Shown piece by piece: positions 1-52,090 of a stretch of DNA of 52,090 nucleotides. The notes under the pieces were generated by a model, which ran no database searches, had not been told where the DNA came from, and saw only the letters and a program-made list of their open reading frames with translations. The stretch's first letter is position 1; each line of letters opens with the position of its first letter. Both the position numbers and the translations under genes were made by a program. The stretch covers positions 1-52,090 of the forward strand of contig PALM01000042.1 in the NCBI GenBank assembly GCA_002706365.1, given 5' to 3'. The DNA is from Flavobacteriales bacterium. GTDB taxonomy: Bacteria; Bacteroidota; Bacteroidia; Flavobacteriales_E; Vicingaceae.

Positions 1-50
1 ACCAAAAAATTGATGAGTTTCAAAAAATGTTAAAAGGATTCAAAAGCAAT

Positions 51-92
51 CTAGGCTCTGTCTAGACTCTAGGTTCTAGGATCTAGGTTCTC
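51..92. repeat. CTAG heptamer tandem repeat
   Basis: CTAG occurs at 51, 62, 69, 76 and 83, so the last four are spaced exactly 7 bp apart, with unit CTAG followed by act, gtt, gat or gtt. The array lies just past the 3' end of the SDR gene. The same unit recurs in reverse-complement orientation at 4230-4262. Confidence 0.75.
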
Positions 93-93
93 A

Positions 94-798
94 TTAAAAC
101 GGATTCGTCGCATGCACACTCAACTCCGGAATATACCCTCGATCATCCATCTCTAATGCAGCAACCACCGCATGGGCGATCTCATGAGGAGTTAGCTTGT
201 TGTCTTCCAGGTCTCGCTCTTTTCGCTCGGGCTGATTGAAAGCCGTTGGTACGTATGAAGGATTGATATTGAAGACACGAATGTTATCCCTTCTCAATTC
301 CGCTTGCCAACTCATACTCAAGCCTCTTAAGGCGAACTTAGAAGAGCTGTAAATACTTCCACCTTCATAGCCTTTTAGCGCTGCAGTTGAGGCAATATTC
401 ACAATATTTCCGCTTTTCTGTTTGCGAAAGATCTTCGCCGCCTCTTTGGCCATACGAACTGCGCCAAAAACATTCACATTATACAGCTCGATCATATCAT
501 CTACATCCAATTCATCGATGGTATCTCTTCTGGTGCCAATACCGGCATTATTGATCATCACATCTAGACCTCCCAGTTTTTCTTCGCAATACTCATAGGT
601 AGCATCAACATCTTCTTGCATGCTTACATCAGCTTGAAATGGAATAGCGCCTAATTCGGTGGCGACTTCTAAAAGCTTTTCTTCATCTCTGCCGGTCATT
701 AAAACCTTTGCTCCTTTTTCAATCAGTAATTCAGCCATCGCTTTGCCCAAACCGGATGATCCTCCGGTCAATAATACCTTTGCTCCTTTTAGATTCAT
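94..798 (-). CDS. SDR family NAD(P)-dependent oxidoreductase
   Basis: Classical short-chain dehydrogenase/reductase of 234 residues, probably cytosolic. The Rossmann glycine motif TGGSSGLG is at residues 11-18, the NNAG motif at 83-86, and the catalytic set is complete: Ser137, Tyr150 and Lys154 in a YSSSK context. An Arg at 37 after the second beta strand suggests NADP(H) preference, which is inference. Family members reduce or oxidise many alcohols and ketones, so the substrate cannot be named. It is transcribed alone, away from marC, and no exact TAnnTTTG box is visible upstream. The family call is secure; the specific function is unknown. Confidence 0.9.
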   Translation of the reverse strand: MNLKGAKVLLTGGSSGLGKAMAELLIEKGAKVLMTGRDEEKLLEVATELGAIPFQADVSMQEDVDATYEYCEEKLGGLDVMINNAGIGTRRDTIDELDVDDMIELYNVNVFGAVRMAKEAAKIFRKQKSGNIVNIASTAALKGYEGGSIYSSSKFALRGLSMSWQAELRRDNIRVFNINPSYVPTAFNQPERKERDLEDNKLTPHEIAHAVVAALEMDDRGYIPELSVHATNPF

Positions 799-892
799 AT
801 CAACTGTCTTATTTAATTTGATTCTTTTTTGTCAATGGAAAGTTAAAAAATGATGATTGGAATCCCTAAGGAATTAAGTCTAGTGTAGTTTC

Positions 893-1045
893 GCACCGCA
901 GGATTTGTAATCCTGCGGAAATGCTACTTAAGGTCAGAAACGGCCACGCAGGATCAGACCTGCCCGCCGGTTTCTCAGCTTTTCGAAAATGCTTCCGCAA
1001 TTACAAATGGTTAAGAGGCGAATGGCAGGCGGGGGTCCTGCGATG
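893..1045. repeat. Compound palindromic (REP-like) element
   Basis: A perfect 10-bp inverted repeat with a 3-nt loop lies at 896-918 (arm ccgcaggatt). The segment 903-920 reappears inverted at 993-1008, matching atttgtaat and tgcggaa with a 2-nt gap. A second pair, 947-968 and 1024-1042, shares the inverted blocks CGCAGGA and CCTGCC. The region is GC-rich against its surroundings and contains no convincing gene. It resembles the palindromic repeats scattered in many Bacteroidota genomes, often associated with REP-type (RAYT) transposases, but no transposase is present here. Confidence 0.7.
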
Positions 1046-1055
1046 CAAGATTGAG

Positions 1056-1090
1056 TCCTTTTTCTTTTCTCTTTATTCTTTGTTCTATTC
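1056..1090. repeat. Pyrimidine heptamer repeat upstream of marC
   Basis: Five consecutive 7-mers, TCCTTTT, TCTTTTC, TCTTTAT, TCTTTGT and TCTATTC, start at 1056, 1063, 1070, 1077 and 1084. It follows the palindromic element directly and ends about 60 bp before the marC promoter box. Together with the palindromic element it accounts for most of the 365-bp gap between the SDR gene and marC. Confidence 0.6.
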
Positions 1091-1149
1091 CTGCAGTTTT
1101 ATTTCATACTTAGAGAACTTAAAACCTCATAAAGAAGAAAATGAAACTC

Positions 1150-1157
1150 TAAATTTG
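1150..1157 (+). promoter_or_regulatory. -7 box TAAATTTG of marC
   Basis: An exact match to the Bacteroidota -7 consensus TAnnTTTG, 6 nt before the ATG at 1164. It argues that the long upstream in-frame extension is not translated and that the transcript is leaderless or nearly so. No clear -33 element was identified. Confidence 0.65.
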
Positions 1158-1163
1158 CTCCCC

Positions 1164-1814
1164 ATGGATCAATACCTCAGTTTCGCACTACTCTGCCTTA
1201 CATCATTCTTCACATTGATGAATCCATTAGGCATTATGCCTGTCTTTATGTCGATGACCGCCTCTTTGAGCCCTGTTGAAAGAAGAAATACAGCGAAAAG
1301 AGCAGTTATAGTGGCATTCATCACCTTAATTGCCTTTGCATTCTCAGGTCAACTACTTTTCAAGTTTTTCGGAATATCTGTGGATAGCTTCCGAATGGTT
1401 GGAGGAATCATCTTCTTTATGATGGGTTATGATATGCTTCAAGCGAGATTATCTAAAGTAAAGTTGAGTAAGTCAGCGGCCAAGAAAGAATATATCAGTG
1501 ATATTTCAATCACTCCATTGGCAATTCCAATGATCTGCGGACCGGGAGCCATTACCAACTCTATAGTACTTATGGCGGATTCTGAAACACCAATACAAAA
1601 AGCCATTTTAATTGGCAGTATCATTTTGGTCTTGTTAACAACCTTCCTTGTACTCTGGGGATCTTCTCCAATCAGCAAATGGCTTGGGGAGACCGGGAAT
1701 AAAGTGATGATGAGATTAATGGGATTGATCGTAATGGTTATAGCAGTTGAATTCTTCTTCTCGGGCTTAAAGCCTATTTTACTCGATATTTTGTCTGAAG
1801 CTAGCCAAAGGTGA
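1164..1814 (+). CDS. marC: MarC family integral membrane protein
   Basis: A 216-residue member of the MarC (UPF0056) inner-membrane family, with about six hydrophobic helices. The N-terminal signature LTSFFTLMNPLGIMPVFM matches the conserved SxFxxxNPxG start of the family, and a second conserved block ITPLAIPMICGPGAI lies in the middle. The role of MarC proteins is not established; early links to multiple antibiotic resistance were not upheld. The reading frame extends to 921, but the ATG at 1164 gives the family's normal N-terminus and lies 6 nt after a TAnnTTTG promoter box. The stop overlaps the GTG of the next gene by 4 bp, so the two are co-transcribed. Confidence 0.88.
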   Translation: MDQYLSFALLCLTSFFTLMNPLGIMPVFMSMTASLSPVERRNTAKRAVIVAFITLIAFAFSGQLLFKFFGISVDSFRMVGGIIFFMMGYDMLQARLSKVKLSKSAAKKEYISDISITPLAIPMICGPGAITNSIVLMADSETPIQKAILIGSIILVLLTTFLVLWGSSPISKWLGETGNKVMMRLMGLIVMVIAVEFFFSGLKPILLDILSEASQR

Positions 1815-2821
1815 AAAAGGTACTTCTAGGAATACTAATCCTCATTCTGGTATTCATTGCCTACAATTTCAATTCTGTGACCTACGGATTAAAACAGGCT
1901 TATGGACAATTGAGAATTCTTACTAAAGCTCAAAGCCTGGAATCATATCTGGAAGAAAATCAGCTTAGCGAAAATCAAAAGAAGAAAATTGAATTCATCA
2001 AATATGTGAAGGATTATGCAGTAGATAGCCTAGGTCTAGAACCAAGCAGCTCTTATGAAAAGATCTATGATCAAAAGGGAAAACCAATCTTATGGATGGT
2101 AACTGCTAGTCCAACTTTCGAACTAAAGGCATATGAATGGTCATTTCCTATAGCGGGAAAGTTCTCTTATAAAGGCTTCTTCGATTATCTAGCTTCTTTG
2201 CAAGAAAGAGAAGATATGGAAGCCAAAGGATATGATGTGGAGATAGATGAAGTAAGCGCTTGGTCAACTCTTGGATGGTTTAGTGACCCCATCCTTAGTT
2301 CTATGTTGGAGAAAGATAGTTCCAGATTGGCCAATCTCATCATTCATGAATTGTTTCACGGTACCGTATATCTGAAAGATTCAGTAGAACTGAATGAAAA
2401 CCTAGCCTCATTCGTTGGCAGAAAGGGAGCAGAACGCCTGTTTTATTCTATTGGAGATACAGCACTAATGAATTCTGTAAAAGAAAAAAGAGCAAAAAGA
2501 GAGAAAATTGGAGAGCTCATTAGGAAGTCGGCTCATCAACTAGACTCGCTCTATAAGAGCTTTGATGAGGACTTAAGCAGGGAGCGCAAGTTGAGAAAGA
2601 AAAGAGAAATGATTGAAGAGATAAGGTGGAAAGTTGCCGCATTATTGGCAGGCCAAGACCTTACTGAAGCTGAACGATACTATCTGGAATTTAATCCCAA
2701 TAATGCCTATTTTACAGGCTATTTAACCTATCGCTCCAAGGGCGATCAATTTGAAAAAGAACTGCAAGAGCAATTCAATGGCGACATTGTGAAGTTCATT
2801 GCACACTACAAGAATCAATAG
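1811..2821 (+). CDS. Putative aminopeptidase (PF10023-like, HExxH)
   Basis: A 336-residue protein starting with GTG inside the marC stop (GTGA overlap). Residues 1-20 form an N-terminal membrane anchor or uncleaved signal. A zinc-metalloprotease motif HELFH is at 179-183, and Glu196 in ENLASF is a plausible third zinc ligand, as in gluzincin-type enzymes. This arrangement fits the predicted aminopeptidase family COG4324/PF10023. Residues about 225-270 are highly charged and probably helical. The active site likely faces the periplasm, given the single N-terminal hydrophobic segment. It sits between marC and murQ, and may contribute to peptide or muropeptide turnover, which is inference from context. 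Confidence 0.75.
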   Translation: MKKVLLGILILILVFIAYNFNSVTYGLKQAYGQLRILTKAQSLESYLEENQLSENQKKKIEFIKYVKDYAVDSLGLEPSSSYEKIYDQKGKPILWMVTASPTFELKAYEWSFPIAGKFSYKGFFDYLASLQEREDMEAKGYDVEIDEVSAWSTLGWFSDPILSSMLEKDSSRLANLIIHELFHGTVYLKDSVELNENLASFVGRKGAERLFYSIGDTALMNSVKEKRAKREKIGELIRKSAHQLDSLYKSFDEDLSRERKLRKKREMIEEIRWKVAALLAGQDLTEAERYYLEFNPNNAYFTGYLTYRSKGDQFEKELQEQFNGDIVKFIAHYKNQ

Positions 2822-2827
2822 GCAAGC

Positions 2828-3631
2828 ATGGAAAAGAAGATCACTGAATCCGAATCTAAATACGATGAGTTGGAAAAGATGTCGGTAGACACCATCTTAG
2901 AAAGCATCAACAAAGAAGATAAGATCGTACCCTATGCAATTGAGCCTGTAATTCCCAAAATCGCAGCCATTATTCCCATCATCGTAAAGAAACTTCAGGA
3001 TGGTGGAAGGTTGATCTATCTTGGTGCTGGAACAAGTGGTAGATTGGGTATTGTAGACGCCTCTGAATGCCCTCCTACCTTTGGTGTAAGCCACGACCTG
3101 GTCATTGGTATTATGGCAGGAGGAGATCAGGCTATTCGAAAAGCTGTAGAATTTGCAGAGGATGATGAATTACAGGGATGGAAAGACCTGGAAGATTTAC
3201 ATGTTAGCGAAGCCGACTTCGTTATTGGAATTGCTGCTTCGGGAACCACCCCATATGTGGTAGGCGCATTGCAGAAGTGTAGAGAAAATGGTATTCAGAC
3301 CGCATGCATTACCTGCAATGAGGGTAGTCCGTTGGCAAAACAGACCGATCATCCAATTGAAGTTATTGTAGGACCGGAATTCGTAACCGGAAGTACGCGT
3401 ATGAAGGCGGGAACTGCACAGAAATTGGTGTTGAACATGATCTCTACAGCAACAATGGTAAGGTTGGGAAGAGTGAAAGGCAACAGAATGGTGGATATGC
3501 AATTGAGCAACCACAAGCTTGTTAAAAGAGGAATCCAAATGTTAGTTGAAGAGCTGAATATCAGCTATGAAGAAGCTAGAGAATTGTTGAAGAAATATGG
3601 CAGCGTTCGATCGGCAATCAGGCATTACTGA
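2828..3631 (+). CDS. murQ: N-acetylmuramic acid 6-phosphate etherase
   Basis: MurQ cleaves the lactyl ether of N-acetylmuramate 6-phosphate to GlcNAc 6-phosphate and D-lactate in cell-wall recycling. The 267-residue protein shows the SIS sugar-phosphate motif GAGTSGRLG (residues 66-74), and the catalytic segment DASECPPTFG puts Glu80 at the position of E. coli Glu83; Glu111 fits the second catalytic Glu (E. coli 114). The conserved GPEFVTGSTRMKAGTAQK block is present. It is slightly shorter than the E. coli enzyme (298). It follows the aminopeptidase gene by 6 bp and is probably in the marC operon. No PTS or anhMurNAc kinase gene is nearby. Confidence 0.96.
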   Translation: MEKKITESESKYDELEKMSVDTILESINKEDKIVPYAIEPVIPKIAAIIPIIVKKLQDGGRLIYLGAGTSGRLGIVDASECPPTFGVSHDLVIGIMAGGDQAIRKAVEFAEDDELQGWKDLEDLHVSEADFVIGIAASGTTPYVVGALQKCRENGIQTACITCNEGSPLAKQTDHPIEVIVGPEFVTGSTRMKAGTAQKLVLNMISTATMVRLGRVKGNRMVDMQLSNHKLVKRGIQMLVEELNISYEEARELLKKYGSVRSAIRHY

Positions 3632-3632
3632 T

Positions 3633-3640
3633 TACCTTTG
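3633..3640 (+). promoter_or_regulatory. -7 box TACCTTTG of unknown gene at 3648
   Basis: Exact TAnnTTTG match beginning 2 nt after the murQ stop and 7 nt before the next ATG. It suggests that the following gene has its own promoter and a leaderless or near-leaderless transcript. Confidence 0.6.
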
Positions 3641-3647
3641 AAATTGA

Positions 3648-4217
3648 ATGCACACCATTGAGCCACACTACAGTTGGAGAGATTACTATATCGCTTCGGA
3701 AGATGAGCGCTCACCTTTCTACGGCCGTATTTACAGTGAATTCGAATTTACTCATGCCATCTACGATCACTGCATTCACCCTCAATGGGATGAGATCGAA
3801 TCCCCTACCCTTTTCATTAAGATACTAATGGCCGATTATGATGAAGGTTATGCCATTATTGAGATGATCGGCGAGTGGAACGATCTGCTCTACAATGATA
3901 TCATGTTCTTCAAGCGTAATATCATTGACGAATTGATCGCTGAAGGTATTAACAAGTTCATTCTTATTGGAGAGAACATCTTCAATTTCCACTATTCAGA
4001 TGATTCATACTACGAAGAGTGGTTCGATGATGTAGAAGATGGCTGGATCGCCTTTTTGAATTTCAGGGATCATGTGCTGGCCGATATGCAAGCGGCCAAT
4101 ATCGATTCTTATATCGCTTCAGGTGGACAGCTAAACGACCTCAACTGGCGCACCTATACTCCTCAAAACATGTACGAGAAAGTTGAAGGGATGATGACCT
4201 TGAGATTGGGAGTTTAG
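3648..4217 (+). CDS. Conserved hypothetical protein, acidic
   Basis: I do not recognise a named family. The 189-residue product has no signal peptide or membrane helix and is strongly acidic and rich in aromatic residues (Trp, Tyr, Phe), especially around DDSYYEEWFDDVEDGW (about 123-138). It looks like a soluble alpha/beta protein: a central stretch, FILIGENIFNF, reads as a buried beta strand. Gene-like codon usage, a promoter box 7 nt upstream, and a complete frame closely filling the space after murQ support a real gene. Function unknown. Confidence 0.7.
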   Translation: MHTIEPHYSWRDYYIASEDERSPFYGRIYSEFEFTHAIYDHCIHPQWDEIESPTLFIKILMADYDEGYAIIEMIGEWNDLLYNDIMFFKRNIIDELIAEGINKFILIGENIFNFHYSDDSYYEEWFDDVEDGWIAFLNFRDHVLADMQAANIDSYIASGGQLNDLNWRTYTPQNMYEKVEGMMTLRLGV

Positions 4218-4229
4218 TTGAAAAAGAGC

Positions 4230-4262
4230 CTAGAATCGAGAGTCTAGAACCTAGACATTCTA
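4230..4262. repeat. CTAG heptamer repeat, inverted copy
   Basis: CTAG at 4230, 4244 and 4251, with a degenerate CGAG at 4237, keeps a 7-bp register. The segment CTAGAACCTAG is the reverse complement of CTAGGTTCTAG found in the array at 51-92, so it is the same repeat in opposite orientation. Confidence 0.65.
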
Positions 4263-4345
4263 AGTAAAGAATAATTATTACACTTCAAATTTACGAGAGC
4301 TGCTGAAGAGAATAAAGTTTTCATCAGAAAAAGGAATTTCTAGCT

Positions 4346-4450
4346 GTTCCACAAAGTTTCACTAAGGCGCTTTGCGCTCTCGGAGGTTCACAAAGTTTTT
4401 ATTCATTCTATCCTAGTGAACCATTGTGAAGCCTTAGCGAACCCTAGTGC
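4346..4450. repeat. Degenerate 10-11 bp repeats in inverted halves
   Basis: The left half carries TTCCAC (4347), TTTCAC (4357) and GTTCAC (4386), all multiples of 10 bp apart. The right half carries the complementary form GTGAACC (4416), GTGAAGCC (4426) and GCGAACC (4437), 10 and 11 bp apart. The 298-bp gap 4218-4515 therefore holds two repeat tracts and no gene I can support. Confidence 0.55.
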
Positions 4451-4515
4451 TATAGCTTGAAAAAGTTTGGACATTTTGCTTTCGACAATCGGCCAATAAA
4501 TTACAAAGCACGGCA

Positions 4516-4914
4516 TTAATCACAATTGCCACAGACCTTTCCTGCTTGAATTATACTTAACAATTCTACCGCCTCATCCTTTTCACAAACCTTCCAGATC
4601 AGAACATACTGCTCTTCTTCATATTCGCTTCGCAGTCTATAGACTGGACAAGGCTTTTTTCGCGGACTACTTTCTGAAAAATCCACTGATGCAGATTCTT
4701 GGATAGAGAATAACATTGAACTATCGACTTCTAGGCATTTGAGCTGACAAATAGCTCGTTCAGAATAAGATTGAGCGGAACTATCGATAGCCATCATCAC
4801 CCTTCCTTCGGGAGTCCATGATGTCCAGTCTCTCTGTCCAAAGAATATGAATACAAGCAGAAGGCCTAAGCCTACACCTAATAAGTAAAGTCGGAAGCGT
4901 CTCCAGAAAGTCAT
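4516..4914 (-). CDS. Small membrane-anchored DUF4258-like protein
   Basis: A 132-residue protein with one N-terminal transmembrane helix (about residues 8-25) after a basic start, so the rest probably faces the periplasm. The body contains paired cysteines (CQLKC, a later CPVYRLRSEY segment and a C-terminal CGNC). The layout resembles a flavobacterial family annotated as DUF4258, which I recall from memory rather than from a search. It lies downstream of the alanine-dehydrogenase-like gene in the same direction, with a 139-bp repeat-containing gap. Function unknown; the cysteines may form disulfides or bind metal. Confidence 0.6.
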   Translation of the reverse strand: MTFWRRFRLYLLGVGLGLLLVFIFFGQRDWTSWTPEGRVMMAIDSSAQSYSERAICQLKCLEVDSSMLFSIQESASVDFSESSPRKKPCPVYRLRSEYEEEQYVLIWKVCEKDEAVELLSIIQAGKVCGNCD

Positions 4915-4923
4915 TGTTTAATG

Positions 4924-4956
4924 TTGAATGAGTGAATTGTGAATGTGTGAATGTTA
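4924..4956. repeat. TGAAT repeat with 7-8 bp spacing
   Basis: TGAAT occurs at 4925, 4933, 4940 and 4948, a period of 7-8 bp. It opens the 139-bp gap between the DUF4258-like gene and the alanine-dehydrogenase-like gene. Confidence 0.55.
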
Positions 4957-4961
4957 AAAGT

Positions 4962-5040
4962 TCGGAGCTTGGAGTATGGCTGTTGATTTAGTTTCGAATC
5001 TCTTAATCCTTAGTCTTTAATCTTTAGTCCATAGCCCTAA
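4962..5040. repeat. Heptamer repeats (GGAGNNT and TTARTCY)
   Basis: At 4964 GGAGCTT is followed directly by GGAGTAT. From 5003 five 7-mers run without interruption: TTAATCC, TTAGTCT, TTAATCT, TTAGTCC and ATAGCCC (5003, 5010, 5017, 5024, 5031). The two families differ in sequence but share the 7-bp period. A relative of the first, inverted, is found at 51951-51978. Confidence 0.65.
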
Positions 5041-5053
5041 CATGCTTAAAACT

Positions 5054-6271
5054 CTAAATAGCAGCTAATAACAAATCTAGATCCTTATAAGGCAGTTTAA
5101 AATTCTCAGCCAAATACTTGTTCGTTAGCATTCCTCTGTATAGATAAATTCCTGAACGAACCGACATCATCTCTTTGATACAATGGTCTACTCCTCCTCC
5201 ATCTCCCAATTGAAGGATAACCGGTGCAAAGATATTGCTCAGCACATAGGATGCCGTTCTAGCTGCACGAGAAGGAATATTGGGCACACAATAGTGAGTG
5301 ATACCATATTTTTGATAGGTAGGATCTGAATGATTCGTCATTTTTGAAGTCTCAAAACAGCCCCCTTGATCAATACTCACATCCACGATCACCGAGCCTT
5401 CCTGCATCTTCTTCACCATTTCTTCGGTCACGATCACCGGCGACCTTCCGGTTTCAGATCTGATCGCTCCAATAGCTACATCTGCATTGATCAATGCCTG
5501 CTCTAAGACCTTTGGTTGGAAAGTTGAAGTGTAAACTCTGCAGCCAACACCATCTTGCAAACGTCGCAATTTTGATGTGTTGTTACTGAAAACCTTTACA
5601 CTGGCTCCCAATCCCAGAGCTGCTCTGGCGGCAAATTCAGCCACTGCACCTGCACCTATGATCACCACTTCTGTAGGTTTCACTCCTGAGATCCCGCCAA
5701 GCATCATACCTTGACCATCATTCACATTACTGAGATACTCAGCTGCAATCAGAATGGCTGTGTTTCCGGCTATCTCGCTCATTGCACGGATCACCGGTAA
5801 CCTTCCGTTATCATCTTGAATAAAATCATAGGCTATGGCGGTAATCTTCTTATCGATCAATTTCTGGAGGAAATTCTTAGGCTGAACCGGTAATTGCAAG
5901 GCAGAGATCAAGGTTTGTCCGCGCTTTAGCAGCTCGATCTCATCATAGGAAAGCGGCTCCACTTTGAGAATAATATCCGCTCTATAAACCTCTTCAGCAG
6001 AATAAACTACTTGGGCTCCAGCCTCGCTGTAGTCATTGTCGCTAAAATTTGCCTTTTCACCTGCCTTACTTTCAATATAGACTTCGTGGCCATTATTCAC
6101 CAATACTTCTACATCATTGGGAACTAAAGGCACGCGCTTTTCTTGTAGGGAGGTTTCTTTGGGAATCCCAATAAAGAGGTTGCTCTTCTTCTTTTTGACT
6201 TCGGCCAACTCCTCTTGAGGGAGCATCTTTGTGGCCGAACGGGCCAGGGACTTAACTACATCATCCGACAT
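5054..6271 (-). CDS. ald: Alanine dehydrogenase-like protein
   Basis: A 405-residue member of the alanine dehydrogenase / transhydrogenase-alpha family. It has IPKETSLQEKRVPLVP with substrate Arg46, Lys103 (LKVEPLS), the dinucleotide motif GAGAVA, and VDVSIDQGG with the conserved Asp. Two oddities are visible. An extra 30-residue N-terminus precedes the family start. The catalytic His expected after the TLxxxLHL-like strand (His96 in the Bacillus enzyme) is Gln126 here (SALQL). The reaction, oxidative deamination of alanine, is therefore uncertain. Its ATG overlaps the tsaE stop by 1 bp (TAATG), so it is translationally coupled in the porX-tsaE-ald operon. Confidence 0.8.
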   Translation of the reverse strand: MSDDVVKSLARSATKMLPQEELAEVKKKKSNLFIGIPKETSLQEKRVPLVPNDVEVLVNNGHEVYIESKAGEKANFSDNDYSEAGAQVVYSAEEVYRADIILKVEPLSYDEIELLKRGQTLISALQLPVQPKNFLQKLIDKKITAIAYDFIQDDNGRLPVIRAMSEIAGNTAILIAAEYLSNVNDGQGMMLGGISGVKPTEVVIIGAGAVAEFAARAALGLGASVKVFSNNTSKLRRLQDGVGCRVYTSTFQPKVLEQALINADVAIGAIRSETGRSPVIVTEEMVKKMQEGSVIVDVSIDQGGCFETSKMTNHSDPTYQKYGITHYCVPNIPSRAARTASYVLSNIFAPVILQLGDGGGVDHCIKEMMSVRSGIYLYRGMLTNKYLAENFKLPYKDLDLLLAAI

Positions 6272-6699
6272 TAGTTCTGCTTGCTTATGTTAACAATTCG
6301 CTGCTCTCCAACCACCTTGATCTCTACAATCAGATGATCGCCATCAATCAGCTCTTCTGCAATTTCAGGCCATTCGATCAAGCACCAATTGCCACTATCG
6401 AGGTATTCCTCGAAGCCAATGTCTAAAGCTTCTTCCAGACTTTCCAAACGATAGAGGTCAAAGTGGTAGATCTTTTCTCCCTCTTTGTTCTCATATTGAT
6501 TTACAAGAGAAAAAGTGGGAGATGTTACCTCTTCATTTACATTTAGAAAGTTACAAATATTTTTGATTAGAGTGGTTTTCCCACTTCCCAAATCCCCTTT
6601 GAAGAGTAGAATTTTGGCTGGTTTTGCTAAGTCGATCACTTCTTTGGCTAGCTGCGGCAGCTCGCTCAAATGGCTCACTTCAATGGAAGCAGTCGGCAT
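6271..6699 (-). CDS. tsaE: tRNA threonylcarbamoyladenosine biosynthesis ATPase TsaE
   Basis: TsaE (YjeE) is the ATPase partner of TsaB/TsaD in making t6A on tRNAs that read ANN codons, in the cytosol. The 142-residue protein has the P-loop GDLGSGKT at 35-42, followed by SPTFSLVNQY (switch-like) and the family's WCLIEWPE motif near residue 105. The length is typical. It lies 7 bp after porX and overlaps the next gene by 1 bp. The gene next to PorX is often tsaE in Bacteroidota, as I recall, which supports both calls. Confidence 0.95.
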   Translation of the reverse strand: MPTASIEVSHLSELPQLAKEVIDLAKPAKILLFKGDLGSGKTTLIKNICNFLNVNEEVTSPTFSLVNQYENKEGEKIYHFDLYRLESLEEALDIGFEEYLDSGNWCLIEWPEIAEELIDGDHLIVEIKVVGEQRIVNISKQN

Positions 6700-6706
6700 G
6701 TCTATA

Positions 6707-8257
6707 CTATTTTGGTGAAAGATGCACCAAAGGTACGATCATCTCTTCCATTGAAATACCACCATGCTGGAAGGTATTGCGGTAATAATTGACATAGTAA
6801 TTGTAATTATTCGGATAGGCGAAGAAATCCGCACCTCTAGCGAAAATGTACGACTGGCTCACATTTACTTTGGGCAAGAAAGCCTTTCCCGGTTCATGGA
6901 TCGCAAAGACATCTTCATCATCATATCCCAAATTCTTTCCTTGCTTATAGCGCAAGTTAGTATTCACCGTCTTATCGCCAACAACCTTGATCGGCTCTGT
7001 AACCTTAATGGATCCATGATCCGTAGTGATGATCACCTTCCCTTTTTTAGCTGCAATCTCTTTCAGCGCATCTTTTAATGGTGAATGTTCAAACCAGGAA
7101 AGGGTAAGAGATCTATAGGCCGACTCATCCTCTGCCAATTCCTTGATGATATCCGTATCTGTGCGGGCATGCGAAAGCATATCAATGAAGTTATAGACAA
7201 TCACATTGAATGCATTATTCATTTGATTGCTGATGTCGCCCACCACTTTTCTTCCGTAATTCGGATTGAGCACCTTATTGTATGCAAAACGAGTTTCCTT
7301 GCCCAAACGCTTTAGCTGATTGGCAATCAACTCCTCTTCGTGAAGGTTCTTACCTCCATCATCTTCATCATTCAGCCATAATTTAGGATAGAGCTTTTCT
7401 ATATCTGAAGGCAGGAGTCCGGCAAAAAAGGAATTTCTTGCATACTGAGTAGTGGTTGGGAGAATACTGAGATAGGTCGATTCTTTCTCAACCCAGAAGA
7501 TCTCCTCAATTTGCGGTTTGATCAATTGCCACTGATCCAATCTAAGGTTATCGATCACGATCAGGAAAGTTGTCCCCTGAGGCTTGATGTGTTCCGCTAC
7601 CTCTTCTTTGAAGGCATTATGCGACATCAATGGTGCTTCACTCTCTTGATGCAGCCAATCGATATAATTATCTTCTATGAATCTAGAGAAGAGATTGTTT
7701 GCCTCTTCTTTCTGATTGTTCAGGATCTCCGACATACCGGTATTTTCTGAACGCTCCAGTTCAAGCTCCCAATAGATCAATTTCTTATAAACCTCTTCCC
7801 AATCCTCAAAGCTCATTTGATTGTGAAGGCTCATTCCAATATTCCTGAATTCCTGCTGGTAAGCCATCGTGGTCTTCTCACTTTGGATCCTTGCAGTATC
7901 CAAATGCTTTTTCAAGGTGAGCAAGATTTGATTTGGATTTACCGGCTTGATCAAATAATCAGAGATCTTAGCGCCTATAGCATCCTCCATGATCGATTCT
8001 TCTTCACTTTTGGTGATCATGATCACGGGTAGGCTCGGCGAGCTACTTTTTATGCTGTTAAGCGTTTCCAAGCCAGAAAGACCTGGCATATTCTCATCTA
8101 GGAAAACAATATCAAAGCGAGATTCTGAAATATGATCCAATGCCTCACTCCCAGAAGTTGCAGAAACAACCTCATAACCTTTATCTTCAAGAAAAATGAT
8201 ATGCGGCTTTAGCAAATCTATTTCGTCATCAGCCCACAGTATTCTTATTTTCGTCAT
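6707..8257 (-). CDS. porX: PorX-type response regulator with PglZ domain
   Basis: A 516-residue orphan-type response regulator. Residues 1-120 are a receiver domain with the acidic pair Asp10/Asp11, phosphoacceptor Asp54 (FLDENMPG), Thr82 and Lys104 (LIKPVN). A helical linker follows. Residues about 205-510 are a PglZ alkaline-phosphatase-superfamily domain, with VIDNLRLDQW and TTDHGS contributing likely metal ligands. This architecture defines PorX, which works with the histidine kinase PorY and an ECF sigma factor to control T9SS genes, and whose PglZ domain has been reported to be a phosphodiesterase. No porY is in this window. It heads the porX-tsaE-ald operon, 92 bp from the divergent HD gene. 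Confidence 0.93.
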   Translation of the reverse strand: MTKIRILWADDEIDLLKPHIIFLEDKGYEVVSATSGSEALDHISESRFDIVFLDENMPGLSGLETLNSIKSSSPSLPVIMITKSEEESIMEDAIGAKISDYLIKPVNPNQILLTLKKHLDTARIQSEKTTMAYQQEFRNIGMSLHNQMSFEDWEEVYKKLIYWELELERSENTGMSEILNNQKEEANNLFSRFIEDNYIDWLHQESEAPLMSHNAFKEEVAEHIKPQGTTFLIVIDNLRLDQWQLIKPQIEEIFWVEKESTYLSILPTTTQYARNSFFAGLLPSDIEKLYPKLWLNDEDDGGKNLHEEELIANQLKRLGKETRFAYNKVLNPNYGRKVVGDISNQMNNAFNVIVYNFIDMLSHARTDTDIIKELAEDESAYRSLTLSWFEHSPLKDALKEIAAKKGKVIITTDHGSIKVTEPIKVVGDKTVNTNLRYKQGKNLGYDDEDVFAIHEPGKAFLPKVNVSQSYIFARGADFFAYPNNYNYYVNYYRNTFQHGGISMEEMIVPLVHLSPK

Positions 8258-8295
8258 TTAAATCTCTCGCTTTTGAATTGGGATTCGAAGGTAAG

Positions 8296-8308
8296 GCATT
8301 AATAATGC
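8296..8308. promoter_or_regulatory. 13-bp dyad between porX and the HD gene
   Basis: A perfect dyad with arms gcatta and taatgc around a central a, roughly mid-way between the divergent starts of porX (8257) and the HD gene (8350). Its placement suits an operator, but no regulator can be named and chance is possible for a 6-bp arm. Confidence 0.35.
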
Positions 8309-8349
8309 GCTTTCCTGCCTATCTTTCATAAAATTACTTAAATCGAAAA

Positions 8350-9609
8350 TTGAACAGCTCCGATTACAATAAGAAAAAGCTAATTAACGATCCAGTTTAC
8401 GGCTTTATTTCCCTTCCCTTTGATATTGTCTTTGATATTATTGAGCATCCCTACTTTCAGCGATTGAGAAGGATCAAGCAATTGGGATTGACACATTTAG
8501 TTTATCCTGGTGCTCTGCATACTAGATTTCACCACGCATTGGGCGCCATGCATTTAGCAACGATGGCTATTGATGTGATCTGTTCAAAAGGCCATGAGAT
8601 CACCAAAGATGAAGCAAAGGCCGTTTGCATAGGACTGCTGCTTCACGATATTGGTCATGGTCCATTTTCTCACGCTTTGGAATACAGCATAAGCAAGAAT
8701 GTAACCCATGAGCAGATCTCGGCTCTTTTTATGGAATCACTGAACAAGGAATTCAATGGGGAATTGGATCTTGCAATTCGCATTTTTAGAAATGAATATC
8801 ACAAGCCTTTCTTGCATCAACTGATCTCTTCTCAGCTAGATATGGATCGACTGGATTACCTTAAGAGAGATAGCTTTTTTACCGGTGTTTCAGAAGGAGT
8901 GGTGAATTCGGATAGGATCATTTCAATGTTGAATGTAAAAGATGGGCACCTCTGTGTGGAAGCCAAGGGTATTTATTCCATCGAGAAATTCATCATCGCT
9001 CGCAGGTTAATGTACTGGCAAGTTTATTTGCATAAAACAGTGCTTTCTGCTGAAAATTTGATCGTAAATATTCTAAAACGAGCTAAAGAATTAGTTGAAA
9101 AGGGTGTTGAAGTCCCGGCATCAAAACCACTTGCCTACTTTTTGAATGGCAAGATCGATGCACAGACTTTTGACGATGACCCAAAAGCCTTGGTCTATTT
9201 CTCTGAATTGGATGATTTTGATATAACAGCGGCGATAAAGCAGTGGAAAGATCATGAAGATCGAGTTTTAGCTGCACTTTGCGGTTCTATGTTGGATCGA
9301 AAATTATACAGCATAAAGATCAACGATAAAGCACCGGAAAAAGAGCTGTTGCTTGAAGAACAAGAACATTTGAGGAAGGTAATTTCACTTACTGATGAAG
9401 AGATGAAATATTTTGTCTTTTCAGGGGCTATTGCTAACAATGCATACAATCCAGAAATGGACAAGATCAACCTGATCTACCGCAATGGAGAATTGAAAGA
9501 TATCGCGAATGCATCCGATCAGCTAAACATCAGGGTTCTATCTGAAGAAGTAAAAAAACATTTCTACTGTTTACCTAAACAAGGTATGGTTGAAAAGTTA
9601 AAAAAATAG
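8350..9609 (+). CDS. HD domain metal-dependent phosphohydrolase
   Basis: A 419-residue soluble HD-superfamily protein resembling dGTPase-like and SAMHD1-like phosphohydrolases. The metal motif is complete: His61/His62 (TRFHHALG), His99-Asp100 (LLLHDIGHGPFSH) and a later Asp in SSQLDMDRLDYLKRD. The start is a TTG at 8350; no in-frame ATG gives the conserved N-terminus NDPVYGFISLPFDIVFDIIEHP. Substrates of the family are nucleotides such as dNTPs, and the exact one is unknown here. It is divergent from porX across 92 bp with a dyad between them, and ends 39 bp before lpxD. Confidence 0.87.
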   Translation: MNSSDYNKKKLINDPVYGFISLPFDIVFDIIEHPYFQRLRRIKQLGLTHLVYPGALHTRFHHALGAMHLATMAIDVICSKGHEITKDEAKAVCIGLLLHDIGHGPFSHALEYSISKNVTHEQISALFMESLNKEFNGELDLAIRIFRNEYHKPFLHQLISSQLDMDRLDYLKRDSFFTGVSEGVVNSDRIISMLNVKDGHLCVEAKGIYSIEKFIIARRLMYWQVYLHKTVLSAENLIVNILKRAKELVEKGVEVPASKPLAYFLNGKIDAQTFDDDPKALVYFSELDDFDITAAIKQWKDHEDRVLAALCGSMLDRKLYSIKINDKAPEKELLLEEQEHLRKVISLTDEEMKYFVFSGAIANNAYNPEMDKINLIYRNGELKDIANASDQLNIRVLSEEVKKHFYCLPKQGMVEKLKK

Positions 9610-9636
9610 CCGACTTCTGTGGCTTCAAATAATTCT

Positions 9637-9644
9637 TATTTTTG
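9637..9644 (+). promoter_or_regulatory. -7 box TATTTTTG of the lpx operon
   Basis: Exact TAnnTTTG match only 4 nt before the lpxD ATG. With Bacteroidota spacing the transcript would begin at or next to the start codon. Confidence 0.65.
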
Positions 9645-9648
9645 AGCC

Positions 9649-10701
9649 ATGAAATTTACGGCCCTTCAAATCTCTGAAATACTTGATGGTACTATAGAAG
9701 GCGACCCTGAATCAAGTGTTTCTGAAGTGGCAAAAATCGAAGAAGGTAAAAACGGTTCGATTTCATTCCTTGCCAACCCTAAATACAGTGAGTATTTATA
9801 CAGCACCAATGCGACTATTGTAATACTCAATCGCGACTTCAAACTCGACCGCTCGATCCCTAAGACGCTAACCCTTATCCGAGTAGATGATGCATACTCA
9901 TCTTTCGGCCAATTACTTGATATGTACAATCAAGTGAAGAACAATCAAGTTGGTATCGCGAAATCTGCAGTAATCGCAGAATCTGCTAGCATTGGAGAGG
10001 AAGTATATATCGGGGCAAATGTGGTGATTGGCGAAAATGTGAAGATCGGCAAGGGTGTAAAGATCCATCCGCAAAACTTTGTAGGAGATAATGTTGAGAT
10101 TGGAGAAGGCAGTTTGATCTATTCCGGCTGTCAGCTTTATTCGGAAACCAAAATTGGCAAACACTGTGTAATTCACGCAGGTGTGGTGCTTGGCGCCGAT
10201 GGTTTTGGCTTTGCTCCAAATGAAGAGAACAACTACAAGAAAGTAGCTCAAATTGGGAATGTGATCATTGAAGACCATGTGGAAATTGGAGCGAATTCTT
10301 GTGTAGATAGAGCTACATTGGGATCCACCATTGTGCGAAAAGGAGTGAAGTTGGACAACCTCATTCAATTGGCACACAATGTAGAGATCGGAGAGAATAC
10401 GGTGATCGCCGCTCAAACTGGAGTTGCCGGATCAACTAAGATCGGTAAGAATTGTATGATAGGCGGACAAGTTGGTATCGTAGGGCATATTCGCATTGCC
10501 GATGGAGTAAAAATTGCCGCTCAAAGTGGGATTGCCAATTCAATAGAAGAAGAAAACAGCATAGTTCAAGGATCTCCAGCAATTCCAATTGGAGAGTTTA
10601 AGAGATCATATGTTATGTTCCGAAAGCTTCCTGCCCTGAACAGCACAATCAACAGCTTAAAGAAAGCATTAGACCAAATCAAAACTTCTGTCTCAGAATA
10701 A
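9649..10701 (+). CDS. lpxD: UDP-3-O-acylglucosamine N-acyltransferase LpxD
   Basis: Third step of lipid A synthesis: transfers a 3-hydroxyacyl chain from acyl-ACP to the 2-amino group of UDP-3-O-acyl-GlcN. The 350-residue protein has the N-terminal uridine-binding domain (1-100), then a left-handed beta helix of hexapeptide repeats (IGENVKIG type, about 110-310), then a C-terminal helical tail. The catalytic His is His243 in NLIQLAHNVEIG. The length matches E. coli LpxD (341). It is the first gene of lpxD-lpxC/fabZ-lpxA, separated from the next by 1 bp. A second, shorter LpxD-like gene lies at 14176, so this one is the likelier housekeeping enzyme. Confidence 0.95.
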   Translation: MKFTALQISEILDGTIEGDPESSVSEVAKIEEGKNGSISFLANPKYSEYLYSTNATIVILNRDFKLDRSIPKTLTLIRVDDAYSSFGQLLDMYNQVKNNQVGIAKSAVIAESASIGEEVYIGANVVIGENVKIGKGVKIHPQNFVGDNVEIGEGSLIYSGCQLYSETKIGKHCVIHAGVVLGADGFGFAPNEENNYKKVAQIGNVIIEDHVEIGANSCVDRATLGSTIVRKGVKLDNLIQLAHNVEIGENTVIAAQTGVAGSTKIGKNCMIGGQVGIVGHIRIADGVKIAAQSGIANSIEEENSIVQGSPAIPIGEFKRSYVMFRKLPALNSTINSLKKALDQIKTSVSE

Positions 10702-10702
10702 G

Positions 10703-12091
10703 ATGAGTACGAAACAAAAGACCATTGCCAAAGAAATAAGTCTCAGTGGAGTAGGCCTTCATACAGGTGAAAAAGCCACTGTAACTTTTAAAGCCGCTGA
10801 TGTAAATCACGGCTATGTTTTTAAAAGAACCGACCTAGATGGTCAGCCTACCATTAAAGCAGACGCAGATCTTGTTGTAGACACTTCAAGAGGAACCACC
10901 ATTGAGCAAAATGGCGGAAGAGTGCATACAACTGAGCACTTACTAGCTGCAGCTTATGGTTTGGAGATCGATAACCTATTGATCGAGATCGACGGACCGG
11001 AAGTACCAATCCTCGACGGAAGTTCACACTTCTTTGTGCAAGCATTGAAAGATGCCGGCATAGTAGATCAAGATGCCGAGAAGAATTATTTTGAGATTAC
11101 CGATAACCTCACCTATGAAGATTTGGATCGTCAGACAGAAATGTTGGCAGTCCCACAGGATGAGTTCAGATTAACCGTAATGGTTGACTACAATTCTAAG
11201 GTATTGGGTACACAACATGCTCATATGTATCATTTGGGAGAGTTCGAAAGCGATATTTCCAAATGTAGAACATTTGTATTCCTAAGAGAATTGGAGTATC
11301 TAGCCAAGAACAATCTGATCAAAGGAGGAGACTTAGACAATGCTATAGTTCTAGTAGATACTGTGCTTCCTCAAGAGAAATTAGATGAATTAGCAGAGCT
11401 ACTCAACAAACCTAAAGTTGAAGTTAAAGGAGTTGGAGTGCTCAATAATGTGGATCTCCACTTCCAGAATGAGCCTGCTCGTCATAAACTACTTGATATT
11501 GTAGGTGATCTAGCTTTAGTTGGAAGACCGATCAAAGGGCATATTCTAGCAGCTCGTCCCGGACATAAAGGCAATGTTGATTTCGCCAAGATCATTAAGG
11601 CAGAGATCAAGAAGAGAGAAAAGGCAGTGCCTAAGTTCGATCTCAATGCTGAAGCAATTCACGATATCAATGATATAGAGAAGATCCTTCCGCACAGATA
11701 TCCAATGTTATTGGTTGATAAGATCATTGAATTGAGTGATACGCATGTGGTTGGAGTGAAGAACGTAACCATGAATGAGCAATTCTTCCAAGGACACTTC
11801 CCGGGAGCGCCGGTAATGCCTGGAGTATTGCAAATTGAAGCTATGGCTCAAACTGGTGGCATATTGGCATTGAACACTGTAGAAGACCCTGAGAATTACC
11901 TCACCTATTTCTTGAAGATCGATAAAGTGAAGTTCAAACAGAAGGTTGTTCCGGGAGATACGCTTATCTTTAGATTGGATCTAACCGAACCAATTCGTCG
12001 AGGCATAGTGAATATGAGTGCTAAAGCCTATGTAGGCGACAAAGTGGTAGCCGAAGGTGAATTGATGGCACAAATCGTAAAAGAAAAATAG
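10703..12091 (+). CDS. lpxC-fabZ: Bifunctional LpxC deacetylase / FabZ dehydratase
   Basis: A 462-residue natural fusion typical of Bacteroidota. Residues 1-305 are LpxC, the zinc deacetylase that commits UDP-3-O-acyl-GlcNAc to lipid A: Glu78-His79 in HTTEHLLAAA, zinc ligands His261 and Asp265 (HKLLDIVGDL), catalytic His288 (PGHKGN). Residues about 315-462 are FabZ, the 3-hydroxyacyl-ACP dehydratase of fatty acid elongation: His331 in LPHRYP and Glu379 in the GHFPGAPVMPGVLQIEAMAQ helix. The fusion joins two enzymes that compete for the same hydroxyacyl-ACP pool. It is flanked at 1 bp and 4 bp by lpxD and lpxA, so the three are one operon. Confidence 0.97.
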   Translation: MSTKQKTIAKEISLSGVGLHTGEKATVTFKAADVNHGYVFKRTDLDGQPTIKADADLVVDTSRGTTIEQNGGRVHTTEHLLAAAYGLEIDNLLIEIDGPEVPILDGSSHFFVQALKDAGIVDQDAEKNYFEITDNLTYEDLDRQTEMLAVPQDEFRLTVMVDYNSKVLGTQHAHMYHLGEFESDISKCRTFVFLRELEYLAKNNLIKGGDLDNAIVLVDTVLPQEKLDELAELLNKPKVEVKGVGVLNNVDLHFQNEPARHKLLDIVGDLALVGRPIKGHILAARPGHKGNVDFAKIIKAEIKKREKAVPKFDLNAEAIHDINDIEKILPHRYPMLLVDKIIELSDTHVVGVKNVTMNEQFFQGHFPGAPVMPGVLQIEAMAQTGGILALNTVEDPENYLTYFLKIDKVKFKQKVVPGDTLIFRLDLTEPIRRGIVNMSAKAYVGDKVVAEGELMAQIVKEK

Positions 12092-12095
12092 CAGA

Positions 12096-12869
12096 ATGGA
12101 GAATGCATTTGTACATGAACAGGCTAAAATTGGCCAAAACGTTAGCATTGAACCATTCAGTTATATTGCAGCTGATGTAGAAATTGGCGATGGAACTTGG
12201 ATCGGACCAAATGTGACCATTATGGATGGTTCGAGAATTGGAAAGAACTGTCGCATCTTCCCAGGAGCAGTGATCTCTGCAATACCTCAAGACCTTAAAT
12301 TCGATGGTGAGAAAACCACTGTTGAGATAGGAGACAATACAACCATCAGAGAGTGTGTTACCATCAACAGAGGTACAAAGGATAGAAATACCACTAAAGT
12401 GGGTTCAAACTGTCTTTTAATGGCCTATGTGCACTTGGCACATGATGTAGTTGTGGGAAACAATGTAATTCTCGCAAATACAGCCAATATTGCCGGACAT
12501 GTAACCATTGAAGATTTTGCAATCCTCGAAGGAGTAGTTGCCGTGCAACAATTTGTAACCATTGGTGCACATACTTTCATTGCCGGAGGGTCTTTGGTGA
12601 GAAAGAACGTTCCTCCATTCGTTAAAGCAGCACGTGAGCCTCTTACCTATGCAGGTATTAATGCCATTGGACTCAGAAGAAGAGGATTTGATCCCAAGAT
12701 AATCGCTCAGATAGAAGATATCTACCGAATCATCTTTGTGAAAGGTGGTAAAGTGAGTTCTGCTATTGAAGAGATCAAGGCTGAAATTCCAGATTCAGCT
12801 GAAAAGAAACAAATCATTGATTTTATTGAAGCTTCAGAAAAGGGCATAATCAGAGGCCCACTGAGCTAA
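12096..12869 (+). CDS. lpxA: UDP-N-acetylglucosamine acyltransferase LpxA
   Basis: First step of lipid A synthesis: 3-O-acylation of UDP-GlcNAc from 3-hydroxyacyl-ACP. The 257-residue protein is a left-handed beta helix of hexapeptide repeats (about 1-180) with a helical C-terminus. The catalytic His is His116 in YVHLAHDVVVGNN, equal to E. coli His125. The conserved ISAIPQDLKFDGE segment (60-72) is present. It lies 4 bp after lpxC-fabZ and 7 bp before an ABC ATPase gene. Confidence 0.96.
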   Translation: MENAFVHEQAKIGQNVSIEPFSYIAADVEIGDGTWIGPNVTIMDGSRIGKNCRIFPGAVISAIPQDLKFDGEKTTVEIGDNTTIRECVTINRGTKDRNTTKVGSNCLLMAYVHLAHDVVVGNNVILANTANIAGHVTIEDFAILEGVVAVQQFVTIGAHTFIAGGSLVRKNVPPFVKAAREPLTYAGINAIGLRRRGFDPKIIAQIEDIYRIIFVKGGKVSSAIEEIKAEIPDSAEKKQIIDFIEASEKGIIRGPLS

Positions 12870-12876
12870 TCTATCC

Positions 12877-13503
12877 ATGCAAATCACGCTTCACGATATA
12901 GGCAAACGCTTTGGCAAGCATTGGCTTTTCAAAGGCATATCTGCCGAATTCAAAAGTGGAGATCGCATTGGCATTACCGGAATCAATGGAAGCGGTAAAT
13001 CCACCTTCCTGCAAATAGCAGCTGGTATAAGCATCCCCTCTGAAGGTAAAGTAGAATACGATGGAGAAAAGCTCAAATCGGCCGATGATCTCGCTGGTCA
13101 ATTGGCAATGATCTCTCCATATATGGATGTACCGGAGCAGCTTAAGTTAGAGGAACTCTATCATTTCCACTCTCGCTTTATCCCTATGAGCGCCGAGATG
13201 GATCTTGAAAAATTCACCGAGATCACTTTATTGAAAGGTAAAGAGTCACATTTGGTCAAGTCGTTCTCTTCCGGAATGAAGCAGCGACTAAAACTGGGCT
13301 TGGCTTTCCTATCAAAAGCTAGAATATTGATGTTGGATGAACCCTGCTCTAACCTAGACGAGGCGGGAAAATCCCTTTACAAAGAATTGCTAATGGATTA
13401 CAGCAATGACCGCTTGATCCTTATTGCTTCCAATGAAGCGGAAACCGAATTATTGAACACAACACAAAGAATTGATCTAATGGACTACAAAGTCGGCACC
13501 TAG
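12877..13503 (+). CDS. ABC transporter ATP-binding protein
   Basis: A single 208-residue ABC ATPase. Walker A GINGSGKST is at 35-43, the signature is FSSGMKQR (an SSGM variant of LSGGQ), and Walker B is ILMLDEPCSNLDE. No transmembrane domain is fused and no permease gene is adjacent, so the partner and cargo are unknown. It is 7 bp after lpxA, which might suggest an envelope-lipid role, but this could be simple operon packing. The next gene, efp, has its own promoter. Confidence 0.85.
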   Translation: MQITLHDIGKRFGKHWLFKGISAEFKSGDRIGITGINGSGKSTFLQIAAGISIPSEGKVEYDGEKLKSADDLAGQLAMISPYMDVPEQLKLEELYHFHSRFIPMSAEMDLEKFTEITLLKGKESHLVKSFSSGMKQRLKLGLAFLSKARILMLDEPCSNLDEAGKSLYKELLMDYSNDRLILIASNEAETELLNTTQRIDLMDYKVGT

Positions 13504-13521
13504 ATTCAATGGCATAAAGCT

Positions 13522-13529
13522 TATCTTTG
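13522..13529 (+). promoter_or_regulatory. -7 box TATCTTTG of efp
   Basis: Exact TAnnTTTG match 66 nt before the efp ATG, giving a leader of about 60 nt. That is long compared with most promoters in the window and contains a stem-loop at 13543-13561. Confidence 0.6.
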
Positions 13530-13542
13530 ATAAATATGAGAA

Positions 13543-13561
13543 GGCATTCAGAAGGAATGCC
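13543..13561 (+). other. Stem-loop in the efp leader
   Basis: A perfect 7-bp stem (ggcattc / gaatgcc) with loop agaag lies between the efp promoter box and its start codon, ending 34 nt before the ATG. It has no T-tract, so it is not a typical terminator on the plus strand. Confidence 0.45.
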
Positions 13562-13595
13562 ATTAAAAAATACCCTTTAGAACTTAGAATAGAAC

Positions 13596-14162
13596 ATGGC
13601 AACAACAGCAGACTTTAAAAACGGACTATGTATGAATTTCAATAATGATCTTTATCAGATCATCGAATTCCAGCATGTAAAACCAGGTAAGGGTCCGGCA
13701 TTCGTAAGAACGAAATTAAAGAGTCTCACATCGGGAAAGATCATCGACAATACCTTCAATTCAGGTGTAAAGATCGATCCGGTTAGAATTGAGAATAGAA
13801 CATATCAGTATTTGTACAATGACGATAGTGGATACCACTTTATGAATACTGAGAATTACGAGCAGACATTTCTTCCAGAAGCAATGATCAGTGCACCACA
13901 ATTCTTAAAAGAAGGAGATAAGGTTGATATTCTTTTTCACGCTGAAGAAGAAAGAGCATTATCATGCGACCTTCCTCCATTCGTTGAGATGGAAGTAACC
14001 TATACTGAACCTGGAATCAAAGGCGACACAGCTACAAATGCTACAAAACCTGCAAAGATCGAAACTGGCGCAGAAGTTAGAGTTCCTCTTTTTATCAATG
14101 AGGGGGATCGCATAAAGATCGATACCAGAACAGGTGCATACTCAGAGCGACTTAAATCTTAA
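13596..14162 (+). CDS. efp: Translation elongation factor P
   Basis: EF-P binds between the P and E sites of the ribosome and rescues stalling at proline stretches. The 188-residue protein has the three-domain length of the family. The tip loop VKPGKGPAF places Lys32 at the position that is beta-lysylated in E. coli (Lys34). No EpmA or EpmB gene is nearby, so the modification state is unknown. Its own promoter box and a 60-nt leader separate it from the ABC ATPase gene. The second lpxD-like gene follows after 13 bp. Confidence 0.96.
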
Positions 14163-14175
14163 GTGCAGAGGATAA

Positions 14176-15114
14176 ATGAAGTTTGATAAGCGCTATAAGC
14201 TAGATGAATTTGCCAAGGAACTTGGCTTGTCTTTCAAAGGAAACGCAAATGCCGAAATCTCTGGAATCAATGAGATCCATAGAGTTGAGGAAGGGGATAT
14301 TGTTTTTGTTGATCATCCAAAATACTATCAAAAAGCGCTGAATTCAGCGGCCACTGTAGTGCTGATAAACAAAGATGATGTTGAGATCCCAGAGGGAAAA
14401 GGAATCATTATTCACGATGACCCCTTCAGCCTCTTCAATAAAATACTTCGAAGTCATTCTCCTGTAGAATTCCCTTCCACAAGCAAGACCGCTGCAGATT
14501 TCCCAAATTGTCAGATCCACCCTACTGCTTTTATAGATAAGTGGGTAGAGATTGGAGAAGGCAGTAAGATCTACCCTGGAGTGCATATACTAGGAAAAGT
14601 GAAGATCGGAAAGAATGTAATTATCCAATCAGGCACAGTTATAGGCTCTGATGGCTTCTATTACAAGAAAAGAGAGAAGACCTTTGATAGATTGGGTTCA
14701 GAAGGCTCGGTGGAGATAGAAGATGGAGCTGAGATTGGTGCAAATTGCACCATAGATCGCGGAGTAACTGCAGTTACCAAGATTGGAAGGAATACGGTCT
14801 TGGACAATATGGTTCAAGTGGGTCACGATACCGTAATTGGAGCACAATGTCTAATTGCTGCACAATGTGGTATTGCCGGCTGTACAACTCTTGAAGACAA
14901 GGTTACCCTTTGGGGACAGGTTGGTGTGAGTAGCGGACTCACTATTGGCGAAGGAGCAGTGGTTCACGCCACCAGTGGTGTAGATAAGAATTTAGAGCCA
15001 GGAAAGGTATATTTTGGTGCTCCGGCGAGAGAAAGCAGAGAAAAACTCAAGGAAATGGCGACCTTGCGGTCTCTACCTCAAGTACTTGAGAAACTAAAAA
15101 ACAATGGGAAGTGA
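14176..15114 (+). CDS. Second LpxD-like acyltransferase
   Basis: A 312-residue protein with the LpxD layout: N-terminal uridine-binding-like domain (1-95), then hexapeptide beta-helix repeats (about 110-280). The catalytic His is retained in DNMVQVGHDTVIG. It is about 40 residues shorter than the first LpxD (9649), lacks most of the C-terminal tail, and is clearly divergent from it. It may acylate a different position, use a different acyl chain, or be a specialised N-acyltransferase; the sequence does not decide. It lies 13 bp after efp and overlaps the next gene by 11 bp. Confidence 0.85.
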   Translation: MKFDKRYKLDEFAKELGLSFKGNANAEISGINEIHRVEEGDIVFVDHPKYYQKALNSAATVVLINKDDVEIPEGKGIIIHDDPFSLFNKILRSHSPVEFPSTSKTAADFPNCQIHPTAFIDKWVEIGEGSKIYPGVHILGKVKIGKNVIIQSGTVIGSDGFYYKKREKTFDRLGSEGSVEIEDGAEIGANCTIDRGVTAVTKIGRNTVLDNMVQVGHDTVIGAQCLIAAQCGIAGCTTLEDKVTLWGQVGVSSGLTIGEGAVVHATSGVDKNLEPGKVYFGAPARESREKLKEMATLRSLPQVLEKLKNNGK

Positions 15115-16333
15115 TAGAGAAAGTCGGGTAAAAGGTCGTCTTGCACTTTCAAACTCCAAGCTCAACACGATCTTGGAGATTACTGATGCGATCAATGATA
15201 ATTCTTCTTCAGAGGAGTTATATGGTATCCTACAGTCCGTACTTACCTCTCAACTTCAGATCGGCAGATTTGTTCTCTATGTATATGAGAATGAGTGGAA
15301 ACCAGCTCTCAGCCAGAAAGTCGATAAGCGAAAATTAAAGGGCTTACCAATAGAATCCATAGTTGAAGCATATCCTGAGATTTCTACACTAAGCTCTTCT
15401 GAAGTTAAAGGCTCAGAACAATTCGATATAGTTGTTCCTGTATATCACAAAGAAAAACCTCTCGCTTGCCTTCTTTTAGCCGATATTGAAGATGAACGAA
15501 TCGAGATCAGTCCGATAATCAAGCATCTGAAGTTCATCCAAACTATGGCCAACATCATTGTGGTGGCCTTAGAGAACAAACGACTTACAAAGGAATACAT
15601 CAAGCAGATTGAGGTTAAGAAGGAGCTAGAACTTGCTCAGAATATGCAAAGTCTGCTATTTCCCAGAGAGCTTCCCAAAGACAAGGATCTTGAAGTTGAG
15701 GCTTATTACGAGCCGCATTCAGAAGTTGGAGGTGATTATTATGATGTGATCGAGTTGGACGAGCACAGAACCGCAATTTGCATTGCAGATGTTTCCGGTA
15801 AGGGAATGTCGGCCGCTCTGCTCATGGCCAACTTCCAGGCTAACCTACGCGCATTGATCAATGTTACTGATGATCTAGAGGCATTGATAGAGATGAGCAA
15901 TCAAAAAGTGATCGATTCCGTGCATTATGAAAAGTTCATCACCCTTTTCATCGCCATCTACGATAGAAAAAAGAAAGAATTAAGCTATTTGAACGCTGGT
16001 CACCAACCGGCCATTCTAAAAAATGGGAATAAATTCCAATTGCTCAATAAGGGATGTACTGTACTAGGAATGTTTGATGAATTGCCAAAAGTAGAATCTG
16101 GCACCATAAAGATCAATGCAAAATCACTCCTGTTGGGTTTCACGGATGGGATCTCAGAATTGGAAGATGAAAAAGGGGAGCAACTAGAAGTTGAAGGTCT
16201 GCAAGCTATTGTAGAGAAAGCAAAAGACTTGAAAAGCTTAAAAAGCAGCCTGATAAAGAGGGTTGATCAATTGAAGGCCGGAAGTGGTATCAATGACGAT
16301 ATCACTTTTGTAGCTCTGTCATTTCTTCCTTAA
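15104..16333 (+). CDS. RsbU-like PP2C (SpoIIE) phosphatase with GAF-like domain
   Basis: A 409-residue cytosolic signalling protein. Residues about 20-180 look like a GAF sensor domain, a short coiled helix follows (KKELELAQNMQSLLFP is the usual linker motif), and residues about 200-409 are a PP2C/SpoIIE serine phosphatase with metal residues in GGDYYD, ADVSGKGMSAAL, FTDGISE and NDDITFV. Such proteins normally dephosphorylate anti-anti-sigma factors in partner-switching pathways. No STAS or HATPase partner is in the window. It overlaps the preceding lpxD-like gene by 11 bp and its 3' end overlaps the convergent polymerase gene by 32 bp. Confidence 0.88.
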   Translation: MGSDRESRVKGRLALSNSKLNTILEITDAINDNSSSEELYGILQSVLTSQLQIGRFVLYVYENEWKPALSQKVDKRKLKGLPIESIVEAYPEISTLSSSEVKGSEQFDIVVPVYHKEKPLACLLLADIEDERIEISPIIKHLKFIQTMANIIVVALENKRLTKEYIKQIEVKKELELAQNMQSLLFPRELPKDKDLEVEAYYEPHSEVGGDYYDVIELDEHRTAICIADVSGKGMSAALLMANFQANLRALINVTDDLEALIEMSNQKVIDSVHYEKFITLFIAIYDRKKKELSYLNAGHQPAILKNGNKFQLLNKGCTVLGMFDELPKVESGTIKINAKSLLLGFTDGISELEDEKGEQLEVEGLQAIVEKAKDLKSLKSSLIKRVDQLKAGSGINDDITFVALSFLP

Positions 16334-17750
16334 GGAATTTCTTCTTGTTTAGGTCAATACAGACCATGATGGCTATAAATGACCAGAATGGGACACTGGC
16401 CTTATCCGTATCCAGAAAGTTATTCAATGTACCATTGATGATATAAGTGGTGAATGCCAATGTGACCCAAAAAACTATAGACCTCAGCTCAGATCTAGGT
16501 AGGGAATAGTACAGATTCGCCGACTTATAATAAAAGACGATGATGATCAATACAAAGGTTACGGTTCCTAAGATTCCCATCTCAGCAAGTGGACCGATGA
16601 ATTCAGAGTGAGCATTCCCCATATCTCCCGCATTAGTACTAATGATGGTAAGATCTTCAGAAGATTGAAAAGGAGCGTATTGAAAGGCATATGTACCGGG
16701 TCCGAAGCCCAGGAATGGTCTTGCCTGAAACATTCGAATCGCCGAATTCCATCTATTGATCCTCTCCAAGTTGGAGGCATCAGTAGAGATATTCGTAATC
16801 GATTGTACGTGTTCGCTTAGATTTTCAGAGGTAGAGTCTTGTTCGTTCTTCTCCAAGACATTGATAATATCTGTCCAGAATATGCCCACAAAGATCATTG
16901 CCAATCCCGCTAAAGAGAAAACAAAAGATCTTCTCATTTTGAAGATATAGATCAATGAAACTGCAAATGCAGCCAAAAGAGAGATCCAGGCTGCTCTACC
17001 ATATGAAAAGATGATTCCCAGCGATAGAATAATGGTCATCATTAAGGTTATGAGTCTGTACTTGGAGTAACGCTTAGCACTGAGAAGAAAAAGTAAGATG
17101 GGGAACATCATTGCCAGCACGGCGCCATAAACGGTGTGATCCTTAAAGAAAGGCTGCATTACCCAGTGAGCTGGTCGTTCGGCAAATCCATATTTGGAGT
17201 GATGTATGAAAGTGTACAGTGCAACCATGCTCAAGGGAATCAAATAAACCCAGAAGAAAGTCCGAATATTCTTAACATTCACAAATAGCTGAGTGGCAAT
17301 GAAATAGAAAGCTACTACAAACCACAGTCGCGCTAAGAAGAATTTGATAGAGATCAAAGGCATTGTGCTAGTGACAACCGTAACTAGAATCCAGGCCAGA
17401 TGAAAGTACAAGGCCTTGCTCATGCTATGCTTGATGATACGTTCATCAAAATAGCGTTCGTAAAGAAGCTTAAGTATAAAGATCAATAGAACCCCGAAGA
17501 GGAGAGGTTCGGTGGGTACGAACATTCCAATCCCTCCAAAATCCAATTCTTCTAAATTGAGCGATAATGGTGTACTGAATATGATGAACCACATTAGTTT
17601 GTCCATTGCCACAAAGGCAAGGATTACCAAAACCAAGGCGAAGGGCACTAATGAAAACCAATATTGCTCAAGGGCGATCAGGGCGCTGTTGGCCATGATG
17701 AATAGGAAGCTCAGAATGAGTGCCCAATTGGATTTTAGTGCATTGTCCAT
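16302..17750 (-). CDS. O-antigen ligase/polymerase family protein (Wzy_C)
   Basis: A 482-residue polytopic inner-membrane protein with about eleven or twelve hydrophobic helices. The family's large periplasmic loop is visible at about residues 325-390, with the conserved GFGPGTYAFQY and AHSEFIGPLAEMGILG segments of Wzy_C proteins (PF04932). It either polymerises O-units or ligates the glycan to lipid A core; sequence alone does not separate the two. It is the last gene of a four-gene operon with two Wzz-like proteins and a flippase. Its start overlaps the preceding stop by 1 bp (TAATG). Confidence 0.85.
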   Translation of the reverse strand: MDNALKSNWALILSFLFIMANSALIALEQYWFSLVPFALVLVILAFVAMDKLMWFIIFSTPLSLNLEELDFGGIGMFVPTEPLLFGVLLIFILKLLYERYFDERIIKHSMSKALYFHLAWILVTVVTSTMPLISIKFFLARLWFVVAFYFIATQLFVNVKNIRTFFWVYLIPLSMVALYTFIHHSKYGFAERPAHWVMQPFFKDHTVYGAVLAMMFPILLFLLSAKRYSKYRLITLMMTIILSLGIIFSYGRAAWISLLAAFAVSLIYIFKMRRSFVFSLAGLAMIFVGIFWTDIINVLEKNEQDSTSENLSEHVQSITNISTDASNLERINRWNSAIRMFQARPFLGFGPGTYAFQYAPFQSSEDLTIISTNAGDMGNAHSEFIGPLAEMGILGTVTFVLIIIVFYYKSANLYYSLPRSELRSIVFWVTLAFTTYIINGTLNNFLDTDKASVPFWSFIAIMVCIDLNKKKFLKEEMTELQK

Positions 17751-18718
17751 TACTGCTTGCGAGGTGAATATTTCACGAAAGTCAGTACGATAAAAGTAAA
17801 TAATGAAGCGGCTACCATTGCACTGATTACAATAAGCCAGCGAATAGGATATGCTTTCTTATCAGAGACTTCCGGTTCAACCAAAACATTTGAATAGGTG
17901 ATCTCCTTATTGTAGTTTCTCTTAGCTTCATCAAGTTGTGTGATCATTTCAGCATAAACTTCAGTGAGTTCATCTAGCTGAAGGTGCATACGATCCAAGG
18001 ACTTACCATATTTCTCCAGGTTTTGATAGATGGTCTTGGTTTCCTCAAAAGCATCACCCTTCTTGCCTTGTAATAAAAACTGAAGATAACCTTCAGTTAC
18101 GCGCTCGCTCTGGGAAGATAGATCAATGATGTTATACTTGATACTGTATTCAGCGATCTCTTTCTCCAGACTATCTATCTGCGACTTCAACTCTTTGGTA
18201 TAAGCCGTGAACATGGTGATATTTTCTCCATACTTCTGTCTTTCAGTTTCTCTGATCTTGACATTCAATTGATGGATGATCTCGGCAACAATATCCCTAG
18301 CTTTTACAGGATCTGTTGATCTTGCTTTGATCTTGATGGATTCAAAGCGGGTTTCTTCAAAACCAATGTGTTCAGAATAGAAATAGAGCATGAGCGATTT
18401 TGCCTCATGATATTCAGGGTCTAATTCATACTCTTCGTATAGATCGAACTTTTTGATGATGGTATCTCTTATTGCGTTCGATTCAAGATACTGCTGCATC
18501 TGTTCCAATCTGGTTTCGCCTGAATATACCCCGAGGTTTGCAGGGTAGATCACCCCATAAGAGTCATATTTAGGTGAAATGAATTTCGGTCCGGAAAAAA
18601 TTGCGGCTAAAGCTCCTGAAACCAGAGCAACTCCCACAAAAATATACCAGTACTTCAGAGCAAATCGCAACAAAGTCACATTTGATCTCATATAACTATT
18701 CCCCTTATTACTTTCCAT
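17750..18718 (-). CDS. Wzz-like chain-length determinant protein (copy 1)
   Basis: A 322-residue polysaccharide co-polymerase. It has an N-terminal transmembrane helix (about 23-43), a long periplasmic region rich in predicted coiled coil (about 145-260), and a C-terminal helix after AYPIRWLIV. There is no cytoplasmic tyrosine-kinase domain, so it is a PCP1-type protein. It sets glycan chain length with the Wzy-type protein encoded directly downstream. It has the same layout and C-terminal YPxRWLIV motif as the next gene upstream, so the pair are paralogues. Confidence 0.85.
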   Translation of the reverse strand: MESNKGNSYMRSNVTLLRFALKYWYIFVGVALVSGALAAIFSGPKFISPKYDSYGVIYPANLGVYSGETRLEQMQQYLESNAIRDTIIKKFDLYEEYELDPEYHEAKSLMLYFYSEHIGFEETRFESIKIKARSTDPVKARDIVAEIIHQLNVKIRETERQKYGENITMFTAYTKELKSQIDSLEKEIAEYSIKYNIIDLSSQSERVTEGYLQFLLQGKKGDAFEETKTIYQNLEKYGKSLDRMHLQLDELTEVYAEMITQLDEAKRNYNKEITYSNVLVEPEVSDKKAYPIRWLIVISAMVAASLFTFIVLTFVKYSPRKQ

Positions 18719-18723
18719 CTTCT

Positions 18724-19716
18724 TTACTGTCTAGGGTCAATAATGATCAGTATGATCATGGTGAATAAGAATGTTGCCAGTGTAGATACACTTACAATAA
18801 GCCATCTTACCGGATAGCTTGGCTTTTCTGCCTCCTTGGCTTCATTCACCACGAACTTTTGATCTATGGTAGATTGAGCATTGACCTTCGCCTCTGCGTA
18901 AATTTTTCTTAAGTCACTTAATTTCTCTCTTTCGTACTCAAGCTGCTGCACCAAACTGAGGTATTTACCACCGAATTTAGAGAGTGTATCTAGCTTATTC
19001 TGAAGGATCCTAGCAGCTTTATCATTATTACTTACAACTGCGGCTCCGTACTGATCAGAAAGCACTTCAACTTGTGTTTCATAATCTTGCACACCTTTGG
19101 ATCTAATCATATTCAATGTATCCTCCATGCGAGAGATCTCAGAAGTCAATTGCTTGTATTGAGCTTCTACGATACCTAATGCTTGAACAGCAACCTTATT
19201 TAGCATACGATTTCTAACTTCATCAAACATTCTGGCGATCTCATTAGCGATATCTGCAGCATACTTAGCATCTCTATCGAGCACTTCAATTTTCACTGCT
19301 CTATACTTTGTTCTGTAGAAGTCGATGTTATTATCGTATTCTCTGTTAAGTTGAGTGAGTCTGAATTCACTTTCAGGATCGATCTTGTAGTGATTCATCA
19401 GATCGAACTTTTCCATGATATGCTGGCGGATCACATCAGATCTAAGGATCTGGATCATCTGCTCTGCCTCTTCCTCTTCTCCGAATTCAAGAAAGTCTTT
19501 CTCCTTGTAATTCTCATCATTCAATAGGGCTCTAGAGATAGAGGTAGTTGTTGATGGGAATAGGATCACAGATGATTCGTACTTGTCATCTATAAAAAAG
19601 GAAAAGACCAGTGAACAGATCAGTGCAAGCAAAGTAGTAGTAAGCAAAACAATTTTCCACTTTCCCATAAAAGAAAGCACTCCTTTGGAGTTAATATCGT
19701 AGTTTGATTCAGTCAT
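18724..19716 (-). CDS. Wzz-like chain-length determinant protein (copy 2)
   Basis: A 330-residue Wzz-like co-polymerase. It has a transmembrane helix at about 19-40, a charged periplasmic coiled-coil segment (about 160-290), and a C-terminal helix after SYPVRWLIV. It lacks a kinase domain. It lies 5 bp upstream of copy 1. The two may form a hetero-oligomer or control two chain-length modes, which is inference. Confidence 0.85.
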   Translation of the reverse strand: MTESNYDINSKGVLSFMGKWKIVLLTTTLLALICSLVFSFFIDDKYESSVILFPSTTTSISRALLNDENYKEKDFLEFGEEEEAEQMIQILRSDVIRQHIMEKFDLMNHYKIDPESEFRLTQLNREYDNNIDFYRTKYRAVKIEVLDRDAKYAADIANEIARMFDEVRNRMLNKVAVQALGIVEAQYKQLTSEISRMEDTLNMIRSKGVQDYETQVEVLSDQYGAAVVSNNDKAARILQNKLDTLSKFGGKYLSLVQQLEYEREKLSDLRKIYAEAKVNAQSTIDQKFVVNEAKEAEKPSYPVRWLIVSVSTLATFLFTMIILIIIDPRQ

Positions 19717-19768
19717 CTAGCCGCGAACAAATTAAAGGCTTCAAAATTATACAAATTCAGAGTGATTC

Positions 19769-21205
19769 CTATTGTCTAAAGATTTTGAACACTTCCTTCA
19801 AGCTGACGAGGCCACTAATGAATGGCAAGATCAAGCTCAGTAGTATTATTGTCGTCAAAGTAGTTAGCATTGAATTGCTTAGCTCCAGTGCTCCATAAGC
19901 GGAAACAACAATAAGGAGCACAACCAATAGGTTTCTCAACAAGAAGTCAAAACGAACTTTTAGCTGGAATATTCTCTTGACGAAGAAAATTTGGAATAAA
20001 ATCACCAATGCCTGAGTAAATAGAGTAGCTATTGCAGCTCCTTTTGCTCCATGGGTTGGAATTAGCCATAAATTCAAGACTAGATTTAGGATCAGACCTA
20101 TAGCAGAGATCAGGTTTAACTCTTTAAGACTGCCATTGGCGGTAAGTAAGGTTCCATATACATAACTAAGGGCAATCGCGATAAAGGATAGCATCAAGAT
20201 CTGGAATACCTCAGCAGACTCCTCGATATTTTCTACATAGAGCAGATCCATCACTTCATAAGGAAACAGATAGGAAATCAAAGCCACACTCATGGATGGA
20301 ATGAAGATCAAGTTAAAGGATGTGCGCAGGAGCTTTTGTATGGATTCGTTCTGTTTGATCATTCTAGCGAATATTGGAAGCAATATTCCGGCAAAGAGAT
20401 ATCCAAACATATTAAAGCCTTCAAGTATTCTGTAGGCTTGAGCATATACCCCAGCTTGATACTTACCATCGATCAGTAATCTTTCTACCATAACAGAATC
20501 CAAACGGTAGTAAAACGACATTAATAAAACAAGCAGAGCAAAGGGCATACTCTCCTTTAGAATTAAACGAAAAACGGCAAGGTCGAATCGCGGTTTAAAG
20601 AATGAAGCCTTTTTCAAGACGATAAGGAATGCGATAAGGGCAGTAATCACATATGCGGCAAATTGTGCATAGACAAACCATTCAATCTCAAATACACCTT
20701 CAAAACGCTCCGACCAAAGCAGATATCCACAAATGGCGATCATTAATAGGCGATCTGTCACAGATAATGCTCCCTCTATCTTGAAGAGATGCAATCCGGA
20801 AAGATTAGAGCGTAAATAAAGGATCAAAGAAGCCAAGAATTGATTGACACTGAGTATCAAGAGTAATTTGATCTCTTTGCCTTCGTATCCGATCATCCAA
20901 CCCAGCAATAAAGTCAAGATCAGATACAAGCCTCCCAACATCAATTTTATATTGAATATGCCGGAAAAATACCTTCCGAGCATATGGGCATGTTGGGCTA
21001 TATTTCGATTGTTGTAATTGGTAATGCCGAAATCTAGGATGATATTCAGCAAGATAGAGAATCCAAAAATTGGATAGTAAAGTCCGTATTCCTCGGCTCC
21101 CACTCTATTCTGAACCGCCACATCAATACCCAATATCCAAAATGGCTTGACCAGTAAATTTAACAGCAGCACAAAGAGAAGATTGCCGACGAACTTTTTT
21201 TGCAT
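19769..21205 (-). CDS. Polysaccharide flippase, Wzx/MATE-like
   Basis: A 478-residue membrane protein with about twelve to fourteen hydrophobic helices, of the polysaccharide-biosynthesis flippase type (MVF/MATE fold) that moves lipid-linked glycan across the inner membrane. Conserved-looking blocks near the N-terminus include LLVKPFWILGID and ITNYNNRNIAQH. I chose the ATG at 21205 (MQKKFVGN) over one seven codons upstream: it fits the usual N-terminus, and the upstream ATG lies inside a small inverted repeat (21212-21227). It is the first gene of the minus-strand polysaccharide operon. Confidence 0.86.
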   Translation of the reverse strand: MQKKFVGNLLFVLLLNLLVKPFWILGIDVAVQNRVGAEEYGLYYPIFGFSILLNIILDFGITNYNNRNIAQHAHMLGRYFSGIFNIKLMLGGLYLILTLLLGWMIGYEGKEIKLLLILSVNQFLASLILYLRSNLSGLHLFKIEGALSVTDRLLMIAICGYLLWSERFEGVFEIEWFVYAQFAAYVITALIAFLIVLKKASFFKPRFDLAVFRLILKESMPFALLVLLMSFYYRLDSVMVERLLIDGKYQAGVYAQAYRILEGFNMFGYLFAGILLPIFARMIKQNESIQKLLRTSFNLIFIPSMSVALISYLFPYEVMDLLYVENIEESAEVFQILMLSFIAIALSYVYGTLLTANGSLKELNLISAIGLILNLVLNLWLIPTHGAKGAAIATLFTQALVILFQIFFVKRIFQLKVRFDFLLRNLLVVLLIVVSAYGALELSNSMLTTLTTIILLSLILPFISGLVSLKEVFKIFRQ

Positions 21206-21269
21206 GTAGCTTTTGTGAAAACACAAATTAAAGCAAAGCGATTGAAAAGCTGAATTGGTAGAGGCTCAG

Positions 21270-21277
21270 TATATTTG
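21270..21277 (+). promoter_or_regulatory. -7 box TATATTTG of the methyltransferase gene
   Basis: Exact TAnnTTTG match 17 nt before the ATG at 21295, in the gap between the divergent flippase and methyltransferase genes. Confidence 0.55.
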
Positions 21278-21294
21278 CCCTTTTTAAGAAAAAC

Positions 21295-22119
21295 ATGGGG
21301 ATGACTGTAGAGGAGTTTTTCGAGCACTTTGTCGATGAGCTCAAAGAGAATGAGGATCTGCGTTATTATTACAAGTATCTAGAAGATGAATCTCGATTTG
21401 AATATCGCAAGGCATATTTCTGTCAAAGACTTCAGTACATCTATGATCAGGTAAGAAAGCAAAATGATCCGCGGATATGGGATTGTGGATGTGGATTCGG
21501 AACCACTGCCATCTTTCTAGCTATCAATGGCATATCTTCCCATGGAACTACCCTTGAGCATTATATCAAACAACTGCCAAAGCGATTAAAGTACTGGTCG
21601 GATTACGGAGATATGAGTCTTTTTACCTATTCCTATGAAGACATCTTCGATCATCAGTTCGATAAGGCTTCATATGACCTTATCATTATCCAAGACACCC
21701 TTCACCACCTTGAGCCATTGCAAGATGCTTTAAAGGTCTTCAATCATGTGCTCAGTGATAAAGGACAATTATTGATCATTGAAGAAAATGGCAATAATGT
21801 GATCCAAAACGCCAAGCTCTTTCTTCAAAGGGGAAATAAACGAATCATAGAGATCTACGACGAAAAGTTGAAGAAGAATATTTTGCTTGGCAATGAGAAT
21901 ATTCGCAGCTTAGGCAAGTGGAAAAAAGAATTTAAAAAACAAGGGTTCCGCATAAATGAAGGTAGTGTGGAATATATCCGTTACTATCTGCCGTTTATGT
22001 TCCCTAACGAAAAGGCCGGGGAAAGGGTAGAAAAGGAGCAGAAACTCTGGAAAAAGAATAAATTCCTCAAGGAATACTTCTTTTTTGGTATCAATTTCCT
22101 GGTAGAAAAAGCTACCTAA
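21295..22119 (+). CDS. Class I SAM-dependent methyltransferase
   Basis: A 274-residue soluble methyltransferase of the Rossmann type. Motif I is IWDCGCGFGTTAIFLA (around residues 61-76), followed by the acidic end of strand 2 (TTLE), and a post-motif segment DTLHHLEPLQDAL. A variable C-terminal part probably defines the substrate. It is divergent from the polysaccharide operon and 1 bp before a glycosyltransferase gene, which suggests that it methylates a sugar or lipid-linked glycan. The context is suggestive only. Confidence 0.85.
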   Translation: MGMTVEEFFEHFVDELKENEDLRYYYKYLEDESRFEYRKAYFCQRLQYIYDQVRKQNDPRIWDCGCGFGTTAIFLAINGISSHGTTLEHYIKQLPKRLKYWSDYGDMSLFTYSYEDIFDHQFDKASYDLIIIQDTLHHLEPLQDALKVFNHVLSDKGQLLIIEENGNNVIQNAKLFLQRGNKRIIEIYDEKLKKNILLGNENIRSLGKWKKEFKKQGFRINEGSVEYIRYYLPFMFPNEKAGERVEKEQKLWKKNKFLKEYFFFGINFLVEKAT

Positions 22120-22120
22120 T

Positions 22121-23251
22121 ATGCGCATTGCGGTCAACAGTCGCTTGCTTGTTCCAGGAAAGATGGACGGGATCGCCCGCTTCAGCTTAGAGACTTTTAA
22201 ATTGATCTGCGCCAATCACCCCGAGCACGAATTCACTTTCATTTACGACCGCAAAGCACCCGAAATCAATTTTGGTCCAAATACCAAGAATGTAAGCATC
22301 TCCCCTCCTGCCCGTCATCCAATACTTTGGTACATCTGGTTTGAACATAGACTGAAGAATTATCTTAACAAAGAGAAATTCGATCTATTTATTTCTCCAG
22401 AAGGCTGGGTTCCACCAAAGCTGAGAATGAAGAGTCTTGCTGTGATCCACGATCTCAATTTCTTCCATCATCCTGAGTACCTGATCAGTTCGCATCGAAA
22501 ATTCTTGCAGAAATATTTCCCAAAATATGCCAAGAGGGCAGATCGCATAGCTACGGTATCTGAATATTCAAAGAGAGATATTGTGAAGACTTTGCAGGTA
22601 GATGAGCATAAAGTTGATGTAGTGTACAATGGAGTAAGTGGATCTTTCAAGCTTGCAACTGAATCAGAAATCGCGGAAGTAAGGAATAAATACACTGAGG
22701 GAGAAGAGTTCTTCATTTTCATTGGCACCATTCACCCTAGAAAGAACCTCAAACACCTGCTTCTGGCCTTTGAGCAATTTAAAGATGAGCAGTCGGCTAG
22801 AGAGAAGCTTGTAGTTGTTGGCAATCGAAAATGGTGGCCTCAGGAACTTGAAGACACCCTACAAACGCTAAGACATAAAGATGATGTCGTCTTCACCTCT
22901 AGGTTGGAAGATGAGGAAGTAGCTAAACTGCTTTCTGCATCTATTGCGCTTAGTTATCTACCCTTTTTTGAAGGATTTGGTATACCAATCTTAGAAGCTT
23001 TCAAATGCGGCACAGCAGTAATTACGGCATCTAACACCTCTCTACCAGAAGTAGCAGGAGATGCGGCTCTATTTGCGAAAGCGGATGATGTAGCTGGAAT
23101 AGCTGCACAAATGACCAAACTCCATCAGGACAAAGGACTTAGAAATGCACTTATTGAAAAAGGAAAAGTTAGATTGAACAACTATTCTTGGGACAAAACA
23201 GCCGATCTACTTTGGAAATCGGCCTTAAAGAGCATTTCAGATGAGTCTTGA
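22121..23251 (+). CDS. Glycosyltransferase family 4 (GT-B fold)
   Basis: A 376-residue glycosyltransferase. The C-terminal nucleotide-sugar domain is clear: GTIHPRKNLKHLL near residue 206, PFFEGFGIPILEAF near 285 (the E-x7-E motif of retaining GT4 enzymes), then TSLPEVAGDAALF. The N-terminal half carries the acceptor site and a weakly conserved start. It probably adds a sugar to a surface glycan using a nucleotide sugar on the cytosolic face of the inner membrane. It is co-transcribed with the methyltransferase and overlaps rnhB by 11 bp. Confidence 0.9.
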   Translation: MRIAVNSRLLVPGKMDGIARFSLETFKLICANHPEHEFTFIYDRKAPEINFGPNTKNVSISPPARHPILWYIWFEHRLKNYLNKEKFDLFISPEGWVPPKLRMKSLAVIHDLNFFHHPEYLISSHRKFLQKYFPKYAKRADRIATVSEYSKRDIVKTLQVDEHKVDVVYNGVSGSFKLATESEIAEVRNKYTEGEEFFIFIGTIHPRKNLKHLLLAFEQFKDEQSAREKLVVVGNRKWWPQELEDTLQTLRHKDDVVFTSRLEDEEVAKLLSASIALSYLPFFEGFGIPILEAFKCGTAVITASNTSLPEVAGDAALFAKADDVAGIAAQMTKLHQDKGLRNALIEKGKVRLNNYSWDKTADLLWKSALKSISDES

Positions 23252-23840
23252 ATCCCATTTTGACTCCAAAAAGATAGAATTGGCATGTGATGAAGCAGGA
23301 AGGGGCTGCTTGGCAGGAGCTGTATATGCAGCTGCAGTGATTTTGAAGCCGGGAATTAGCAATCCTTTGCTGGATGATTCTAAGAAACTAAATGCAAGGA
23401 AAAGAGAAGAACTGAGAAGTTGGATAGAAGAGCACACCATTTGGGCAGTTGGTATAGTAGAACCGGAGGAAATTGATGAGATCAACATCTTGAATGCCTC
23501 ATTTCTTGCCATGCACAGGGCAATAGATCAAATTGATGCCGATTTTGATCATTTATTGATCGATGGAAACCGTTTTAATCCATATCCAAACAAAAACCAC
23601 CATTGTATCGTAAAGGGAGATGGGAAGTATCAAAGCATAGCGGCGGCCTCAATACTGGCAAAGTCGCATCGCGATGAATATATGACGGAATTAGCTAAAG
23701 AGTTACCAATGTATGATTGGGGCAACAATTTTGGCTATCCTACCGTCAAGCATAGAGAAGCAATAAAAAAACACGGAATAAGTAAACACCATAGAAAGAG
23801 TTTTCAGTTGCTACCAAACCAATTGCAAATGAAGCTATAA
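23241..23840 (+). CDS. rnhB: Ribonuclease HII
   Basis: RNase HII nicks RNA-DNA hybrids, including single ribonucleotides in DNA. The 199-residue protein has the signature CDEAGRGCLAGAVYAAAV near residue 13, which supplies the Asp-Glu metal ligands, then DDSKKLN and a later Asp in HLLIDGNRF. The segment AAASILAKSHRDEYM is typical of the family. The length is normal. Its start lies inside the end of the glycosyltransferase gene (11-bp overlap), so it is in that operon. Confidence 0.95.
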   Translation: MSLESHFDSKKIELACDEAGRGCLAGAVYAAAVILKPGISNPLLDDSKKLNARKREELRSWIEEHTIWAVGIVEPEEIDEINILNASFLAMHRAIDQIDADFDHLLIDGNRFNPYPNKNHHCIVKGDGKYQSIAAASILAKSHRDEYMTELAKELPMYDWGNNFGYPTVKHREAIKKHGISKHHRKSFQLLPNQLQMKL

Positions 23841-23865
23841 TTAGCCTTCTCTAGAAAGGGGCTAA
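23841..23865 (+). terminator. Weak hairpin after rnhB
   Basis: Inverted arms ttagcc and ggctaa enclose a small internal palindrome. Only a short, interrupted T-run follows, so termination efficiency is doubtful. Confidence 0.35.
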
Positions 23866-23895
23866 CTTTACTTAAGCCTTCAGAGGGTTCATTAA

Positions 23896-25515
23896 ATGAA
23901 TAGAAGAATCTTAAGACTACTGACTATAGCCTTCTTTTCAAGTGTATTATACGCTTGCACCGACGACTATTTTGATTTTGACGAGATCACCACAGATGAG
24001 TGGAGACCGGAATTGGCAGTGCCTATAGTTAACTCAACACTTGATCTGGAAGATATCTTGATCAAGGAAGATACTGGAGAAATAATCACCACAGATCCCA
24101 ATACCGGTGTATTGGAGATCGTTTATGAAGGCAGTGTATTTGCTGCTGTTGGTGGCGACTTTGTTGATCTACCTTCACAGACGCTTAGCGATAGACTAAA
24201 TGGGATCATCATTCCTCCGGGTTCTCCGACAATACAAGTTGATAGTAGCTTTGAATTCAGCTTTAACACTAGCGTAGAAATTGATTCAGTCTTATTGAAG
24301 TCTGGAGTTTTAGATCTGGATATTGAATCATCTTATCAGCATAGTATCGATTTGCGATTTGAATTTCCCACTGTCGTAAATCAATTCAATCAACCACTTA
24401 TTATTTTCCAAAATCTAGCCGCTTCTGATGGAGTTAATAGAAGTAGAGCTAACGAAGTACGCTTCTTAAGTGGTTATAATGTAGATATGACCAAAGATGG
24501 GTCTACGGTAAATACTATTCCTGTTGAAGTGAGAATGATCATAAATCCCATCAATGGAAACCCTTCCCTTCCTTCTGATGAGATGAGATTCACTGCAAGG
24601 ATTCGAGATCTAGATTTTGAAAGGTTTGGTGGTTATATAGGACAGCAATCCTATCAATTAGACTTAGACACCATTAATGTGAACCTCTTTAAAAACTTTA
24701 AAGCGGGCGTTTTCTTTGTGTCTAATCCTACTTTGGAGATCGATATTAAAAATTCATTTGGAATTCCTGCCAATCTAGAATTTCAAAAATTAGACGCTTT
24801 AAACCCAGACAATCAAAGCTCAAAGATATTGGGAGTAGATCTACCAATAGATCCAATCACCAATCAAAAGAATTTAAGAAGATTGAAGTCGCCACAGAAA
24901 TATGAATTGGTGAACACAGACATTGATCTGAATAATACCAATTCAAATATTGCACAGGTAATCTCTTTCCTATTGAAGCAAATCGTTTATGAAACTAGGG
25001 CTGAATTCAACCCAGAGGGCAAGACAGTGCGGAATTATCTTACAGATACTAGTGGAATTGGTTTGGATGTGTTCTTGAAGATCCCTTTTGAAGGTAGGGT
25101 GCAGCGTTTCTTTTTAATAGATACCATCGATTTGAACTTTGAAATGGCAGAAGATATTGAAAAAGGCATGGTGAGGATCATTGCCGACAATAGTTTCCCT
25201 CTGGATGCAAAACTGCAGATGTATTTCCAAGATTCATTAAACAATACAATTGACTCTCTATACATTGATGGTGCGCAGTCTGCAATACCTGCTGCTGATG
25301 TGGATGCTAATGGTGATGCCATTGGCAGTAAAAGGGTGATCACAGATACAGAAATAGATCGTCAAAGGTTGAATAGATTAGAAGAAGGACGCTTTGCCGT
25401 TATCGTAGCTGAATTGAATACCACAAATTCATCACAAGGGCAAAATGTGCGTTTTAAAGCAAATCATCGATTGGAAATAGCTGTTGGCTTAAAAGCGGGG
25501 ATATTATTGGATTAG
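23896..25515 (+). CDS. Uncharacterised outer-envelope lipoprotein
   Basis: A 539-residue protein of no family I can name. The N-terminus is a lipoprotein signal with lipobox LYAC, so Cys21 should be lipidated. The mature part starts TDDYFDFDEITTDEWRPELAVPIVNSTL and continues as a long beta-rich sequence with alternating hydrophobics and few cysteines, suggesting a beta-sandwich or solenoid. It is separated by 1 bp from a DUF5723-type beta-barrel-like gene and is probably co-expressed and co-assembled with it at the outer membrane. The direction and 55-bp spacing after rnhB suggest a separate transcription unit. Confidence 0.8.
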   Translation: MNRRILRLLTIAFFSSVLYACTDDYFDFDEITTDEWRPELAVPIVNSTLDLEDILIKEDTGEIITTDPNTGVLEIVYEGSVFAAVGGDFVDLPSQTLSDRLNGIIIPPGSPTIQVDSSFEFSFNTSVEIDSVLLKSGVLDLDIESSYQHSIDLRFEFPTVVNQFNQPLIIFQNLAASDGVNRSRANEVRFLSGYNVDMTKDGSTVNTIPVEVRMIINPINGNPSLPSDEMRFTARIRDLDFERFGGYIGQQSYQLDLDTINVNLFKNFKAGVFFVSNPTLEIDIKNSFGIPANLEFQKLDALNPDNQSSKILGVDLPIDPITNQKNLRRLKSPQKYELVNTDIDLNNTNSNIAQVISFLLKQIVYETRAEFNPEGKTVRNYLTDTSGIGLDVFLKIPFEGRVQRFFLIDTIDLNFEMAEDIEKGMVRIIADNSFPLDAKLQMYFQDSLNNTIDSLYIDGAQSAIPAADVDANGDAIGSKRVITDTEIDRQRLNRLEEGRFAVIVAELNTTNSSQGQNVRFKANHRLEIAVGLKAGILLD

Positions 25516-25516
25516 C

Positions 25517-26938
25517 ATGAAGAAGTTCATAGCCATATTCATGATGTTGTTAGCTTTTGAAGGATTGAAGGCACAGGGTAGTATGATCATATACTCTCAA
25601 CAAGACATCCCGCAGTCTAGCTATGCCAATCCGGCAAATAGATTCGACGGAAGATTCTTCATAGGCATTCCTGCTCTATCATCAACTGATATAAAATGGA
25701 GTAATCGTTTTCGTTATTCCGATGCGATCGTAAAGAGTGGGGACTCCTTAAAACTGAGCTTCGACAATCTATTGGAAGAAATGAAAGACAAGAATTATAT
25801 GTCTGTCTCAGCAAAAGTCGACCTACTCTCCTTTGGTATTAGCATTAGTGATAAGTCCCAGTTCATTTTCAATGTTTCGGAAGTAGCCTCTGTGAATTTC
25901 AGTATTAGCAAAGACATGGTGCGCTTTATCTATGAAGGAAATGCCGCATTCGAGAATAGATCGGCTAATTTTGATGGATTGGGTTTGAATGCAACTCACT
26001 ACAGAGAATACGGCATTGCTCTTTCTCATCAATTCACAGATAAATGGCGAGTTGGCCTCAGGGCAAAATATCTTTACGGAATGGAGAATATCTATACAGA
26101 GAAGATTGATGTTCAGTTTAAAACAGATCCTGAGACTTATGCCTTGCAAGCAAATACCGACTTTGCCATTCGAACTTCTGGAGTTGATATTCCCGAGGGA
26201 GAAGACGAATCATTCTATAAATACATCAATGGAAGAAACAACCACGGATTTGCAGTGGATCTAGGTGCACACTATCAATTTAACGATAAGTTAGACATAA
26301 GTGCCAGTCTTATCGACTGGGGCTTCATAAGCTGGAAGGACTACACGAAGCACTATTATGGCGAAGGCGACTTTATCTACGATGGAATTGAAGTAAATTC
26401 ATTTACGAATAATGAGCTCAATATCGATGGTGAAACTTCATTTGATCTGGTGCTTGATTCATTAGAAGAAGAACTGGGAGTGCAAGAAGGAAGTGGGAGA
26501 TATACCTCTCCTCTTGTCACAAAATTCTTTCTTGGAGCGAATTATGAGATAGACAAACACAGTAATGTGGGGTTTCTCATGCGAAATGACATCTTTCAGG
26601 CGAAGGTTCGTCCATCATTCAGCCTTAGCTATAGCAGACAATTGATCAGCTGGCTTAGTGTAACTGGTGTTTATTCTAGCTTGAATAACACTTTCGATAA
26701 TCTTGGAGTAGGATTTAGCGTAGATCCTGGTCCGGTGCAATTCTATTTAATGACCGATAATATCATTGGCGCCTTTCAACCTCAACATGCGAGGAACTTA
26801 CATCTGAGATTTGGGGTGAACTTGATCTTTGGAAGAGAAAAGGATGGTCCGCAAGCTAATGTTGCTAAAAGAAAGACCAAAAAATCGTCTAGAAGAATTA
26901 AGAGTCGCAACAAGAGCTTGCAACGAAGCGACTTTTAG
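25517..26938 (+). CDS. DUF5723 family protein, probable outer-membrane beta-barrel
   Basis: A 473-residue protein with a cleavable signal peptide (residues 1-19, ending LKAQ). The mature part alternates hydrophobic and polar residues and includes repeated aromatic-ended strands, like the FadL/PorV-type barrels of Bacteroidota. The start GSMIIYSQQDIPQSSYANPA is typical of what I recall as DUF5723. The C-terminus ends in a very basic tail (about 445-473). It is paired with the lipoprotein gene 1 bp upstream. Function unknown; family assignment is by eye. Confidence 0.7.
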   Translation: MKKFIAIFMMLLAFEGLKAQGSMIIYSQQDIPQSSYANPANRFDGRFFIGIPALSSTDIKWSNRFRYSDAIVKSGDSLKLSFDNLLEEMKDKNYMSVSAKVDLLSFGISISDKSQFIFNVSEVASVNFSISKDMVRFIYEGNAAFENRSANFDGLGLNATHYREYGIALSHQFTDKWRVGLRAKYLYGMENIYTEKIDVQFKTDPETYALQANTDFAIRTSGVDIPEGEDESFYKYINGRNNHGFAVDLGAHYQFNDKLDISASLIDWGFISWKDYTKHYYGEGDFIYDGIEVNSFTNNELNIDGETSFDLVLDSLEEELGVQEGSGRYTSPLVTKFFLGANYEIDKHSNVGFLMRNDIFQAKVRPSFSLSYSRQLISWLSVTGVYSSLNNTFDNLGVGFSVDPGPVQFYLMTDNIIGAFQPQHARNLHLRFGVNLIFGREKDGPQANVAKRKTKKSSRRIKSRNKSLQRSDF

Positions 26939-26942
26939 GCAT

Positions 26943-26971
26943 AAAAAAAGCGAATCCTACACAGATTCGCT
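26943..26971 (-). terminator. Rho-independent terminator of the zinc-ribbon gene
   Basis: An 8-bp perfect stem (agcgaatc / gattcgct) with loop ctacaca is followed on the minus strand by a run of T residues. It lies 30 bp beyond the minus-strand stop at 27001; on the plus strand the following T-run is poor, so it mainly serves the minus strand. Confidence 0.8.
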
Positions 26972-27000
26972 CCTTTCAATATATAATTAACTCAACTTTA

Positions 27001-27813
27001 CTACTTAGTCTTTGCCTTAGCGCGAGTTCTGCGTTTTGGTTTTGGCTTTTCTTCGATTACTTCAATTCCAGCCATTTTAGGGTCGATCAAGATTCTTCCA
27101 CAGTGCTCACATACGATCACTTTCTTATGCGTGCTGATATCTAACTGACGTTGTGGTGGGATTTTGTTGAAACAACCACCGCAAGCAGAACGCTCAACAG
27201 GAACAACCGCCAATCCGTTACGCGCATTATCGCGAATTCTCTTATAAGCAGTCAACAATCTATCTTCGATCACCTCTTCGGCTTTCTTAGACTTCTTAAG
27301 AAGCTCTTTCTCTTCTTTTTCTGTCTCAGCAACGATCTCATCCAATTCGTTCTTCTTGTGATCAAGCTCGTCTTTGGTCTCTTTCAATTTAGCTTTAGAA
27401 GCATCATTGATCTCTTGCTTTCCTTCGATCTTTGCCTTGTATTCTTTGATTCGCTTCTCAGCCAATTCAATTTCCAATGTTTGGAATTCAATTTCTTTAG
27501 AAAGTGAGTCGAACTCTCTGTTGTTTCTCACATTCTTCTGCTGCTCTTCGTATTTCTTGATTGCAGACTTAGACTCTTCGATCTGATTCTTCTTAGAAGA
27601 AATATCAGTCTCCAATGCTTTGATAGCCTCGTCGGCCTTCTCGATTCTAGTCTCCAAACCTGCTACCTCATCTTCGAGATCCTGTACCTCCAATGGCAAT
27701 TCTCCGCGAATGGTTCTAATCTTATCGATCTTTGAATCGATTACCTGCAGGTCATACAATGCTTGCAGACGTTCTTCAACAGTAGCTTCCTTTGTCGTTG
27801 CTTTCTTAGCCAT
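27001..27813 (-). CDS. Coiled-coil protein with C4 zinc ribbon
   Basis: A 270-residue cytosolic protein of the C4-type zinc-ribbon family (DUF164, COG1579). Residues about 12-190 are almost entirely heptad coiled coil rich in Glu and Lys. The zinc ribbon has Cys211, Cys214, Cys235 and Cys238 with the conserved CGGCFNKIPPQRQLDI block. The C-terminus is a Lys/Arg-rich tail. The role is poorly defined; relatives have been discussed as nucleic-acid or secretion-associated factors. It lies 5 bp after the Nif3-like gene, and a terminator follows. Confidence 0.88.
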   Translation of the reverse strand: MAKKATTKEATVEERLQALYDLQVIDSKIDKIRTIRGELPLEVQDLEDEVAGLETRIEKADEAIKALETDISSKKNQIEESKSAIKKYEEQQKNVRNNREFDSLSKEIEFQTLEIELAEKRIKEYKAKIEGKQEINDASKAKLKETKDELDHKKNELDEIVAETEKEEKELLKKSKKAEEVIEDRLLTAYKRIRDNARNGLAVVPVERSACGGCFNKIPPQRQLDISTHKKVIVCEHCGRILIDPKMAGIEVIEEKPKPKRRTRAKAKTK

Positions 27814-27818
27814 CTCTT

Positions 27819-28913
27819 TTATAAGTAATTAATTGGATTGGTCTTAGTTCGGGTCAAATAGGTGGCAAAATTAGGAATTTTTTCTTGAAGAAATTCCTTT
27901 AGAAGCTCAGGGGTAAATTGCTCACTTTCATAGTGTCCCACATCGGCAATCATGATGCTATTTTCAGCCTCGAAGAACTGATGATATTTAAAATCCCCAC
28001 TCACGAATACATCTGCTCCATTTCTGATTGCATCTTTTAAAAGGAAACTTCCCGATCCACCACATAGCGCAACTTTCTGAATCTTATCCTTCACTATTTT
28101 AGTATGTCGAATACAATCGCATTTCAACTGCTTCTTTAATTGCTTTAGAAAATCCATTACTGGAATTGGGGCATCCAATTCACCGATCATTCCGCTACCC
28201 ACTTCTCGCCACTGATTATTCAAAGGATAGAGATCGTAGGCTACTTCTTCATAAGGATGAGATGAAATTAGGGCAGAAAGGATCTTTGACTGCAGATAGT
28301 TGGGAAAGATCACTTCTACCTTTTGTTCCTTTTCAAAATGAAGCTTTCCTTTTTCGCCTACGAATGGCTCTGCCGCTTCATTGGCCTTGAATGTACCTTC
28401 TCCTTCAGAATTAAAACTGCAATGACTGTAATTCCCTATTTCTCCCCCACCGGCTTCAAAGATTGCATTGCGCACTAATTCTGCCTGTTTCGTAGGTACA
28501 AAGAACACCAATTTGCTAAGTTGCGCATTCATTGGTCTGAGTATACTGCAGTTTTGTAGTCCGATCTTTTCTGCAATCTTGGCATTCACACCATTGATCA
28601 CATTATCCAGATTGGTATGAATGGCGTAGATCATTAGATCGGCCTTAATGGCTTTGATCAAGCATCGTTCTATTTCATTCTTACCACTGATCGACTTCAA
28701 ACTGCCGAAGATCAAGGGGTGATGACAGATCAACATCTCTACCCCTTTTTCTATTGCTTCGTCTACCACTTCCTCAGTGCAATCCAAACTGAACAAGGCC
28801 GATTTAACCTCCATGTCAGGATTTCCACACATAATTCCGGAATTATCATAGGACTCTTGTAGAGATGGTGGCGCTAATTCTTCTAATTGGGCTATGATCT
28901 GCTTTGCTTTCAT
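27819..28913 (-). CDS. Nif3-like dinuclear metal centre protein
   Basis: A 364-residue member of the Nif3/YbgI/YqfO family. The metal ligands are visible: His64-His65 in ICHHPLIFG, an Asp in AIHTNLDNV, and HY.SE near the C-terminus. The length includes the inserted CutA-like domain of YqfO-type proteins (about 130-235). The family is often called GTP cyclohydrolase I type 2, but that activity is weakly supported, so function remains uncertain. It precedes the zinc-ribbon gene by 5 bp, a pairing that I recall as common in Bacteroidota. Confidence 0.9.
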   Translation of the reverse strand: MKAKQIIAQLEELAPPSLQESYDNSGIMCGNPDMEVKSALFSLDCTEEVVDEAIEKGVEMLICHHPLIFGSLKSISGKNEIERCLIKAIKADLMIYAIHTNLDNVINGVNAKIAEKIGLQNCSILRPMNAQLSKLVFFVPTKQAELVRNAIFEAGGGEIGNYSHCSFNSEGEGTFKANEAAEPFVGEKGKLHFEKEQKVEVIFPNYLQSKILSALISSHPYEEVAYDLYPLNNQWREVGSGMIGELDAPIPVMDFLKQLKKQLKCDCIRHTKIVKDKIQKVALCGGSGSFLLKDAIRNGADVFVSGDFKYHQFFEAENSIMIADVGHYESEQFTPELLKEFLQEKIPNFATYLTRTKTNPINYL

Positions 28914-28986
28914 GCTTTAGATTTTGGCGAATTCAAAGTAACAGAATTTAATGCTTTCCGTAATTTGGCCGAGAAAATCAGAGTAA

Positions 28987-30054
28987 GTGGATGCAGTTCT
29001 GAAAATACTCTTATTACCAATCACTCTTCTATATTCCTTGTTGACTCTATTTAGGAATATGCTCTTTGATATAGGTATATTGAAGTCGAAGAGCTTCGAT
29101 TTCCCTGTAATTAGCATCGGCAACCTCAGTGTTGGGGGAACAGGAAAAACACCTCATACAGAGTATGTGATCGATCAGCTAAAGGATAACTACAGACTGG
29201 CGGTTCTCAGTAGAGGTTATAAGAGAGAAAGCAAAGGGTTTAGAGTAGCAAGTAAAGAGGACAATGCCAACACCATCGGCGATGAACCGTATCAGATCTT
29301 CAAGAAATACCAAGATGTAATCGTTGCGGTTGATGAAAAGAGAAAGAGGGGAATTGAAAAATTAAGAGAATTGAACCCTCCTCCTGAGATCGTAGTGTTG
29401 GATGATGCATTTCAACATAGATGGGTGAAGGCCGGACTTAATATTCTACTTACAGATTACACCATTCCTTACACGGAAGACATTCCCTTACCTTCTGGCA
29501 GACTAAGAGAACCGAGACGCGGAGCAAAAAGAGCCGATCTCATTGTTGTGACTAAGAGTCCGGAAGTACTCTCTCCTCTGGAAATTCGCAGGATCACTTC
29601 AATCATAAATCCAGAACCCTATCAAAAAGTATTCTTCTCCTTCATCGATTATCAGAAATTGAGACCGATGAATGAAGCGGCAAAGAGGATCTGGAAGTAC
29701 AAAAACCCAATGGGAATCTATAGTTTTCTACTGGTCAGTGCCATTGCCAATCCCAAACCTCTACTACTCTATCTCAAAAGGCATTCTAGAGAAGTGAAGT
29801 CCTTGAGTTTTGGGGATCATCATTTTTTCACCGAGAAAGACTACCAAAGGATCAATAGTGAATTCCAAGATATCTTTAGCAATAAGAAAGCGATCATAAT
29901 CACCGAGAAAGATGCCACCAAGATCGATTTGGAATTAATGGGCGATATTCCGGTTTTCATATTGCCGATAAAAATTAGTTTCCACAAGCAAGGAGAAGAA
30001 GAATTCATTAGAGAAATCAAAGAGCATGTTAGATCGTATACAAGAATCAGCTGA
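28987..30054 (+). CDS. lpxK: Tetraacyldisaccharide 4'-kinase LpxK
   Basis: Inner-membrane kinase that phosphorylates the 4' position of the lipid A disaccharide. The 355-residue protein starts with GTG; residues 4-28 are the hydrophobic N-terminal anchor. The P-loop region is GNLSVGGTGKTP at 45-56, and VVLDDAFQHRW follows around 137, as in LpxK. The start is supported because no in-frame ATG gives the anchor. A near-match to the -7 box (TAATTTGG) lies 20 nt upstream. It overlaps the purine nucleoside phosphorylase gene by 29 bp. Confidence 0.93.
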   Translation: MDAVLKILLLPITLLYSLLTLFRNMLFDIGILKSKSFDFPVISIGNLSVGGTGKTPHTEYVIDQLKDNYRLAVLSRGYKRESKGFRVASKEDNANTIGDEPYQIFKKYQDVIVAVDEKRKRGIEKLRELNPPPEIVVLDDAFQHRWVKAGLNILLTDYTIPYTEDIPLPSGRLREPRRGAKRADLIVVTKSPEVLSPLEIRRITSIINPEPYQKVFFSFIDYQKLRPMNEAAKRIWKYKNPMGIYSFLLVSAIANPKPLLLYLKRHSREVKSLSFGDHHFFTEKDYQRINSEFQDIFSNKKAIIITEKDATKIDLELMGDIPVFILPIKISFHKQGEEEFIREIKEHVRSYTRIS

Positions 30055-30847
30055 TTTCATCCGCAAGCAGCTCGGAATTGAAAAGAGCATAAAAACAGGG
30101 GTTATCCTAGGATCTGGATTAGGAGATTTTATCTCTGTGCTCGACAGAGCTGAAAGGATCTCATATGAAGACATACCTCATTTTCCAATATCTACTGTAG
30201 AGGGGCATGATGGAGAGCTTATTCTAGGTGAAATAGAAGGTAAAAAGATCTTGGCTCTAAAAGGAAGGTTCCACTATTATGAAGGCTATTCACTAAAGGA
30301 AGCCACATTTCCCGTTCGTGTATTCAAAGCCTTGGGAGTTGAGCAGCTGTTGATCTCCAATGCCAGTGGAGGCTTGAACCCTACTCAAAACATCGGTGAT
30401 CTCATGTTGATCGAAGATCATATCCATCTATTTCCCGACAACCCACTAAGAGGGAAGAACATTGATGAATTAGGTCCGAGATTTCCGGATATGAGCGACC
30501 CATATGAAAAGGAATTACGCGAGATTGCTCATCGCATTGCAAAAACAAATCAGATCGACCTTAAAGAAGGTGTTTATGTGGGCACCTCTGGTCCAACTTA
30601 CGAAACCCCTGCAGAATACAAGTACTTTAGAATAATTGGAGCAGATGCTGTTGGTATGTCTACAACACCTGAAACCATTGTGGCTAAACATGCCAGCATG
30701 AAGGTTTTGGCAGTTTCTGTGATCTCGGATTTGGGTGTAGAAGGACAAATAGTGGAGATCAGTCATGAAGAAGTCCAGGAAGTGGCTAAAGAAGCTGCAC
30801 CAAAACTAGCTACATTATTTAAAGAATTGATACTTCAACTGAGCTGA
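30026..30847 (+). CDS. Purine nucleoside phosphorylase, trimeric family
   Basis: Cytosolic enzyme that phosphorolyses purine nucleosides to base and ribose 1-phosphate. The 273-residue protein shows GSGLGDF (29-35), RFHYYEGYS, NASGGLNP, TYETPAEY and GMSTTPE, the phosphate and ribose motifs of the trimeric family. Where family members usually have T-N at the base-recognition site, this protein has Ser234-Asp235 (VISDLG), which may alter base preference. It starts 29 bp inside lpxK, so translation is probably coupled. No exact promoter box of its own is seen. Confidence 0.92.
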   Translation: MLDRIQESADFIRKQLGIEKSIKTGVILGSGLGDFISVLDRAERISYEDIPHFPISTVEGHDGELILGEIEGKKILALKGRFHYYEGYSLKEATFPVRVFKALGVEQLLISNASGGLNPTQNIGDLMLIEDHIHLFPDNPLRGKNIDELGPRFPDMSDPYEKELREIAHRIAKTNQIDLKEGVYVGTSGPTYETPAEYKYFRIIGADAVGMSTTPETIVAKHASMKVLAVSVISDLGVEGQIVEISHEEVQEVAKEAAPKLATLFKELILQLS

Positions 30848-30875
30848 CTTAGGGCAAGGATCGATGGTAATTTGG

Positions 30876-30883
30876 TAATTTTG
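30876..30883 (+). promoter_or_regulatory. -7 box TAATTTTG of gatB
   Basis: Exact TAnnTTTG match 7 nt before the gatB ATG at 30891. A shorter TAATTTGG lies just upstream, so the sequence is a partial direct duplication. Confidence 0.65.
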
Positions 30884-30890
30884 CGCACGC

Positions 30891-32351
30891 ATGGCAAATG
30901 AGAGTATGTTCGGGGATTATGAAGTTGTAGTTGGATTGGAAATTCACATCCAATTACTCACAAAAAGCAAGGCTTATTCATCAGACTCAACTGAGTTTGG
31001 AGCACTTCCCAATAGTAATATTAGCCCTATATCATTAGGGCATCCCGGAACTTTACCGAAGTTCAACCACAAGACCTTGGAATATGGTATTCGTCTTGGT
31101 TTAGCTTGTGGTAGTACAATAAGGGAAGAGAATCAATTTGCCAGAAAGAACTATTTCTACGCCGATCTACCCAAAGGCTATCAGATCACTCAAGATACCA
31201 CTCCACTTTGCAATGGCGGCGAGGTTATGATCAAAGATGATGAGGGCAATGATAAGAGGATCGGCATTACCCGAATCCACATGGAAGAGGATTCCGGAAA
31301 GAGTATTCACGATCTGGATCCATATCATACACTGATCGACTTGAACAGAGCGGGTGTACCACTATTGGAGTTGGTTTCTGAACCAGACATTCGTTCACCA
31401 CAAGAAGCATATAACTACCTTACAGAGGTGAGAAAACTTGTGCGCTATTTGGAGATCTGCGATGGCAATATGGAAGAGGGAAGTATGCGTTGTGATGCCA
31501 ATGTTTCTGTTAGAAAGAAAGGCAGTAAAGAATTTGGTGAGCGCACTGAGACCAAAAACCTCAACTCCATAAGAAATGTCTACAGGGCTATTGAATTTGA
31601 AGCAAAGAGACAGATCGAAGTGATAGAAGCTGGTGGAAGTATTCATATGGAGACTAGAGGCTTTGATGCCGTAAAAGGAGTAACCATCAGTCAGAGAAGT
31701 AAAGAGATGGCTCATGATTATCGCTATTTCCCGGAGCCCGACTTACAGCGCATATTTGTGAAGGAAGATGAGATCTCCTCAGTAAAAAGCGAGCTACCTC
31801 CATTGCCGAATGAAGTGTTCCGCAGACTGACAAAAGACTTTGAACTTTCAGAATACGATGCGGGAGTTCTCACAGAAGATAAAGAGTTTGTATTGTTCTT
31901 CCTAGATCTATGTGAACATACAAAGAACTATAAGGCTGCTGCCAACTGGATGAATGGAGCTGTGAAGTCGGTCTTGAACGACAAGACCATCCACATTAGT
32001 GAATTCAAGATCAAACCGCAACAAATAGCGGAGATCATTGAGATGGTAGATTCAGGAGCAACATCCAATACCATTGCAAACCAAAAGATATTCCCAGCCT
32101 TACTTGAGAATCCTGAAGCATCACCCAAAAAGCTGGCTGAAGAGAACAATTGGATACAAGAGAGCAATAGTGATGCAATAAGCGAGTTTATTGAGGAAGC
32201 TCTAAATAAATTTCCTGAAAAAGTTGAGGAATATAAGGCTGGAAAGAAAAGCCTGATGGGACTTTTTATGGGAGAAGTAATGAAGTCATCAAAGGGAAAA
32301 GCAGACCCCAAGATGGCAACACAATTATTAAAAGAAAAATTAGAACAGTAA
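30891..32351 (+). CDS. gatB: Asp-tRNA(Asn)/Glu-tRNA(Gln) amidotransferase subunit B
   Basis: GatB is the kinase/transamidase subunit of GatCAB, which converts misacylated Glu-tRNA(Gln) or Asp-tRNA(Asn) to the correct aminoacyl-tRNA. The 486-residue protein has the signature LEIHIQLLTKSKAYS (about 15-29), KNYFYADLPKGYQITQ, and ERTETKNLNSIRN. The C-terminal YqeY-like helical domain runs from about 330 to the end. It has its own promoter box; gatA and gatC are not in the window. It is followed after 5 bp by a TlpA-like lipoprotein. Confidence 0.97.
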   Translation: MANESMFGDYEVVVGLEIHIQLLTKSKAYSSDSTEFGALPNSNISPISLGHPGTLPKFNHKTLEYGIRLGLACGSTIREENQFARKNYFYADLPKGYQITQDTTPLCNGGEVMIKDDEGNDKRIGITRIHMEEDSGKSIHDLDPYHTLIDLNRAGVPLLELVSEPDIRSPQEAYNYLTEVRKLVRYLEICDGNMEEGSMRCDANVSVRKKGSKEFGERTETKNLNSIRNVYRAIEFEAKRQIEVIEAGGSIHMETRGFDAVKGVTISQRSKEMAHDYRYFPEPDLQRIFVKEDEISSVKSELPPLPNEVFRRLTKDFELSEYDAGVLTEDKEFVLFFLDLCEHTKNYKAAANWMNGAVKSVLNDKTIHISEFKIKPQQIAEIIEMVDSGATSNTIANQKIFPALLENPEASPKKLAEENNWIQESNSDAISEFIEEALNKFPEKVEEYKAGKKSLMGLFMGEVMKSSKGKADPKMATQLLKEKLEQ

Positions 32352-32356
32352 AGATT

Positions 32357-33481
32357 ATGATAAAGAGAGGGATTATTCTAGCTTTTGTACTGGTTAGCAC
32401 ATTGTTGATCGCATGCGGAAATGAAGAAAAATCAGATGACAATAGTATTCTAAAAGGACAATTGATCGGATTAAATAGCCAAGAGCTATATCTTATCGAT
32501 CTACTGAATCAAAAGCAAGGTCCAGTAGATACAGCATTTGTAGATGATGAAGGTTCATTCGCTTTTGATTACCAACCTTCAATGAAAGGCTTTTTCCGAG
32601 TGACTTTGAGCGAGCAAATGAATTTGATCCTTCCACTTAAAAGCGGTGAGCAAGTTGTAGTAACAGGTGAAGTAAGCAGCGTTGGAAGTCTAGAGGTTAA
32701 AGGAACTGATGATGCAGTAAGAATGATGGAATTCAATAGATTCCTTCAAAAGAACTTCGACGAGCAACAAGTGATGAATCAGGAATTCCAGCAATTGCAG
32801 TCGAATCCAAATCAAGATTCCATTATCAATGCCTTTCGTTTGAGATTCAAGAAAATGGAAGAGGAGAAGCATGATCTGATCAAAGAATTGATCGACAAGG
32901 ACCCATCTCTATTTGCCAATTTAGCATTGATCGAGCAATTACCTGGAGAAGGTTCGGAAAACATCGAGTATTATAAAAAAGTACAAGCTGCTTTGGAAGA
33001 AGAATATTCTAGATCTCCATTCTACCAAAATTTCTCAGCAAAACTCACAGAAATGAGTCGCTTTGCTCCTGGAAGCGAAGTGCCAGAGATCAACCTGCCA
33101 AACCCAGAAGGCAATCTTGTTCCATTATCATCTTTAAGGGGCAAAGTAGTATTGATCGACTTCTGGGCATCTTGGTGCAAGCCTTGTAGATTGGAGAACC
33201 CGAATGTGGTTGCCGCTTATGAGAAATACAAAGACAAAGGATTTACAGTTTACGGTGTTTCGCTAGATAGATCTAAGGAAGCTTGGGTAAGAGCTATTGC
33301 GCAAGACAATCTCAACTGGACACAAGTGAGCGATCTCAAATTTTGGCAATCGGAAGCTGCACAAGCTTATGGTGTGAGTGGAATTCCTTTTGCACTTCTG
33401 ATCGATGAAGAAGGCAAAGTGATTGGAAAGAACCTTCGAGGTCCTGCACTTCACAAGAAGCTAGAAGAGGTTTTAAACTAG
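32357..33481 (+). CDS. TlpA-like thioredoxin-fold lipoprotein
   Basis: A 374-residue envelope thiol-disulfide protein. The signal ends in a lipobox, with Cys20 in TLLIACGN. Residues about 27-125 resemble DUF4369, a helical linker follows, and residues about 235-374 are an AhpC/TSA-type thioredoxin fold with WCKPC active site (Cys274 and Cys277) and a cis-proline motif GIPFALLID. Such proteins reduce periplasmic or surface disulfides or assist cytochrome maturation; the partner is unknown. It lies 5 bp after gatB and 4 bp before lpxH. Confidence 0.88.
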   Translation: MIKRGIILAFVLVSTLLIACGNEEKSDDNSILKGQLIGLNSQELYLIDLLNQKQGPVDTAFVDDEGSFAFDYQPSMKGFFRVTLSEQMNLILPLKSGEQVVVTGEVSSVGSLEVKGTDDAVRMMEFNRFLQKNFDEQQVMNQEFQQLQSNPNQDSIINAFRLRFKKMEEEKHDLIKELIDKDPSLFANLALIEQLPGEGSENIEYYKKVQAALEEEYSRSPFYQNFSAKLTEMSRFAPGSEVPEINLPNPEGNLVPLSSLRGKVVLIDFWASWCKPCRLENPNVVAAYEKYKDKGFTVYGVSLDRSKEAWVRAIAQDNLNWTQVSDLKFWQSEAAQAYGVSGIPFALLIDEEGKVIGKNLRGPALHKKLEEVLN

Positions 33482-33485
33482 ACAT

Positions 33486-34238
33486 TTGACAAACTCCAAA
33501 AATATTTACTTCGCATCCGACTTCCATTTGGGAGCCCCGGATTATGAAAGTAGTCGGGAAAGAGAAAGGCTAATCGTTAGCTGGCTCGACGAAATCAAAG
33601 ACAATTGCGGAGAACTCTTTTTGGTTGGAGATCTGTTCGATTTCTGGTTCGAGTACAAGAAAGCCATTCCAAAAGGTTTTGTAAGGTTACAAGGCAAGAT
33701 TGCCGAGTTTACTGATGAAGGTATTCCCGTACACGTATTCACCGGTAACCACGATATGTGGATGTTTGATTACCTACCTCAGGAATTGGGCATTAAGCTC
33801 TATAAAAAGCCCATCCATAGGGAATTCTCGGGAAAGAAGTTCATGATCGGTCATGGAGATGGCTTAGGACCGGGTGATCATGGATATAAGTTCATCAAAA
33901 AGGTCTTTGCCAATCCCCTTTCTCAATGGCTGTTTGCAAGATTGCATCCAAACCTAGGGATCAGCATGGCCGATTATTGGTCGGGAAAAAGCCGAAGAGC
34001 CAATAGAGCTGAAGATGAAAAATTCTTAGGTGAAGAGAATGAATGGTTAGCCATCTATTGCAAAGAGTATCTCAAGAAGGAACACATCGATTATTTCATC
34101 TTCGGACATAGACACCTTCCTCTAGATATCAAGCTAGATAAGGATTCACGCTATGTGAATCTAGGAGAATGGATGAATTATCAGACCTATGCCGTCTTTG
34201 ATGGAGAGAAATTGGAATTGAAAGAATTTTCAAAATAA
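33486..34238 (+). CDS. lpxH: UDP-2,3-diacylglucosamine diphosphatase LpxH
   Basis: Calcineurin-like metallophosphatase that cleaves UDP-2,3-diacyl-GlcN to lipid X and UMP in lipid A synthesis. The 250-residue protein has the motifs ASDFHLG (near 9), GDLFDFW, GNHD, GHGD and GHRH that build the dinuclear metal site. The start is a TTG; no earlier or later ATG preserves the first motif. It is the last gene of the gatB-tlpA-lpxH run. LpxI and LpxG are alternatives elsewhere, but the FEYKKAIP insert and length fit LpxH. Confidence 0.92.
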   Translation: MTNSKNIYFASDFHLGAPDYESSRERERLIVSWLDEIKDNCGELFLVGDLFDFWFEYKKAIPKGFVRLQGKIAEFTDEGIPVHVFTGNHDMWMFDYLPQELGIKLYKKPIHREFSGKKFMIGHGDGLGPGDHGYKFIKKVFANPLSQWLFARLHPNLGISMADYWSGKSRRANRAEDEKFLGEENEWLAIYCKEYLKKEHIDYFIFGHRHLPLDIKLDKDSRYVNLGEWMNYQTYAVFDGEKLELKEFSK

Positions 34239-34282
34239 TTTACATCAAATTTTCCAGTAAAATCAGGCTTTTCTGAGTCAGT

Positions 34283-34321
34283 CATAACATTATGTTAACC
34301 TCTGGATTTCAAAATGTTATG
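34283..34321 (+). other. 9-bp inverted repeat upstream of the T9SS cargo gene
   Basis: Arms cataacatt (34283-34291) and aatgttatg (34313-34321) are exact complements, and a third partial copy atgtta at 34291-34296 competes with them. No T-tract follows. It could be an operator or an alternative-fold leader element. The 140-bp gap has no exact TAnnTTTG box. Confidence 0.4.
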
Positions 34322-34378
34322 GCTTATTGAAATGGATTTTATAGCTTAGACCAAGCTATTAACTAATACCATTCAATT

Positions 34379-34855
34379 ATGAAATCAAAAAAGCCTTTCT
34401 TGATTGCCTTTTGTCTAGCAATCTCATTTCCCTTATTGTCCCAAGAAGGAATTCATACTTCAGGCCAAAGCATCAGCAATGCCAGTTATAATATTGACAT
34501 CGCTGTTGGACAAGTATTTCAACTTTCTTCATCTAGTGCTTCAAATACGGTGAGTGAAGGGGTGTTACAACCTTTTCAACTAATTACCGGATTGAAAAGC
34601 GAGCGAATAGAAGACCAATACTTTTCGGCCTTTCCTAATCCATGTTACAATCAATTATTCCTCAGAACCGAAAAAGTTTCTGAGCAAATAATCATCAGTA
34701 TTCGCGACATGAATGGAAAAGAAATATTGCAGACTGCAATGAACAATGAAACTAAAAAAATTGACCTGAGCGGGCTCTCATCGGGTGTATACTACATCAT
34801 GGCCTTTGGACCAGAGAATCAGCTCCTATCATCTAAAAAAATTATAAAACAATAA
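34379..34855 (+). CDS. Small T9SS type A sorting-domain protein
   Basis: A 158-residue secreted protein. Residues 1-21 are a signal peptide (ending PLLSQ). Residues about 22-70 form a short module with HTSGQSISNASYNIDIAVGQ and a GVLQPFQL end, which I recall preceding sorting domains. Residues about 75-158 are the type A T9SS C-terminal domain: FSAFPNPCYNQLFLRT, MNGKEILQTA, LSGLSSGVYYIM and a basic C-terminus KKIIKQ. After removal of the domain only about 50 residues remain, which is very small for a T9SS substrate. It is 3 bp before a tail-fibre domain gene. Confidence 0.85.
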   Translation: MKSKKPFLIAFCLAISFPLLSQEGIHTSGQSISNASYNIDIAVGQVFQLSSSSASNTVSEGVLQPFQLITGLKSERIEDQYFSAFPNPCYNQLFLRTEKVSEQIIISIRDMNGKEILQTAMNNETKKIDLSGLSSGVYYIMAFGPENQLLSSKKIIKQ

Positions 34856-34858
34856 GTT

Positions 34859-36160
34859 ATGAAACGTTTATTTATACTTTCTATGTGTGTGCTCTTAAGT
34901 GGAGTAATATATGCTCAAGCACCAGACAAAATGAATTATCAAGCAATCGTGCGCAATGCTGCAAATGCGATTGTTCCAAATCAAACAATCGGACTAAAAA
35001 TTAGTATTCTGCAAGGAACTCCAACAGGAACTGCGGTCTACGAGGAAACACACTCGCTTACGACCAATTCAGGTGGATTGATCACAGCAGAAGTGGGTAA
35101 TGGTACAGCAGTCACTGGAACATTTGCCGCTATTGATTGGGCAAATGGACCATATTTCATTAAGAATGAGATCGACCCAAATGGTGGAACCAACTATACA
35201 ATAACCGGTACTTCTGAAATCCTGAGTGTTCCTTATGCAAAACATGCCACAACTGCATCAAGCTTGCTTGGTGGCGGTGGATCACCATGGACAGTAAATG
35301 GAGCCGATATAATCCGAGACACAGGTTACGTTAAAATAGGTAGAGGAATTAACAACTTTACTCAGGGCAATTTTGCAGTTGGTGATACTGGAAATGCGAG
35401 CGTATTCATTGGCCATGCTGGTAATTTCAATGAAGAAAATTCAGGTCGTCTTGTATTCACTGAAGATGTTGAGTTCACTGGAACATGTGGATTTGAATGG
35501 CAGTTGAATGGGGCTAACAATACTCTCAAATTAGTTTCTGGTTGCTCTGCTCTAAATGACACCTCTATCGTCTTTACAAGAACTGGATTTGTATCTATTC
35601 CTGAAAGATTGCACATTGGGACGATTGGTCAACCAGTTGCAGATCTGCATATTGAGCAATCTTCAGCAGCCGTTACTCCAGGAACAGCAGGTATCCGCCT
35701 CTATCAACCAAATACCACGACTAATTATTGGTCGATATGGAATAGTACTAGCGATCTGAGTTTTGGCTATAATGGAGCAAGAGTATCTTATATCAGTACT
35801 GCAGGTGCATATACCCAGCCATCTGACTTTAGACTTAAGAATTCTATTGAGCCAATGGATAAAGTGATCGAGAAGATCATGAAACTTAGACCTGTTGAAT
35901 ACAAATACAACTATGATCAAAATGGCACTTTAGTAAAAGGCTTTATTGCTCAAGAAGTTCAAGAACTCTTCCCAGAAATGGTAAGTGTTGCCGACGGTGG
36001 GGATCTTCTTGCGCTTCCTTATAATGAGTTTGGTGTCCTAGCTGTTAAAGCAATTCAAGAGCAGCAAGAAACAATTGATACTCAAGCTGAAGAGATAGAA
36101 GCATTGAAGGAATTGTTATTGCAAATGAACAAGAGGCTATTGGAACTTGAAGGCCAATAA
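34859..36160 (+). CDS. Tail fibre (S74 chaperone) domain surface protein
   Basis: A 433-residue secreted protein with a signal peptide (1-20, ending YAQA). The N-terminal part is beta-rich, with GTPTGTAVYEETHSLTTNSGGLITAEVGNG and a Gly-rich linker near 138-142. Residues about 320-433 are an intramolecular chaperone of the endosialidase type (peptidase S74): PSDFRLKNSIEPMDKVIEKI and GFIAQEVQELFPEM, then a coiled-coil end. The expected self-cleavage bond is Ser322-Asp323. Such domains trimerise beta fibres and release themselves. A T9SS sorting domain is absent. It shares an operon with the small T9SS cargo gene. Confidence 0.85.
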   Translation: MKRLFILSMCVLLSGVIYAQAPDKMNYQAIVRNAANAIVPNQTIGLKISILQGTPTGTAVYEETHSLTTNSGGLITAEVGNGTAVTGTFAAIDWANGPYFIKNEIDPNGGTNYTITGTSEILSVPYAKHATTASSLLGGGGSPWTVNGADIIRDTGYVKIGRGINNFTQGNFAVGDTGNASVFIGHAGNFNEENSGRLVFTEDVEFTGTCGFEWQLNGANNTLKLVSGCSALNDTSIVFTRTGFVSIPERLHIGTIGQPVADLHIEQSSAAVTPGTAGIRLYQPNTTTNYWSIWNSTSDLSFGYNGARVSYISTAGAYTQPSDFRLKNSIEPMDKVIEKIMKLRPVEYKYNYDQNGTLVKGFIAQEVQELFPEMVSVADGGDLLALPYNEFGVLAVKAIQEQQETIDTQAEEIEALKELLLQMNKRLLELEGQ

Positions 36161-36183
36161 GTCGATTTCAAAATGATCAAAGG

Positions 36184-36210
36184 AAAGGTCTCCATATTGG
36201 AGGCCTTTTT

Positions 36211-36212
<2 letters not shown>
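36184..36212 (+). terminator. Terminator of the tail-fibre gene
   Basis: A stem of 10 pairs (one G-U) between aaaggtctcc and ggaggccttt is followed by a run of T residues on the plus strand. It overlaps the final codons of the convergent gapA gene, whose stop is at 36211. Confidence 0.8.
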
Positions 36213-37241
<1,029 letters not shown>

Positions 37242-37265
37242 AAAAATCTTATATGCTTAGAAATA

Positions 37266-37418
37266 CTATACTCTAGATTCCGAAGAAACAGAGATACTCT
37301 TTCTACCTTTCGCTCTTCTGCGACTCAACACTTTTCTTCCATTAGCAGATTGCATTCTACTTCTGAAACCGTGCTTGTTTCTTCTCTTTCTTTTCGATGG
37401 CTGATACGTGCGTTTCAT
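37266..37418 (-). CDS. rpmH: 50S ribosomal protein L34
   Basis: A complete 50-codon gene, too short for a 60-residue cutoff. The reading from the ATG at 37418 begins [19 protein letters not shown] and continues through [19 protein letters not shown] to a TAG at 37266, which is the full L34 signature. L34 is a basic structural protein of the large ribosomal subunit. A TAnnTTTG promoter box lies 33 nt upstream, and a terminator follows 24 nt after the stop. It is a monocistronic unit just upstream of gapA. Confidence 0.97.
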
Positions 37419-37451
37419 ATCTCTCTGTTTTCTTCTCTATTATCGAGTGCG

Positions 37452-37459
37452 CAAAAGTA
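37452..37459 (-). promoter_or_regulatory. -7 box TACTTTTG of rpmH
   Basis: Exact TAnnTTTG match on the minus strand, 33 nt before the rpmH ATG. This gives a short true leader of about 27-30 nt. Confidence 0.6.
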
Positions 37460-37533
37460 GTACTTTTTTATACAGTGACAATATAATTCTTTGAAAAAAT
37501 ATTTTAAAAAATCCTCTAGCCTATCTCTTTGTT

Positions 37534-37541
37534 TACCTTTG
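37534..37541 (+). promoter_or_regulatory. -7 box TACCTTTG of the MsbA-like gene
   Basis: Exact TAnnTTTG match 14 nt before the ATG at 37556. It lies inside the longer open frame that begins with TTG at 37529, so the ATG is the true start. Confidence 0.65.
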
Positions 37542-37555
37542 CACAAAAGCACTCT

Positions 37556-39352
37556 ATGGCCGGATTTGGCAGAAGGAAAAACTCAGAAGAAGACAAAGAT
37601 AAGAAGCGTATCAGCAAAGCCGCACTAAAGAAGTCGCTTCGTCTATTCAAATACGTTAAGCCCTACTTCGGAACCTTCAGCATAGGAATGATCTTCTTAT
37701 TCCTCTCTTCCGGTGCTTCTATGGTGTTTCCATACCTTACAGGTAAACTAATTGATGCCGCCAATAGCGATTTTCTCGATAGGATCAATGAAATAGCCCT
37801 TCTATTGATGGGTGTTTTTCTATTGAACGCTATTTTCTCTTACTTCAGGATCTATCTTTTCGCTATTGTGACTCAAAAAACCCTGGCTGCTTTGCGACAA
37901 GCCACTTATAAGCATTTGATCCACCTTCCAATGGGATTTTTCTCTGCAAGAAGAGTGGGAGAATTGAACTCTAGAATAGCATCAGATATCTCTCTTTTGC
38001 AAGAAACTTTAACTACCACAATCGCAGAGTTCTTGCGACAGATCATCATCATCGTGATTGGAATTAGCCTGCTGACTTTTATGTCGGTGAAGCTAACACT
38101 GCTCATGTTGGCATTGGTTCCATTAGTAGTGGTTATTGCTGTACTATTTGGTAAAAAGATCCGCAAACTCTCTAAATCTGCCCAGGATGAAGTTGCCAAC
38201 TCCAACATCATTGTAGAAGAAACACTACAGGGAATTGCCGTGGTTAAGGCCTTTGTGAATGAGACCTTTGAATACCTTCGATACAAGTCGAAAACAGATG
38301 AGATCATCTCTATCTCTTTAAAAGGTGCTAAATGGAGAGGTGCTTTTGCCTCTTTCATCATCTTCTGCCTTTTTGGATCTATTATCGCAGTGATTTGGTA
38401 TGGAGTGATCTTGGTGCAGTCGAATGAAATGAGCATGGGCGACCTATTCACTTTTATTCTATACTCTGTGTTTGTTGGGGCTTCTTTAGGAGGTATAGCA
38501 GATCTATACTCTCAACTTCAGAAAGCCGTTGGAGCTACTGAAAACCTTTTGGAAATCTTAGAAGAGGATGAAGAATCGGCCGGAAGTGAAAGTCTGGATA
38601 ATTGTTCAGGAGATATTCGTTTCAAGGAGGTTTCATTTTACTATCCAAACCGCAAGGATATTCAAGTACTTAAGTCGGTAGATTTTGAGATCAAATCTGG
38701 AGAACAAGTCGCCCTTGTTGGTCCTTCAGGTGCAGGGAAAAGTACAATTACATCCCTTCTACTCAACTTCTATCGTTCTACTGAGGGAGAAATACTTATT
38801 GATGGAGAGAACATCAATAAATACTCTCTAGACAGTCTTAGGGAACAAATGGCCATTGTTCCTCAGGATGTATTGCTCTTTGGCGGAACCATTTATGAAA
38901 ACATACTCTACGGAAATCCCAATGCTGATGAAGAGGCTGTTAAAAAAGCCGCAGACCAGGCCAATGCCTTGGAGTTCATCAATGAATTCCCCGAGAAATT
39001 TGATACGATCGTCGGTGAGAGAGGTGTTCAGTTGTCGGGCGGACAAAGACAGCGAATTGCCATTGCCAGAGCAATTCTAAAGGATCCTAAGATCCTTATC
39101 CTGGATGAAGCAACCTCATCACTAGATTCACATTCTGAAAAGCTGGTTCAAGATGCCTTGGATCTTTTGATGAAGGGAAGAACCAGTCTTGTAATTGCTC
39201 ATAGATTATCCACTATTCAGAAAGCCGACAGGATCCTTGTGCTTAAGGATGGAATGATCGTAGAGTCGGGCACTCACGATGAATTACAAGCGAAAGGCGG
39301 ACTTTATCAAGAGTTGAAAGGCTTGCAAATGGGTGTAGATCAGGGTGCATAG
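37556..39352 (+). CDS. MsbA-like ABC exporter (lipid A flippase candidate)
   Basis: A 598-residue half-transporter. Residues about 35-330 hold six transmembrane helices (ABC_membrane). The nucleotide-binding domain follows: Walker A GPSGAGKSTI, Q-loop PQDVLLFGG, signature LSGGQRQRIAIARA, Walker B LILDEATSSLDS and the switch His in IAHRLSTI. As a homodimer it would pump a lipid or drug out of the inner leaflet. With several lpx genes in the window, MsbA is a reasonable role but not proven. The ATG at 37556 was chosen from the promoter box at 37534-37541. Its end overlaps convergent prmC by 13 bp. Confidence 0.86.
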   Translation: MAGFGRRKNSEEDKDKKRISKAALKKSLRLFKYVKPYFGTFSIGMIFLFLSSGASMVFPYLTGKLIDAANSDFLDRINEIALLLMGVFLLNAIFSYFRIYLFAIVTQKTLAALRQATYKHLIHLPMGFFSARRVGELNSRIASDISLLQETLTTTIAEFLRQIIIIVIGISLLTFMSVKLTLLMLALVPLVVVIAVLFGKKIRKLSKSAQDEVANSNIIVEETLQGIAVVKAFVNETFEYLRYKSKTDEIISISLKGAKWRGAFASFIIFCLFGSIIAVIWYGVILVQSNEMSMGDLFTFILYSVFVGASLGGIADLYSQLQKAVGATENLLEILEEDEESAGSESLDNCSGDIRFKEVSFYYPNRKDIQVLKSVDFEIKSGEQVALVGPSGAGKSTITSLLLNFYRSTEGEILIDGENINKYSLDSLREQMAIVPQDVLLFGGTIYENILYGNPNADEEAVKKAADQANALEFINEFPEKFDTIVGERGVQLSGGQRQRIAIARAILKDPKILILDEATSSLDSHSEKLVQDALDLLMKGRTSLVIAHRLSTIQKADRILVLKDGMIVESGTHDELQAKGGLYQELKGLQMGVDQGA

Positions 39353-40182
39353 ATACCAAAAACAAAACGATCCCTTCCATACATATCCTCAATGATCTCA
39401 ACGGATTGAAGTCCGTGATGGCGCATCAATACCTCCACCTCTTCTCCCATTTCTTCATGGATCTCAAAATAGAGTCTTCCCCCATTCTTAATTATTTGAG
39501 GTAGAATACTTAGAATTCTCTTATAAAAAAGCAGGGGCTCACCTAAGGGACTTAAAGCAATTCGCGGTTCATATTCAACAACATGCTTTTCCAAACTATC
39601 TAGCTCCTCTACAAACACATAGGGAGGATTGCTCACCACTACATCGTATTTATCTTTTGGGACTTCTGTAAGAATATCCATCAAAAAACAATCAACATCC
39701 GCTTTGAGTAGCTCTGCATTCCTTTTTGCCATTTCCAATGCGGTGGAAGACACTTCGCAAGCGGCAACTTTTTCATATTTGCCTTCCAATTTCAATGCAA
39801 TTGGAATACATCCACTTCCTGTTCCTATATCGAGTAGACTATAGTCGGTTTTGGTCTCTCTTTCCAAGATCAACTGAACTAATTCTTCAGTTTCCGGTCG
39901 GGGAATCAGCACTTCTTCATTCACTTCGAACTCATAGCCGAAGAAAAGACTTTTGCCGAGAATATAATCTAGAGGTTTCCCTTTAGTCAACTGACTTAGA
40001 ATGTTATCTAAGTCGGCTAGTTCTTGCTTATCAAGCTCGCGATCTGCTTGAAGGACAAGCTCGGCCCTACTGAGGCCAAAACGCTCATCAAACAGTCGGT
40101 TTGCAATCTGTTCAGCTTCTCTTTTATCATATAGATCAGAAAGACTTTCAATTAGCTTTTGCTTGTATGACTTAAGTATCAC
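39340..40182 (-). CDS. prmC: Peptide chain release factor N5-glutamine methyltransferase
   Basis: PrmC methylates the Gln of the GGQ motif in RF1/RF2. The 280-residue protein has the N-terminal helical domain, the SAM motif LLDIGTGSGCIPIAL and the catalytic NPPY motif (VVSNPPYVF). The open frame runs 74 codons further upstream, but that stretch crosses the divergent ribD start and reads unlike any PrmC. The GTG at 40182 (VILKSYKQKL) gives the normal family length. It converges with the MsbA-like gene (13-bp overlap). Confidence 0.93.
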   Translation of the reverse strand: MILKSYKQKLIESLSDLYDKREAEQIANRLFDERFGLSRAELVLQADRELDKQELADLDNILSQLTKGKPLDYILGKSLFFGYEFEVNEEVLIPRPETEELVQLILERETKTDYSLLDIGTGSGCIPIALKLEGKYEKVAACEVSSTALEMAKRNAELLKADVDCFLMDILTEVPKDKYDVVVSNPPYVFVEELDSLEKHVVEYEPRIALSPLGEPLLFYKRILSILPQIIKNGGRLYFEIHEEMGEEVEVLMRHHGLQSVEIIEDMYGRDRFVFGIYAP

Positions 40183-40205
40183 CTTATCAGTATTGCTTTT
40201 TATTC

Positions 40206-40213
40206 TACTTTTG
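40206..40213 (+). promoter_or_regulatory. -7 box TACTTTTG of ribD
   Basis: Exact TAnnTTTG match 5 nt before the ribD GTG at 40219. A GTG used as a leaderless start would be notable. Confidence 0.6.
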
Positions 40214-40218
40214 AAATC

Positions 40219-41265
40219 GTGAGTGAGCAGGATCAAAAGTACATGAAACGGGCGATACAGCTGGCCAAAAATGGACAGTTTAGTGTGGCGCCAAATCCAA
40301 TGGTTGGTGCTGTGGTAGTTCACAACAATAAGATCATAGGTGAAGGCTTTCACAGAGCATATGGTGAAGCACATGCAGAAGTAAATGCCATAAATGCAGT
40401 GCAAGACCAGTCGCTACTAAAGGATTCTACCATATATGTTAGTCTGGAGCCCTGCTCCCATCATGGCAAAACACCTCCCTGTGCTGATCTAATTATCGAA
40501 AAACAGCTCAAAAGGGTTGTGATCGCGAATCTGGATCCTTCTGATAAGGTATCAGGCAAAGGGGTAGAACGACTAAGAAAAGCGGGAATAGAGGTTAAAA
40601 GTGGTGTATTGAGTGAAGAAGGCGCAGAATTGAACCACCGTTTCTTCAGTCTTCATAAAAAGCATAGACCTTATATTATTCTTAAATGGGCAAGCACTGC
40701 AGATGGATTCATGGGGAGATTGGCATCTGATCCAAATGCAGCCGACAGCTGGATCACATCGCAGCTTAGTAAGCAGAGAGTGCATCTATGGCGCAGTCAG
40801 GAAATGGGAATACTAGTTGGCAAACAAACTGCAATTACTGATAATCCGGCGCTGACGGTTAGAGAAGTCGATGGCAAGAACTCTATTCGCTTTCTGATCG
40901 ACTCTGAACTTGAGGTACCAATGGATTCAAAGATCTATAATGATGAGGCGCCAACAGTGATACTCAATCAGAAAAAAGAAGGAACAGATAAACACCTTAG
41001 CTATCTAAAATTTGAAGAAAGCAAGCTATTCGATTGCCTATTCAGCTATTGCAGAGAAAAGGGAATCCATTCTTTGATCGTTGAAGGTGGCAAAAAGACC
41101 TTGGAGTCTTTCATTTCAGAAGGCCATTGGGATGAGATCCGACACTTTGTGGGGAGCAAAGTCTTTGGTGAAGGAATTAGCTCTCCTCAATTTGATGCAG
41201 AGCTTATAAAAGTCGAGCAAATCCGCGATGATCAGCTCTTCATCTACAAAAACAAAAGGAATTGA
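40219..41265 (+). CDS. ribD: Bifunctional riboflavin biosynthesis deaminase/reductase RibD
   Basis: RibD deaminates and then reduces the pyrimidine intermediate of riboflavin synthesis. The 348-residue protein has an N-terminal deaminase domain with zinc ligands His52 (HAEVNAI, catalytic Glu54), Cys79 and Cys88 (PCSHHGKTPPC). The reductase domain follows from about 145, with ILKWASTADGFMG and LIVEGG. The start is a GTG. It opens a four-base-coupled run with the EamA transporter and yigZ. No other rib gene or FMN riboswitch is seen here. Confidence 0.95.
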   Translation: MSEQDQKYMKRAIQLAKNGQFSVAPNPMVGAVVVHNNKIIGEGFHRAYGEAHAEVNAINAVQDQSLLKDSTIYVSLEPCSHHGKTPPCADLIIEKQLKRVVIANLDPSDKVSGKGVERLRKAGIEVKSGVLSEEGAELNHRFFSLHKKHRPYIILKWASTADGFMGRLASDPNAADSWITSQLSKQRVHLWRSQEMGILVGKQTAITDNPALTVREVDGKNSIRFLIDSELEVPMDSKIYNDEAPTVILNQKKEGTDKHLSYLKFEESKLFDCLFSYCREKGIHSLIVEGGKKTLESFISEGHWDEIRHFVGSKVFGEGISSPQFDAELIKVEQIRDDQLFIYKNKRN

Positions 41266-42128
41266 TCTACCTCATACTCAGCATCGCATGCTCTAGCTTG
41301 ATCTTCCTCATTTTTAGAGGATTCAAGCAATACAAAGTGCATCGATTCTCCGCTATTGTCATCAATTATCTGGTAGCTGCTGCAATCGGCTACAGCCTTA
41401 ATCTGAATCTAATAGAACCAAAAGCCTTTCTTCAAAGTGAGTGGATACCAAATGCGCTCTTGCTCGGTGTACTTTTCATAGTGCTTTTCAACGTTATGGC
41501 ATTAACTACAGAGCGTTTAGGAGCTTCTGTGGGTTCAATTGCAAACAAGATGGCTCTGATCGTTCCGGTGATCTTTGCAGTGATCTACTACGGAGACTCT
41601 ATTTCTGCCTTAAAAGTAATGGGTATAATCCTTGCCCTATTGGGTATTGTACTCAGCAGTTTAAAACCAAAGACCTTTAAGAAGGGCTTTCACAAGAGCG
41701 ATCTGTGGCTCCCCGTAATCCTTTTGATCGGCTCGGGCTTTATAGACACGTATGTCAAATACACTGAAGAATACTCCTTGACCAGTCGCTCAGATAGCCA
41801 GTTATTCTCAGCTAGCATCTTCTTTACCGCATTTCTCATTGGCATTATCGCTTCTATCTTTAGAAAGGATGCCAAACTCTTCAATATTCGCAATCTAATT
41901 GGTGGTGGATTCTTAGGATTGGTAAACTTTGGTTCGATCTACTTTCTCTTAGAAACATTTAGATCGGCCGGCTTACAAAGTTCGGTGGTATTTCCAATCA
42001 ATAATGTGGGTGTGGTATTGATCACCAGCGGCTTCTCTTATTGGCTCTTCAAAGAACGCTATAGCCAGATGAATAAAGTTGGTATATTCTGTGCCATAGT
42101 GGCTGTAATCCTTATTTCCTTTAGCTGA
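41262..42128 (+). CDS. EamA/DMT family transporter
   Basis: A 288-residue inner-membrane protein with about ten hydrophobic helices arranged as two five-helix repeats, typical of the drug/metabolite transporter superfamily. The start is a TTG overlapping the ribD stop (TTGA). The substrate is unknown. Its coupling to ribD raises the possibility of flavin or precursor transport, but EamA proteins are too diverse to assign. It overlaps the next start by 1 bp (TGATG). Confidence 0.85.
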   Translation: MIYLILSIACSSLIFLIFRGFKQYKVHRFSAIVINYLVAAAIGYSLNLNLIEPKAFLQSEWIPNALLLGVLFIVLFNVMALTTERLGASVGSIANKMALIVPVIFAVIYYGDSISALKVMGIILALLGIVLSSLKPKTFKKGFHKSDLWLPVILLIGSGFIDTYVKYTEEYSLTSRSDSQLFSASIFFTAFLIGIIASIFRKDAKLFNIRNLIGGGFLGLVNFGSIYFLLETFRSAGLQSSVVFPINNVGVVLITSGFSYWLFKERYSQMNKVGIFCAIVAVILISFS

Positions 42129-42718
42129 TGGAAGAAGTTTTTGAACTGATCAAAAATGGAGAGACGGAGTTCCAGGAGAAAGGAAGCAAGTTTATTGGCT
42201 TAGCCAGAATCATAAGTTCGGAAGCAGAAGCCAAAAGCATGATCAATGAGCAAAGGGAGCTTCATCCAAAAGCAAATCATGTATGTTATGCCTATCGTAT
42301 TAGAGAAGGAAACACATTAATTGAAAACCTAAGCGATGATGGAGAGCCCACCCATTCAGCCGGGCAACCAATTTTAAAGCAGATCCGCTCAGCTATGTTG
42401 GAGAACTGTCTTGTTATGGTTGTGCGCTATTTCGGAGGAGTTAAATTAGGCGTTGGCGGATTGATCAAGGCTTACCGTCAAGCCGCTGCAATGGCTATTG
42501 AAAAGACAGAAAAAAAAGTGATCATTCCCACTTTAACGATCAGCTATGAAGTTCCCTATGAGGTATGGGGTGATGTGTTGGCAATTCTAGATAAGGAACA
42601 ATTGTCATTTGAAGCAGAGCATTCTTCAAAAGGGGCGGTAGTAAAGATCAAAATAGAAGAGGCAAAGGCAGATCAGACAAAAAGTTTGTTCGATGCATTG
42701 AATCTAAAAGAGAATTAA
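42128..42718 (+). CDS. YigZ / IMPACT family protein
   Basis: A 196-residue cytosolic protein with the UPF0029 N-terminal domain, including HPKANHVCYAYRI, DDGEPTHSAGQPIL and the signature YFGGVKLGVGGLIKAY (about 99-114), followed by a small C-terminal domain. The family is related to yeast Yih1 and human IMPACT and may bind nucleic acid or translation factors; function in bacteria is unclear. It is translationally coupled to the transporter. Its TAA stop and the TAA of the convergent ABC-F gene share a palindromic TTAA. Confidence 0.9.
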   Translation: MEEVFELIKNGETEFQEKGSKFIGLARIISSEAEAKSMINEQRELHPKANHVCYAYRIREGNTLIENLSDDGEPTHSAGQPILKQIRSAMLENCLVMVVRYFGGVKLGVGGLIKAYRQAAAMAIEKTEKKVIIPTLTISYEVPYEVWGDVLAILDKEQLSFEAEHSSKGAVVKIKIEEAKADQTKSLFDALNLKEN

Positions 42719-44595
42719 GCTCTTTCGGCCAATTCCATCCAGCGTTCCGTTTTCTCATCGATTTCTTCAACCAGCTTTCCAAGATCTTCCGATAGTTCTA
42801 GTAACTCCTTGCTATCAAGCTCACCTTTAGACATAAGAGCGGTCATCTCTTCTTTCTTACTTTCTAACTTTGCAATTTCTTTCTCAAGCTTATTGAACTC
42901 CCTTCGCTCCATGTATGCTAGTCGGTCAGTGAAGTTCGACTTTTGCTCTTTTGACGTACTAGTCGCCTGAGACTTTCTTTGCGATTCCGCTTGTTGAGCT
43001 GCTTGCTCTCTGTCTTTCAGATCAACTAATAATTGACTGTAATTCCCGGGAAAGTCGCGAATATTCCCATCTCCTTCAAAGTAGAAAACATGATCGGAGA
43101 GTCGATCCATAAATGCTCTATCATGTGAAACCACCATCAGACAACCGGGAAATTCAAGTAGGAAATCCTCCAAAATTCTGATGGTCTTTATATCCAGATC
43201 ATTGGTAGGTTCATCCAGGATAAGAAAGTTAGGATTCTTCATTAAGACTGTTAGGAGATATAGTCGCTTTTTCTCGCCACCACTCAACTTAGACACATAG
43301 TTGTAATGCTGATTCTTTGGAAAGAGGAATTGCTCAAGCAATTGAGCAGCAGTGAGCTTTCTTCCCTTCTCCAATGGAATGAATTCAGCGATATCTTTGA
43401 TTACTTCAATGACCCGCTTATCATCTTTGATATTCATTCCGGTCTGAGAATAGTAGCCAAATTTCACAGTTTCACCCTGTACGATCTTTCCACCATCTAC
43501 AGGCTCCAATCCCATAATCATCTTTAAGAATGTACTTTTCCCACTTCCATTCTTTCCTGCAATACCAATACGCTCCTTATTCTTAAAAGTATAAGAGAAA
43601 TCTTGAAGGATCTTAAGGTCACCAAAGCCCTTCTTCACATGATGCATCTCTATGATCTTAGAACCCATGCGTTCGGCCTTGATATTCATCTCCATCTCCT
43701 GCTCGCTTTTCTTCTTCTTTAGGTCGTCTTGAAGATTGTAGAATTGGTCCTGACGAGATTTTGATTTTGTACCTCTAGCCTTTGGCATTCTGCGCATCCA
43801 TTCGATCTCTCTGCTGTAGAGGTTTTTCTTTTTCTCAATGGTGTTCTGCTCTACTTGCTCTCTTTCTGCCTTCTTCTGAAGGAAATACTCATAATTTCCC
43901 TGATAGCGATATGCCTTTCCAAAATCGAGTTCCAGGATCTGATTACAGGTATTGTTCAAGAAATAACGATCGTGAGTGATCATGAATAGGGTGATCGACT
44001 CCTGACTCAAATATTCTTCGAGCCATTGGATCATTCCAATATCCAAGTGGTTGGTAGGTTCGTCTAAGAGTAAGACATCCGGCTCATCAACGATCAGTTT
44101 GATCAGCGCCAAACGCTTCTTTTGTCCACCAGAACACAAGTCGACCGTCTGCCCCATTGGCAATTGATCCATCTCAAAGATGCTAAGCAACTTGTTCAGT
44201 TTGGCATCATAATCCCAAGCATTCTTGGCATCCATCAATTCTGTAGCTTCTTGGAGCCTCTCAATATTCTCTGGATTCTCGGTGGCTTCCCTATATTTTT
44301 CTATGGCCTTCACTTGCTCATTTCCACCGCTGAAAAGAAACTGCTTTACAGTCAATCCTTTCTGAAAATGTGGGTCTTGATCAAGGGAGGCGATATTCAA
44401 GTCCTTGCGCCAATTTATATTACCGGTATCTGGCGAGTCTTTGCCTTCCAGCAGGGACAAGAGCGTAGTCTTCCCCTCTCCATTCTTTGCCACCAAAGCC
44501 ATTTTCTGACCTTGATCCAAGCCAAAGCTAACTTCAGAAAAAAGCATTCTTTCTCCAAAGCGCTTGCTAATGTTCTCGACTGAAAGGTAGTTCAT
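42715..44595 (-). CDS. ABC-F family ATPase (Uup-like)
   Basis: A 626-residue soluble protein with two ABC domains and no membrane segments. The first Walker A is KNGEGKTTLL (about 36-45) with signature LCSGGQKKR, the second is GKNGSGKSTFL with signature LSGGEKKR. Between them is a charged linker (SREIEWMRRMPKARGTKSKSRQ), and a coiled-coil extension follows the second domain (about 550-626), as in Uup. ABC-F proteins act on the ribosome E-site. The coiled tail suggests Uup rather than EttA. Confidence 0.92.
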   Translation of the reverse strand: MNYLSVENISKRFGERMLFSEVSFGLDQGQKMALVAKNGEGKTTLLSLLEGKDSPDTGNINWRKDLNIASLDQDPHFQKGLTVKQFLFSGGNEQVKAIEKYREATENPENIERLQEATELMDAKNAWDYDAKLNKLLSIFEMDQLPMGQTVDLCSGGQKKRLALIKLIVDEPDVLLLDEPTNHLDIGMIQWLEEYLSQESITLFMITHDRYFLNNTCNQILELDFGKAYRYQGNYEYFLQKKAEREQVEQNTIEKKKNLYSREIEWMRRMPKARGTKSKSRQDQFYNLQDDLKKKKSEQEMEMNIKAERMGSKIIEMHHVKKGFGDLKILQDFSYTFKNKERIGIAGKNGSGKSTFLKMIMGLEPVDGGKIVQGETVKFGYYSQTGMNIKDDKRVIEVIKDIAEFIPLEKGRKLTAAQLLEQFLFPKNQHYNYVSKLSGGEKKRLYLLTVLMKNPNFLILDEPTNDLDIKTIRILEDFLLEFPGCLMVVSHDRAFMDRLSDHVFYFEGDGNIRDFPGNYSQLLVDLKDREQAAQQAESQRKSQATSTSKEQKSNFTDRLAYMERREFNKLEKEIAKLESKKEEMTALMSKGELDSKELLELSEDLGKLVEEIDEKTERWMELAERA

Positions 44596-44596
44596 G

Positions 44597-45658
44597 CTAT
44601 TGCTGAGTCTGGATATCAGACATAACTCTATCCAGTCCTTGTGCAGCTAAGTTGTAGTCGGGCTTGATAGACAATGCTTTCCTGTAATCTTTAGCGGCAT
44701 TGTTGATATCGCCCAATAGTTCAAAGGAATAACCTCTATTGTAATATGCCTGATAGTACATAGGGTCAACTTGCACTGCCTGATCGAAATAATTCAAGCC
44801 TTGACGATATAGTTTGAGATAGTACATATGCAGGAATCCCATATTGTAATAGGCCTCTCTAAAATCAGGATGAGCTTTGATGGCTTGAGTATAGCTTGCC
44901 ATAGCTTCATTGAGCATATCATGCTCTTGCTCATACATCGCTTTAGAATAAAGTGCATCCTTATCATTTGGTCTCACTTCAAGTGCATTCTCAAAATACT
45001 CTATCGCTAGAGGATTATCCAATTCTGAATAAAGTAAGCCCAATTGTAAGTAACCTTCATAATAATCTGGATTCTGCTCTACTGATGTTTGAAAGCTGCT
45101 AATTGCCTTAGTTGTATCTCCTATTTCTAAAAAGGTGAAGGCCTTTATGAAGTAAGCCTTATTGTTATACATATCGTATTTCACAGCCAGGTCGGCATTC
45201 TTCAAGGAATTGTCGTAGTCCTTACCTATCAAGAATAACTCGGCCAACATTACATGCACATCAGAGTCTTCCGGATGATATTTCTTTGCTTTTTCAAGCA
45301 CCCTTTTAGCGGCTTCCAGTCTTCCACCTTTGGTGAAGAACTTAGCCTGTGCCATCATTGTCTTTAGGTTCGTACTATCTAATCGAAAGGCACGATCCAA
45401 ATCTTGTATTCCAGATTGATTATCTCCGGCTTCAAAGTAAAGCTCTGAACGATCTACATATAGCTCGGGATTCTCCAAGTCTTCACGAATCTTCTGATTG
45501 ATCACCTCCAATGCGCTATCATTCCTTAGCACAGCGGAATTGTCTACACTTTCTGTAGACTCGGTATTTTGAGACTCAGTGTTCTCAGTTTTCTTCTCAT
45601 CTGATTGGCAAGCAATCAGTGCGAAGATTAGCAAAGTGGAAAAAAAGATATTCTTCAT
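44597..45658 (-). CDS. TPR-repeat lipoprotein
   Basis: A 353-residue lipoprotein. The ATG at 45658 gives MKNIFFSTLLIFALIAC with lipidated Cys17; an acidic, Ser/Thr-rich linker follows, then about seven to nine tetratricopeptide repeats (residues about 55-350, e.g. AYYNRGYSFELLGDINNAAKDYRKAL). TPR lipoproteins scaffold envelope complexes, and the partner is unknown. The longer frame to 45688 is rejected because the promoter box at 45686-45693 and a hairpin lie there. It is downstream of recA but has its own promoter, and is 1 bp from the ABC-F gene. Confidence 0.85.
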   Translation of the reverse strand: MKNIFFSTLLIFALIACQSDEKKTENTESQNTESTESVDNSAVLRNDSALEVINQKIREDLENPELYVDRSELYFEAGDNQSGIQDLDRAFRLDSTNLKTMMAQAKFFTKGGRLEAAKRVLEKAKKYHPEDSDVHVMLAELFLIGKDYDNSLKNADLAVKYDMYNNKAYFIKAFTFLEIGDTTKAISSFQTSVEQNPDYYEGYLQLGLLYSELDNPLAIEYFENALEVRPNDKDALYSKAMYEQEHDMLNEAMASYTQAIKAHPDFREAYYNMGFLHMYYLKLYRQGLNYFDQAVQVDPMYYQAYYNRGYSFELLGDINNAAKDYRKALSIKPDYNLAAQGLDRVMSDIQTQQ

Positions 45659-45661
45659 CAT

Positions 45662-45686
45662 AAAAAAGCCCATGAAATTCATGGGC
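45662..45686 (-). terminator. recA terminator hairpin
   Basis: Perfect 9-bp arms (gcccatgaa / ttcatgggc) around a single base, effectively an 8-bp stem with a 3-nt loop, followed by six T residues on the minus strand. It lies 30 bp after the recA stop and overlaps the TPR gene's -7 box by one base. Confidence 0.8.
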
Positions 45687-45693
45687 AAATTTA
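45686..45693 (-). promoter_or_regulatory. -7 box TAAATTTG of the TPR lipoprotein gene
   Basis: Exact TAnnTTTG match on the minus strand. The transcription start, expected a few bases downstream, would fall inside the first arm of the recA terminator, so the new transcript cannot form that hairpin. Confidence 0.65.
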
Positions 45694-45715
45694 AGGATTG
45701 AGATGGCTATTTGAA

Positions 45716-46714
45716 TCAGCTAGCCTCTTTGAGTTTAGCTTCAAGCTCATCCATTAGATCCGGATTGTCTTCTATAAGGGCTTTAACGGCATCTCTACCC
45801 TGACCTAGCTTGGTTTCTCCATATGAGAACCAACTGCCGGATTTCTTGATAATTCCCGCATCTACACCCATATCGATGATCTCTCCTGAGCGAGAGATAC
45901 CCTCTCCATACATCACATCGAACTCGGCTCTTTTGAAAGGAGGAGCCACTTTATTCTTCACGATCTTCACTTTAACGCGGTTACCAGTAACATCATCACC
46001 GACTTTGATCTGCGAAGAGCGACGGATATCCAATCGCACTGAAGCGTAGAATTTAAGTGCATTACCACCAGTTGTAGTTTCTGGATTTCCGAACATCACA
46101 CCGATCTTTTCTCTCAACTGGTTAATGAAGATACAAGTACAACCCGTTCTGCTGATGGTACCGGTCAATTTTCTAAGTGCCTGAGACATCAAACGAGCTT
46201 GAAGACCCATTCTGGAATCCCCCATTTCACCTTCAATTTCAGCTTTTGGTGTTAGAGCAGCTACAGAGTCGATAATGATCAGGTCAATAGCCCCAGAGCG
46301 AATCAAATTATCGGCAATTTCTAAAGCCTGTTCACCATTATCAGGTTGAGAGATAAATAGGTTTTCTACGTCTACACCCAAATTCTTGGCATAGAATTGA
46401 TCAAAGGCATGCTCTGCATCGATAAATGCGGCGATTCCACCTTGGGCTTGAACCTCAGCTATTGCGTGAATAGCAAGGGTAGTTTTACCGGAAGATTCCG
46501 GTCCGTAGATCTCGACTACTCTACCTCTAGGATATCCCCCTACTCCCAAAGCAAGGTCGAGGGCAACAGAACCCGATGGAATAGCTTCAACATTCTCCAC
46601 GGCCTGATCACCCAATTTCATGATTGATCCTTTACCGTAGGTTTTTTCCAGTTTATCGATGGTTAGCTGCAAGGCTTTCATCTTCTCCTTGCTGATCTCT
46701 TTCTTTTCTGACAT
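45716..46714 (-). CDS. recA: Recombinase RecA
   Basis: ATP-dependent strand-exchange protein for homologous recombination. The 332-residue protein has Walker [10 protein letters not shown] at 71-79, Walker [11 protein letters not shown], the L1/L2 DNA-binding loops ([23 protein letters not shown], then [20 protein letters not shown]) and the usual C-terminal domain, slightly shortened. It follows bcp by 11 bp on the same strand. No clear LexA-type operator is visible near its start, so SOS control is not evident. Confidence 0.98.
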
Positions 46715-46725
46715 ATAGGTTTAGC

Positions 46726-47178
46726 TTAATTCAATATCTGTGATGTGTGTTCTTTAGTTTTTACTTTCTCAATGATCTGCTCGATCTTACCTTCTTCATC
46801 AATGACGAAGGTTTTGCGAATAATCCCCATGTATTCTTTGCCCATGAACTTCTTCTTACCCCAAGCTTCATAAGACTCAATTACCTCTTTATTCTCATCG
46901 GCCAATAAGGTAAATGGCAAATCGTATTTGGAAATAAAGCCCTGATGCTTCTTTTGTGAGTCGGCACTTACACCAACTACTTCATAGCCGGCATTCTTTA
47001 GCTCGGCATAATTATCCCGCAAATTGCAGGCTTGTTTAGTACAGCCCGGAGTATTGTCTTTAGGGTAGAAATAGAGCACTACTTTCTTCCCTTTTAGATT
47101 GCTTAATTCGAAGTCTTCTCCGTTCTGGTCCTTGGCTTTTATCTCGGGCGCCAAATCGCCCTCCTTTAATTTTCCCAT
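46726..47178 (-). CDS. bcp: Thioredoxin-dependent peroxiredoxin Bcp
   Basis: Cytosolic atypical 2-Cys peroxiredoxin of the Bcp/PrxQ group, reducing hydroperoxides with thioredoxin. The 150-residue protein has the peroxidatic motif TPGCTKQACNLRD, where the second Cys is five residues later, as expected for the resolving Cys. YFYPKDNTPG and an Arg near residue 120 complete the site. It is the first gene of a probable bcp-recA operon and is divergent from nth across 113 bp holding two inverted repeats. Confidence 0.95.
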   Translation of the reverse strand: MGKLKEGDLAPEIKAKDQNGEDFELSNLKGKKVVLYFYPKDNTPGCTKQACNLRDNYAELKNAGYEVVGVSADSQKKHQGFISKYDLPFTLLADENKEVIESYEAWGKKKFMGKEYMGIIRKTFVIDEEGKIEQIIEKVKTKEHTSQILN

Positions 47179-47179
47179 T

Positions 47180-47246
47180 TTTTGACAATATTTTCGTCAA
47201 AACGACATTAAGTAAGTTAGAACATTTTCTGAAATAAACAATGTTC
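47180..47246. promoter_or_regulatory. Two inverted repeats in the bcp-nth gap
   Basis: The first, ttttgac (47180-47186) and gtcaaaa (47196-47202), begins 1 nt upstream of the bcp start. The second, gaacatt (47220-47226) and aatgttc (47240-47246), has 7-bp arms spaced 13 bp apart. Their position suits regulatory sites for the divergent bcp and nth genes. The GAAC/GTTC ends recall Gram-positive LexA boxes, but the spacing is far too wide. Confidence 0.4.
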
Positions 47247-47276
47247 TTTCCCCAGAAGTTTGCAATTATATTGCTT

Positions 47277-47284
47277 TAATTTTG
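47277..47284 (+). promoter_or_regulatory. -7 box TAATTTTG of nth
   Basis: Exact TAnnTTTG match 7 nt before the nth ATG, again pointing to a leaderless or near-leaderless message. Confidence 0.65.
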
Positions 47285-47291
47285 ACCTCCC

Positions 47292-47927
47292 ATGAAGAAA
47301 AGTGAGAAAGTTGACTTTGTTATCCACAAGCTAGAAAAGCTTTATCCGGAAGTTCCAATTCCATTAGACCATACGGATTCCTACACCTTATTAATAGCGG
47401 TCTTATTATCTGCTCAATGCACTGATGAAAGGGTAAATCAGGTCACGCCGAGCCTTTTTGCTGCGGCAAATGAACCTATGGGCATGGCGGAATTGGAGGT
47501 AGAGGAAATAAAGGAGATCATTCGTCCTTGCGGACTATCACCTCAAAAATCGAAGGCTATTTCAAACCTATCCAAGATCTTGATCGAGAAGCACAATGGA
47601 GAAGTGCCTGATAATTTTAAAGATCTGGAGGCCTTACCTGGTGTTGGACATAAAACTGCATCTGTGGTGATGTCGCAGGCATTTGGCTATCCTGCCTTTC
47701 CTGTAGACACGCATATTCATCGACTGATCTACAGATGGGGTTTATCTACCGGTAAGAATGTAGAAACCACAGAGAAAGACTGCAAACGCTTATTTCCTAA
47801 AGAGAAATGGAATAAACTGCATTTGCAGATCATCTTTTTTGGCCGAGAGTATTGTAAAGCTCGTCCGCATGAGCCAAGCAGCTGTCCGATCTGCTCACAG
47901 ATCGGACGTGCTAGCCTCTTTAAATAA
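47292..47927 (+). CDS. nth: Endonuclease III, iron-sulfur cluster apparently lost
   Basis: Bifunctional DNA glycosylase/AP lyase for oxidised pyrimidines in base-excision repair. The 211-residue protein has the helix-hairpin-helix LPGVGHKTA with catalytic Lys121 and Asp139 in PVDTHIHR. The E. coli enzyme ends with four Cys in a C-x6-C-x2-C-x5-C pattern that bind a 4Fe-4S cluster. Here only Cys188, Cys198 and Cys201 remain, with altered spacing and no fourth Cys. Cluster-free relatives exist, so the enzyme may still be active. The 3' end contains a strong inverted repeat, and the stop lies 9 bp from a convergent gene. Confidence 0.93.
   Translation: MKKSEKVDFVIHKLEKLYPEVPIPLDHTDSYTLLIAVLLSAQCTDERVNQVTPSLFAAANEPMGMAELEVEEIKEIIRPCGLSPQKSKAISNLSKILIEKHNGEVPDNFKDLEALPGVGHKTASVVMSQAFGYPAFPVDTHIHRLIYRWGLSTGKNVETTEKDCKRLFPKEKWNKLHLQIIFFGREYCKARPHEPSSCPICSQIGRASLFK
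47884..47907. other. Perfect 10-bp inverted repeat within the end of nth
   Basis: Arms gtccgatctg (47884-47893) and cagatcggac (47898-47907) with loop ctca, inside the coding sequence for residues 198-205 or so. A stem this strong is unusual in a coding region. No T-run follows directly on either strand. Confidence 0.7.
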
Positions 47928-47936
47928 GTTTTTGAA

Positions 47937-48146
47937 TTAGTTGAGCAAGTTTTCGATGTAGTCGACAGAGTCAGACTTTCTAATGCTCAGTGCTTTTGAG
48001 TAGGCTAAGATATTATCCACAGATTGTTTGCGAGGACTTTTCATAACCTTTTCATCATTTGCTTCATCGTTCAAAAGACGATGGAGAGAATCCTCCGCCT
48101 TCTGATATTTTTGATAATCGGAGAAAGAAAGAGTAGAATCGCTCAT
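47937..48146 (-). CDS. Small acidic protein downstream of the sigma factor
   Basis: A 69-residue soluble protein I do not recognise as a named family. It is helical, with no signal or membrane segment. Its C-terminal half, SVDNILAYSKALSIRKSDSVDYIENLLN, looks like the conserved part; I recall similar short proteins next to sigma genes in Flavobacteriia. It lies 69 bp downstream of the ECF sigma gene on the same strand. It could be co-transcribed and might regulate the sigma factor, but there is no direct evidence. Confidence 0.65.
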   Translation of the reverse strand: MSDSTLSFSDYQKYQKAEDSLHRLLNDEANDEKVMKSPRKQSVDNILAYSKALSIRKSDSVDYIENLLN

Positions 48147-48215
48147 GTATCACAGTTTTTGGTTTCATTGTCTTAATAACGACCAATTGTAATACATATT
48201 GTATGAAATTGAAAA

Positions 48216-48800
48216 TTAGTTCGACAAAGTGAATTGTTTTCTGTCTACCATCTTTCTGAGATTGATCAAAGCGTAGCGCATTCTTCCCAGAGCAGTATTG
48301 ATGCTCACATTGGTTTTCTCGGCAATTTCCTTGAAACTCATATCAAAATACATACGCATCATCAGCACTTCTTTTTGATCATCTGGCAGTTGGTGGATCA
48401 ATCTTTTCACATCTGAAAGAATTTGATCCTTCACAACCTGATCTTCTACATTCAAACGATCATCTGAAATAATATCGAAGATGTCGAAGTTTTCCCCTCC
48501 ATTGGTTGTAGGGTACTTCTGATTGCGACGAAAGTGGTCTATGATTAGGTTATGTGCAATACGATTCACCCAAGGAAGGAATTTTCCTTCATCATTGTAC
48601 TTGCCTCTTTTCAAGGTTCTAATCACCTTCATAAAGGTCTCTTGGAAGATGTCGTTAGCTAAAACATCGTCTTTAATGGTATAGAGGATATAGGAATACA
48701 CACGATCCTTGTAGCGATTGAGCAGTTGCTCAAAAGCTGATTCCTTCCCATTAAGATACTGTCGGATTAAGACTTTATCACTCACCTGATTGGATTCCAT
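48216..48800 (-). CDS. ECF-type RNA polymerase sigma factor
   Basis: A 194-residue sigma-70 family protein of the extracytoplasmic function type, binding core RNA polymerase and the promoter. Region 2 is visible at about 20-85 (AFEQLLNRYKDRVYSYILYTIKDDVLANDIFQETF and WVNRIAHNLIIDHFRRN), region 4 at about 125-185 (LPDDQKEVLMMRMYFDMSFKEIAEKTNVSINTALGRMRYAL). I use the ATG at 48800; another lies four codons upstream. No anti-sigma membrane protein is adjacent. PorX in Porphyromonas works with an ECF factor, but whether this is the counterpart cannot be told here. Confidence 0.92.
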   Translation of the reverse strand: MESNQVSDKVLIRQYLNGKESAFEQLLNRYKDRVYSYILYTIKDDVLANDIFQETFMKVIRTLKRGKYNDEGKFLPWVNRIAHNLIIDHFRRNQKYPTTNGGENFDIFDIISDDRLNVEDQVVKDQILSDVKRLIHQLPDDQKEVLMMRMYFDMSFKEIAEKTNVSINTALGRMRYALINLRKMVDRKQFTLSN

Positions 48801-48970
48801 AAACATATACAATTAGAGCCTTGTTAAAAGCTGATTAATAAGTAATGTTTATTCTATAGGCGAAAGTCTTTTTTAAGATTACAACTAAGATAACGAAGTT
48901 GAAATCGGATTATTGTATTGAATACAAATAAATTAATTCTGAGCCGACCAAAATACCCAAAAAAGGCAGT

Positions 48971-48978
48971 TAAATTTG
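48971..48978 (+). promoter_or_regulatory. -7 box TAAATTTG of uvrA
   Basis: Exact TAnnTTTG match. The TTG that opens the longer uvrA frame (48976) is part of the box itself, so the ATG at 49006 is the more likely start. Confidence 0.65.
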
Positions 48979-49005
48979 TCGTCTCGCTACAATTTCACAA
49001 AAATT

Positions 49006-51795
49006 ATGCCCTCATCTATCGATTCTTTAGATCCCAAGAGCAATATCCTGATCAAGGGAGCTAGAGTGCATAATTTAAAGAACGTCGATATTGCCATACC
49101 CCGCAACCAATTGGTGGTGATCACCGGATTATCGGGTTCGGGCAAATCCTCTCTGGCTTTTAGCACTCTCTATGCTGAAGGACAGCGCAGATATGTGGAA
49201 AGCCTTTCCTCCTATGCCCGTCAATTTCTAGGCAAGGTGGAAAAACCAGACGTAGATTATATCAAAGGCGTTGCCCCGGCAATTGCAATTGAGCAAAAAG
49301 TTAACAGTAGTAATTCCCGTTCAACCGTTGGCACAACTACAGAGATATACGACTATTTAAAGCTTTTGTTTGCCCGATTGGGTCGTACATACTCTCCAAA
49401 AAGCGGAAAAGAAGTCAAAAGAGACCGTCCGGAAGACATTATAAACTATGTACAAGCCTTGCCTACCGATAGTCGGATCTATTTGATCGCAGAAAAAGAT
49501 TGGAAGGCAAAAGACAATCAAAAAGAAGAGCTACAGCTGCTCATTCAGCAAGGTTTTAACCGGATTTGGCTTGATGGAAAGGCCATTTTGATCGAAGATC
49601 TGCTTGAAGCTGATGAATTTCCGGAAAAAATTGCCCTTGTGATCGACAGATTTGTGATGTACGCTGACTTTGAAGAAGAAAGTCGGCTTTTCGATTCAAT
49701 AGAGACGGCATTATATGAAGGCAAGCAGACGTGTAGAGTGATCTCTGAGCTCGAAGGCAAGCAGAAAGACAAATACTTCTCAACTGCTTTTGAGGAAGAG
49801 GGAATTGAATTCATGGAGCCGAGCTTGCATCTTTTTAGCTTTAACAATCCTCTGGGCGCTTGTCCGCGATGTGAAGGCTTTGGAAAGGTCATTGGCATAG
49901 ATGAGGACTTAGTGATCCCAAATAAGTCCTTATCGGTCTATCAAGACGCAATAGCTCCCTGGAAAGGAGAAAAACTATCGGCCTGGAAGCGAAAATTGAT
50001 CAATAATGCAGAAGCTTTTGATTTTCCGGTCCACAAACCAATAATAGAGCTCACAGATGAGCAATATGAGCTTCTGTGGAGTGGAAATAGCCATTTCAAG
50101 GGTTTGGATCAATTCTTTGCGCATTTGAATCGCAAGAGCTATAAGATACAGTATCGAGTAATGCTAGCTCGATATAGAGGTAGAACCACATGTCCTGATT
50201 GCAAGGGTAGCAGACTCAGGAAAGAGAGCAATTGGGTGAAAGTTGGAGGTAAATCCATATCCGACTTGGTGAATCTGCCTATTTACCGCTTGAAGGACTT
50301 CTTTGAAAAGATCGAATTAGATAAAAAGGAAAGGGAGATTGCCAAGCGTTTGCTGATAGAGATCAACAATCGTATTGATTATCTACTGAAGGTTGGGGTG
50401 GGATATTTGAGCTTGAACCGACCGGCAGCTACTCTATCTGGGGGAGAAAGTCAGCGAATCAATCTGGCAACTTCATTGGGAAGTAGTCTGGTGGGATCCA
50501 TGTACATTTTGGATGAACCTAGTATTGGTCTGCATCCCAAAGACACGGAACGACTTATAGATATCTTGAAGTCCTTAAGAGACCTTGGCAATACAGTAAT
50601 TGTGGTGGAACATGATGAAGACATCATCAAAGCTGCAGACACTATAATCGATCTTGGTCCGGAAGCAGGAAGCAATGGAGGGGAATTGGTTTTCCAAGGG
50701 AATATTGAAGAATTAAAGAAGAGTGATACCCTTACTGCGAAATACATTCGACATGAATTGAAGGTAAGTGGACATGAGAAACATCCGCTTTCCAAGAATT
50801 TCATTGAAGTATATGGTGCCAGAGAGAACAACTTAAAGGCTGTTGATGTGAAGTTTCCATTGAATGCCTTGAGTGTGGTAAGTGGCGTGAGTGGGTCTGG
50901 CAAATCATCTTTGATCAAGAAAGTCCTCTACCCTGCCCTTCAAAAGCATTTGGGGGAGTATGGAGAGAAAGGTGGAGCCTTTTTGAAGCTTGATGGGGCC
51001 TTAAAGCAGATCGACGAGGTGCAATTCATCGATCAAAATCCTATTGGTAAGTCGTCTCGTTCCAATCCAGTGACCTATATCAAGGCCTACGACGAAATAC
51101 GCAATTTATTCGCCTCTCAGGGACTTTCTAAGAAAAGAGGGTATAAGCCCTCCTTTTTCTCCTTTAATGTCGACGGTGGCCGCTGTGAGGTCTGTCAGGG
51201 CGAAGGAGAGATCACCGAAGAGATGCAATTCATGGCCGACATCCATTTAACATGTGAAGAATGTGGTGGGAAGCGCTTTAAGGATGAGATCTTAGAGGTG
51301 AGATTCAAGGGAAAATCCATATCGGATGTATTAGAGATGACCGTTGGAGATGCTTTGGAGTTCTTCAATGCACAGGAAGATAGTTCAGCGCATAAAGTTG
51401 CCGACCGCATACAGCCATTGATGGATGTAGGATTATCCTATGTGAAGCTTGGGCAGGCATCCGGCACCTTGAGTGGTGGGGAAGCCCAGAGAATCAAATT
51501 GGCATCTTATTTAGGCAAAGGAGGCAGTAAGAACCACATTCTTTTCATTTTCGACGAGCCCACTACCGGATTGCACTTTCACGACATCAGCAAATTGATG
51601 ATCTCTTTTGACGCATTGATCAAGAAGGGACATAGCATAATTGTGATCGAACACAATCCCGAAGTCATCAAACAAGCGGATTGGCTTATAGATCTTGGTC
51701 CGGAAGGAGGCGAAAAAGGTGGAGAACTGATCTATCAGGGCGAAGTTGAGGGGATCAAGAAGGTGGAGAGGTCGCTTACGGCGGAGTATTTGTAA
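49006..51795 (+). CDS. uvrA: Excinuclease ABC subunit UvrA
   Basis: Damage-recognition ATPase of nucleotide excision repair. The 929-residue protein has two ABC domains: Walker A TGLSGSGKSSLAFSTLYAEG with signature LSGGESQRINLA, then SGVSGSGKSSL with LSGGEAQRIKLA. Zinc sites include CPRCEGFG, CPDCKGSR and the CxxC-x19-CxxC module starting CEVCQGEGEI. The start at 49006 comes from the promoter box. The YLSLNRPAATLSGGES and SLGSSLVGSMYILDEPSIGLHP wording differs from the canonical YLxLDRxxxTLSGGE sequence, so it may be a second UvrA paralogue of the genome. Confidence 0.93.
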   Translation: MPSSIDSLDPKSNILIKGARVHNLKNVDIAIPRNQLVVITGLSGSGKSSLAFSTLYAEGQRRYVESLSSYARQFLGKVEKPDVDYIKGVAPAIAIEQKVNSSNSRSTVGTTTEIYDYLKLLFARLGRTYSPKSGKEVKRDRPEDIINYVQALPTDSRIYLIAEKDWKAKDNQKEELQLLIQQGFNRIWLDGKAILIEDLLEADEFPEKIALVIDRFVMYADFEEESRLFDSIETALYEGKQTCRVISELEGKQKDKYFSTAFEEEGIEFMEPSLHLFSFNNPLGACPRCEGFGKVIGIDEDLVIPNKSLSVYQDAIAPWKGEKLSAWKRKLINNAEAFDFPVHKPIIELTDEQYELLWSGNSHFKGLDQFFAHLNRKSYKIQYRVMLARYRGRTTCPDCKGSRLRKESNWVKVGGKSISDLVNLPIYRLKDFFEKIELDKKEREIAKRLLIEINNRIDYLLKVGVGYLSLNRPAATLSGGESQRINLATSLGSSLVGSMYILDEPSIGLHPKDTERLIDILKSLRDLGNTVIVVEHDEDIIKAADTIIDLGPEAGSNGGELVFQGNIEELKKSDTLTAKYIRHELKVSGHEKHPLSKNFIEVYGARENNLKAVDVKFPLNALSVVSGVSGSGKSSLIKKVLYPALQKHLGEYGEKGGAFLKLDGALKQIDEVQFIDQNPIGKSSRSNPVTYIKAYDEIRNLFASQGLSKKRGYKPSFFSFNVDGGRCEVCQGEGEITEEMQFMADIHLTCEECGGKRFKDEILEVRFKGKSISDVLEMTVGDALEFFNAQEDSSAHKVADRIQPLMDVGLSYVKLGQASGTLSGGEAQRIKLASYLGKGGSKNHILFIFDEPTTGLHFHDISKLMISFDALIKKGHSIIVIEHNPEVIKQADWLIDLGPEGGEKGGELIYQGEVEGIKKVERSLTAEYL

Positions 51796-51796
51796 A

Positions 51797-51859
51797 TCGG
51801 AAATCTGAGATCAGAAATCAGAAATTTCTAAATGTGAGATTTGAAATGTGAAATGTGAA
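51797..51859. repeat. Nine-unit heptamer repeat after uvrA
   Basis: Immediately after the uvrA stop nine 7-mers run without a gap: TCGGAAA, TCTGAGA, TCAGAAA twice, TTTCTAA, ATGTGAG, ATTTGAA and ATGTGAA twice, starting at 51797 and stepping by 7. This is the longest and clearest heptamer array in the window. Confidence 0.75.
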
Positions 51860-51909
51860 AGTGATTTATTATCTCAAAGAGATTTAGGTGAAGAACTGAA
51901 CCGCTGTGT

Positions 51910-51927
51910 CTGCCTGCCGGCAGGCAG
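51910..51927. repeat. 18-bp perfect palindrome (CTGCC/GGCAG)
   Basis: The segment reads ctgcctgcc followed by ggcaggcag. It is GC-rich against an AT-rich gap, and shares the CCTGCC core with the palindromic element at 893-1045, so it probably belongs to the same dispersed family. Confidence 0.65.
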
Positions 51928-51950
51928 GTCGCCGTGGTAAAAAACACAAT

Positions 51951-52061
51951 CCTCCATACTTCGAGCTCCTTGCTCCTAAATTAAAAAGCCGCCTTTTCAA
52001 ATCAGAAATATTCAAATTTGAGATATGGGATCTGGGATAAGGGATCTGACCCCTCGACACT
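51951..52061. repeat. Two further heptamer tracts at the window end
   Basis: CCTCCAT, ACTTCGA, GCTCCTT and GCTCCTA start at 51951, 51958, 51965 and 51972. GGGATCT, GGGATAA, GGGATCT, GACCCCT and CGACACT start at 52027, 52034, 52041, 52048 and 52055. The first tract is related, inverted, to GGAGCTT/GGAGTAT at 4964. The 295-bp stretch 51796-52090 thus holds repeats and one palindrome, and no gene I can support. Confidence 0.65.
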
Positions 52062-52090
52062 TCGGCATCTAGAGTAGAAATGTCATTGTG

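Follow-up and report, generated by a model that had tools for sequence, protein, structure and literature searches.

The intergenic DNA of this Vicingaceae genome carries a genome-wide class of modules, about four heptads (31-32 bp) long, that have GA in register, sit at gene edges and run with their GA strand outward from the gene. Period, length, placement and strand rule are all shown by direct counts. We tentatively propose that these modules work as candidate gene-exit signals, recognised by their spacing and not by one fixed sequence. Among the explanations that we weighed, this one ranks first; a neutral origin by slippage, which we consider doubtful, comes next, and dispersal of a cassette, which appears unlikely, is third.

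Period-7 arrays in intergenic DNA

The window, i.e. the whole stretch of 52,090 bp that was analysed, had been the subject of a preliminary description, which named seven intergenic tracts built from degenerate heptamers of differing sequence that keep a common 7-bp register. Lag 7 was indeed the best among lags 5-10 in all seven tracts, with P=0.004 for the weakest one (51951-51978) and P≤0.0009 for the other six, the lowest being <0.00005 (20,000 simulated intergenic tracts). The shared register under differing unit sequences is thus borne out, as is the degeneracy of the units within arrays. Two tracts had to be redrawn. The one at 51797-51859 does have period 7, but it is not a single array: it consists of two adjacent four-unit modules of different families and in different registers. 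In the tract at 4964-5037, best lag 7 holds, but a strict array is present only from about 5002 and not over the full length. The arrays of the window are as follows.

60 to 91, minus strand: family A module, AGAACCT AGATCCT AGAACCT AGAGTCT plus AGAC, 2 bp past the stop of the short-chain dehydrogenase gene 94-798
1056 to 1090, minus strand: AGAAxxA-type array, pyrimidine-rich on the plus strand, 73 bp upstream of a MarC-family gene starting at 1164
4225 to 4256, plus strand: family A module, AGAGCCT AGAATCG AGAGTCT AGAACCT plus AGAC, 7 bp past the stop of gene 3648-4217
4915 to 4960, plus strand: mixed 7/8-bp array of GAATGTG-type units, adjoining the start of gene 4516-4914
5002 to 5034, minus strand: family E module, GGACTAA AGATTAA AGACTAA GGATTAA, 19 bp past the stop of the alanine dehydrogenase-like gene 5054-6271
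51795 to 51825, plus strand: family C module, AATCGGA AATCTGA GATCAGA AATCAGA plus AAT, whose first base is the last base of the stop codon of the preceding gene, uvrA (NCBIfam)
51831 to 51862, plus strand: family D module, AATGTGA GATTTGA AATGTGA AATGTGA plus AAGT, the second module 3' of uvrA, after the family C module
51951 to 51978, minus strand: weak GGAGxxT/GAAGTAT-like array of about three units (P=0.004)
52015 to 52050, plus strand: degenerate module, AAATTTG drifting to GGGATCT (family F, GGGAxxT)

Other repeats share these gaps. The palindromic CTGCCTGCCGGCAGGCAGG at window positions 51908-51935 lies within a GC-rich intergenic phrase, and other gaps of the genome have phrases like it, among them C20:67418-67622 and C18:47822-48183. 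Inverted repeats that contain GCAGGAT (GCACCGCAGGATTTGTAATCCTGCGG ... GGGGTCCTGCGATGC) occupy window positions 899-1045, ahead of the MarC-family gene; a similar phrase was seen 3' of an array near C23:40049.

In the window, lags 3-6 and 8-13 gave intergenic identities of 0.26-0.29 and lag 7 gave 0.307; among periods 4-15, strict arrays were found there at period 7 alone. Further counts were made on 1.207 Mb (40%) of the 3.018-Mb genome (G000 below), of which 108 kb are intergenic. Gene calling relied on a simple codon-usage method, so that the edges of genes may deviate by some bases. In this material, intergenic identity at lags 7, 14 and 21 amounted to 0.307, 0.294 and 0.289, compared with about 0.27 at neighbouring lags. 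Coding DNA exhibited no lag-7 excess (identity 0.257) and only a 3-base rhythm. Strict intergenic arrays numbered 125 at period 7 and zero to two at each of periods 4-6 and 8-13; 13 strict period-7 arrays fell in DNA called as coding. Simulation of 38.6 kb of intergenic sequence gave 0.03 period-7 arrays per set, where 29 were observed, and a unit-free segment score yielded 189 segments at lag 7 but 2, 7, 5 and 9 at lags 5, 6, 8 and 9. The arrays are therefore intergenic, as had been described, and the genome-wide excess of period 7 over other periods, on which the preliminary description had staked its claim, is present (125 arrays against at most two). The initial observation is confirmed, with a signal stronger than first claimed; its interpretation as a whole is partly supported.

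Module families and copy number

Most arrays belong to families that have a GA step in common and differ at other positions: A (AGAxxCT, with xx nearly always RY), B (AGAxxTT), C (RATCNGA), D (RATNTGA), E (GGAxxAA), F (GGGAxxT) and H (GGAGxxT). According to per-position counts, units of families A, B, E and F have five near-invariant positions and about two free ones. GA or its complement stands in register in at least 75% of the units of 110 of the 125 arrays. The families were defined on the very data that were then counted, so the unit-free results, on strict arrays, GA register and segments, are the safer ones.

Copy number peaked, independently of family, at 4.5 units or 31-32 bp (74 of 189 segments). 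Four-unit modules made up 42/64 of family A, 11/19 of B, 24/32 of C and 12/18 of D, whereas family E was broad. Regular tails follow the fourth unit: AGAC in most A and several B modules, AAT in most C and AAG in most D modules. At C10:12671-12902 (L120), GAATTAC-type arrays form an inverted pair around a hairpin terminator, with a single A module alongside after the stop; more unit families exist than those counted here. Another locus, C20:64970-65265 (L009), consists of a longer repeat in three tandem copies, with starts about 109-124 bp apart. Every copy includes a single family C array, and these arrays have four, six and six units.

Placement and strand

Arrays often begin 0-15 bp past a stop codon. 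Within 15 bp of a stop we found 46 of the 125 arrays, against 17.6 ± 2.9 expected from permutation within the same gaps; by the same permutation, starts were avoided (4 of 125 against 9.9 expected). Orientation, too, depended on the gene edge. Up to 60 bp from stops, the GA strand ran outward in 68 cases and inward in 9, and the corresponding numbers at starts were 23 and 3. Gaps are consequently bracketed: GA lay on the plus rather than the minus strand in 54:14 arrays of the left half and on the minus rather than the plus strand in 63:15 of the right half. For family A, which is partly self-complementary, orientation had been fixed by the RY rule ahead of counting. Among 21 convergent neighbouring pairs of family modules, 12 were of the same family, where 23% would be expected.

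Origin of the arrays

The preliminary description had considered slippage as a possible shared mechanism. Arrays could be made by 7-nt replication slippage as a neutral by-product, survive only where no frame or promoter is harmed and then decay by point mutation; PMC4679880 and PMC4692102 cite Mrazek et al. 2007 for a polymerase-contact idea of such slippage. The restriction of arrays to intergenic DNA and their depletion near starts are in line with such an origin, as are some perfect expansions (AGATGTT seven times at C30:56603, a GGAATAA run from C23:7685 on), an excess of adjacent identical units in family E (14 against 6.1) and the transition-rich differences between adjacent units (378:255). 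However, slippage predicts copy numbers falling from two, and the observed peak is at four. It also predicts similar neighbours, but identical neighbouring units were fewer than chance in family A (24 against 39.8 expected), and modules held more distinct units than chance in families A (3.31 against 3.05 ± 0.10) and B (3.82 against 3.14 ± 0.19), although C and D modules showed no such excess. The dissimilarity of A and B units is the reverse of what recent slippage leaves. Slippage also leaves the strand rule unexplained, as well as the presence of identical unit families at dozens of unlinked loci. Except for family E and a few long arrays, the tracts thus lack the alike neighbours and falling copy number of slippage-type repeats, and simple slippage as the common mechanism is doubtful. 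The claim that they are not a simple microsatellite is upheld by the same neighbour dissimilarity and copy-number peak. A near-perfect 14-bp alternation of AGAGCCT and AGAACCG stands at the very start of a contig (C23:1-87, L149); arrays may break assemblies.

A second possibility, which we judge unlikely, is that of a dispersing cassette: transposition or gene conversion would carry copies of a 31-32 bp module from one intergenic site to another, and its free positions would mutate afterwards. Families common to many loci, the fixed length and the surplus of same-family convergent pairs speak for it, as does an excess of identical B modules (2 pairs against 0.18, P 0.007). For families A, C and D, by contrast, the number of identical modules was not significantly above expectation, and among the modules displayed we noticed neither common flanks nor target duplications. 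Dispersal driven by a reverse transcriptase or a Y1 transposase was not supported: RVT_1 was absent from seven array-rich genomes (G000, G001, G339, G410, G213, G355 and G245) and Y1_Tnp from three (G001, G339 and G189), drafts being included in both sets.

RNA hairpins or terminators, whether from pairing between the arms of a convergent pair or from a single self-complementary module, are improbable. Convergent inverted pairs do exist, family A is self-complementary via CTAG with a mean fold z of −2.1, and one genome (G410) has long matched arms past a stop (L163:250-412). In G000, however, the arms of partners were less complementary than same-family arms of other loci (0.786 against 0.839 ± 0.017, from 12 pairs only), and perfect complementarity between paired arms is therefore not what is kept; with arms anti-matched in this way, perfect hairpins are rejected for G000. 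Families B-F and H gave no fold signal beyond z −1, and two or more modules were present in only 32 of the 108 gaps with family modules. The features of intrinsic terminators, a GC-rich hairpin followed by a U-tract, were absent from the modules, which coexist with separate terminators.

G-quadruplexes, which have been put forward for the four-unit heptamers of Xanthomonas and Nostoc, have very little in their favour here: family F (GGGAxxT) resembles the Xanthomonas unit GGGANTN and 3 of 8 F modules have four GGG runs, but quadruplexes cannot explain the A-D modules, where, judging by sequence, none of 119 has four GGG runs and four GG runs occur in only 4, and these modules keep the same copy-number peak and placement.

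Relation to known repeats

The closest precedent is the tandem heptamers GGGAATC/GGGANTN of Xanthomonas and GGGGA(Y)T of Nostoc, described by Rehm et al. 2015 (PMC4692102). These are intergenic, most commonly have four units, which were linked to G-quadruplexes, and form convergent inverted pairs; close to an ORF they lie downstream on the coding strand or upstream on the non-coding strand (PMC4692102). The G000 arrays share the tandem heptamers in intergenic DNA (125 against 13 in coding-called DNA), the four-unit peak (at 4.5 copies), the strand rule at stops (68:9) and starts (23:3) and the convergent pairs (21, of which 12 are same-family). They differ in that none of the 119 A-D modules has the four GGG runs expected of a G-rich, quadruplex-capable unit, most units have no G-tract at all, several unit families coexist in one genome and A and B units within a module are more dissimilar than chance; the phylum, Bacteroidota, is also another one. 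The G000 tracts thus have the anatomy of the Xanthomonas repeats and lack their G-richness.

The preliminary description had called an equivalent in Bacteroidota interesting. A precedent exists in the phylum, as TAACTGA heptamers are known from marine Beggiatoaceae, cyanobacteria and five Bacteroidetes (MacGregor 2015, PMC4679880). In BOGUAY, they occur in two to six copies, mostly just upstream of starts and in forward orientation (PMC4679880). Intergenic direct repetition of a heptamer, an uneven phylogenetic spread and a GA within the heptamer are common to both systems. The G000 units, however, are other than TAACTGA, whereas the TAACTGA repeats have one unit sequence, and at starts the strand preference is opposite, GA lying on the opposite strand in 23:3 arrays of G000.

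The preliminary description had drawn a parallel to the heptanucleotide STRRs of filamentous cyanobacteria, which holds, although the four-unit heptamers of Xanthomonas and Nostoc (PMC4692102) are nearer than plain STRRs. STRRs and long simple sequence repeats are tandem and have been explained by slippage (Mrazek 2007, as cited in PMC4679880 and PMC4692102). Period 7 and a non-coding location are shared with the G000 arrays. To our knowledge, no orientation rule has been found for the cyanobacterial STRRs. REP/BIME elements are palindromes with REP-associated tyrosine transposases (RAYT). Like our modules, they are short repeats scattered through intergenic DNA, close to gene ends and frequently in inverted pairs. 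Most G000 families, however, have no palindromic core, B-F and H do not fold markedly on themselves, and the array-rich genomes mentioned above (G001, G339, G189) had no Y1_Tnp match.

A candidate gene-exit signal

How the candidate exit signals would come about and be kept can be sketched as follows. Units may arise and turn over by 7-nt duplication or by copying between loci. A putative factor would read the GA strand, in the form of nascent RNA or of single-stranded DNA, wherever transcription exits a gene, whichever its direction, and this reading would hold the modules at about four units and in one orientation. The recognised feature would be GA every 7 nt, with the remaining positions depending on the lineage. 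The copy-number peak, the outward GA strand, the position close past stops and the GA register of the G000 arrays count for this proposal, as do the four-unit peak and strand rule that the G000 modules have in common with the Xanthomonas repeats (PMC4692102), the placement seen again in G339 and the arrays shared at orthologous 3' ends with G001 (both below). A protein with a 7-bp footprint, as initially suggested, may lie behind the shared register, but several families at the same positions are not easily explained by one binding protein as reader.

There was no sign of modules replacing terminators, since hairpin terminators were about as frequent at array genes as at other genes (19% against 26%, P 0.32). 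Two further candidates were rejected: stop codons in all frames, because families C and F do not have an in-register sense-strand stop in every unit, and Rho-type YC spacing, which fits family A only.

The one detailed study that we found on four-unit heptamer repeats ties the number four to G-quadruplexes. The same anatomy with almost no G-tracts suggests another cause of register, copy number and strand. If the spacing-defined reading were true, the Xanthomonas and Nostoc repeats with their G-rich units would belong to a wider class as one of its sequence variants.

Distribution and turnover

The family A pattern TAGARYCTAGARYCTAGA had 222 matches in this genome and 13 in its genus mate G001, but none in 39 other genomes of the family and class. 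In 100-kb samples, eight other genera of the family had 0-3 strict intergenic period-7 arrays each, the array in the G006 sample being a run of N. Across the phylum, 173 of 395 genomes contained five AGA at 7-bp spacing and 71 of the 395 had them at a spacing of 8 bp; as many of these genomes carry other units, the families look lineage-specific. In G339, from another family of the same class and with units such as GTGAAAG and AGACGTC, 9 arrays ran outward and 1 inward, and 8 of 12 lay within 15 bp of a stop (2.9 expected). G001 had 11 of 20 arrays within 15 bp of a stop (5.7 expected), with weak agreement in strand (7:4 outward to inward near stops), and strict arrays were few in G410. Taken alone, these two genomes do not confirm the strand rule, which counts against the exit-signal proposal. 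The locus L163:250-412 of G410 has two heptad arms of 10 and 8 units past a stop, which together make a long and nearly perfect inverted repeat. In contrast to the anti-matched arms of G000, they agree in the order of their units, apart from a 14-bp indel and some C/T differences.

Among 98 ortholog pairs of G000 and G001, an array followed the same gene in both genomes in 4 cases, which represent three independent gaps, where 0.55 were expected (P 0.0005). Restricted to genes whose intergenic region reached 30 bp in both genomes, the numbers were 4 against 0.86 (P 0.001), and with at least 50 bp in both gaps 2 against 0.36 (P 0.03). The small number of independent gaps and this weaker result at 50 bp also count against the exit-signal proposal. 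The heptamers differ in two shared gaps, for example four ATGTGAA against four AAACAAG past the same stop. At the 3' end of uvrA, G000 has arrays and G001 a plain hairpin terminator.

Some genomes of the class are full of arrays, whereas near relatives have few or none, and this variation makes a direct test in culturable strains possible. Among the named genomes that were scanned, those with the A module include Shewanella, Vibrio, Pseudoalteromonas, Brevundimonas, Salinimicrobium, Aequorivita and a Dehalococcoidia genome; several of these modules lie at stop codons. One deltaproteobacterial genome had 224 matches to the A pattern; among the matches listed, all were TAGAGTC and several formed plus-then-minus pairs. 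The heptad modules might, in a tentative wider reading, constitute a phylum-spanning and so far undescribed class of putative nucleic-acid signal, with GA every 7 nt four times over, directed outward from genes and otherwise free in sequence, of which the G-rich repeats of Xanthomonas and Nostoc would be one variant and not quadruplex elements. Tens of AGA arrays spaced at 8 bp, and not at 7 bp, occur in some Bacteroidota genomes (G414, G340, G167 and G219); those of G414 have degenerate units.
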